DNA of 37,487 bases from Methanolobus sp. (GTDB lineage: Archaea > Halobacteriota > Methanosarcinia > Methanosarcinales > Methanosarcinaceae): NCBI GenBank assembly GCA_021767785.1, contig JAASSR010000010.1, positions 1 to 37,487 on the forward strand, given 5' to 3'. Shown in pieces: positions 1 through 37,487 of this stretch; position 1 is the stretch's first letter; every line of letters starts with the position of its first letter. Under the pieces are notes generated by a model. It did no database searches, was not told the origin of the DNA, and saw nothing but the letters and a program-made list of their open reading frames with translations. The translations under genes and the position numbers were made by a program.

Positions 1-2631
1 ACCGGCGCAGCAGTATCATTTCTGAACGAGAGTCCTGAGATTCTCAAAGTCATCAATATTGAAGAGATAGAGAAATGGATAGCTAAAGGTTCAGAAAAGC
101 TTTCAGGTGACAGAAAAGCTTTTCAAAAACTCGTTCAAGGCAGTTGTAAAGGATTGAAAAAACATGTTCAATATACAGGTAAACATGAGCGTTCATATTT
201 AATTGACATCGGAATTCGTCTTGCATTTATCAATCACGACTGTGTTGAAAGCTTTTTTGAATATTCTCCCGAAGCTTTAAGAATACTCAATGAGACCGGA
301 TTCAATAAATGGATAAGTATCGGGGAAGAAATAGCCGGCGAGAACTCTGTTTACGGTTCTGTTTATTACAGGGACTCTGTGGCTGTTTTCAGAAATCGTC
401 TTTCTGCAGTACATAAAGAAATTCTTACAATAGCAGAAACATTACTCGAAAAAGAGTGGATACTTTGCAGTTCTTTTATCAGTAATCTTCACAAGGTTAT
501 CGATAAACTGGAAACTGTACAAATAAAGAAATGGGCCGGAATAGGAGCAAAAATACACGAACTGGATAAGAGACTTGCAGTGGATTATTTTTCACATTCT
601 CCTTTACTTCTTTCTGATCTTGATATCAGTGAACTGGAAGAATGGGCATTGAACGGACTGCTCATCTCTGAAGATGATCCGGCAACCGGAAGACCGTATT
701 TTTCACTCAGATCAAAAGGATCCAGGGACTTCATTGAAAAGCTCACTGGCTCGGTAGCCCTGAAAAAAGTGTCAGGTATTCTTCACTATTACGGACTTGG
801 ACTTGCAGGTGTCAGCTTTAGTATCCGTTCCCGCAAAGAGCTATTCACCGGGAAAGAAAATGATGCTGTAAATCCTTTAGTCGCAGGCAGAACGATTTAC
901 CTGGCACCAAAAATCAATCTCTATGGAGATTTCGATGATAATTTCAGGATCTATAAACTGAGTGTTATGCATGAAATCGGACATGTTCTGTTCAGTTCAA
1001 CCTCATATTCTCAGGAAACATCATCCAGGATAATAGAAAAAATAGCAGACCTATATCCGGAGAAAGACAACAGAACGACGGTGTACGATATTAATACAAA
1101 GAGAGAGGATATGGATATTGCAGATATTATAGGAATGTTTCCGTATCCAGTACTGGCAGCAACCATATTTGGTGTTCTTGAGGATGCACGTGTTGAGTTC
1201 ATGATAATGAACCGATACATAGGTATTCGGCAGGAACTTGCAAGAATCAGGTATAAAATGCTGCTTTCAAGACCCGAACCTGCAGGAAGTCTGGAAACTT
1301 TCATGGAAACATTACTGTGGTTATCCACAGAACATGAACCCACATTTGAATTGATGGAAAAACATAAGCCTGTTCTCAGTAAAGTACGCAATCTTCTGAC
1401 TTCCAGGTTGCTCAAATGTGATTCATCTGTCCTTGATTCACTGGAAGTCACTTTTGAAATATACAGAATACTGGATGAACTTTCAGGTATTCCGGAAAAA
1501 CAGGAGTACAGGATGCTGAAGAACATAGAGTACCGTGGCGTTGGTATAGATGTCCACAACACCAGAGAAATCCGGAACCATGTGACTTCTGACAATGTGA
1601 TCAGCAACTTCATTCCGGAAACTTATACCAGTTTTTTGAAAGAACAGAGGAAAAAAGAAGATAAAACTGATAGCGAGGATGAAGGACAGGCAGGTTATGC
1701 CATTGAAAAGAACTGGAAAATAATTGGAAATTACAGATATGACGAATGGGATTTTGTGATTAATGACTACAAATCCGGGTGGTGTACCGTAAATGAAATA
1801 GAGCCTGTAGGAGGTACTCCTGATTATTATATGGATGCCGTTAAGCGCTATCACAGTGAAATTGCTCTTATAAAGCGCATTTTCAGTGTAATGAAACCTG
1901 TGGAGTTCATTAAACTGAAACAACAAGCAGAAGGTACAGAAATAGATATTGATAATGTTATTGATTCACTTATTGAAAAGAAATGTGGTGTAAATCCTGA
2001 TGACAGGTTCTATGTCAGATGGGATAAGCAAAAAAGGGATGTTGCGACTCTTTTCCTTGTGGATGTCAGTGCATCGACCAGTAAAAGGCTGGATGAAGGA
2101 AAAAGAACTATAATCGACGTGGAGAAAGACGCACTAATAATCATGATGCATGCACTTGAAAGTATTGGTGACAAATATGCAATTAACGCTTTTTCTGGCC
2201 ATAAGCGCAATGGAGTAGAATATTTTGTTATCAAAAACTTTGATGAGGAAATATCAGATACTGTTAAAGAAAGAATAAGCATCCTGGAACCTGTATCCAA
2301 TACCCGGCTTGGCCCTGCTATCCGGCATTCCATCCGTAAACTTAAGGAAGTGGATACGAAGACAAAGATAATAATACTGCTATCAGATGGCGAGCCCTAT
2401 GACACATGCAAAGGTGAAGGTGCTTATCAGGGACGTCTTGCGGAAGAGGACACAAAGACAGCAATACAGGAAGTGAATGCTATGGGAATGCATTTGTTCT
2501 GCATCACTGTGGACTCAGGTCCCGGAGAGTATCTGGATAATATTTTTTCCGACATAGGTTATACTATAATAGATGACGCGCGGACACTACCTGAAACACT
2601 TCCTGTTCTGTACAAGAAGATAACAACCTGA
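1..2631 (+). CDS. HEXXH and C-terminal VWA domain protein (NorD/CobT-like), 5' end outside window
   Basis: The frame is open from base 1, so the gene starts upstream; the TTG at 154 is probably not the start. At least 876 residues are present. A zinc-metalloprotease-like HEIGH motif lies at bases 970-984. The C-terminal 200 residues form a von Willebrand A domain with a MIDAS-type DVSAS at 2062-2076 and a later LLSDGEP strand, resembling NorD- and CobT-type proteins that work with MoxR AAA+ ATPases. The N-terminal part has recurrent short motifs with a conserved Trp followed by Gly (near bases 76, 310, 532 and 646), suggesting degenerate helical repeats. A MoxR-type ATPase just upstream would be expected by family precedent but is outside the window. 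The role is unknown; a metal-dependent chaperone or complex-activation function is inferred only from the family. The following gene is convergent. Confidence 0.8.
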   Translation, partial: TGAAVSFLNESPEILKVINIEEIEKWIAKGSEKLSGDRKAFQKLVQGSCKGLKKHVQYTGKHERSYLIDIGIRLAFINHDCVESFFEYSPEALRILNETGFNKWISIGEEIAGENSVYGSVYYRDSVAVFRNRLSAVHKEILTIAETLLEKEWILCSSFISNLHKVIDKLETVQIKKWAGIGAKIHELDKRLAVDYFSHSPLLLSDLDISELEEWALNGLLISEDDPATGRPYFSLRSKGSRDFIEKLTGSVALKKVSGILHYYGLGLAGVSFSIRSRKELFTGKENDAVNPLVAGRTIYLAPKINLYGDFDDNFRIYKLSVMHEIGHVLFSSTSYSQETSSRIIEKIADLYPEKDNRTTVYDINTKREDMDIADIIGMFPYPVLAATIFGVLEDARVEFMIMNRYIGIRQELARIRYKMLLSRPEPAGSLETFMETLLWLSTEHEPTFELMEKHKPVLSKVRNLLTSRLLKCDSSVLDSLEVTFEIYRILDELSGIPEKQEYRMLKNIEYRGVGIDVHNTREIRNHVTSDNVISNFIPETYTSFLKEQRKKEDKTDSEDEGQAGYAIEKNWKIIGNYRYDEWDFVINDYKSGWCTVNEIEPVGGTPDYYMDAVKRYHSEIALIKRIFSVMKPVEFIKLKQQAEGTEIDIDNVIDSLIEKKCGVNPDDRFYVRWDKQKRDVATLFLVDVSASTSKRLDEGKRTIIDVEKDALIIMMHALESIGDKYAINAFSGHKRNGVEYFVIKNFDEEISDTVKERISILEPVSNTRLGPAIRHSIRKLKEVDTKTKIIILLSDGEPYDTCKGEGAYQGRLAEEDTKTAIQEVNAMGMHLFCITVDSGPGEYLDNIFSDIGYTIIDDARTLPETLPVLYKKITT

Positions 2632-2675
2632 GATGCTGATATATTAAGACATCCATATCAGGTCTAACCGGATAA

Positions 2676-4394
2676 CTATTTTAACACTTGTTTTATATAG
2701 GGTCCGAGGATCATGTCCTTATAAGCTCCACCTGCCGGAACCTTCGGATACAGGATCTCTTCTCTGTCAGTGCATACCTCAAGGAAACATGGTCCTTCTG
2801 CATTCAGGAAAGTTTCCATTGCATCTTTGAGATCGTTACTGTCATTGATCCTTTCTGCAAAACCGAAACCGAAAGAACCTGCAATTTCAGCGAAGTGAAC
2901 ATCCTTCGGTCTCTCTGTTCCTGTCCTGATACCGTCATAAGCAACATCCTGCAGGTTCATGACCATTCCGTCACTTCTGTTATTCAGCATGAGTATCTTT
3001 ATAGGTAGTTCCAGAGATGCGATGGTGTGCAGCTCTCCAAGATTCATTCTGAGACTGCCATCACCGTCTATTGCTATGACCCTTGCATCAGTGTTTGCAA
3101 AATGAACACCAATTGATGTTGGTATGGAAAAACCCATTGTTCCGAAGGAACCTGATGTCATGAAGGATTTTGGTTTCTGCATCGGAAGATACTGAGCTGC
3201 AAGCATCTGATGATTGCCAACACCTGTGGTTATCTTTGTATTACTGTCGATATAGTTGGAAAGCAGAGAAATAACCTCAGCAGACTGTATATATTCGGAC
3301 TCCCGTTTGTAGTCCAGGGGCCAGGACCTTTTAAGGAACCTGGCACGCTCCTGCCACTCATGGATGTTCAAAGTGATGTTGTGCTTTTTAGCATAGTTCA
3401 GCAGGTCCATTATAGCCGTGGCAGCATCCCCGATGAATGTGAATTTAGGTCCCCGTTCTATCTTAATCTGATGCATCTTCTCGGGATTTATATCGATGTA
3501 GGCTATATCCGTTCCGATAGCGAACCCGACCTTTTCAGCAACTCTGTCATCCCAGCGGACACCAATGGCGAAGAAGAAATCGTTCTCCTGTATGAGCATG
3601 TTAGCGTATGGTGTACCGAACATCCCGAGCATTCCGAGATTGAGGTCATCCCGTGCATCAACGACACCCTTTGCCATGAGAGTGTTGACCGAAGGTATCC
3701 TGAAATAGTCGCTGAACTTCCTGATGGCATGACTTCCTGAATCTGAGTTGAGACCTCCACCAAGATAGAGTAAAGGTCTCTTAGAGTTCAGGAACAACCT
3801 GAAGAACTCTTCGCATTGTTCCTCGCAGAGATGTCTTTCATCATTATAGCTTTCTTCGAACCGCATGATATTGATGTCCTGATACTCATGTATCTTCTGC
3901 TGTTTGTTCAGAGGGATATCTATAACAACAGGCCCGGGTTTTCCGGATTTGGCAAAGTAGTAGGCATCCTTGATGATGGCTTCGAGGTCATCATCATTTG
4001 TTGCTAATATGACCTTTTTGGCTGCGTCAGCAAAAATACCCCTGACATTGATATGCTGGAACGAGTCGGTGCCTATCTTATGCTCAGGGACCTGACCTGC
4101 AAATACAAGAAGGGGAATGCTGTCACCATAGGCATCCGCAACACTTGTGAGTGTGTTGGTGATGGCAGGTCCGGATGTGACTATGGCTACACCGACCTCA
4201 TCACTTGACCGGGAATAACCTGCTGCACTGAAAGCTGCCGACTGCTCGTTAGAATTGATGACTATCTCGATGTCACTTTTCTCAAGGGCATGGAATACCG
4301 GAAGTATTGCTGCTCCGGTGTAGCCAAAGATGTGTCTGACCCCGAGGTCCTCCAGACTTTTAACTAATATTTCTGCTCCATTCATTTCTTCCAT
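2676..4394 (-). CDS. ilvB: acetolactate synthase large-subunit-like ThDP enzyme
   Basis: A 572-residue thiamine-diphosphate enzyme of the acetohydroxyacid synthase family, which condenses pyruvate to acetolactate in branched-chain amino acid synthesis. The ThDP glutamate is seen in NSNEQSAAF (Glu50), the central domain has the GMLGMFGT and RWDDR stretches typical of AHAS, and the C-terminal domain has the ThDP/Mg motif GDGSLRMN followed by LNN. The ATG at 4394 is chosen because GGAG sits 7 nt before it; longer in-frame versions lack a ribosome site. No small regulatory subunit gene (ilvN) is adjacent, so this may be a stand-alone paralogue with a different 2-oxoacid substrate. Two stem-loops lie 72-165 bp upstream of the start. 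Confidence 0.85.
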   Translation of the reverse strand: MEEMNGAEILVKSLEDLGVRHIFGYTGAAILPVFHALEKSDIEIVINSNEQSAAFSAAGYSRSSDEVGVAIVTSGPAITNTLTSVADAYGDSIPLLVFAGQVPEHKIGTDSFQHINVRGIFADAAKKVILATNDDDLEAIIKDAYYFAKSGKPGPVVIDIPLNKQQKIHEYQDINIMRFEESYNDERHLCEEQCEEFFRLFLNSKRPLLYLGGGLNSDSGSHAIRKFSDYFRIPSVNTLMAKGVVDARDDLNLGMLGMFGTPYANMLIQENDFFFAIGVRWDDRVAEKVGFAIGTDIAYIDINPEKMHQIKIERGPKFTFIGDAATAIMDLLNYAKKHNITLNIHEWQERARFLKRSWPLDYKRESEYIQSAEVISLLSNYIDSNTKITTGVGNHQMLAAQYLPMQKPKSFMTSGSFGTMGFSIPTSIGVHFANTDARVIAIDGDGSLRMNLGELHTIASLELPIKILMLNNRSDGMVMNLQDVAYDGIRTGTERPKDVHFAEIAGSFGFGFAERINDSNDLKDAMETFLNAEGPCFLEVCTDREEILYPKVPAGGAYKDMILGPYIKQVLK

Positions 4395-4465
4395 TTGAAT
4401 TCTCCGTGAAAGAAACGATCCCGGCACAGGATACACTAATCAGTAAACTAACCAAAAACAGCGTA

Positions 4466-4559
4466 CTTGAGCCAGAAAAGTTTCTTTTGTTAGCTCAAGC
4501 GTTCAGCACTACCACTACTACGGACACAGGTACATTGGGTACAATGTGAGTTGTGGTAG
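4466..4559 (-). promoter_or_regulatory. two adjacent stem-loops upstream of the ilvB-like gene
   Basis: Hairpin A pairs CTTGAGC (4466-4472) with GCTCAAG (4493-4499), with an inner AAAAG/CTTTT stem. Hairpin B pairs CTACCAC (4509-4515) with GTGGTAG (4553-4559) and has an inner ACATTG-GGTA-CAATGT stem-loop at 4532-4547. They lie upstream of the minus-strand ilvB-like start and could form part of its leader, but they also sit next to a transposase remnant and could be an insertion-sequence end. The strand is an assumption. I recognise no known riboswitch class. Confidence 0.4.
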
Positions 4560-4626
4560 GGTTTTGCATTAGTAAGGAAGTTGGCTTAAGTGCTATTTAA
4601 AAGTTGGGGTTGAAATTGTAGGAGTT

Positions 4627-4755
4627 ATGAATAAAGTAAAGGATAAAATAGGACTCAAACAAGTTCCACACTTCACAACACTCCATAAATTCGTTACAAG
4701 ACTAAGAGGGATTACTGAAATTCATTCAAGTAGATTTACTAGTGGTCATTTGTAG
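4627..4755 (+). pseudogene. IS transposase remnant (N-terminal fragment, IS5/IS4-like)
   Basis: A 42-codon reading frame whose translation contains GLKQVPHFTTLHKFVTRL. This is the typical N-terminal VPHFTTL-K segment of IS5/IS4-type transposases common in Methanosarcina relatives. The frame ends after 42 codons and no DDE catalytic domain follows before the SEC-C gene at 4857, so it is a short inactive relic. Upstream, the same frame is open for only about 13 further codons. The inverted repeats of the element could not be identified with confidence. Confidence 0.6.
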
Positions 4756-4856
4756 TTACTATTATTAATTGAGAACAGAAAATAAGCCATATATTCACTA
4801 ACAAGAGAACAAATGACTGATAAATACGCTATTATATCATATCTTTAGGTGATAAC

Positions 4857-5264
4857 ATGACTAAGAAAATAGGAAGAAACGACCCTTGTTACTGCGGTTC
4901 CGGTAAGAAATATAAAAAATGCTGCCTTGTCAAAGATAGGGAAGAAAAGAAAGAGCTACCAGAAAAGATGGATTCTATGAACCGGATGAGTGTATCTGCG
5001 GGTCTTGCAGGTCGTGGCGATGATATATTCGACTCAAAGGAAATGATACTTGAGTCCATCCGAGCAGAAGGGTTTGAACCTGTTGCCACAGAAGAAACAT
5101 ATGACATTGATGATGAACCTGTCACGACACTCACAATTGAACTATATTGTCATCACGGACATTCGGAAATCGAAAGAGTCTATTTTCTCCAGGATGATGG
5201 AAAATGGGAGTTCATCGAAGAAGGCTGGGGTACACATTGCCCTGAATGTGAGAATAAGAAATAA
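4857..5264 (+). CDS. SEC-C motif zinc-binding protein
   Basis: A 135-residue protein beginning with a SEC-C zinc-binding motif ([13 protein letters not shown], residues 11-23), the short Cys-rich module also found at the SecA C terminus and in many small proteins of unclear role. The middle is acidic and predicted soluble; the C-terminal half ends in another CPEC pair (near residue 130), which may complete a second metal site. A GGTGAT ribosome site precedes the ATG by 3 nt. No partner gene is adjacent. The function is unknown beyond likely zinc binding. Confidence 0.8.
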
Positions 5265-5552
5265 CCAGATATCTAGAAATACCACTATATTCTACGTTTT
5301 TTACTCCGATAGTTCAAAGGACAAAACAAAAATTCATAACCTACTTCAGAAAGGTGACTTTCCATCTTATCATGAAATGACTTCAATTTCTTAGATGTAG
5401 TCGGGTTTTAGTTTAAGAAAAATTTAAAAAACTTTCAATCCAGTATAAGTATTGTTCTCTATAGTTTTGACTTATTCATTTTTTGTTATAACTTCAAATT
5501 ATATTCTATATTTATTGGAAACATAAACTATTCCATAAATACAGGCAGGAGA

Positions 5553-5705
5553 ATGCTGTCAGCCAATGATGACTCAGTGATGACTGACAGTATGGGGTAT
5601 TTTAGTATGGCCTTGATTTACGGGCTTACTCAAGAGGAAACAACGTCAGTTTCGTACTACTATCTGGAGTTTATTAAGGCAGGTGTTAGTGGGAATGGGA
5701 AGTGA
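5553..5705 (+). CDS. possible small protein, 50 residues
   Basis: An open frame of 50 codons starting ATG after a purine-rich GGCAGGAGA. A TATA-like CTATATTTATTGG lies about 45-50 bp upstream, a distance compatible with an archaeal promoter and a short leader. The predicted protein is acidic at its N terminus with an aromatic SYYYLEF segment and has no domain I recognise. An oligo-T stretch follows at about 5757-5765. The start region also contains an inverted repeat (CTGTCAG/CTGACAG), so it could instead be a structured RNA. Confidence 0.35.
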   Translation: MLSANDDSVMTDSMGYFSMALIYGLTQEETTSVSYYYLEFIKAGVSGNGK

Positions 5706-5927
5706 ATTTGCTTCGATTATGTACCTGTGCCACATTATCTGCTATATAAAAAGGTTAATTTTTTATTTTACATCATTTCTATATGGATTATAGGAAATAA
5801 TTTGATGAGTAAGTTTGCTTTCTCATGACTATAATTAATGCAGACAGAGTTACGAAGCGGCATATGAAAAAAGTGACAAAAAATGGAAGAATTCCCACTG
5901 CATGATCTAAAACAAATAAATTGAAAG

Positions 5928-6659
5928 TCATATCTCCCTGAGAAGCCGAAAACCAACCCGACTGCTTTTTCGACGGACAACCGGAGGCATGTAGTAACGA
6001 CTTGCAGACCTGCATCCCACAGCAGATGTCTGCCAGCTGCCTCCACGTAGTATTCTCAATGTCCTGGCAGAAAGATCGGTCTCGTTCCATGCACTGCCAT
6101 CTTCAGGAGCACCTTCATAACTGTCGTGATAAACGTCCTGTACCCATTCCCATACGTTTCCATGCATATCATAAAAACCCCAAGGATTAGGTTTTTTCTG
6201 ACCCACAGGATGTGAACCTACATCCTTGTTTCCAAAACAACAGTATTTATCAAGCTCTGATTCACTGTCACCGAACGAGTAACGCATGTTAGTGCCTGCC
6301 CTGCAGGTATATTCCCATTCGGCCTCAGAAGGCAAACGATATTTGTCAGTATCTTCCCTGTTGTTCAATATTTCAATGAACTTTTGCGCATCATTCCATG
6401 AAATCCTATCAACAGGTTTATTTTCCCCGCTAGATCTGGAAGGATTTTTGCCCATGATCTCAGTCCACTGCTTCTGGGTTACGGGATATTTGCTAAGATA
6501 AAAAGCCTTATTGATCGTCACTTTATGAACCGGTTTTTCATTCCTGTACCAGTTCATTTCATCTGAAGATGAACCCATTTCGAATTCACCGGCAGGAACC
6601 ATTATGAATTCCATACCGATATAATTAACATAAGATCTCCTAATATCCGAGTTTATCAT
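5928..6659 (-). CDS. SUMF1/formylglycine-generating-enzyme-like protein
   Basis: A 243-residue single-domain FGE-sulfatase/SUMF1-fold protein. It shows the family landmarks in order: GxEFEMGSS near the N terminus, KYPVTQKQW, W-DAQKFIEIL, RLPSEAEWEYTCRAG, the DMHGNVWEW block and RGGSW followed by GCRSASR and GFRLLRE at the C terminus. Of the two active-site cysteines of true FGE only the one in GCRSASR is evident, so sulfatase-activating chemistry is doubtful. In bacteria and archaea this fold often serves ligand binding or EgtB/PvdO-like roles. It starts 22 nt after the sensor kinase stop on the same strand, so the two are probably cotranscribed and it may be an accessory to that kinase. Confidence 0.8.
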   Translation of the reverse strand: MINSDIRRSYVNYIGMEFIMVPAGEFEMGSSSDEMNWYRNEKPVHKVTINKAFYLSKYPVTQKQWTEIMGKNPSRSSGENKPVDRISWNDAQKFIEILNNREDTDKYRLPSEAEWEYTCRAGTNMRYSFGDSESELDKYCCFGNKDVGSHPVGQKKPNPWGFYDMHGNVWEWVQDVYHDSYEGAPEDGSAWNETDLSARTLRILRGGSWQTSAVGCRSASRYYMPPVVRRKSSRVGFRLLREI

Positions 6660-6681
6660 TTTAATGACCTGATCCTTTTTG

Positions 6682-9222
6682 TCAGGAGTTATCCATATCT
6701 GTCCATTTGGGTAGTTTCACATGGAAAACGCTTCCTTTACCGACTTCACTTTCGATCCATATATCTCCCTGATGGGCGACAACGGTATCCTTGCAGATAT
6801 AAAGGCTTGATTCAAGACCCTGATACATTCTTGATATCGTATCATCAACCTGATACATCTTATAGAACATTCGAGGAATGAGGTCTTTATCTATTCCTTC
6901 ACCGGAATCTGTTATAGTTACATGAAGATGACTGTTTTCATCAAAGACCTTTACGCCGATACAATTCCCTTTTGGTGTAACAGTAATAGCATTGTGGATC
7001 AGATAAAGGAATGTTTCTTCCAGTTTATCCTTGTCACCCTTAACAGGAGGAAGACCGGTGGGAATTTCTTTTTCCAATGCCAGCTCCTTTTCATCGATCA
7101 GCAGGATCTGGTTAAGCAGTACATCTGAAAGAACACTTCCGATATTCAAAGGTTCAAAAGAGTATTCAATTCTACCGGATTGTTGTTTATTGTTGTAGAG
7201 AATCGCATCGATTAGAAGTTTTAATCTTTCAGAGTTCATAAGCAGAGTGGAAATTGCCTCTTTTTGCGAACCATCCAGAAGATCAAGTGTTTCATCATCG
7301 ATCACATCATAACTTTGCAGAACATCATGACCTTTTTTCAGATTGTCCTCAAGGAATTCCTCTTTGATCATATTGACAGATCTGAGCTTGGTATTTGCCT
7401 TTGATAACTCTTCCGAATATTTGTCAAGCGCACTTATAAGCTGCTTGCTTTGAATTATCTTCCACATGCCCTGCATCAGAAGTGTCAACTGGCGCACATC
7501 GGATTCGTCATATTCCTCTTCTTTGTTTCCGACTCCCACTACTGCAACTATATGATCTCCGTCAAATATAGGAACATTCATATGTCTGGTTAATTTGACA
7601 TGTCCTTCAGGATAGCCTTTTTTTAATGGATTGGGAGCCTCATAATCATTGGTGATTATAGCTTTTCTCTGCTTTACAGCTTCCCCCCACAGTCCGGTAG
7701 TCTCTACGGGATAAATGAATTTCCTGTCACTGATACCACAGTCGGTCATAGCAGAATTAGACCATGAATGCATTATCAGGTCGGTTTCATCAGCGTTCAT
7801 GAAAGCTAGATATCCCAGTTTGCTTTCAGTAAGACGAACAGCTTCTTCCTTGACAAATTCTGCGATCTCATCAAGAGAAGCAGTTGTCATTTCATTGAGC
7901 TTGATCAGTGCCTCCAGACGTGACTCATTCAATTGTTTGGCTTTTTCCGCTTTTTTACGTTCTGTGATGTCACGGCCCACTGACAGAATAGTCTTTTTTC
8001 CGTTATAGTTGATCATTCTTGCATTTATTTCCAGAGGTATAACAGATCCATCTTTCCGGATAGCTGCCGCTTCATACATAGCTTCATGATCTTTTTCAAT
8101 CAGTTCTATTAGTTCACAGGCACGCTGTACATACCAGGAAGGTACAATATCCATAGGCGATGATTTGAGAATGTGGTCTTTTGAATATCCAAGATTCTCA
8201 ACAACAACTTTATTCACATCTATGAGGTTGCCATTCAATTCGCTGACATATATCTGATCGTTTATATTATTGAAGATAGTTTTGAACTTATGCTCGGACT
8301 CCCTGAATGTTGCATTCTCCATCCGATGTTCGATCTCAATAGCTGCAAGATCTGCATTAGCTTTAAGATACTCATAACAGGTTTTCTTAGGACTATTAGG
8401 GAAATTGAAATACATTATAAAAACGCCAAGGATCTCACCGGTTGAAGCTGTTATAAGTTCAGCCCAGCTGGCCTTTATACCTGCCTCTTTAGCAATTTCA
8501 CGATACTGTGCCCAATAAGGATGCTCCTCTATTTTGTCAACGATTATCCTTTCTCCCATATAGAGTGCAGTACCACCCGAACAAACTCCGTATCCTATCT
8601 CAATGCCTTCCATGGATTCTTTGAAAAATGAAGGGAGATTCGGTGCGATAACACGACATATATGCTGCTTTTTATTATCAAGCAGCATAACAGCACATGT
8701 AAGACCTTCACGAACTCTTTCGGCATTGGTGACCAGTAAGCCAAGAACATCTTCAAGAGAGATCTCACTGGGTGATCTGCCATCATTGGATCTACGCTGA
8801 TTGGTGATCATTTCATGGTGCTTACGTTCGGTAATATCAAGAATAGTACCTTCCAGATGAGCAGTATTATCCTCGTAAATTTTTATTCTGACCCTATCCT
8901 CAACATATCGGATTTCACCAAAACGGGTTATTATCCTGTATTCCTGAACAAATTCATTTAATTGTTTATTCAGATACTTAAATGCCTTTAAAACAACCTT
9001 ACGGTCTTCAGGGTGAATAAGATCAGGGTATTCAACATCACCCGAGTAGAAATCATCAGGTGTATATCCGAATTGCCATATATTATCGGATATATACTTC
9101 ACTGGAAAATCTTTTTCTATTTTCCTTGAAATCACAATAATAGGACTATTATTGATTATTGATTCCATGTTTATATTTTGATCTGGTCGACAGGTCATGT
9201 TTATTACCATCTGTAATATCAT
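6682..9222 (-). CDS. PAS-GAF-PAS-GAF sensor kinase-like protein, MsmS-like, with degenerate H-box
   Basis: An 846-residue soluble sensor with no obvious membrane segment. Order: PAS/PAC (about 20-135), GAF (about 150-300), PAS/PAC (about 310-425), GAF (about 440-600), a coiled dimerisation region, then a HATPase_c domain with N-box HNAITVTPKG and DSGEGID. The usual histidine-kinase H-box after EFL is absent; the nearest His is in KKGHDVL. The glycine box is also weak (GLESSLYICK). The second GAF, with a Cys in TDCGISDRKF and a His in EGHVKLTRHMNVP, resembles the GAF domain that binds haem in the methanogen redox sensor MsmS, which is encoded beside Msr regulators; haem binding here is inference. 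The N terminus is uncertain (an internal ATG at 9168 is possible). It follows the ramA paralogue by 45 bp. Confidence 0.8.
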   Translation of the reverse strand: MILQMVINMTCRPDQNINMESIINNSPIIVISRKIEKDFPVKYISDNIWQFGYTPDDFYSGDVEYPDLIHPEDRKVVLKAFKYLNKQLNEFVQEYRIITRFGEIRYVEDRVRIKIYEDNTAHLEGTILDITERKHHEMITNQRRSNDGRSPSEISLEDVLGLLVTNAERVREGLTCAVMLLDNKKQHICRVIAPNLPSFFKESMEGIEIGYGVCSGGTALYMGERIIVDKIEEHPYWAQYREIAKEAGIKASWAELITASTGEILGVFIMYFNFPNSPKKTCYEYLKANADLAAIEIEHRMENATFRESEHKFKTIFNNINDQIYVSELNGNLIDVNKVVVENLGYSKDHILKSSPMDIVPSWYVQRACELIELIEKDHEAMYEAAAIRKDGSVIPLEINARMINYNGKKTILSVGRDITERKKAEKAKQLNESRLEALIKLNEMTTASLDEIAEFVKEEAVRLTESKLGYLAFMNADETDLIMHSWSNSAMTDCGISDRKFIYPVETTGLWGEAVKQRKAIITNDYEAPNPLKKGYPEGHVKLTRHMNVPIFDGDHIVAVVGVGNKEEEYDESDVRQLTLLMQGMWKIIQSKQLISALDKYSEELSKANTKLRSVNMIKEEFLEDNLKKGHDVLQSYDVIDDETLDLLDGSQKEAISTLLMNSERLKLLIDAILYNNKQQSGRIEYSFEPLNIGSVLSDVLLNQILLIDEKELALEKEIPTGLPPVKGDKDKLEETFLYLIHNAITVTPKGNCIGVKVFDENSHLHVTITDSGEGIDKDLIPRMFYKMYQVDDTISRMYQGLESSLYICKDTVVAHQGDIWIESEVGKGSVFHVKLPKWTDMDNS

Positions 9223-9267
9223 TCGGAGTGTTTATTTATTTGAAAGCAAGTTCAAAAAAAATGAAGA

Positions 9268-10908
9268 TCATGCAATAAGCTGATCCGTTGAAACCGGTCT
9301 TATTTGCCTGTAATTGATCGCTTTTGCAGGGCAGATACCTACACATCTCTTACAACTCATACCCAGGCAAAGATGAGCGGTATAATCCACATATATATGT
9401 CCGTTCTTCGGGACCACCCTTAAGGCATTTTCCGGACATTCACGCTCACACATCCTGCATTGCAGACATCCCCTGGATTCTTCTTCAATGATCATACCGA
9501 GGTCTTTTATAATTTTCAGACCTTCATAACCGGCGTCGTTAATATCCTTAGTGACCCTCTTTTCAATGGATGGAACATAATCTACATGCGGTAAAGCCGG
9601 CATACCATATGATTCGAGGAAGAAATTGTACATTTCCTTCTGCATACCTTCTGTCCAGTAAGCGAGTTCACATGCATATATATTTTTGAAGGTTTCATTT
9701 GAAGCCAGCATTATATGATCGGCTTTTATGCGATCTGCAAGTTCCACGATCTCTTCAAGTTCATATTTGCCAAGAACCACATCCTTTGCAAGTTCCAGAG
9801 ATGTATTGCCGAACTGCACAATTTTCTTTGAAAATACAGGTGAAAGACCTATAGCTCTCCCCTTTTCAGCATCAACGTAAGTTCCTGATGCACCTGACAT
9901 GTACATATATTCCAGATCTTCATATTTTACCCCACATTCAATGAGCAATGTGAGATGGGCAGCCCTTATTGCACCGATAGCTTTTCCTGCTTCTGCAATA
10001 TCCTCATCAGTAAGAGCTATTTTTTCACCTAAAGCTAGTTTTCCGTTTGGCAGCTCAGGAAGCTTTTTAATCAGACCGGTACTCAGCGCCAGTGAAATTG
10101 CAGATATCACACCGGTCCCGGTAATTCCTTTTGATTCAACTTCACCTTTTTCTATGATCTCACCAGTCACCGGATTAATCAGATCACCTTTTCCGGATTC
10201 CATATTCTCATCAAGAACTGTTATTCTCCAGTAGCCATTTTCTTCGTTAACATCTGATATTGCACCGGGACTTGCAAGCATCCCACATCTTATCCCCTGG
10301 CCTTCTATGGAAGGACCTGCTGCTGCACTGCATGTTACTATACGGTCACCTACTTTCAGAGCCATTTCTGCATTGGTTCCGTAATCAGTAACAATAGCAA
10401 TGTCCTTCTGTTTGACAAAATCTGTCTTGACCATCATGGCAAGAGCATCAGCACCGATCTCATGTTCAATTGATGGTAATACGATTATTTCACATTCATC
10501 CAGGTCGCAATTTTCGCCAAATATCTCGTTGCCGTTGTAGATCTTCAAACCTCTTTTTACATTTTCAATTCCAAGCCTTTTTTGCATGTTCTTTCCGGCA
10601 TAAGCCAGATCCCTTATTTCTATATTTTGAAAAATGGACAGTTGAATTGGGTTCCCGCATACAGTTATTTTACTGATAGTTTTAAGGGGGACCTGTAATT
10701 CATCAAACATTTTGAGGATCGTGTGAGTTATTATTCTATGCGCACTATCTCCTCCTACCTGGATTGCAAATCCCAGATGATCAATTACGTTCCCACCCGG
10801 AAGGGGGTGTTTCATGGTCATTACTGTTTTTATGATGCCTCCTGTTCTAAGGTTTAAAAGTTGCAATCTGAATCCACTTGTTCCCAGATCCAAAGCAATG
10901 CCGTACAA
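9268..10908 (-). CDS. ramA: RamA-type corrinoid protein reductive activase paralogue
   Basis: A 546-residue protein matching RamA from its first residues (MYGIALDLGTSGFR, then HPLPGGNV-DHL-FAIQVG). RamA reduces inactive Co(II) corrinoid to Co(I) with ATP so that methyltransferase corrinoid proteins re-enter the cycle. The large N-terminal part is the ASKHA-like DUF4445 region. The C terminus holds two [4Fe-4S] motifs: CLQCRMCERECP, and CLGMSCKRCVGICP. Length agrees with RamA (about 540). The start is TTG at 10908, supported by AGGAGG 7 nt upstream. Its probable client is the corrinoid protein at 15778-16443. It is followed by the sensor kinase and the FGE-like gene on the same strand. As a paralogue its specificity for methylamine systems should not be assumed. 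Confidence 0.88.
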   Translation of the reverse strand: MYGIALDLGTSGFRLQLLNLRTGGIIKTVMTMKHPLPGGNVIDHLGFAIQVGGDSAHRIITHTILKMFDELQVPLKTISKITVCGNPIQLSIFQNIEIRDLAYAGKNMQKRLGIENVKRGLKIYNGNEIFGENCDLDECEIIVLPSIEHEIGADALAMMVKTDFVKQKDIAIVTDYGTNAEMALKVGDRIVTCSAAAGPSIEGQGIRCGMLASPGAISDVNEENGYWRITVLDENMESGKGDLINPVTGEIIEKGEVESKGITGTGVISAISLALSTGLIKKLPELPNGKLALGEKIALTDEDIAEAGKAIGAIRAAHLTLLIECGVKYEDLEYMYMSGASGTYVDAEKGRAIGLSPVFSKKIVQFGNTSLELAKDVVLGKYELEEIVELADRIKADHIMLASNETFKNIYACELAYWTEGMQKEMYNFFLESYGMPALPHVDYVPSIEKRVTKDINDAGYEGLKIIKDLGMIIEEESRGCLQCRMCERECPENALRVVPKNGHIYVDYTAHLCLGMSCKRCVGICPAKAINYRQIRPVSTDQLIA

Positions 10909-10961
10909 AGATTTTCCTCCTGATTATCTGTTATGTTATGGTGATTGATAGCTAACAGCCT

Positions 10962-11291
10962 ATGAAATACTGCATACAGATAATCTGTGAAATAACTATA
11001 AATAACGACTTAGAACAAAAAATAAGAGATGATGACATAATCGATAGTACTGCTCTGAATAGCGCAGTCGATAAAAAAGACAAAAGCAATATGAATATTG
11101 CTATCGATATTATCAAAGCAACTTTTTCAAATTACATCGGAAAAGACAAAAATAAATGTGTTACCAAAATCATCCAAGGCTTAAATATGGAGGTAGATGC
11201 AGGGCCGGTTTGTGGAGAGACCCTGCAAAGTGTAGCAGATCTAAAGAAAAATAATGTACAGTATAAAAATGGTATAGATGTATTTCCATAA
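10962..11291 (+). CDS. uncertain ORF of 109 codons opposite the ramA leader
   Basis: An open frame of 109 codons in a very AT-rich stretch. The C-terminal half (from the Met at 11091) has a protein-like composition (a helix-forming start, then NMEVDAGPVCGETLQ) but I recognise no family. Against it: no good TATA box or ribosome site precedes 10962, and a strong promoter module on the opposite strand (11398-11554) reads through it toward ramA. It may be chance, a decayed gene or a real small gene. Confidence 0.25.
   Translation: MKYCIQIICEITINNDLEQKIRDDDIIDSTALNSAVDKKDKSNMNIAIDIIKATFSNYIGKDKNKCVTKIIQGLNMEVDAGPVCGETLQSVADLKKNNVQYKNGIDVFP
11103..11117 (-). promoter_or_regulatory. weak operator-like palindrome upstream of ramA
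   Basis: ATCGATA-T-TATCAAA, 13 of 15 positions matching the operator palindrome found at the methyltransferase promoters, with extra outer symmetry (TTGCT/AGCAA). A TATA-like TTTATAGTTATT on the minus strand lies near 10995-11005, about 90 bp before the ramA start, so this may be a second, proximal ramA promoter. Confidence 0.35.
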
Positions 11292-11397
11292 TTTGAAATG
11301 AATCTGGAGGTAGATTGGTTGACCCATTACATGCACATTATTTGTCTCTGCATTTTATTCACTAAAGGGTGAATCGAGCAACAATACATGATAATAG

Positions 11398-11554
11398 CAT
11401 ATATAATAACTTGTGGTTATTTATCAACTATAGTATTATAATCAAGCATCTGTCATCAATTCAAAGTAAGGATTTATAATATCAGAAAATAAGAATCAAG
11501 AACTGACCTGAAAACAAAGATAAAAAACTGATTAAGACCTTTGATAAAATCAAA
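11398..11554 (-). promoter_or_regulatory. conserved methyltransferase-regulon promoter, copy 3 (toward ramA)
   Basis: Read on the minus strand, an operator palindrome TTTGATTTTATCAAA (11540-11554, one mismatch to the 15-mer) is preceded by TTCAT and followed at fixed offsets from its centre by GTTTTC (from +32), TTTGAA (from +82), TTGATAAATAAC (+120 to +131) and the TATA block AGTTATTATATATG (+136 to +149). The same elements occur at identical offsets upstream of the corrinoid protein and UroD-family genes. The only gene in this direction is ramA, about 490 bp downstream of the TATA box, far longer than the roughly 150 bp at the other two copies. Confidence 0.75.
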
Positions 11555-11631
11555 AATATGAATTGCAGGATAATCGTAATGCTATAAGCTCAAATGAGCA
11601 TAGCTCTAAAAACAAAGTATTTTGTTGCTAC

Positions 11632-11652
11632 AAAAACTATAGTAGTTATAGT
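11632..11652 (-). terminator. hairpin plus T-run after regulator 1
   Basis: On the minus strand ACTATA-ACTAC-TATAGT forms a 6-bp stem with a 5-nt loop immediately followed by TTTTT, 10 nt beyond the regulator stop. A second T-run and a further imperfect hairpin (GCTAT/ATAGC with inner GCTCA/TGAGC, 11581-11604) follow. Confidence 0.6.
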
Positions 11653-11662
11653 AATTAAATAT

Positions 11663-12445
11663 TTACTTGACCTGCTCTGCAAGATCTTTGTAGTGCAAAA
11701 AGAATTGGCGTCCCCATTGTCGTGCACTATCTTCAAAACTGATGATCTTTTTATGGTCAAAGAAACCTTTCTTATTAAAGAATGAAAGCAACAAAAGATT
11801 GTCAGTAACCGAGATAGCACCCGGTTTATCTATATTTTCTTCACAAACAAATAGATTTGAATTCCTGGATTGCATAATGGCATTGTACTGATCAGTATAT
11901 TCATCCCTTAATCGTTCATATACAGGTCTGGTTAATATCAAATTGTAATTCACTTCTTTTTTTGCCAGTTCTGCATAATTATTAGGGCATGTAGGACAGA
12001 AATAAGAATAAAAAGTACACACATTTTTTGTCTGTTTAAGACTCGTAAGTAATTCCTTCGGAGGTTCAAAAAGATGGTTCAGATCCGGTTCATGTATCAT
12101 AACCTCGCCCAGATCACCAATTCTGTCCAGCAAAGTGTCAGGCACCGCACCAAGGTCTCTGCTATCCCAGAATTCTTTGTTTCCTTCAACAACATTCAGA
12201 GTTTCTATCAGGGGTTTTATCTTTTTGAGAACAATTTGACCAATATGTGTTAGTCTGTATTCGTCATCACTTTGTTCGATCAGACCCTGTTCAAGAAGTA
12301 TTTTTACCTGAGCCATGATAGCACTTGTCGTACCGTCTATAGACTGCTTTATCTCATCTATGGTTGCCGGGCCGTTCAATAGCATGATTAGAGTATTTTT
12401 TCTCTTTTCTGAAAGGAATACAGTACTTATCAATTCTGTTGTCAT
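11663..12445 (-). CDS. FilR1/Msr-family (DUF1724) HTH transcriptional regulator 1
   Basis: A 260-residue regulator. The first 80 residues form an ArsR-like winged helix (SEKRKNTLIMLLN, then SAIMAQVKILLEQGLIEQ); the rest is the DUF1724/FilR1 middle domain of methanogen regulators such as the Msr proteins that control methanol and methylsulfide methyltransferase genes. Three cysteines (C143, C150, C153 in CTFYSYFCPTC) could bind a metal or sense redox state and are all conserved in regulator 2 (30617-31399). The ATG at 12445 is chosen because it gives exactly the length and N terminus of that paralogue; a longer in-frame start at 12499 lacks support. The two paralogues are highly similar along their whole length. 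A TATA-like AAAACTATATATG on the minus strand near 12540-12550 probably drives it. It likely acts on the palindromes described here. Confidence 0.85.
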   Translation of the reverse strand: MTTELISTVFLSEKRKNTLIMLLNGPATIDEIKQSIDGTTSAIMAQVKILLEQGLIEQSDDEYRLTHIGQIVLKKIKPLIETLNVVEGNKEFWDSRDLGAVPDTLLDRIGDLGEVMIHEPDLNHLFEPPKELLTSLKQTKNVCTFYSYFCPTCPNNYAELAKKEVNYNLILTRPVYERLRDEYTDQYNAIMQSRNSNLFVCEENIDKPGAISVTDNLLLLSFFNKKGFFDHKKIISFEDSARQWGRQFFLHYKDLAEQVK

Positions 12446-12585
12446 GGTAAGATCACTTGCCCTTTTTTGCTGAATACTGTTTATTTTTAATACAAACAAA
12501 TACGATTCCCGTTAATAATCAATAGAAAAACTCCCTGCTCATATATAGTTTTTAAACTGAACTATTGAACTGAAAAAAATGGTCT

Positions 12586-12927
12586 TCATTGGCCGGGTCG
12601 TTCTCCGAAAGTATCATGATAACGTTTTATGATTGATTCAATATAATTGCTTGTCACTCTTGTAGATCTTTTAGACATGTGATTTCTCAATGGGAATTCA
12701 GTATGACAATGAGTGCACCTGGCAAGTTCACACCCTCTTACAAGACTCGGACAGCCTGTACATAATTTTGCCCTTGAATAGAAAAGATTGAAAGATTTGC
12801 CGCATTCCGGACACATAAGCATTCTATTAGCATCATAAAAGTTTTTATTTACACCTTTCCTCTGCAATTCAAAAGAATAACGTTCATCACGTCTCAGATC
12901 ATCTGCATATCTTTTCTCATCTAACAT
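12586..12927 (-). CDS. small multi-CxxC zinc-ribbon protein
   Basis: A 113-residue protein with CPEC (39-42), CTGC (56-59), C66 and CTHC (71-74), i.e. enough cysteines for one or two zinc or Fe-S sites, flanked by charged helices. The ATG at 12927 is preceded by AAGGTGA at good spacing; the longer frame to 12969 would begin inside the promoter. A TATA box (TTATATATATG on the minus strand, 12966-12976) and the operator palindrome at 13038-13054 lie just upstream, so it belongs to the same regulon as the methyltransferase genes. The function is unknown; a nucleic-acid-binding or metal-chaperone role is only a guess. It ends about 140 bp before regulator 1 on the same strand. Confidence 0.75.
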   Translation of the reverse strand: MLDEKRYADDLRRDERYSFELQRKGVNKNFYDANRMLMCPECGKSFNLFYSRAKLCTGCPSLVRGCELARCTHCHTEFPLRNHMSKRSTRVTSNYIESIIKRYHDTFGERPGQ

Positions 12928-13037
12928 TTGTTCACCTTCAGCTGCTAGTATGAGTTTAAATACAAACATATATATAACAAATTATTATCAAAAATCAAGT
13001 AGTTATCTGAAATCTGCTGGCAGACAAAAAACAATGA

Positions 13038-13054
13038 CTTTGATAATATCAAAG
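13038..13054. promoter_or_regulatory. operator palindrome between zinc-ribbon gene and flavoenzyme
   Basis: A perfect 17-bp palindrome CTTTGATAATATCAAAG in the divergent intergenic region. On the minus strand it is preceded by TTCATGG, as at the UroD-family gene promoter. TATA-like sequences flank it on both sides: TTATATATATG near 12970 for the zinc-ribbon gene and AATAATATATATTA at 13147-13160 for the flavoenzyme. It may control both. Its spacing to either TATA box (about 75 and 109 bp) differs from the 136-149 bp of the other copies. Confidence 0.65.
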
Positions 13055-13214
13055 CCATGAACTTTTTATCCGGCTTAAATATAAAAGCTGAATAGATCTT
13101 TATTTTTATTCATACCAGAAGTAAAATTATACATGGCATAAAACTCAATAATATATATTAATTTTTTGTTGAAAAAACGTACTGAATCTAAATGATTAAA
13201 ATAATCGGAGACAC

Positions 13215-15383
13215 ATGGAATTCAAAGAACTATTTGAGCAGGGCACTATTGGAAACTGTAAATTGAAAAATAAAATAATAATGGCACCTATTGGCAACAT
13301 CAATATGGCAGACCCTGCAGGCCGTCCCCTCAATAAAATGATAGAATATTTCATTGAACGAGCAAAAGGAGGTACCGGTTTAATAATAACCGGACTGATC
13401 CCTGTTTCCTATGGTATTGACCCCACTATCTCGGAAGAGAACAATACGACTTATTTCCCCAGGATCGATGGATCTTCAAGAACCAGACTATCTGGGTGGA
13501 GAGATCTTACAGCAGGTGTAAAACCGCATGGAGCAAAGATATTCATACAGTTATCCGCCGGTCTAGGAAGAGTAGGTTCTCCGGAACCGGTTTTAAAAGG
13601 AAAGATACTAAAATCTGCTTCATGGAACAAGAACTTCTATATTCCACAAATTCCTCATCTTCCACTTTCTGACCATAAGATAAAAAAAATAGTCAAAATG
13701 ATGGGACAAAGTGCAGCTAATGCAAAAACAGCCGGATTTGACGGAGTACAACTTCACGGACATGAAGGATATCTGATGGATCAATTGACTTCAGCGCCCT
13801 GGAACAGGAGAAAATTCGGACGATACAAAAATAAGTTCAGATTCGGGATTGATGTTGTAAAAGAAATAAAAATGCGCTGCGGCGAAGATTTTCCTGTTAT
13901 GTACAGGCTGGATCTGACACAAGGGTTGAAGGAGAGCTACGGGGAAGAGATATTCAGGAAGCGTTTTCGTGGAAAAGAAAGGACCATAGAAGAAGGATTA
14001 GAGTTCTGCAAAGCTCTTTATGAAGCCGGAGTAGATGCATTTGATGTGGACAAAGGTTGCTATGATAACTGGTTCTGGCCACATCCTCCTTCATATTTTG
14101 ATGATGCCGTTTACGTCAGGGAAATAGCTGGCAGGCTAAAAGATTTTTTCAGACAGGAAAATATAGATGCGAAGATAATAGCAGTCGGAAAAATGGGTAA
14201 ACCTGAAGTAGCCGAAAATATCCTGAAAGAAAAATGGGCTGATTTTGTAATGCTTGGAAGACCCCTTCTTGCAGACCCATACTGGCCGACCAAGGTAAAA
14301 GAGAACAGGATAAAAGAGATAATCCATTGTATTGGAGATCATGAAGGGTGCATTGAATCATTCAAAAAAGGAGGGCATCCCTGTTGCTCGGTGAACCCAT
14401 ATACGGGTTTCGAAGAAACGAAGAAAATGAACAATGCCGATATCATAAAAAAAGTAGCAGTTATCGGTGCAGGTCCTGCCGGCTGTGAGGCAGCAATCAC
14501 AGCTTTTAAAAGAGGACATGATGTGACATTGTTCGAAAAGACAGACCATATAGGAGGACAGCTATTCATAGCAGGTAAGATGGCCATTAAGCATGATATA
14601 AGAAGATATCTTGATAATCTCCGGCATCGTATCGATCTGCTAAAAAAAGAAGGTCTCAAAGTTGAACTCAACAGAGAAATAAGATCAGAAGATATGAAAG
14701 GCGAATTTGAAGTGTTGATCTGTTGTAACGGACTGAGAACAGTGTTACCTTCAATAAAAGGCATAGAAACAATCAAACATATTGAAGCAAGAGAATTCTT
14801 AAACAATGATATGAACCTCCCCTCAGATATAAATGATATATTGGTGATCGGAGGTGGAGCACTCGGCTGTGAAATAGCTTATTCTCTTGCATTTGAAAAA
14901 AATATGCAAATTACTTTAGTAGGAAAGAACAGGGAACTTATGCCCGAAATGGTTTCGGCCAATCGGTCCCAGATGCTATGGATGATGATGGGCAAAGGAT
15001 CACCTTCAGGAAAGACAGAAGATGCTTTAAAAGAACCTGTGAAAGTATATACTGCATCAAAAGTCGTTGCTTTTTCAGAGGGAACCGCTCATATAAAAGC
15101 AAACAAAAAAAGAAATGATCCGTATACTCCCTGGAAATCATTAATACCTGAAAATGTGAAAAATCCTTTTGAAAAACAACTTGATCCAGAAGATGTGGAA
15201 GACATTATTATAGATTCTGATCTTGTTATTTTTGCCATTGGTGGGCAGGCTGATGATTCACTTTATTATGAACTGCTGAAGAGAAAGGCCGCTAAAGAAA
15301 TATATGCCATTGGAGATGCAAGTCAACCGGCAAGAGTCTGGGAAGCCATTAATGGTGCGAATGAGATCGCCAGAAATATTTAG
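13215..15383 (+). CDS. old-yellow-enzyme/FAD-dependent oxidoreductase (FadH/TMADH-like) with altered Fe-S motif
   Basis: A 722-residue flavoenzyme built like 2,4-dienoyl-CoA reductase and trimethylamine dehydrogenase. An FMN TIM barrel (about 1-370; QLHGHEGYLMDQLTSAPWNRR) is followed by a linker Fe-S motif and FAD and NAD(P) Rossmann folds (GAGPAGCEA near 417; GGGALGCEIA near 543; a C-terminal AIGDAS). The linker cluster motif C-x2-C-x3-C-x11-C reads C372, D375, C379, C391, so the second cysteine is aspartate. GGAG precedes the ATG. Its position inside the methyltransferase regulon suggests oxidation or reduction of the methylated substrate or its demethylated product, or electron supply to corrinoid activation; the substrate is not known. 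Confidence 0.85.
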   Translation: MEFKELFEQGTIGNCKLKNKIIMAPIGNINMADPAGRPLNKMIEYFIERAKGGTGLIITGLIPVSYGIDPTISEENNTTYFPRIDGSSRTRLSGWRDLTAGVKPHGAKIFIQLSAGLGRVGSPEPVLKGKILKSASWNKNFYIPQIPHLPLSDHKIKKIVKMMGQSAANAKTAGFDGVQLHGHEGYLMDQLTSAPWNRRKFGRYKNKFRFGIDVVKEIKMRCGEDFPVMYRLDLTQGLKESYGEEIFRKRFRGKERTIEEGLEFCKALYEAGVDAFDVDKGCYDNWFWPHPPSYFDDAVYVREIAGRLKDFFRQENIDAKIIAVGKMGKPEVAENILKEKWADFVMLGRPLLADPYWPTKVKENRIKEIIHCIGDHEGCIESFKKGGHPCCSVNPYTGFEETKKMNNADIIKKVAVIGAGPAGCEAAITAFKRGHDVTLFEKTDHIGGQLFIAGKMAIKHDIRRYLDNLRHRIDLLKKEGLKVELNREIRSEDMKGEFEVLICCNGLRTVLPSIKGIETIKHIEAREFLNNDMNLPSDINDILVIGGGALGCEIAYSLAFEKNMQITLVGKNRELMPEMVSANRSQMLWMMMGKGSPSGKTEDALKEPVKVYTASKVVAFSEGTAHIKANKKRNDPYTPWKSLIPENVKNPFEKQLDPEDVEDIIIDSDLVIFAIGGQADDSLYYELLKRKAAKEIYAIGDASQPARVWEAINGANEIARNI

Positions 15384-15472
15384 ATTTTAGAAGTGAATGT
15401 TTTTAGTTACAAAGGTTCATTATCTGCTAATTCGTGGGTGAGTTATATTGTGATGGTGATATAATTCATACT

Positions 15473-15629
15473 TTTGATATTATCAAAGGCATTCTTTTTT
15501 TTTGTACTGAAGTTTTCCTGCGCGTTGTAAATCCGGAATATCAGATTTTCAAAATCCACATTTTGAACAGGGAATATTGTATCGATAATATTTGATTCGT
15601 TGATTAATTACTACAAGTTATTATATATA
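15473..15629 (+). promoter_or_regulatory. conserved methyltransferase-regulon promoter, copy 1 (corrinoid protein)
   Basis: The operator palindrome TTTGATATTATCAAA (15473-15487, centre 15480) is followed at fixed offsets by GTTTTCCTGC (15512-15521), TTTGAACAG (15562-15570), GTATCGATAATA (15579-15590), TTGATTAATTAC (15600-15611) and the TATA block AGTTATTATATATA (15616-15629). The TATA box is about 150 bp before the corrinoid protein ATG, implying a 5' leader of roughly 125 nt, in line with the long leaders of methanogen methyltransferase operons. This covers the intergenic region 15384-15777; nothing else is seen in it. Confidence 0.8.
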
Positions 15630-15777
15630 TTCATATCAGGTAACTGATTATTGTCAATAATTACAGATCTTCAGGTTTGTTTTATTGACCTCGCAAAATT
15701 TCACAGAACAATGTGCAGGAATCAAAAATGGAAATACTCTTTCCTGAACGTTGACAAGAAAAATTAGGAGGCATTCT

Positions 15778-16443
15778 ATGGAAGAAAATGAGATCATCAA
15801 CGGATTAACAGACGCTGTAGTTAACGGAAAAAAGGACCAGGCAATCGAATTAGCTCAGAAGGCACTTGATGAGGGCATTGATCCTTACATAGCAGTGATC
15901 AACGGTCTTGCAAAAGGAATGGAGATCATGAGTGAGAAATATGAGAACAAGCAGGCATTCATGCCACATCTTCTGATGGCTTCCAACGCAATGTATGGAG
16001 GTATGGATGTACTCATTCCTCACATCAAATCTGAAGACAGTGGCTCAAGGAAAGTACTCGTCATAGGCAGTGTTGAAGGAGATGTGCATGACATCGGAAA
16101 GAACCTTGTTAAGACAATGATGAGTGCTGTAGGCTTTGAGGCAATCGATCTTGGAAAAGACGTACCTGTAGAACAATTTGCAGAAGCTGCTGCTGAAAAC
16201 AAAGCAGATGTAGTATCCATGAGCACACTCATGACATCAACAATGGACAACATGCAAAGAATTATGGACGGTCTCCAGAGCAAGGGTATCAGAGACAATC
16301 TGAAAGTCATCATCGGTGGAGCACCTATAACTGAAAACTTTGCAGAAGAGATCGGAGCCGATGCTACAAAGAAAGACGCCATGGAAGCTGCAAGGTGGGC
16401 AAAGGAAGCTGCTGAGGGACTTGCACCCGGCAGATGGGATTAA
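15778..16443 (+). CDS. methyltransferase corrinoid protein (MtbC/MttC/MtmC family)
   Basis: A 221-residue B12-binding protein that shuttles a methyl group between a substrate methyltransferase and a CoM methyltransferase. The N-terminal helical cap (about 1-85, with MPHLLMASNAMYGGMDVL) is followed by the Rossmann-like B12 domain with the base-off motif EGDVHDIGKN, His104 being the lower cobalt ligand, then VSMSTLMTSTM and VIIGGAPIT. Length fits MtbC/MttC proteins. The ATG at 15778 is chosen for its AGGAGG; an in-frame ATG-like start 27 nt upstream has none. Neighbours suggest its partners: the MtaA-like enzyme 317 bp downstream, the RamA paralogue as activator, and the UroD-family enzyme at 29070-30182, which shares its promoter architecture. 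Confidence 0.92.
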   Translation: MEENEIINGLTDAVVNGKKDQAIELAQKALDEGIDPYIAVINGLAKGMEIMSEKYENKQAFMPHLLMASNAMYGGMDVLIPHIKSEDSGSRKVLVIGSVEGDVHDIGKNLVKTMMSAVGFEAIDLGKDVPVEQFAEAAAENKADVVSMSTLMTSTMDNMQRIMDGLQSKGIRDNLKVIIGGAPITENFAEEIGADATKKDAMEAARWAKEAAEGLAPGRWD

Positions 16444-16484
16444 AATGAAACAACCACAAAAAACCGACACCTAAAACCTGTTAA

Positions 16485-16526
16485 AAATATCTGATTTTGA
16501 TCCATGTCCCTGGATTTCAGATATTT
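16485..16526 (+). terminator. strong stem-loop after the corrinoid protein gene
   Basis: A 10-bp perfect outer stem AAATATCTGA (16485-16494) / TCAGATATTT (16517-16526) with an inner ATCCA/TGGAT stem. It begins 42 nt after the stop codon. No long T-run follows, so it may protect the 3' end or process the transcript rather than terminate it. Confidence 0.5.
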
Positions 16527-16560
16527 GCATAAAGAAACAAACCATCCGGATCTGACTGTG

Positions 16561-16668
16561 AAATTATATAACTCACCTGCAGTCGATCAAGAACAGGTTT
16601 TACGGTTTTTTGTGGGATTCTGACCGGGATTATAGCAATAAAGTATATTTGTCTGTGATTCCGGTCAG
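16561..16668 (+). promoter_or_regulatory. TATA box and leader hairpin of the MtaA-like gene
   Basis: AAATTATATAAC at 16561-16572 is a plausible TATA box, about 190 bp before the start at 16761. The expected leader holds an inverted repeat CTGACCGG (16620-16627) / CCGGTCAG (16661-16668). This and the upstream hairpin account for the 317-bp gap between the corrinoid protein and MtaA-like genes. The conserved operator module of the regulon is not seen here. Confidence 0.4.
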
Positions 16669-16760
16669 TCATATCAAAAACAAAAAGCAAGCAATCATTA
16701 CTGAAAAATCTATACATTGATCCCGATCACAATTATCAATAATTTCAGGAGTTCAGTTCA

Positions 16761-17780
16761 ATGGACGAATATACACCTAAAGGGAGATTGGCACGCGCAT
16801 TGAGAGGAGAATCTGTTGACAGAATGCCGGCTATCTCTGTTACACAAACAGGAACCGTAGAACAGATGGAAGCCTGTGGTGCATTCTGGCCGGAGGCAAA
16901 CGAAGATGCTGAAAAGATGGCAACACTTGCAGAAGCAGGCCACACTGTAATTGGTTTTGAAGCTGTACGTGTTCCTTTTGATATCACAGCAGAAGCAGAG
17001 TTCTTTGGTTGTGATATCAAAACCGGTACAAAAGAACAGCAACCATCCGTTGTAGGTCATGTCGTAAAATCAATTGAAGATATTGAAAAACTCAAAGACT
17101 ATGATCTCAATGAAGGGAGAATCGGCGTAGTATGTGAAGCCATCAAGATACTTTCTGAGAAATACGGAGACGAACTGCCTATTATGGGTAGTATGCTCGG
17201 ACCTTTCTCCCTTGCACAGCACATGAACGGCGACGACTGGTTCATGGCAATTATGACCGATGAGGAATTCGGATTTGCACTTATGGAACTCACAACTGAA
17301 TTCAACATAGCCTATGCAAAGAAAATGGCAGAGAACGGTGCAGACACAATGGTCATAATTGACCCTACTGCAAGTGCAATGCTCATAGGAGATGAATTCT
17401 ATCAGAAATTCGTGGTTCCTGCTCACAAAAAGATCGTCGACACTATGCGTGAGATGAACGTTGCTACAGTCTTACACATCTGTGGCGATACCACTCCAAG
17501 TCTCGGACTCATGGAATCTTCAGGTGTGGATGCCATAAGCGTTGATCAGAACGTGGATGTTGAAACGGCTCTGAGCAAGGTCAATGACACCATTCTTGTA
17601 GGAAACCTTGATCCTGTGAGCACTCTGTGGAAAATGACACCTGAAGAAGTAAAGAAAGCTTCAGAAAATGTACTTGAATCTGGAATAGGACTACTTGCAC
17701 CTGGATGTGGAATTGTAAGCAAGACACCAAATGCAAATCTTCGGGCAATGGTCGAAATGACAAAGAACCACAAATATTAA
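16761..17780 (+). CDS. methylcobamide:coenzyme M methyltransferase (MtaA/MtbA family)
   Basis: A 339-residue UroD-fold protein closely following MtaA/Mtb[23 protein letters not shown] at the N terminus, GLEAVRVP-like [20 protein letters not shown], and the zinc ligands in HIC (His239, Cys241) and APGCG (Cys316). It transfers the methyl group from the corrinoid protein to coenzyme M, giving methyl-CoM for methanogenesis, in the cytoplasm. AGGAG lies 10 nt before the ATG. It lies downstream of the corrinoid protein with its own apparent promoter, which marks it as the MT2 partner of that protein. Whether it is closer to MtaA (methanol), MtbA (methylamines) or a separate clade cannot be decided by eye, so no symbol is given. 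Confidence 0.9.
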
Positions 17781-17784
17781 GATC

Positions 17785-17812
17785 AAAGATAATTTCCCCG
17801 GATCCTATCTTT
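17785..17812 (+). terminator. stem-loop directly after the MtaA-like stop
   Basis: AAAGATA (17785-17791) pairs with TATCTTT (17806-17812) around a loop containing GGATCC. It starts 4 nt after the stop codon. Confidence 0.4.
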
Positions 17813-17921
17813 CATGTTCATATTGTATTCATCCGGAAGAAATTATTCCTTTGATAAGGTGGAACCTGGGTAATCAGATCACAGCAGGTTTTATCCGGAG
17901 ATCTACCTCCACACTTCCCTT

Positions 17922-17957
17922 GCCAGTGACTCTAAACTGGCGATTTTATTTTTTAAT
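17922..17957 (+). terminator. stem-loop with T-rich tail
   Basis: GCCAGT (17922-17927) pairs with ACTGGC (17936-17941), followed by GATTTTATTTTTT. It probably ends the MtaA-like transcript before the membrane protein gene. The T-rich, AT-rich tail may also include promoter elements for the next gene. Confidence 0.5.
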
Positions 17958-17985
17958 TAACATACACAAAAAAATCGAGGTCACT

Positions 17986-18828
17986 ATGATATCCCAATTG
18001 AGAGTATTTCTAGATACACGAAATCTTCAAAGTTACTTTTCCCCATACTCTCTTGTCAGTACAATTGAAGAAAAAACTAAACTACTGATCAACAACCCGC
18101 AATATTTTTTCTTCTTCATGCTTTCTGTGATATTCGGAGTTCTTATATATTACCGCAATACTGTGGATGAGATCATACCGACAATAGTTCTTGGTGTCTT
18201 ATGGATACTTTTCTGGAGGAACAGCGAGCAAAAAGGAAGAATATTTCTTGTAATAGCTTCACTATTTGGATATGTACATGAGTTACTTGGTGTAAGATAC
18301 GGATATTTTACATATCTCGGTGGTTTCATAGGCGGTTCTCCAATATGGCTGATACCAGGTTACGGAACAATATTCTGGTCATCTTACAATCTCTGGAAAC
18401 GATTTGAAGAAAAGTATTCAGAGAGAAACTGGTTCAATTTTACCAACAAGTTTGCAATCATAAGTCTTGCAGCAGTGTTTGCCGCTGATTATCTCATATT
18501 TGACCTTTCCACTAATATAGTAGGTATACTGATAAAATTCACCCTTGCATTCATGCTTTTCAGAACATTTGAAGGTTTAAGACTTGCTTATTTCGTGGCA
18601 TTCTTTACGGTCCTTACAGAACTTAGCGGTGAAATTCTTGGTACTTGGTATCATCCGGATTTCTCGCTCATTTCCCTTATGGCAGGATATGTATTCCTTC
18701 TATGGGTTTGCCTTACGATAAATGAATTTGCAAAGGGCAAAAACAGAAGGACCACCAGAGAATCAACAGCTGCTGTCGTTCTTACTACATTCTATATCCT
18801 GTCATTACTTGGACTTATATCAGTATAA
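17986..18828 (+). CDS. polytopic membrane protein (possibly carotenoid-hydratase/DUF422-like)
   Basis: A 280-residue integral membrane protein with about seven to eight hydrophobic segments. The ATG at 17986 is preceded by GAGGT at 6 nt; a longer frame from 17851 has no start signal and would cover a terminator. Conserved-looking polar positions occur within membrane segments: FGYVHELLGVRYGYF, GSPIWLIPGYGTIFW, and ELSGEILGTWYHP. This pattern of Glu/His near Gly-Tyr-Phe and W-IP recalls the bacterioruberin-type hydratase (CruF/DUF422) family, but I am not sure. It is first in a plus-strand operon with an aldehyde dehydrogenase (39 bp gap) and a short-chain dehydrogenase, suggesting lipid or isoprenoid aldehyde/alcohol metabolism. 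Confidence 0.7.
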   Translation: MISQLRVFLDTRNLQSYFSPYSLVSTIEEKTKLLINNPQYFFFFMLSVIFGVLIYYRNTVDEIIPTIVLGVLWILFWRNSEQKGRIFLVIASLFGYVHELLGVRYGYFTYLGGFIGGSPIWLIPGYGTIFWSSYNLWKRFEEKYSERNWFNFTNKFAIISLAAVFAADYLIFDLSTNIVGILIKFTLAFMLFRTFEGLRLAYFVAFFTVLTELSGEILGTWYHPDFSLISLMAGYVFLLWVCLTINEFAKGKNRRTTRESTAAVVLTTFYILSLLGLISV

Positions 18829-18867
18829 CAAAAATTATGTGCTAAAGATAAAGAAGTGATACATCAA

Positions 18868-20277
18868 ATGCAACCGGATATTCAGACAATATTCAGGATC
18901 CAGAAAGACAATTATCCAGTACTTGCATTAACGGACGCAAAAGAAAGGATCGAACGTTTGCAACGTATTGATAATTACCTGAAGGATGAGGATAATCTGA
19001 ATGAACTGTTCGAAGCTATGCATCATGATCTTAGAAAGCCAGAGGTAGAGGTCATATCAACCGAAACAGGTGTTGTTCAGGCACAGATATCCCACCTGAA
19101 AAAAAACCTGCATCGATGGATCCGTGACCATAAGGTTTCCACTCCGTTACCACTGACAGGGACCAGATCCCGGATTCGCTATGAACCAAAGGGAGTGGTA
19201 CTCATAATGTCACCATGGAATTTTCCCTTCAACCTCTCCCTGGTACCTCTGGTCTATGCTATAGCAGCAGGAAATTCCGTTTTTTTAAAACCAAGTGAAA
19301 TATCATCCCACACTTCATCTTACATTAAAAAAATGATAGATGAGCTTTTTGACTGGAAAGAGGTGGCAGTTGTCGAAGGAGATGCTTCTGTTGCTTCAGA
19401 ACTACTGAAACTACCATTTAACCATATTTTCTTTACCGGCAGTCCCAGAGTCGGAAAAATAGTAATGAGAAAAGCCGCAGAAAATCTTACCAGTGTTACT
19501 CTGGAACTCGGAGGAAAATCACCGGCCATCATTGACAGGACCGCCGATGTTCAAACAACAGCAAAACGTCTTGCATGGGCAAAATCGATAAACAGCGGTC
19601 AGACATGCGTAACACCTGATTATCTCATTATTCATGAATCACTAAAAGACGAGTTCACAAGTGAATTTAATGATTCAATAAAAGAATATTACCCTGGGAA
19701 TGGAAAAGGCATAAAAGAATCACCGGATTACTGCAGAATAATAAATGATCATCATTTCCTGCGTCTTACTTATTTGTATGAAGATGCACTGGAAAAAGGT
19801 GCATCTGTGCTGTGCGGCGGAGTTTTTGACAAAGAAGAGCTTTTTATTTCACCTACATTACTTGATAATATCTCAGTAGAAATGGATATTATGAATGAAG
19901 AGATATTCGGTCCCTTGCTTCCCGTGATCACCTATAAGGACAGGTCAAAAGTAAAACAGATTATCAGCAACAATCCTGATCCCCTTATGCTTTACATAGC
20001 CAGCAATGATCGGGATAATACCCGATATTTTATGGACAGAAACAAATCCGGAGGAGTTGTGATCAATGATTATATGCTGGCTTATAGTAACCCGGAACTA
20101 CCCTTCGGAGGGATCAATGACAGTGGAATGGGCAGATCACTGGGGTTTAACTGTTTTATGGAGTTCTCAAACAAACGAAGTATCATTCATCGCAAATGGG
20201 GTTCGTTGAAAATGATCTATCCTCCCTATAATGATCGTATCAGATGGTTAGTAAAACTTCTGTACAGGTGGATGTGA
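18868..20277 (+). CDS. class 3-type aldehyde dehydrogenase
   Basis: A 469-residue NAD(P)-dependent aldehyde dehydrogenase oxidising an aldehyde to its acid. The family landmarks are clear: the MSPWNFPFNLSLVPL Rossmann segment, FTGSPRVGKIVM, the general base in LELGGKSP (Glu213), the nucleophile in SGQTCVTPDY (Cys247), EEIFGPLLPV, and LPFGGINDSGMG. The C-terminal YPPY segment and hydrophobic tail are typical of class 3 / fatty and coniferyl aldehyde dehydrogenases rather than class 1/2. The ATG at 18868 is preceded by GTGAT 7 nt upstream; a GTG 12 nt earlier is less likely. The next gene begins 2 nt after its stop, so the two are cotranscribed. Confidence 0.88.
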   Translation: MQPDIQTIFRIQKDNYPVLALTDAKERIERLQRIDNYLKDEDNLNELFEAMHHDLRKPEVEVISTETGVVQAQISHLKKNLHRWIRDHKVSTPLPLTGTRSRIRYEPKGVVLIMSPWNFPFNLSLVPLVYAIAAGNSVFLKPSEISSHTSSYIKKMIDELFDWKEVAVVEGDASVASELLKLPFNHIFFTGSPRVGKIVMRKAAENLTSVTLELGGKSPAIIDRTADVQTTAKRLAWAKSINSGQTCVTPDYLIIHESLKDEFTSEFNDSIKEYYPGNGKGIKESPDYCRIINDHHFLRLTYLYEDALEKGASVLCGGVFDKEELFISPTLLDNISVEMDIMNEEIFGPLLPVITYKDRSKVKQIISNNPDPLMLYIASNDRDNTRYFMDRNKSGGVVINDYMLAYSNPELPFGGINDSGMGRSLGFNCFMEFSNKRSIIHRKWGSLKMIYPPYNDRIRWLVKLLYRWM

Positions 20278-20279
20278 TC

Positions 20280-21110
20280 ATGACAAACAGAAAATCTGGT
20301 CCAGAAACTCTATTCTGTAAAACTACGCTTATCACCGGAGCAGCAGGTGGTATCGGAAAAGAACTGGCAAAGATTTTTGCCCGTGAAGGCTACGATCTGA
20401 TACTAGTTGACAGAACAAGAGAAGAGCTGGAGCAGGTCAGAGATATCTTACAGGGCTTTAATCTGAATATGCGCATATTCATACTTGAGCAGGATCTTAC
20501 AGAACATGATGCTGCTGGGAAGGTATATGAGTTCACCAGGACTCGTTCTTTGCAGGTCAGTGTACTGGTCAATTGTGCCGGGTTTGGAACTTATGGTTTT
20601 GTAAATGAGATAGATAACAGCAAAGAACTTGAAATGCTTCAGCTGCATGTTATGACATTGTACCGCTTGAACAGGTTATATCTCAAAGAAATGCTCGACC
20701 ATGACGATGGCCGGATCATCAATGTATCATCCATATCTGCATTCCAGCCGAATCCTTATTTTGCAACATATGGTGCCAGTAAAAGCTTTATTTTGCAGTT
20801 CAGTCGCGCTCTTAATTACGAACTGAAAGAGAAAAAAAAGAATGTCAGAGTACTTACTGTCTGCCCTACAGCAGTGAAGGATACAGGATTTAAACTTACT
20901 GCCGGAATGGAATACACAAGAGCTTTCAGTTCATGGATGGCTGTCAGCGCAAAGGATGTGGCCAGGGATACTTACAAAGCAATGCTGGCAGGCAAAGATG
21001 TAGTTATTCCCGGCAGAGGGTTTGGTCTTTTACGGTCTCTTGTATGTCGTCTGCCAACAAGCTGGCTGATGAGAATTTCATGTTCACAACTTAAAGAAGT
21101 ACACAGGTGA
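20280..21110 (+). CDS. short-chain dehydrogenase/reductase
   Basis: A 276-residue classical SDR. The nucleotide-binding TGAAGGIG is at residues 19-26, the acidic VDR after beta-2 favours NAD(H), the NCAG motif is present, and the active site Ser plus YGASK follows INVSSISAF. The C terminus has a hydrophobic, basic segment, as in membrane-associated SDRs that act on lipid substrates. The ATG at 20280 lies 2 nt after the aldehyde dehydrogenase stop; a longer frame would overlap that gene without gain. Its stop overlaps the start of the next gene by 1 nt. With the aldehyde dehydrogenase it could interconvert an alcohol, aldehyde and acid; the substrate is unknown. Confidence 0.85.
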   Translation: MTNRKSGPETLFCKTTLITGAAGGIGKELAKIFAREGYDLILVDRTREELEQVRDILQGFNLNMRIFILEQDLTEHDAAGKVYEFTRTRSLQVSVLVNCAGFGTYGFVNEIDNSKELEMLQLHVMTLYRLNRLYLKEMLDHDDGRIINVSSISAFQPNPYFATYGASKSFILQFSRALNYELKEKKKNVRVLTVCPTAVKDTGFKLTAGMEYTRAFSSWMAVSAKDVARDTYKAMLAGKDVVIPGRGFGLLRSLVCRLPTSWLMRISCSQLKEVHR

Positions 21111-21907
21111 TGGATTTGGAAATCGAACAAAAGGAGAAGATAAACTGTAAATTATTGTTATCTGAAACAGGACAGAACTGTCGCAGACCAGTGAAAGGAG
21201 AGAATGCAAGTGAAAAGGCAAACTGTCTGGTATGTGGAGATGAGATCAACTATCTTAACCAGCCGATCAAAGGAATATGCAACTATTGCGGATGCGAAGA
21301 AGAATCCTATTTCATCTGCAAGAACGGTCATTTCGTTTGTAATGAATGCCACAGCAAAGATGCTTTGAAGGTTATTGAAAATGTTTGTCTGAATACTGAT
21401 CTGCAGGATCCCATGGAGATCGCTGAAAAGATAATGGAACATCCTGCTATCCATATGCACGGACCGGAACATCACGCTCTTGTACCGGCAGTTATTGTGA
21501 CTGCTTATCAGAACCGGATAGGTGAAAAAAAACAAAAGAATACTCTTGAAGCAATCAAACGTGGAAGCAAGATACCCGGAGGCTATTGCGGACTTTACGG
21601 TGCCTGCGGTGCAGGTCTTGGAGTGGGTATTGCAGTAAGTATCCTGCTCGAAGCCACACCACTCACACCTGATGAACGTTCCCATGCAAACAGGGCAACT
21701 TCAATAACCCTGAATTCCATTGCAGAAGCCGGTGGCGCAAGATGCTGTAAAAAAGCAACCCGTATTTCCCTGGATGAAGGAATTAATTATCTCTCAGAAT
21801 TGTTTGATCTTGACTGGTACGAAAAGATAGGTATTCCATCAGCTTGCAATTATACACAGTATAATAAAGAATGTGACAGGAATTGCAGCTACAAAAGTGA
21901 AAGATGA
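21110..21907 (+). CDS. DUF5714 Cys-rich protein
   Basis: A 265-residue protein with an N-terminal zinc-ribbon-like part (CLVCGDE, then CNYCGCEEE, FICKNGHFVCNECH) and a C-terminal domain with GGYCGLYGACGAGLGVG, GGARCCKKA and a terminal CNYTQYNKECDRNC. The Gly-rich CGACGAG segment and later cysteines recall the C-GCAxxG-C-C redox family. It matches, from memory, DUF5714 proteins of methanogens, whose function is not known. The ATG overlaps the SDR stop by one base, so it is in the same operon. In other organisms C-GCAxxG-C-C proteins occur near the AMP-ligase and radical SAM genes that appear here in the next, convergent operon. Confidence 0.7.
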   Translation: MDLEIEQKEKINCKLLLSETGQNCRRPVKGENASEKANCLVCGDEINYLNQPIKGICNYCGCEEESYFICKNGHFVCNECHSKDALKVIENVCLNTDLQDPMEIAEKIMEHPAIHMHGPEHHALVPAVIVTAYQNRIGEKKQKNTLEAIKRGSKIPGGYCGLYGACGAGLGVGIAVSILLEATPLTPDERSHANRATSITLNSIAEAGGARCCKKATRISLDEGINYLSELFDLDWYEKIGIPSACNYTQYNKECDRNCSYKSER

Positions 21908-21938
21908 TCTGCAAAACGAATTAGGAATATAAAAAGGT

Positions 21939-22157
21939 GGTCACAAGGTAATGAAGTTTGTTACGGGATCGGGCTTTAATCCGTCCTGAATGTCGCTTCA
22001 TTTTTAGCTACGCGTTGGTGAAGTTTATTTCAGGATCAGGGTTTATTCTGCCCTGAATTTTGTTTCATCTTAAATACGCGTTAATGAAGTTTGTTTCGAG
22101 ATCGAGTATTACTCCATCCTGAGAGTTGCTTCATTATACAGCTTATTCCCTGTGACC
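21939..22157. repeat. three tandem 51-nt hairpin units inside an outer inverted repeat
   Basis: Units at 21951-22001, 22018-22068 and 22084-22134 start at 67- and 66-nt intervals. Each begins RTGAAGTTT and ends TTCAT, giving an outer ATGAAG/CTTCAT stem (weaker in unit 2), and each has an inner stem, clearest in unit 2 (TCAGGG/CCCTGA). The spacers share ACGCGTT. The whole array is flanked by GGTCACA (21939-21945) and TGTGACC (22151-22157), so the region could fold as a four-way, cloverleaf-like structure. It lies between the convergent DUF5714 and ABC ATPase genes. It may be a transcript end, a non-coding RNA or a small mobile repeat. Nothing else is seen in 21908-22249. Confidence 0.7.
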
Positions 22158-22249
22158 AAGTAATAATATGTAATCAATGATATTAATTGCTGACGGTTGT
22201 ATAACTATAAATTATTTTTTATGAAAAGTATAACCAGATATTCATATTA

Positions 22250-23014
22250 TCATGTCAGAAGTCTGCTGAGAATATGGCTTTTCAGCATTGAGAATTCACT
22301 GGTGCCTGTAAGTGAAATCGGACGAGGCCGTTCAAAAGGAACAGCTATCTGCTCAATGATGCTGCCGGGCCTTTTACTCATTATGCATACACGGTCTGAA
22401 AGCAAAAGAGCTTCTTCCACATCATGAGTGATAAAAACAATGGTCTGTTGGTTATTTTCCCAGAGCTGAAGCAGGAGTTGTTGCATATTGTAACGTGTCT
22501 GGGCATCCAATGCCGCAAAGGGTTCATCCATCAACAGGACTTTGGGACCGAGTACCAGTGAGCGGGCAAGGGCAACTCTTTGCTGCATACCTCCTGATAG
22601 CTGTACAGGATAATAATTTCCAAAGCCTTCAAGACCCACAGCTTCCAGGTATTCTAAAGAGAGAGTTTCAGATTCGTCTTTCTTTTTACCCAGCTGCTTC
22701 AGTCCGTACATAATGTTATCTTTGACATCCAGCCACGGAAACAGTACCGGAGATTGGAACACAACCGCCCTTTCCGGAGATGGGCCGGTTATAGGTTCTC
22801 CACAGCAGATCGCATATCCGCTGTCCACCTCCTCAAAACCCGCAAGGATATTCAGAAACGTTGATTTGCCACAACCGCTTGGACCCAGAATAGTAACAAA
22901 TTCACCTTCCCTGATCTCAAAATGAATATCTTCAAGGACATGCAAAAGATCATTCTCATCCGGTATGGAAAAACTCTTGCTTATATCGGTTGCGGAAATA
23001 TTTGCTGCTTTCAT
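22250..23014 (-). CDS. ABC transporter ATPase, SsuB/TauB/NrtD type
   Basis: A 254-residue ATP-binding subunit. Walker A GPSGCGKST (44-52), Q-loop FQSP, signature LSGGMQQR (139-146), Walker B VLLMDEP and the ITHD switch His are all intact. The FPWLDVKDN segment after the Q-loop is typical of the nitrate/sulfonate/taurine class. It overlaps the permease gene by 4 nt and is the last gene of the minus-strand operon. It powers uptake with the permease and lipoprotein that follow in this list. Confidence 0.92.
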   Translation of the reverse strand: MKAANISATDISKSFSIPDENDLLHVLEDIHFEIREGEFVTILGPSGCGKSTFLNILAGFEEVDSGYAICCGEPITGPSPERAVVFQSPVLFPWLDVKDNIMYGLKQLGKKKDESETLSLEYLEAVGLEGFGNYYPVQLSGGMQQRVALARSLVLGPKVLLMDEPFAALDAQTRYNMQQLLLQLWENNQQTIVFITHDVEEALLLSDRVCIMSKRPGSIIEQIAVPFERPRPISLTGTSEFSMLKSHILSRLLT

Positions 23015-23817
23015 TCTTCAAACCCTCTTTTTAACAGATTCAGTTTTCTGAAGGAACCTACAAGAATCATGTCACTTATACGACCCAGAATCCCGATAAA
23101 TATCATTGAAACAAGGATCATCTCAACATTGCCCAGCATACGTGCATCCATCATAACAGCTCCAAGGCCATGTGTTACCCCTGTCAGTTCTCCCAGTACA
23201 AGATAAGCCCATGAGAGTCCCAGTCCCAGACGAAGACCAGCTACCGTTGATGGTATAGCTGCAGGAAATATTACTGTTGTAAATATTGCCAGATCATTTG
23301 CCCCCAGCATCCTGCCTGCACGTACCAGCATGGGTGAAACAGAGGAAGCACCCTGTGCAGCATTGACATATATAGGGAAAAATGCTGCCAGAGATATGAG
23401 AAACAGGGTTGTCTTTTCTCCTACCCCGAACCAGACCATTGCAAGGGGGAGCCATCCGATTCCCGGGACTATACGAATAAGATGTACTGTAGGATCAAGG
23501 GAGGTTTTTGCCAGGGCTATGCGACCTGTAAGAAAACCCAGAGGAAGTCCGACAGCTGCTGCCAGACAAAAGCCGCTCAGAACTCTCTTTACACTGGCAA
23601 GACTGTGCACAGAAAACGTTCCCGCATATGGGGTCAGACTTTCACTGCCTGTTACAAAATCAAGGGCTGTGAGTATCAGATCCCGGGGTGAAGGAAGCAG
23701 ATATGCAGGCACACCACCATCCTGCGTTGCAACATACCAGATAGTAAATAATGATACAGGGAGTATGAAACCTGCAATATCTGCTCTTTCATAATTCTCA
23801 GGCATTCTCACTTTCAT
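23011..23817 (-). CDS. ABC transporter permease, SsuC/TauC type
   Basis: A 268-residue inner-membrane subunit with about six hydrophobic segments and the coupling EAA-like loop GRMLGANDLAIFTTVIFPAAIP that contacts the ATPase. It belongs to the nitrate/sulfonate/taurine importer class. The start at 23817 is preferred for the AAGGA upstream; ATG at 23805 is an alternative. Either start overlaps the end of the binding-protein gene, showing tight translational coupling. Confidence 0.88.
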   Translation of the reverse strand: MKVRMPENYERADIAGFILPVSLFTIWYVATQDGGVPAYLLPSPRDLILTALDFVTGSESLTPYAGTFSVHSLASVKRVLSGFCLAAAVGLPLGFLTGRIALAKTSLDPTVHLIRIVPGIGWLPLAMVWFGVGEKTTLFLISLAAFFPIYVNAAQGASSVSPMLVRAGRMLGANDLAIFTTVIFPAAIPSTVAGLRLGLGLSWAYLVLGELTGVTHGLGAVMMDARMLGNVEMILVSMIFIGILGRISDMILVGSFRKLNLLKRGFEE

Positions 23818-24778
23818 CCAGATCCTTACGTGCCTGTTCCACAAAACTCAGGTCAAATAACGCATCCATATGCGGTATTTCTTCTATCATTCCCAGATCT
23901 TTCATTCTCTCTGCAAGATTCTCTGCCTGCATGATGTATTCTTCATCCATATCCCAGGCAAGCTCCATATTATCCGCAGCTATTTCCAGTACCTTAGGGT
24001 CTGTTCCGAATTCCGAGGACATTGTAAGCCATTCTTTCTGATTGGCTTTCAGATACTCCGTAGACCTTGCATGAGCTGTTACAAGTTTCTGGATCTCTTG
24101 CCTGTTGTTCTCCACCTGGTATTTTGTGGTCAGCATACCTGCATTGATGGTTCCGACACCTTCGCCGTAATACGGATAACTGAGTACACGTCCGTATCCA
24201 TCAGCTATGGCAAGGGAAGGATAGGGTTCACCACTGCAGAAAGCATCCACAGTTCCCCGGGAAAGAGCCTGTCCCATGTCAAAGAAATCAATCCTCTGAA
24301 GAGTTACATCCTTTTCAGGATCCAGCCCTGCATTCTCCAATGTTTCAAGAAGGAGGACATGATGCATTGTTCCGGGTACGCAGGCAATTGTCTTTCCCTT
24401 GAGGTCTGCAGGTGTTGTAATATTTGAATCATCCCTTACAACGATCGCCGAGCATTTATTACACAGAGTGCTAACAACAACCACAGGTTCACCCCTTGAG
24501 GCAGCGGTTATCGCTAGGGCTATTGTAGTACCAGTCATGTCAAGGTCCCCTGCAAGCAGAGCGGATTTCTGGTCACCTGGATTGGTGAAAGGAAGAACTT
24601 CTATAATGTAATCATCTGCCACGTGTTCCTGATACAGGAATGGCTGGATGGTCTGTGCTGTTTTCCATGTTCCTACTGTTGCACTCTGCGTATCCTGAAC
24701 GGCATTATCAGTACACCCTGATGCAAACAGAGCAATAAGAACAATAAATGAACATAAAAATGACAGATTTTTATTCAT
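23798..24778 (-). CDS. substrate-binding lipoprotein, SsuA/TauA/NMT1 type
   Basis: A 326-residue solute receptor with a lipoprotein signal peptide: hydrophobic stretch then ASGC, lipidated Cys22. The mature part is an NMT1/SsuA-like two-lobe fold (DLKGKTIACVPGTMHHVLL; AFCSGEPYPSLAI). An unusual CNKCSAIVV lies near residue 107. These receptors bind sulfonates, nitrate, taurine, pyrimidines or aromatic acids, and the ligand cannot be read from sequence. The start codon follows the stop of the radical SAM gene with no gap, so transport is coupled to that enzyme and presumably to the methyltransferase pathway. Its most attractive ligand is the unknown methylated substrate or a precursor. Confidence 0.88.
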   Translation of the reverse strand: MNKNLSFLCSFIVLIALFASGCTDNAVQDTQSATVGTWKTAQTIQPFLYQEHVADDYIIEVLPFTNPGDQKSALLAGDLDMTGTTIALAITAASRGEPVVVVSTLCNKCSAIVVRDDSNITTPADLKGKTIACVPGTMHHVLLLETLENAGLDPEKDVTLQRIDFFDMGQALSRGTVDAFCSGEPYPSLAIADGYGRVLSYPYYGEGVGTINAGMLTTKYQVENNRQEIQKLVTAHARSTEYLKANQKEWLTMSSEFGTDPKVLEIAADNMELAWDMDEEYIMQAENLAERMKDLGMIEEIPHMDALFDLSFVEQARKDLDESENA

Positions 24779-25774
24779 TCAGCTTGCCTCTCCTGAGAAG
24801 AAAACATATCCTGCATTTTCGAAATACTCTTTTGCTGTGCTCATATCGAATCCATGCCATTCACAATCACAGTCACCTGTGTCCCGCGGTATAGCCCCGG
24901 TCTCGACAACAACAACATTAGCCCCCCATTCAATTGCAAGCCTTGAATGTGGATGTACGCAGATATCCGGTGCATGGCGACCTGCTGCCAGACGTGTGAC
25001 CGCTACTATCTGTGCATGCCTTCTCTCGGATAGTTGTGAGTGGTTAGCAAGAGGAGTGCCCTCAAGTGGAACTCTTGCCATGGCTCCTGAAAGAATTGCA
25101 TTATGTTCCATTCCTTTAAGGAAGATATCCGCGATTTCCTCATTCGTATGCTCGATACCTATCGGTTCGACAAGATATGCAAGGTTTAGAGGGGATGTTC
25201 TTACTGATCTGAGGGTTTCAAGCCTTTCTTCAGGTCTGAACCTGGTATCAGTGCCTTCACGAAGACGAAGAGTATGATATACCACCTGTGCACCTGCCTC
25301 CGCGAGTATCTTTGCTTTTTCCTCATCGAACTCACCTGTATTAACAACTATCTCATAATTTCCGGGAACTTCTGCACGTATATCTTTTATAAGTTGAATG
25401 AGTCTTTCAAATCCGTAGAACTGGGTAGTACGTAGTGTAACCCATCTGGAACCCTGTGTAACGAATTTTTCTATGAGTTCTATGACTTCTTCCGTACTTC
25501 TTTCACTTTCCTTATCAATCAGTCCCCATTTCTGACCGAATGAACAGAAATCGCAATTCATAGCACATTTTTTATAGTCAACTCCAATGGATGCCCAAAC
25601 ACTTGCCCGGTTTCCAGTGACTGATTCCGCAACTTCCCTGGCAGCCATACCAAGTATTTCTGCATCATGCGATTCAGGATCTATCTCCAGAAGGGCAATG
25701 ATACTATCCCTGTCCAGTTTTTCACCATTAAGAGCTCTTTTCTTTGCGTCCAGAATTATATCAATATCAGACAA
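24779..25774 (-). CDS. BioB-like radical SAM enzyme
   Basis: A 331-residue radical SAM protein with the cluster motif CAMNCDFC (C70, C74, C77) and a full TIM barrel similar to biotin synthase, HydE and PylB-type enzymes (MARVPLEGTPL; PDICVHPHSRLAIEWGANVVVVE). A C-terminal DCDCEWHGF adds further cysteines. Sequence-based function is not evident; the BioB signature residues for the auxiliary cluster were not recognised. The TTG at 25774 is chosen because AGGTGG lies just before it; GTG codons 9-12 nt upstream overlap that site. It sits between the AMP ligase (49 bp gap) and the transporter receptor (0 bp gap). Confidence 0.8.
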   Translation of the reverse strand: MSDIDIILDAKKRALNGEKLDRDSIIALLEIDPESHDAEILGMAAREVAESVTGNRASVWASIGVDYKKCAMNCDFCSFGQKWGLIDKESERSTEEVIELIEKFVTQGSRWVTLRTTQFYGFERLIQLIKDIRAEVPGNYEIVVNTGEFDEEKAKILAEAGAQVVYHTLRLREGTDTRFRPEERLETLRSVRTSPLNLAYLVEPIGIEHTNEEIADIFLKGMEHNAILSGAMARVPLEGTPLANHSQLSERRHAQIVAVTRLAAGRHAPDICVHPHSRLAIEWGANVVVVETGAIPRDTGDCDCEWHGFDMSTAKEYFENAGYVFFSGEAS

Positions 25775-25823
25775 ACTTCCCACCACCTACGTTAGTATTT
25801 CAATAATCTAAGTCCCCTTTGAT

Positions 25824-26960
25824 TCAAAGTTCCATCCTTTCTATGCCACTGATCCTCTGATCAACGCAGGCACCACAGCTACATGGCTCATCAATAACGG
25901 AAGTTATGTCCCTTGTTCTGTAACGGATAAGAGGCATGCATTTTCTCCTGAGGGTGGTGACAACAAGCTCCCCCTTCTCACCTGGTGGCAATATCTTCCC
26001 GGTTTTCGGATCTATAACTTCAACAAGGAAATCCGGATTGTTCAGATGGAAACCATCCTGGTGCTCACATTCTATTGCATTGGCCAGTCCTAATTCTGTC
26101 ATACCCCACTGGCGCAGGGTCTTACATCCCCAGACACTCTCGATCTCTTTTCTCATAGCTTCTGTTAATGGTTCGGATGAACAGATAATTCTCCTGATGC
26201 CGAGTTCTCCAGGTTCTACAAATCCTCTTGCCTGCTTTGAAAGCTCGTAAAGGAAAGAAGAAGTGCCTATAATGAAAGTCGTGCCGGATTCTCTCATAGT
26301 TTTGATCTGTTCATGTACATCAAGAGAATCTTCGATAACTGAATTAAAACCCGCAAGCATGCACGCTTTGCTAAGGACAAGTCCTGGATCCCAGGTAGCA
26401 GTTATGGTAGGGTACATTATTTGTAAAGTATCATCTTTTGTTTCCATCCCCGCCATTTTCAAACCGGAGATAACGGAATCTACTATCTCAAGAAGTTCTC
26501 CCTGAGTATATGCCATTCTTTTGAGCATATTTGTTGTCCCGGAACTTGTGAACTCCCTGGCAATATCTTTTCTTGAAACACACAGGAAATGATAGGGTTT
26601 CTCAGCCAGGCCTTCCTGTTCGGTAAGTGGTAACTTTTCAAGATCTTCATAGGTTCTTATATCCGAAGGATCGATGTTCATACCCGCATACAGGTCCTGG
26701 TAATAAGGACTACTTTTCAGAACATATGCAAGCAGTTCCCTGAACTTGAACAGCTTGTACTCTTTGATATCGTCCCTGTTGAGTTCTTTGTGACCAAAAG
26801 ATCTCTTTAATTCTTTATTGTTCTTGATGTCGGTTTTGATCTTGGACAGACCCCACTGTTCAAGTGGATTTCCATCCTGAAGACCTATATTTCTGGATTT
26901 GAGCTTTCTCTTTGCCACACTCATGCGGATAGACGTATTGATCTTTGAAGGAAGACTCAT
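25824..26960 (-). CDS. PaaK-like AMP-forming ligase lacking the C-terminal lid
   Basis: A 378-residue member of the phenylacetate-CoA ligase branch of the AMP-forming superfamily. Visible motifs: SSPYYQDLY near 83, the P-loop TSSGTT (138-143), SSEPLTEAMRKE, RQWGMTELG and RYRTRDIT near 347, then CSCGAC. The protein stops soon after the hinge (GIERMEL), so the usual C-terminal domain of about 90 residues is missing and no continuation is seen downstream. From memory it resembles the DVU_1553 family. It may only adenylate its substrate, or pass it to a partner. AGGAGG precedes the ATG. Confidence 0.78.
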   Translation of the reverse strand: MSLPSKINTSIRMSVAKRKLKSRNIGLQDGNPLEQWGLSKIKTDIKNNKELKRSFGHKELNRDDIKEYKLFKFRELLAYVLKSSPYYQDLYAGMNIDPSDIRTYEDLEKLPLTEQEGLAEKPYHFLCVSRKDIAREFTSSGTTNMLKRMAYTQGELLEIVDSVISGLKMAGMETKDDTLQIMYPTITATWDPGLVLSKACMLAGFNSVIEDSLDVHEQIKTMRESGTTFIIGTSSFLYELSKQARGFVEPGELGIRRIICSSEPLTEAMRKEIESVWGCKTLRQWGMTELGLANAIECEHQDGFHLNNPDFLVEVIDPKTGKILPPGEKGELVVTTLRRKCMPLIRYRTRDITSVIDEPCSCGACVDQRISGIERMEL

Positions 26961-27068
26961 TTTTTGCCTCCTGTTCTGTTTTAGTTTTAAGGCTTGGTTT
27001 GATGTTGTTTTCTGATAACTATAAATAAAAATAAAAACAAAATTATTAAAAATAAAAATGAAATATGA
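26961..27068 (-). terminator. T-rich tract between radical SAM gene and AMP ligase
   Basis: On the minus strand the first 45 bases after the radical SAM stop are runs of T interrupted by A or G (four runs of four to five T). Oligo-T is the main archaeal termination signal, so partial termination is likely here. A TATA-like TATTTATAG then precedes the ligase, which could start a second transcript. Confidence 0.4.
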
Positions 27069-28514
27069 TTACGCTGCATCCCGATAAAGGAAATCACCGT
27101 TGCAGCTTGTCATGTTGTAATTACAGAAAGGAATGAACCTTCCGTCGCGTGTAACAACATGTATACAGCAGTTCTCAGCACGGTCCTGTTCATATGACCA
27201 TACGTCCTGGAATGCCATGGTCGATATTGTCAGGTAATTGTTCTTGCTCATCTCGATGAAATCAGCCCATCCGCTCATATCTGGCTTTGATTTTGGAAGA
27301 ACATCGGTAACTGGTTTTTCGCAACATGAGCCTTTTACGGTTATATCGCTCAGTGGTTTTTCACAGCAGGAACTCTTTACAAGCAGATCACCGCAGGAAG
27401 GTTTCGATTCCTTTTCCTTTTCAAGACCCTTCCACCTGCCCATAATTGATTTTTTGGTTTTACTGGCCACATCTGATGCAGATTTCACCGCACCCAGAGA
27501 AACATTTGTCAGGGGCAGGAATCCACCGTTGTCTATAAGTGTAAGACACGTAGCTCCGCAGTGAGCATGTGGCATAAGGGAAGGTGTGAAATTGCTTACT
27601 TTGAGCTGGCCATCTGTCTGTTCTTCTATAGCTTCAAGAAGATCCAGAATTGTAACCTTGTTTTCTCTTTCGGATGGTGACCTTCCTGAATAGAATACCG
27701 GCTGGAAATGTACACCTCTGACGGCAGGGACCCTTTCAGCCGCAAAATCGATTATCTTTCCGACCTCATGCAGGTTATAATCCTTTGCAACAAGAGGGAC
27801 AAGTACTACTCCGATACCTGCCCTCTCACAACGCTTTATTACCTCTTTTTTGACTTCCAGAAGTTCCCTTCCGGTTCTTTGTTTGTATATATCATCGGAT
27901 ACCCCGTCAAATCCGAGATAAACAGCATCTATACCTGCAGATGTTATTTTATCAAAATAATCCTGATCTTTTGAGATCCTTATGCCATTGGTATTCAGTT
28001 CTATATGATCGATCCCGATATCTTTTCCCATTTTTATTATCTCAGGCAGGTCATTCCTCAATGTAGGTTCACCGCCGGATATCTGAATGCATGTGGGATC
28101 GTTCTGACATTTTTTTACGGTCTCGAACATCTTTCTGATGGTATCCATATCAGGATCGAGACTGTCGTCCATTGATGAATTTGCAAAACAATAAGTACAT
28201 TTCATGTTACATCTGTCAGTGACTTCCACCACTGCCAGACATGTATCCTGTTTATGAGAGGGACACAGGCCACAATCAAAAGGGCAGCCTCTTTCAACAT
28301 CTGTTAAAGATGATTTTGCTCCTGCACGGTCCACATCGAAGCATTCTTCCATCAGGTTGTAATGGTCTGCATCGTTGGAAACAAGAGTTATGAAAACGCC
28401 ATGATCGGGGCACTTTTTCATAATGTATACTTTTCCGTCCTCGACATATTTGCTGCCTTCTATTTTAGCAAGACATTCAGGACAAAGGCTGGTGATATTT
28501 TTGATAGTTTCCAC
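27069..28514 (-). CDS. radical SAM protein (MJ0619/TrsS-like) with Cys-Cys repeat insertion
   Basis: A 481-residue radical SAM protein with the cluster motif CNMKCTYC (C102, C106, C109) and a preceding Cys-rich region (CPEC 11-14, CPDHG near 35, GCPFDCGLCPSHKQDTC 77-92) as in the MJ0619 pterin-methylase group and, from memory, the TrsS family. ISGGEPTLRNDLPEI and LNTNGI follow in the barrel. Between about residues 372 and 405 lies an insertion with SCGD and two copies of SCCEKP. The C-terminal part has RAENCCIHVV and FCNYNMTSC, possible extra cluster ligands. Starts at GTG 28514 after GAGAGGG. It follows the CxxC protein by 52 bp. The reaction is unknown. Confidence 0.8.
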   Translation of the reverse strand: METIKNITSLCPECLAKIEGSKYVEDGKVYIMKKCPDHGVFITLVSNDADHYNLMEECFDVDRAGAKSSLTDVERGCPFDCGLCPSHKQDTCLAVVEVTDRCNMKCTYCFANSSMDDSLDPDMDTIRKMFETVKKCQNDPTCIQISGGEPTLRNDLPEIIKMGKDIGIDHIELNTNGIRISKDQDYFDKITSAGIDAVYLGFDGVSDDIYKQRTGRELLEVKKEVIKRCERAGIGVVLVPLVAKDYNLHEVGKIIDFAAERVPAVRGVHFQPVFYSGRSPSERENKVTILDLLEAIEEQTDGQLKVSNFTPSLMPHAHCGATCLTLIDNGGFLPLTNVSLGAVKSASDVASKTKKSIMGRWKGLEKEKESKPSCGDLLVKSSCCEKPLSDITVKGSCCEKPVTDVLPKSKPDMSGWADFIEMSKNNYLTISTMAFQDVWSYEQDRAENCCIHVVTRDGRFIPFCNYNMTSCNGDFLYRDAA

Positions 28515-28566
28515 AATATCCCTCTCAAAGGTGGTTTTTTAAATCTAAAGAAATCAGAGAGCTGAA

Positions 28567-29025
28567 TTAAGCTCTCTTTTCTTCCAGGATTGATTCTGCA
28601 GTCTTCAGGGTCTTTGCAACACCATCTGAAACATAGAATTCATTACATTTAGGACATACAAGACCGGGGCCGGGTCTTGTAACACCCATATATGTCATGT
28701 CAACATTCCTTTCCAGTGCGATCTCGTCACACTTTACACATTTCCAGTCACTTGAATCGTCATATTCCACATCATGAAGTTCCCCTCCTGTAAGGCCGAG
28801 TATGCTCATTTTATGGGCATATACGTCAACAAGTTCTGAAGGAGAGTAAACAGCATACATTGTCAGATTATCTGTACAGCCCTTTGCTATACAAAGATCA
28901 CCATCTATGGCTTCCAGTTTACTTCCATTGGATTCTGCATTGTCGATTATTTCCTGGATCTCTTCTTTTTTGATACCATTGTCCTTCAGTAAATTGTCCA
29001 GTTCTTCAGTTATTTTTATATCCAT
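28567..29025 (-). CDS. double-CxxC protein (DVU_1557-like redox/zinc protein)
   Basis: A 152-residue soluble protein. The N-terminal half is helical and acidic; the C-terminal part contains CVKC (96-99), a TYMG segment, then CPKC (124-127) and VSDGVAKTLKTAESILEEK. This layout matches my memory of the DVU_1557 family of small redox proteins that neighbour AMP-ligase and radical SAM genes in anaerobes. The cysteine pairs suit a rubredoxin-like or zinc site. It lies 44 bp after the UroD-family gene and 52 bp before the radical SAM gene, with GAGG before the ATG, so it is in the same operon. Confidence 0.7.
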   Translation of the reverse strand: MDIKITEELDNLLKDNGIKKEEIQEIIDNAESNGSKLEAIDGDLCIAKGCTDNLTMYAVYSPSELVDVYAHKMSILGLTGGELHDVEYDDSSDWKCVKCDEIALERNVDMTYMGVTRPGPGLVCPKCNEFYVSDGVAKTLKTAESILEEKRA

Positions 29026-29069
29026 GATTAATCCTCACTATTGTTATCTAAATGGTCACCGGTTTTTCC

Positions 29070-30182
29070 TTAGAACTTTTCATATTTTCCGAAATCTTTT
29101 GCAGCCTTTACCAGTGCATGGACATTAACAGGTGGAGCGTTGGTCGGACATTCACATGCAGTTCCCAGGATGAATCCTCTTGGACTGTCTTTTCCGGCAA
29201 GCACTTGCTCTTTTGCCTGTTCATAGACCTGTGCAGGTGTTCCACGATCTACAAGTTTTGTATCAACTGTTCCGAAACAGGTACATCTGTCTCCGAAGTG
29301 CTCTACAAGCTTTGAAGTAGGGAATATGTCCTGTCCGTCATATCCGATCTGGACAATTGAGAACGGACTCATTGGAGCATCTTTCCACATCTCAAAGTCA
29401 TCTGTATGGTTTCCACAAAGATGGTAGTAGACACCCGGACCTGCTCCTTCATTCAGAACCTTTCTGACTGCACGTGAAACCGGGTTGTAGCTGAATCTTT
29501 TGATCTGTTCCCTGTCCATAAGGTCACCACTGGCTATCACTGAACCGGTGATCATTACGTTTGCTCCATATCTTTCGGCTGTTGCCCTGCAGGCATTTAC
29601 CATATGATCACCTGCTTTTGTACAGAGCTTATCAACAACTTCAGGCTCTGTAATCATCCACATAAATACATCTTCAATAGCAGCCCAGTTGGTTGCTACT
29701 TCCATAGTTCCTCCCAGCTGAGTGATAGGAGCGAACATGTTCGGATATTCATCTTTCACTGTATCCAGTGCTTTGTAGTGTGTTGTCAGAGTCGGACCCT
29801 TTACCAGTTCATCAGTATCCAGAACTTCAAAATTATCAACGTCTTCAGGAGTCTTTATAGGACGTTTGGTAATACCTGGCGGAGAATTTGTCTGCATTTT
29901 TATCTCAGCCCCGTAGTCCATACCCCAGTAGTCGGCATAGAGATAGTGACCAACAGGAGTGACATCGTACAGTTCACAGGCAGCACATACCATCCTTACC
30001 GCTTCATCAGGATTCTGATAGAAATATCCTGCATTTTTCCTAAACAAGCTTGCAGCATGAGACAAAATAATCGGGTCTACTATCACCCTTTCAGATGGTG
30101 TATCAACCCAAGGTGTTGTCCATAAACTTCCTGCTTCTTCGAGCCAATTTTGATCTATTGGTGCATAATCTTTCGCTGGCAT
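29070..30182 (-). CDS. UroD-family corrinoid methyltransferase, probable substrate-specific MT1
   Basis: A 370-residue UroD-fold methyltransferase, distinct from the MtaA-like enzyme at 16761. Likely zinc ligands are in HLCG (His254, Cys256) and TACECP (Cys343 or Cys345), placed as in MtaA, MtbA and aromatic O-demethylase MT1 enzymes. It contains [30 protein letters not shown] and GTMEVATNW, which are not typical of MtaA. The gene has the same promoter module as the corrinoid protein, so it is the best candidate to methylate that protein from an unknown substrate. It heads the minus-strand operon, and GGTGAT lies 7 nt before the ATG. I cannot assign its substrate; methoxylated aromatics are only one possibility. 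Confidence 0.82.
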
Positions 30183-30332
30183 GATTTAATCACCCATTTT
30201 TATGTTGCTGGCAGGAAAGAAATTTTTCAATTTACATCTCCTGTCATCGATTTATTAATTAATATTTCAGTGATCACAAAACAGATTCAAGAATCCATTA
30301 TTGTTGACCATAAGCAAATAGCAGAGTAGAAT

Positions 30333-30489
30333 TATATATAATAACTTCAGGTAATTAATCAATGCAAATATTATTATCGATACTACATTCTCTGTTCAAA
30401 TAATGATTATAGAAAGTACCATATTTCAGAATGATAGTATGCAGGAAAACTCCATTGATAGAAAAAAAGAGACCATTGATAATATCAAA
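30333..30489 (-). promoter_or_regulatory. conserved methyltransferase-regulon promoter, copy 2 (UroD-family gene)
   Basis: Read on the minus strand: operator TTTGATATTATCAAT (30475-30489, one mismatch, centre 30482), GTTTTCCTGC (30441-30450), TTTGAACAG (30392-30400), GTATCGATAATA (30372-30383) and TATA block AGTTATTATATATA (30333-30346). Offsets from the operator centre equal those of copy 1 in every case. The TATA box is about 155 bp before the ATG at 30182, again implying a leader of about 125 nt. This accounts for the intergenic region 30183-30616. Confidence 0.8.
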
Positions 30490-30616
30490 ACCATGAATCG
30501 TATCAGACGTCGGAGCAGTAGAAATATATTGAATATAAAAGACGAAACTAAGATAAATTAAAAGTAGGGAATTGTGGACTAAATGGCAAAGTCAATAAAA
30601 CTTTATAGGAAAGTGT

Positions 30617-31399
30617 TTATTTCACTTGTTCTGCTTTTTCCTTATAATAAAGAAAGAGATCTTTTCCCCATTTGCGTGCACTGTCCTCAAATGTTATGAC
30701 CTTTTTGTGATCAAATACACCATCTTTGTTGAAAAAAGCTATTAAAAGAAGATCATCTGTGACTGAAAGAGCACCAAGTTTCAATGTATCGTCATCACAT
30801 ATATACAGATGGGAATTCCTGGATTTGATCATAGTATTGTATTGTTCAGTATACTCTTCCATCAATCTCTCATATACCGGCCTGGTGAGGATAAGGTCAT
30901 AGTTAACTTCTTTTTTTGCCAGTTCAGAATAGTTTTTAGGACATGAGGGGCAGAAATACGAATAAAATGTACATACATTTTTTGTATTGTAGAGACTTGT
31001 AATCAATTCCTTTGGTGGCTCGAAAAGGTGATTGAGATCTGGTTCATGAACCATAATCTCTCCAAGATCACCAATTCTGTCAAGAAGTGGTTCGGGAATA
31101 GCACTCAGATTTCTACTGTCCCAGTAATCCTTATTTTCCTGAACCACATGAAGCGTTTTGATGAGAGGCTTTATTTTTTTCATAATTACATGCCCGATAC
31201 AAGTTAACCTGTATTCACCATTATTTTGTTCGATAAGGCCTTCTTCAAGAAGTATTTTTACCTGTGCCATGATCGCACTTGTAGTTCCTGTTAATGAATC
31301 TTTTATCTCATCTACTGTGGCTGGCTCTTCCATTAACATAAGAAGAGTATTTTTTCTTTTTTCGGATAAAAACACAGTACTTATTAATTCAGCCTTCAT
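30617..31399 (-). CDS. FilR1/Msr-family (DUF1724) HTH transcriptional regulator 2
   Basis: A 260-residue paralogue of regulator 1 (11663-12445), of equal length with nearly gap-free similarity. Winged helix in the first 80 residues (SEKRKNTLLMLMEEP; SAIMAQVKILLEEGLIEQ), then the DUF1724 domain. C143, C150 and C153 (CTFYSYFCPSC) are conserved. It lies directly upstream of, and parallel to, the UroD-family operon: its 3' end is 128 bp from the operator centre of that promoter. The paired regulators at each end of the methyltransferase cluster could act together or in opposition, as described for Msr proteins of Methanosarcina. An inverted repeat upstream of its TATA box may be its own operator. 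Confidence 0.85.
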   Translation of the reverse strand: MKAELISTVFLSEKRKNTLLMLMEEPATVDEIKDSLTGTTSAIMAQVKILLEEGLIEQNNGEYRLTCIGHVIMKKIKPLIKTLHVVQENKDYWDSRNLSAIPEPLLDRIGDLGEIMVHEPDLNHLFEPPKELITSLYNTKNVCTFYSYFCPSCPKNYSELAKKEVNYDLILTRPVYERLMEEYTEQYNTMIKSRNSHLYICDDDTLKLGALSVTDDLLLIAFFNKDGVFDHKKVITFEDSARKWGKDLFLYYKEKAEQVK

Positions 31400-31527
31400 A
31401 ATGATTCCTTTGTGTTATTAATTGATTATTTCGGATAAAATGCTTATCAAATTCAGGCATATTGTAGTGGAATCTTTCACAGTTCACTAAATAATATATA
31501 TAACCTATATAACATCTTTTTCACACA

Positions 31528-31570
31528 GTTAACGCCGTTAACATTGCGTTTCTACCTTAACGTCAGTTAC
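31528..31570 (-). promoter_or_regulatory. GTTAACG palindrome upstream of regulator 2
   Basis: A perfect 15-bp palindrome GTTAACG-C-CGTTAAC (31528-31542) with a weaker related copy at 31556-31570. A minus-strand TATA-like GGTTATATATATT lies at about 31492-31504, between the palindrome and the gene start at 31399. The architecture (15-mer with a single central base) matches the regulon operator but the sequence differs. The rest of 31400-31996 shows no gene or clear signal. Confidence 0.45.
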
Positions 31571-31996
31571 CGTATATTCTTTATTTGAAGATGTATTTCT
31601 GTCAGGAAACTTATAAGATTTACCCTAATATAGAAATCACATTCGATATTTATTATTTAGAGCCTTCATATTATTCAGTGGCAAAAGAAGATTGAATTAA
31701 TAATAATCTACTATCATAAACGTTAAATATAGTAACATTGAAGCTTATCATTTAAAACAACAAGATCACACAAAAGACGGCAAATTGTATTGTATGAATC
31801 CATAGCTACTTAAAGTTCTTCCTGAGTTACCTGCATTTTAGTGAGTAATGTTCCTAATAGGAGTGAACATAATCATCCTCTTTTACTTTTCAGTTCGAAC
31901 TCCGATTCAGTTCAAATAACAATAATTATTATGTTTGTAATGCGTTAGTATAGTCAGTATAATAACAAGAAGCATATTTATCAAGGGGGAGTAGTA

Positions 31997-32221
31997 ATAG
32001 CAGATAAAGATAACAAAGTCCCGGAAAATGTCCCGGGCCCTTATTTTGTAGACATAAATTGCATATCCTGTCGGGTATGCATTAACACAGCGCCTGAAAA
32101 TTTCAGGATGGCAGATTCAAATGCCTATGTTTTCAAGCAGCCGGAAACCGAAAGTGAAAGGAATTCCTGTAATGAGGCACTTATGTCATGTCCGGTGGAT
32201 GCAATCGGAAACGATGGTTGA
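31997..32221 (+). CDS. [4Fe-4S] ferredoxin with apparent AUA start
   Basis: A 74-residue single-cluster ferredoxin: CISCRVC (C22, C25, C28) and the fourth ligand in SCPVDAI (C65), with a further Cys at 58. The reading frame has no ATG, GTG or TTG before the first cluster ligand. A strong AAGGGGGAG ribosome site stands 5 nt before an ATA codon at 31997, exactly where a start is expected. Either AUA is used, or an ATG was changed to ATA. PEP synthase follows 147 bp downstream on the same strand. A low-potential electron carrier role, e.g. for pyruvate metabolism or corrinoid activation, is plausible but not shown. Confidence 0.75.
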   Translation: MADKDNKVPENVPGPYFVDINCISCRVCINTAPENFRMADSNAYVFKQPETESERNSCNEALMSCPVDAIGNDG

Positions 32222-32368
32222 ACTACAGAGAGATTTACCGGGTTTTTCTTTGATCCACAGGAATATGCATTTATAGTGGACTACATAAAAACTTCCATAA
32301 AACATAATAATTTGCAGTGCAAACATATGCACGATTAAAGGAACTTAAATTATCGGAGTGGGTACATA

Positions 32369-34777
32369 ATGACAGACAGCAAATATATTCGCTGGTTTAA
32401 GGAAATAACCATAGATGACATTCCATCTGTGGGAGGTAAGAACGCATCCATTGGAGAGATGTACAGAGAGCTTACAAAAAAGGATATAAGAATACCTAAT
32501 GGTTTTGCAATTACTGCAGATGCCTACTGGCATATATTAAAATCTGCAGGCGTACTTGAAGATCTTAAAAAGACACTTGAAGGCCTTGACACTGATGATG
32601 TGACCGATCTTTCAAAGAGGGGGACTAAAGCACGAAACATCATACTTGATGCTGGAATACCGGATGACCTCTGGGACGAGATAAAGACCGCCTACGATGA
32701 GCTCTGTGAACAGTATGGGGAGGACACAGATGTTGCAGTACGCAGTTCTGCCACTGCCGAGGACCTGCCGAATGCCTCTTTTGCCGGACAACAGGAGACC
32801 TACCTGAACATTCATGGCTACCATTCATTGAAAGATGCCTGTAACAGGTGTTTTGCTTCACTTTTTACAGACAGGGCCATCTCATACAGGGTGAACAACG
32901 GTTTTGATCATTTCAAAGTGGGGCTGTCTATAGGTGTTATGAAAATGGTGCGCTCGGACCTTGCCTCAAGTGGTGTGATCTTCACCATTGATACTGAGAC
33001 AGGTTTTGAGAATGTCGTGTTCATTACCGGAGCCTATGGTCTTGGTGAGAATGTAGTACAGGGACTTGTCAATCCGGATGAGTTCTATGTTTTCAAACCT
33101 ACTCTTAAAGAAGGTTTCAGACCGATAATAAAGAAGAAACGCGGCAGTAAAGAGATCAAGATGATATACGGTCGAGGGAATTCACGTGTGCTGACCCGTA
33201 ATGTGGATGTTCCCGAGACTGACAGGAAGCGCTATTGTATAAATGATGATGAAATACTGAAACTGGCTGAATATGCGGTTACAATCGAGGATCACTATTC
33301 CAGCAAAAAGGCAAAAACAGTTCCTATGGATATTGAATGGGCAAAAGACGGTGAGACCGGAGAGCTGTTCATTGTTCAGGCAAGGCCGGAAACTGTTCAG
33401 TCACTAAAAGCAAAGGACATACTTGAGACATATTATCTGGACGAACATTCGGATGTGCTGGTTAGCGGAAGGAGTGTTGGATCCAAGATCGCGTCCGGAA
33501 AAGTACATGTTATCCCTGATGTCTCAAAGCTTCCTGAATTTGAGACCCGGGAGATACTTGTAGCTGATACTACGACCCCGGACTGGGAACCAGTGATGAA
33601 AAGAGCTGCCGCTATTATAACAAATAAAGGCGGAAGGACATGTCATGCGGCTATTGTGAGCCGTGAACTTGGTATTCCAGCGGTTGTTGGTGCAGGAAAT
33701 GCCACTGAAAAACTGAGAGATGACATGGATGTTACGGTTAACTGTGCTGAAGGGGATGAAGGCAAAGTTCATGAAGGAGCTCTCAAGTTCCATACTGAAA
33801 GTGTCGATCTGAAAGGTATTGAGAAAACAAAGACCGAGATCATGATGAACCTGGGTAATCCTGAAGAGGCTTTTGCACTGTCAATGATACCAAATGACGG
33901 CATAGGACTTGCAAGAGTGGAGTTCATCATTACAAGTTACATCAAGGTCCATCCAATGGCTCTTGTCCATCCTGAAAAGGTCGGGGACAGGAATGTGATA
34001 CGCCAGATAGAGGAACTCACAGACCAGTACGATAAGAAAGAAGATTTCTTCATTGAGAAGCTGGCACAGGGAGTTGGAACAATTGCCGCTTCGTTCCACC
34101 CGAGACCTGTTGTTGTGCGTATGAGTGATTTCAAGACCAATGAATATGCAACGCTCGTGGGCGGTGAGTACTTCGAGTTCGAAGAGAATAATCCCATGCT
34201 TGGTTTCAGGGGAGCTTCACGTTATTATGATGAGCGGTACAGAGAAGGTTTCGCTCTTGAGTGCAGGGCAATGAAAAAAGTGAGAGATGAAATGGGGCTG
34301 ACAAATCTCATACTTATGATCCCGTTCTGCCGCCGTATTGAAGAAGCGGAAAAGGTGCTGGAAGAAATGAAGAAGAATGGTCTTGTCAGAGGAGAGAACG
34401 ACCTGCAGGTCTACATGATGACCGAGATCCCCAGTAATGTCCTGCTCATAGATGAGTTCAGCCAGTACTTCGACGGATTCTCAATAGGATCGAATGACCT
34501 CACCCAACTGACACTGGGTGTTGACCGTGACTCAGAGATCCTGGCCTCAACTTTCGATGAACGCGATGATGCCGTAAAGAAAATGGTCTCAATGGCAGTG
34601 CAGGGCTCTAAACGCAACAACAAACACAGTGGCCTCTGTGGCCAGGCTCCCAGCGATTTCCCGGAGTTTGCAGAGTTTTTGGTGAAGGAAGGAATAGATT
34701 CAATCTCACTGAACCCGGATTCTGTAATGAAGATCGCATTGAAGATACTTGAAGTCGAAAAAGAGCTTGAAAGGTAA
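32369..34777 (+). CDS. ppsA: phosphoenolpyruvate synthase
   Basis: An 802-residue pyruvate, water dikinase that makes PEP from pyruvate and ATP for gluconeogenesis. Domains: N-terminal nucleotide-binding region (GGKNASIGEM; VRSSATAEDLPNASFAGQQ-TYLN), phosphohistidine swivel domain (GGRTCHAAIVSRELGIPAVVG, His426) and C-terminal PEP/pyruvate TIM barrel (FSIGSNDLTQLTLGVDRD; HSGLCGQAPSD, Cys757). Length is standard for the family (about 790-800). The ATG at 32369 follows GGAGTG by 9 nt. It is preceded by a ferredoxin gene and followed by a T-rich segment. It is a housekeeping gene, outside the methyltransferase cluster. Confidence 0.95.
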   Translation: MTDSKYIRWFKEITIDDIPSVGGKNASIGEMYRELTKKDIRIPNGFAITADAYWHILKSAGVLEDLKKTLEGLDTDDVTDLSKRGTKARNIILDAGIPDDLWDEIKTAYDELCEQYGEDTDVAVRSSATAEDLPNASFAGQQETYLNIHGYHSLKDACNRCFASLFTDRAISYRVNNGFDHFKVGLSIGVMKMVRSDLASSGVIFTIDTETGFENVVFITGAYGLGENVVQGLVNPDEFYVFKPTLKEGFRPIIKKKRGSKEIKMIYGRGNSRVLTRNVDVPETDRKRYCINDDEILKLAEYAVTIEDHYSSKKAKTVPMDIEWAKDGETGELFIVQARPETVQSLKAKDILETYYLDEHSDVLVSGRSVGSKIASGKVHVIPDVSKLPEFETREILVADTTTPDWEPVMKRAAAIITNKGGRTCHAAIVSRELGIPAVVGAGNATEKLRDDMDVTVNCAEGDEGKVHEGALKFHTESVDLKGIEKTKTEIMMNLGNPEEAFALSMIPNDGIGLARVEFIITSYIKVHPMALVHPEKVGDRNVIRQIEELTDQYDKKEDFFIEKLAQGVGTIAASFHPRPVVVRMSDFKTNEYATLVGGEYFEFEENNPMLGFRGASRYYDERYREGFALECRAMKKVRDEMGLTNLILMIPFCRRIEEAEKVLEEMKKNGLVRGENDLQVYMMTEIPSNVLLIDEFSQYFDGFSIGSNDLTQLTLGVDRDSEILASTFDERDDAVKKMVSMAVQGSKRNNKHSGLCGQAPSDFPEFAEFLVKEGIDSISLNPDSVMKIALKILEVEKELER

Positions 34778-34815
34778 GAACCCTTTTCTTTTTTGCAGGT
34801 ACCTGCCGAAATAAT
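34778..34815 (+). terminator. T-run and palindrome after ppsA
   Basis: CCCTTTTCTTTTTT lies 14 nt after the stop, a typical archaeal oligo-T terminator, and is followed at 34795-34806 by the perfect palindrome GCAGGTACCTGC. The remaining intergenic region to 35089 is very T-rich, with a TATA-like CATATATAGG at about 35070 immediately before the next gene; no gene is seen. Confidence 0.5.
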
Positions 34816-35089
34816 TCACAGGGAGTAGTCAGGAATAATTCTCGATTAATGAAATTTTTGTTTTGCTTCTTTTTTCAGTTTCTTGTTTTTTTATCCATAA
34901 ATTAAAAGCAAAATGTTTATCCCTGATCTGAATTTGAAAATCTGAAGTTTTGTTCAGTAACATTGATTCAAAAAAAATATGCTGCCTGAAAACCAATTTC
35001 TATATGTTTGTGATATTGAACAAATATTCAACTATATTTTTGCATATTAGAGAAATGAGAATAAATAAACATATATAGGGAGTGATAAA

Positions 35090-35374
35090 ATGCTTTTCAT
35101 GGATATTGTCACATGGGAACCAAAGGACACTGCTGAAATGCTGAAAAGATTTTCAAACTGGGAGTACCCGGAAGGAATGAAGGTTGTCAGTGAATGGGAA
35201 GACCTGTCTTCCTGCCGACACATAGTGATATATGATGTAGAAGATGCTGAATCTTTTGCCTCAGGTACTTTTCCCTGGAGAGATATCTGCTATTTCGATA
35301 GTTTTCCAGTGATGGAATCAAACGCATGCATGAAATTCATGGCAGAGAATAAAATAAGCTTCAGGGAAGATTGA
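35090..35374 (+). CDS. DUF3303-like small protein
   Basis: A 94-residue soluble protein beginning MLFMDIVTWEPKDTAEMLKRF and containing GMKVVSEWEDLSSCRHIVIYDVEDAESF, which matches the DUF3303 pattern of small ferredoxin-like-fold proteins as I remember it. GGGAGTGAT precedes the ATG by 4 nt. It is flanked by a terminator on each side, so it is probably monocistronic. The function is unknown. Confidence 0.75.
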   Translation: MLFMDIVTWEPKDTAEMLKRFSNWEYPEGMKVVSEWEDLSSCRHIVIYDVEDAESFASGTFPWRDICYFDSFPVMESNACMKFMAENKISFRED

Positions 35375-35409
35375 GGAACAAAAGAAATGTATTAATTGAA
35401 CTTTATTTG

Positions 35410-35443
35410 CAGCCAGTTTTATACTGGCTGGTCTGTTTATTTT
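35410..35443 (+). terminator. intrinsic-type terminator after the DUF3303-like gene
   Basis: CAGCCAGT (35410-35417) pairs perfectly with ACTGGCTG (35423-35430) around a TTTAT loop, followed by GTCTGTTTATTTT. It lies 36 nt after the stop codon. Confidence 0.7.
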
Positions 35444-35524
35444 AAGGTTTTAAAAAATACTAGCAAAGATGCTACGGGGTTTGATATATCAATCATCAAT
35501 CTGAAATTATCATTACTCTGTAAT

Positions 35525-35752
35525 TTAAGGTTCTATCCAGACTTCAAGAACCCTGTCCTTGATCTCATAAGCTTTTACAGTTGTTATCTTCATGTCTTCA
35601 GGGTTATCTATCCACCCAAGGTCATAATCCTTCTTCTCCCTGCCACCACAACAGACCTTTCTTGTGATTGTGAGATTCATCTTTACACGGTCGATGTCAG
35701 CCTCATTTATCTCCTCAGCAACATCCTGATATCTCTTTTGTATAAATATCAT
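35525..35752 (-). CDS. small conserved-looking protein, 75 residues
   Basis: The ATG at 35752 follows GGAGTTTGC, a good ribosome site; extension to 35821 has no such signal. The protein starts MIFIQKRYQDVAEEINEADIDRVKMNLTITRKVCCGGREKK-like in composition, with a Cys-Cys-Gly-Gly centre and a C-terminal beta-rich segment ending WIEP. I do not recognise a family. It is convergent with the terminator region of the DUF3303-like gene. Confidence 0.55.
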   Translation of the reverse strand: MIFIQKRYQDVAEEINEADIDRVKMNLTITRKVCCGGREKKDYDLGWIDNPEDMKITTVKAYEIKDRVLEVWIEP

Positions 35753-35817
35753 GCAAACTCCTGATACACTTGAATATAGTGGTTTAATGAAATAATCATT
35801 TCCATTGGGACAGAAGC

Positions 35818-36053
35818 TCACATCAATAACCTGGTCAGAATCAGTGCAAGGAATACTGTGACAAGTCCTGCAACACCGATGGCCAGTCCGCTCAGTTAAA
35901 ACGTTCTATTGTTTCCAGTAAGGACCTATGCTGATAATCATCAGGATATAATTTCACTTTCATAGTCAGAAGCATATGTAGAACATATGTATCTACACTA
36001 TATAGATGCTCCATTAGGATTTGACGCATTCCTCCACTGTTTAAAAACGGTGG
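35818..36053 (-). other. intergenic region with hydrophobic peptide fragment and hairpin
   Basis: On the minus strand 35818-35895 is a 25-codon open stretch encoding a membrane-helix-like peptide (LSGLAIGVAGLVTVFLALIL), bounded upstream by a stop and lacking a start codon, so it may be the tail of a decayed gene. A 9-bp stem-loop CCACTGTTT/AAACGGTGG with an AA loop occupies 36034-36053, 90 nt beyond the helicase stop, and may end that transcript. Nothing else is seen in 35753-36142. Confidence 0.3.
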
Positions 36054-36142
36054 TATTCTGCTCTATTTCAGATGACATATTTCATTTTGGATGACTTCAT
36101 TTTGCTAAATAAAGAATATAAGAATAGTCGTGAGCAGGAACT

Positions 36143-37471
36143 TTAAGGTCGATCAAAGTTCTTAGTTCTTTTTCTGCCACTCTTATTCCTGTTTTTCATT
36201 TTATTCTGATTTTTGTTCCGGCTGCTGTCTCTGCTCTTTCCACCTTTGTTTGTACCTTTATACTTTCCACTGCCTCTTTTTTGCCTCTTCTGTTGTCTCG
36301 GAGCCGGACGTGCCGCATCACCTGTGGCATTTCTGGCTTTTTCAGAGTGATAATGATGTTCTGCCACCTCTAGCTCCATCCTGATAAGCTTCTCGATATC
36401 ACGCAGGAAATCGCGTTCATCGGCTGCACAGAATGAAAATGCAGTTCCTTCGGCTCCTGCCCTCGCAGTTCGACCAATGCGGTGAACGTAACTTTCTGAG
36501 ATGTTTGGCAGGTCGTAGTTTATAACATGAGAAATATTCTCCACATCTATGCCACGGGCAGCAATATCCGTTGCTACCAGTACACGTAAATGGTTTGATC
36601 TGAAGTTCTGAAGGGTCTTTGTACGATGTGTCTGGGATTTATTTCCGTGGATAGCACCTGCAGAGATCCTGTTCTTGTTAAGCATCTCTGTGACCTTATT
36701 GGCACGATGTTTGGTTCGTGTGAATATGAGAACACAATCAAGATGATTGCTCCTGAGAAGCTGTAAAAGTAATTGATTCTTCTTTTCCGAATCCACAAAA
36801 AATATGAACTGATCTATAAGTTCAACTGTTGTTGCCTGAGGGGTAACCTCAACCTTTTCCGGGTTACTCAACAATTTTCCGGCAAGTTCTGATATCTCCT
36901 GTGACATAGTTGCCGAAAAGAACAGAGACTGACGTTTCTTTGGCAGCATGGAGACGATCTTGTGAACATCATTAATAAAGCCCATGTCAAGCATCCTGTC
37001 TGCCTCATCAAGAACAAAATACTCCACAGAAGAGAGTTCTATATGACCCTGGTCTATAAGATCAAGAAGCCTTCCCGGAGTCGCTACAAGTGAATCCACA
37101 CCCTTTGAAAGTGACCTGACCTGTGGATTCTGGCCTACCCCACCAAAAATAACAGTATGCTTAAAACGTGTGTACTTTCCATAGGTGGCAAAACTATCAC
37201 CTATCTGGGCTGCAAGCTCCCTTGTTGGAGCAAGTACCAGCACACGCGGGCTTCCAGGCCGTGGTTTGCTGTATGATCCGGACATATTCTGCAGAATAGG
37301 TAAAATAAAGGCAGCTGTCTTACCCGTACCTGTCTGGGCTATACCTATCAGATCTCTTCCATTCAAAAGATGCGGGATGGATTGTGCCTGTATTGGAGTG
37401 GGCGTTGTGTATCCTTCCTCTGATAACGCCCGCTGGAGCTGATAAATGAGACTAAGATTATCGAATGACAT
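36143..37471 (-). CDS. DEAD-box RNA helicase (RhlE-like)
   Basis: A 442-residue ATP-dependent RNA helicase. Motifs in order: Q motif TPTPIQAQSIP, Walker A AQTGTGKT, PTRELAAQI, TPGRLLD, DEAD in VLDEADRMLD, SAT, TDIAARGIDVENI and HRIGRTARAG. The last 70 residues are rich in Lys, Arg, Gly and Asn, an unstructured RNA-binding tail as in RhlE and CsdA-type proteins used in ribosome assembly and cold adaptation. GAGGAAACC precedes the ATG, so the gene is complete; its promoter is outside the window. Confidence 0.93.
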   Translation of the reverse strand: MSFDNLSLIYQLQRALSEEGYTTPTPIQAQSIPHLLNGRDLIGIAQTGTGKTAAFILPILQNMSGSYSKPRPGSPRVLVLAPTRELAAQIGDSFATYGKYTRFKHTVIFGGVGQNPQVRSLSKGVDSLVATPGRLLDLIDQGHIELSSVEYFVLDEADRMLDMGFINDVHKIVSMLPKKRQSLFFSATMSQEISELAGKLLSNPEKVEVTPQATTVELIDQFIFFVDSEKKNQLLLQLLRSNHLDCVLIFTRTKHRANKVTEMLNKNRISAGAIHGNKSQTHRTKTLQNFRSNHLRVLVATDIAARGIDVENISHVINYDLPNISESYVHRIGRTARAGAEGTAFSFCAADERDFLRDIEKLIRMELEVAEHHYHSEKARNATGDAARPAPRQQKRQKRGSGKYKGTNKGGKSRDSSRNKNQNKMKNRNKSGRKRTKNFDRP

Positions 37472-37487
37472 GGTTTCCTCAGTTTAT

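Follow-up and report, generated by a model that had tools for sequence, protein, structure and literature searches.

A probable structured RNA gene with a variable array of tandem hairpins in Methanolobus and related Methanosarcinaceae

The window, a 37,487-nt stretch of the Methanolobus sp. contig JAASSR010000010.1, contains between the genes for a DUF5714 protein (plus strand, end at 21907) and an ABC transporter (minus strand, 22250-23014) a set of tandem and inverted repeats, which raises the question whether this element is a terminator, a small repeat element or a gene for a structured RNA. The earlier note, in which the plus strand was read and no strand was assigned, had described three tandem self-folding 51-nt hairpins with a period of 66-67 nt inside an enclosing stem. 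The repeat copies lie at 21949-22002, 22016-22069 and 22082-22135 (spacing 67 and 66), the second and third sharing 74% and 81% identity with the first, and each hairpin alone beats nearly all dinucleotide shuffles (plus-strand z = -3.0, -3.6 and -5.3); the description thus holds for the hairpins, with the unit extended from 51 to 54 nt. It holds likewise for the enclosing stem, which is formed by 21939-21948 and 22148-22157 and covaries among homologues. For the element as a whole, the folding z-score is -5.4 on the plus strand and -7.1 on the minus strand, where no shuffle is equally good. We consider it very probable that the element is an independently transcribed gene for a structured non-coding RNA. 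The RNA of about 225 nt would be read from the minus strand, starting from its own TATA promoter (22180-22186) at about 22158 and ending at a T-run (21931-21935). The predicted gene comprises the following features, where R1 is a covariance model of the unit built from alignment A3:

22190..22224, minus strand: upstream promoter box, on the minus strand ...ATAGTTATACAACCGTCAG, in homologues ATRACCGNCAGT (alignment of 29 loci)
22180..22186, minus strand: TATA box TTAATAT, with the predicted start about 24 nt downstream; the T/A columns vary little or not at all over 29 loci
about 22158-22159, minus strand: predicted transcript start, at the closing stem
22148..22157, minus strand: closing stem 5' arm GGTCACAGGG, from the sequence; cognate arms beat 5000 permutations
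22082..22135, minus strand: hairpin unit 1, the 5'-most (R1 match 22081-22151, 1.2e-10)
22076..22081, minus strand: linker ACGCGT, which may pair with 22010-22015 and enclose the middle hairpin (minimum-energy fold)
22016..22069, minus strand: hairpin unit 2 (R1 match 22015-22083, 1.5e-12)
22010..22015, minus strand: second linker ACGCGT (minimum-energy fold; linker covariation p = 0.098)
21949..22002, minus strand: hairpin unit 3, the 3'-most (R1 match 21948-22017, 3.2e-16), best conserved of the units across Methanolobus
21939..21948, minus strand: closing stem 3' arm CCTTGTGACC, from the sequence, pairing permutations and fold
21931..21935, minus strand: T-run CCACC-TTTTT, likely the terminator (T-run statistics over 56 loci)

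The RNA is placed on the minus strand because the promoter, the T-run and the wobble pairs all agree. In the aligned loci, the flank to the right of the window element reads, on the minus strand, as a ATRACCGNCAGT box, followed by a TATA box and, up to the closing stem, by a TACATA stretch; this conserved archaeal promoter (ACCGNCAGT box plus TATA) is found in the window at about 22180-22224. A sequence-only model of the promoter flank, R2, matches the window at 22146-22224 (E = 8.4e-16) and has matches in 57 of the 112 genomes of the family Methanosarcinaceae. Every Methanolobus genome with units also has the promoter, and the nine genomes without units are without the promoter as well. The window's genome contains box plus TATA at this locus only, with at most one mismatch allowed. 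A regulon sharing the promoter box was considered for this genome and rejected, with 11 sites at up to two mismatches versus 17 for a backward control. The predicted distance of about 24 nt from TATA box to start is near the 19-22 nt reported for Methanolobus psychrophilus (PMC5378194). The TATA box of the window, TTAATAT, deviates from the family consensus TTTATAY, which counts against the RNA-gene reading. Two of the homologous loci, L077 and L079, display a tandem duplication of the box-plus-TATA segment AACGCCAGTATTTTATAACCGCCAGTATTTTATA in the promoter upstream of the array.

Within 35 nt past the closing stem, 47 of 56 loci have a run of four or more T on the RNA strand, compared to one of 56 on the opposite strand. 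Furthermore, 203 distinct units read on the minus strand contain G.U pairs in 206 cells versus A.C in 70. Of 33 distinct closing stems, 27 are more stable when read on this strand, and in the window the U.G pair of the closing stem on the minus strand corresponds to A.C on the plus strand. Given its location downstream of the ABC transporter gene on the minus strand, convergent with the DUF5714 gene, and its T-run between the gene ends at 21907 and 22250, the element might be thought to represent an elaborate terminator and nothing more; however, terminators would not be expected to contain a promoter, and homologues retain both structure and promoter in unrelated neighbourhoods, which makes this explanation extremely improbable. 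The earlier proposal that the structure exceeds the needs of a terminator and resembles a structured RNA is instead supported, both by compensatory changes in the unit helices and closing stem and by the conserved promoter of its own.

Covariation in homologous regions had been named in the earlier note as a check, and pairing there is kept by compensatory change, not lost. In 40 Methanolobus units, the 11-pair structure has 95.5% of cells paired, compared to 17-55% when the partner is slid, and 16 cells are changed on both sides versus a shuffled mean of 4.3; for the 203 distinct units from all genera, 3022 cells are paired versus 2957 in shuffled data (sd 4.9), pair 20:31 being A-U in 106 units and G-C in 72. 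The arms of the closing stem also change together (GGTCAC/GTGACC, GTTCAC/GTGAAC, GGTTAC/GTAACC), such that cognate arms have a mean of -17.9 kcal/mol against -15.0 for permuted ones (sd 0.42), with none of 5000 permutations as good. Outside Methanolobus, an inner frame stem, CUGUAA/UUGCAG, gave p = 0.0027. Such shuffle-based tests are inflated by relatedness, although relatedness alone does not explain the strand bias. The term 'cloverleaf', as used initially, fits the three-unit state of this locus, but that is merely one state of an array with 1-12 units; moreover, the stem between linker 1 and linker 2 around the middle hairpin is predicted by folding (it is part of the minimum-energy fold), whereas its covariation is only suggestive (p = 0.098).

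The family is confined to Methanosarcinaceae among the genomes searched. BLAST yielded matches in 19 of 27 Methanolobus genomes, once or twice per genome, including a chance 27-nt match (L019); R1 units are present in 18 of the 27 and in 54 of 112 Methanosarcinaceae; over the whole order, with 186 genomes in 27 genera, the total is still 54, and the four genera concerned are all Methanosarcinaceae. One of these genera, a large one (g13) carrying family arrays, is probably Methanosarcina. The nine unit-negative Methanolobus genomes have no significant match even at lax thresholds and, therefore, the gene is dispensable, which counts against the favoured reading. At each locus, the DNA contains 1-12 units in one common frame with a period of about 65-69 nt. 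Unit-plus-linker cassettes (AGCTATAAGGTGGAG... then TATGGCGTAAACTGCGA) recur across species and array positions (L069, L070, L075, L076). Two 12-unit arrays, L144 and L152, contain one spacing of only 25, which marks a partial unit or an overlapping one and may reflect unequal recombination inside the array. A single-unit locus, L138 (G025:C15:652564-652698), has a decayed 3' closing arm (TTTTTGACCATC) and is perhaps a dying copy. In L194, a short ORF of repeated STVNP units, probably not a gene, is located 2.1-2.5 kb upstream of the array.

The gene is independent of its neighbours. Neighbouring genes vary between species and are shared within small subclades (L007, L008, L011 and L021, for instance, adjoin a gene of one cluster, PEP synthase-like), which suggests vertical inheritance with occasional relocation. 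A search for a conserved partner gene found none, in that neighbours cluster only in small subclades and differ among the larger genomes. Inverted ends, the presence of at least two loci in some genomes and neighbours that differ between species would also be expected of a mobile or repetitive, MITE-like DNA element with the closing stem as its terminal inverted repeats. We regard such an origin as very improbable: the conserved promoter lies outside the 'ends', wobble pairs are strand-biased, which is not expected of DNA ends, and some flanking genes are common to several species (clusters 6 and 0: L007, L008, L011, L021). Moreover, the copies are few and diverged, with a single locus in the window's genome, and neither near-identical dispersed copies nor carriage by a mobile element was observed; phages and plasmids gave no match, nor did viral contigs match the unit motif. 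A genome search, including the unit covariance model, likewise recovered no further unit outside this locus in the window's genome, although relatives do carry more. The designation as a small repeat element is accordingly apt for the tandem repetition of the hairpins and fails for the locus, which is found once in the genome and bears no sign of recent mobility.

If the element is an RNA gene, what could the repeated hairpins do? In the model that we favour, one frame, consisting of promoter, closing stem and T-run, encloses 1-12 copies of one hairpin; the RNA would be transcribed and stable, and the units of a locus would presumably lie within a single transcript. Strong conservation is seen in the outer stem, the GGA/UCC helix, the U and AAA of the loop and the internal loop on its 5' side; the apical loop consensus is NURAAA, and the internal loops CAAAUUCA / CGUAAUANA are conserved. 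Hairpins bearing these loops could serve as identical docking sites for a candidate protein, and the copy number of the unit would determine how much of it the RNA can hold as a sponge or scaffold, in the manner of bacterial CsrB RNAs. In keeping with docking, conservation over 203 units falls on the same bases of the loop and internal loop, the remaining loop bases vary freely, and the number of units ranges from 1 to 12. The search for a partner protein, a target or a conserved neighbour found none, and it is the design of the RNA that suggests docking. By analogy with CsrB, which does so for CsrA, it is a serious possibility, to which we assign slightly less than an even chance, that the hairpins offer a partner identical docking sites in variable number; the RNA gene and the docking sites, taken together loosely, seem to us moderately likely.

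Two other modes of action have to be weighed against docking. The loops are A-rich and single-stranded and might pair with mRNAs, making the RNA a trans-acting antisense sRNA similar to sRNA162, sRNA154 and sRNA41 of Methanosarcina mazei; the intergenic sRNAs that have been studied in Methanosarcinaceae are, indeed, known to act by such pairing (PMC3510493, PMC5867862). However, a single target would not need many near-identical loops, and only positions 22, 23 and 29 of the loop are free to vary, whereas almost every one of the 203 units has the U and AAA. Antisense action thus appears unlikely, and, judged from the sequences, this pattern of conservation in every unit fits better with one partner recognizing each hairpin. 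Alternatively, a uniform unit length and short connecting linkers of a conserved type, together with the existence of single-unit members, could point to a precursor from which cleavage in the linkers frees individual hairpin RNAs, with the array serving to produce many copies. This is more doubtful still, since the closing stem is kept even around a single unit, and a mere carrier would not need one.

The frame is not restricted to the 52-nt unit. Some promoter matches in g13 and g5 that lack units lead to loci with a like promoter, whose closing stem is related (TTGGTCCATAGGG ... TATGGATCAC) and encloses 4-22 tandem mini-hairpins ACTTRANTRAGK over 173-454 nt (L124-L135, L141, L142), and at other loci (L123, L136, L137, L140) the frame surrounds one or two units. 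The frame is therefore conserved and the array variable. This second class occurs in larger genomes, probably those of Methanosarcina. As a tentative extension, which we consider possible though not likely, both classes may together form one modular type of archaeal RNA gene, whose inherited frame of promoter box, closing stem and T-run accommodates interchangeable tandem arrays, of the 52-nt hairpin or of the mini-hairpin, that expand and contract, with the number of repeats tuning a partner that is sequestered or assembled.

If the docking model is true, methanogens possess a family of long structured RNAs, so far undescribed, in which the number of binding sites is set by the number of repeats, and the family very likely includes a genetically tractable Methanosarcina. 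We know of no sponge RNA of this design from archaea, and the family would thus make RNA titration of proteins in archaea directly testable. Rfam 15 has no family at the gathering threshold in the window (at lax E-values, the best weak matches score 16.5 bits, for a threshold of 99, and 15.8 bits, for a threshold of 39) and no match over the arrays of relatives. ARAGORN finds no tRNA in the window, and C/D-box, kink-turn and anti-Shine-Dalgarno readings were sought by eye and dropped. Elsewhere in the window, a predicted membrane protein (17851-18828, plus strand) is encoded beside aldehyde dehydrogenase and short-chain dehydrogenase genes, and part of it (17971-18825) matches no Pfam family.

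The open papers searched contained nothing on this family, and the RNA may already stand in the sRNA catalogues of M. mazei or M. psychrophilus, unrecognized as a member of a tandem-hairpin family. Similar to sRNA162, sRNA154 and sRNA41 of M. mazei, it would be an intergenic structured RNA from the same archaeal family; these sRNAs have few stem-loops and antisense targets, with no tandem array described (PMC3510493, PMC5867862), and are set apart from the present family by published descriptions rather than by sequence comparison. Methanolobus psychrophilus R15 possesses cold-induced sRNAs with a 'cold box', which by description resemble the family in belonging to the same genus, being conserved and sharing a common upstream box before the promoter (PMC5378194). 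Two single-contig Methanolobus genomes of 3.1 Mb, G006 and G020, are without the family in lax searches with the unit model. As is expected of an archaeal intergenic sRNA gene, the family has its own promoter, TATA box plus upstream element, at the predicted transcript start. The closest parallel in design comes from the bacterial CsrB, CsrC, RsmY and RsmZ, which are likewise independent small RNA genes with many similar hairpins whose number varies between species (1-12 units per locus here, as counted in DNA), and which act by protein titration, the mode proposed here by analogy. CsrA is, to our knowledge, not known in archaea. In CsrB and RsmZ the GGA is exposed in the loop, whereas here it lies in columns 16-18 and pairs with UCC, the loop being NURAAA, and for this reason membership in the CsrB family is not claimed. 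In contrast to CsrB-type RNAs, moreover, the family described here combines an archaeal promoter with a closing stem around all of its hairpins.
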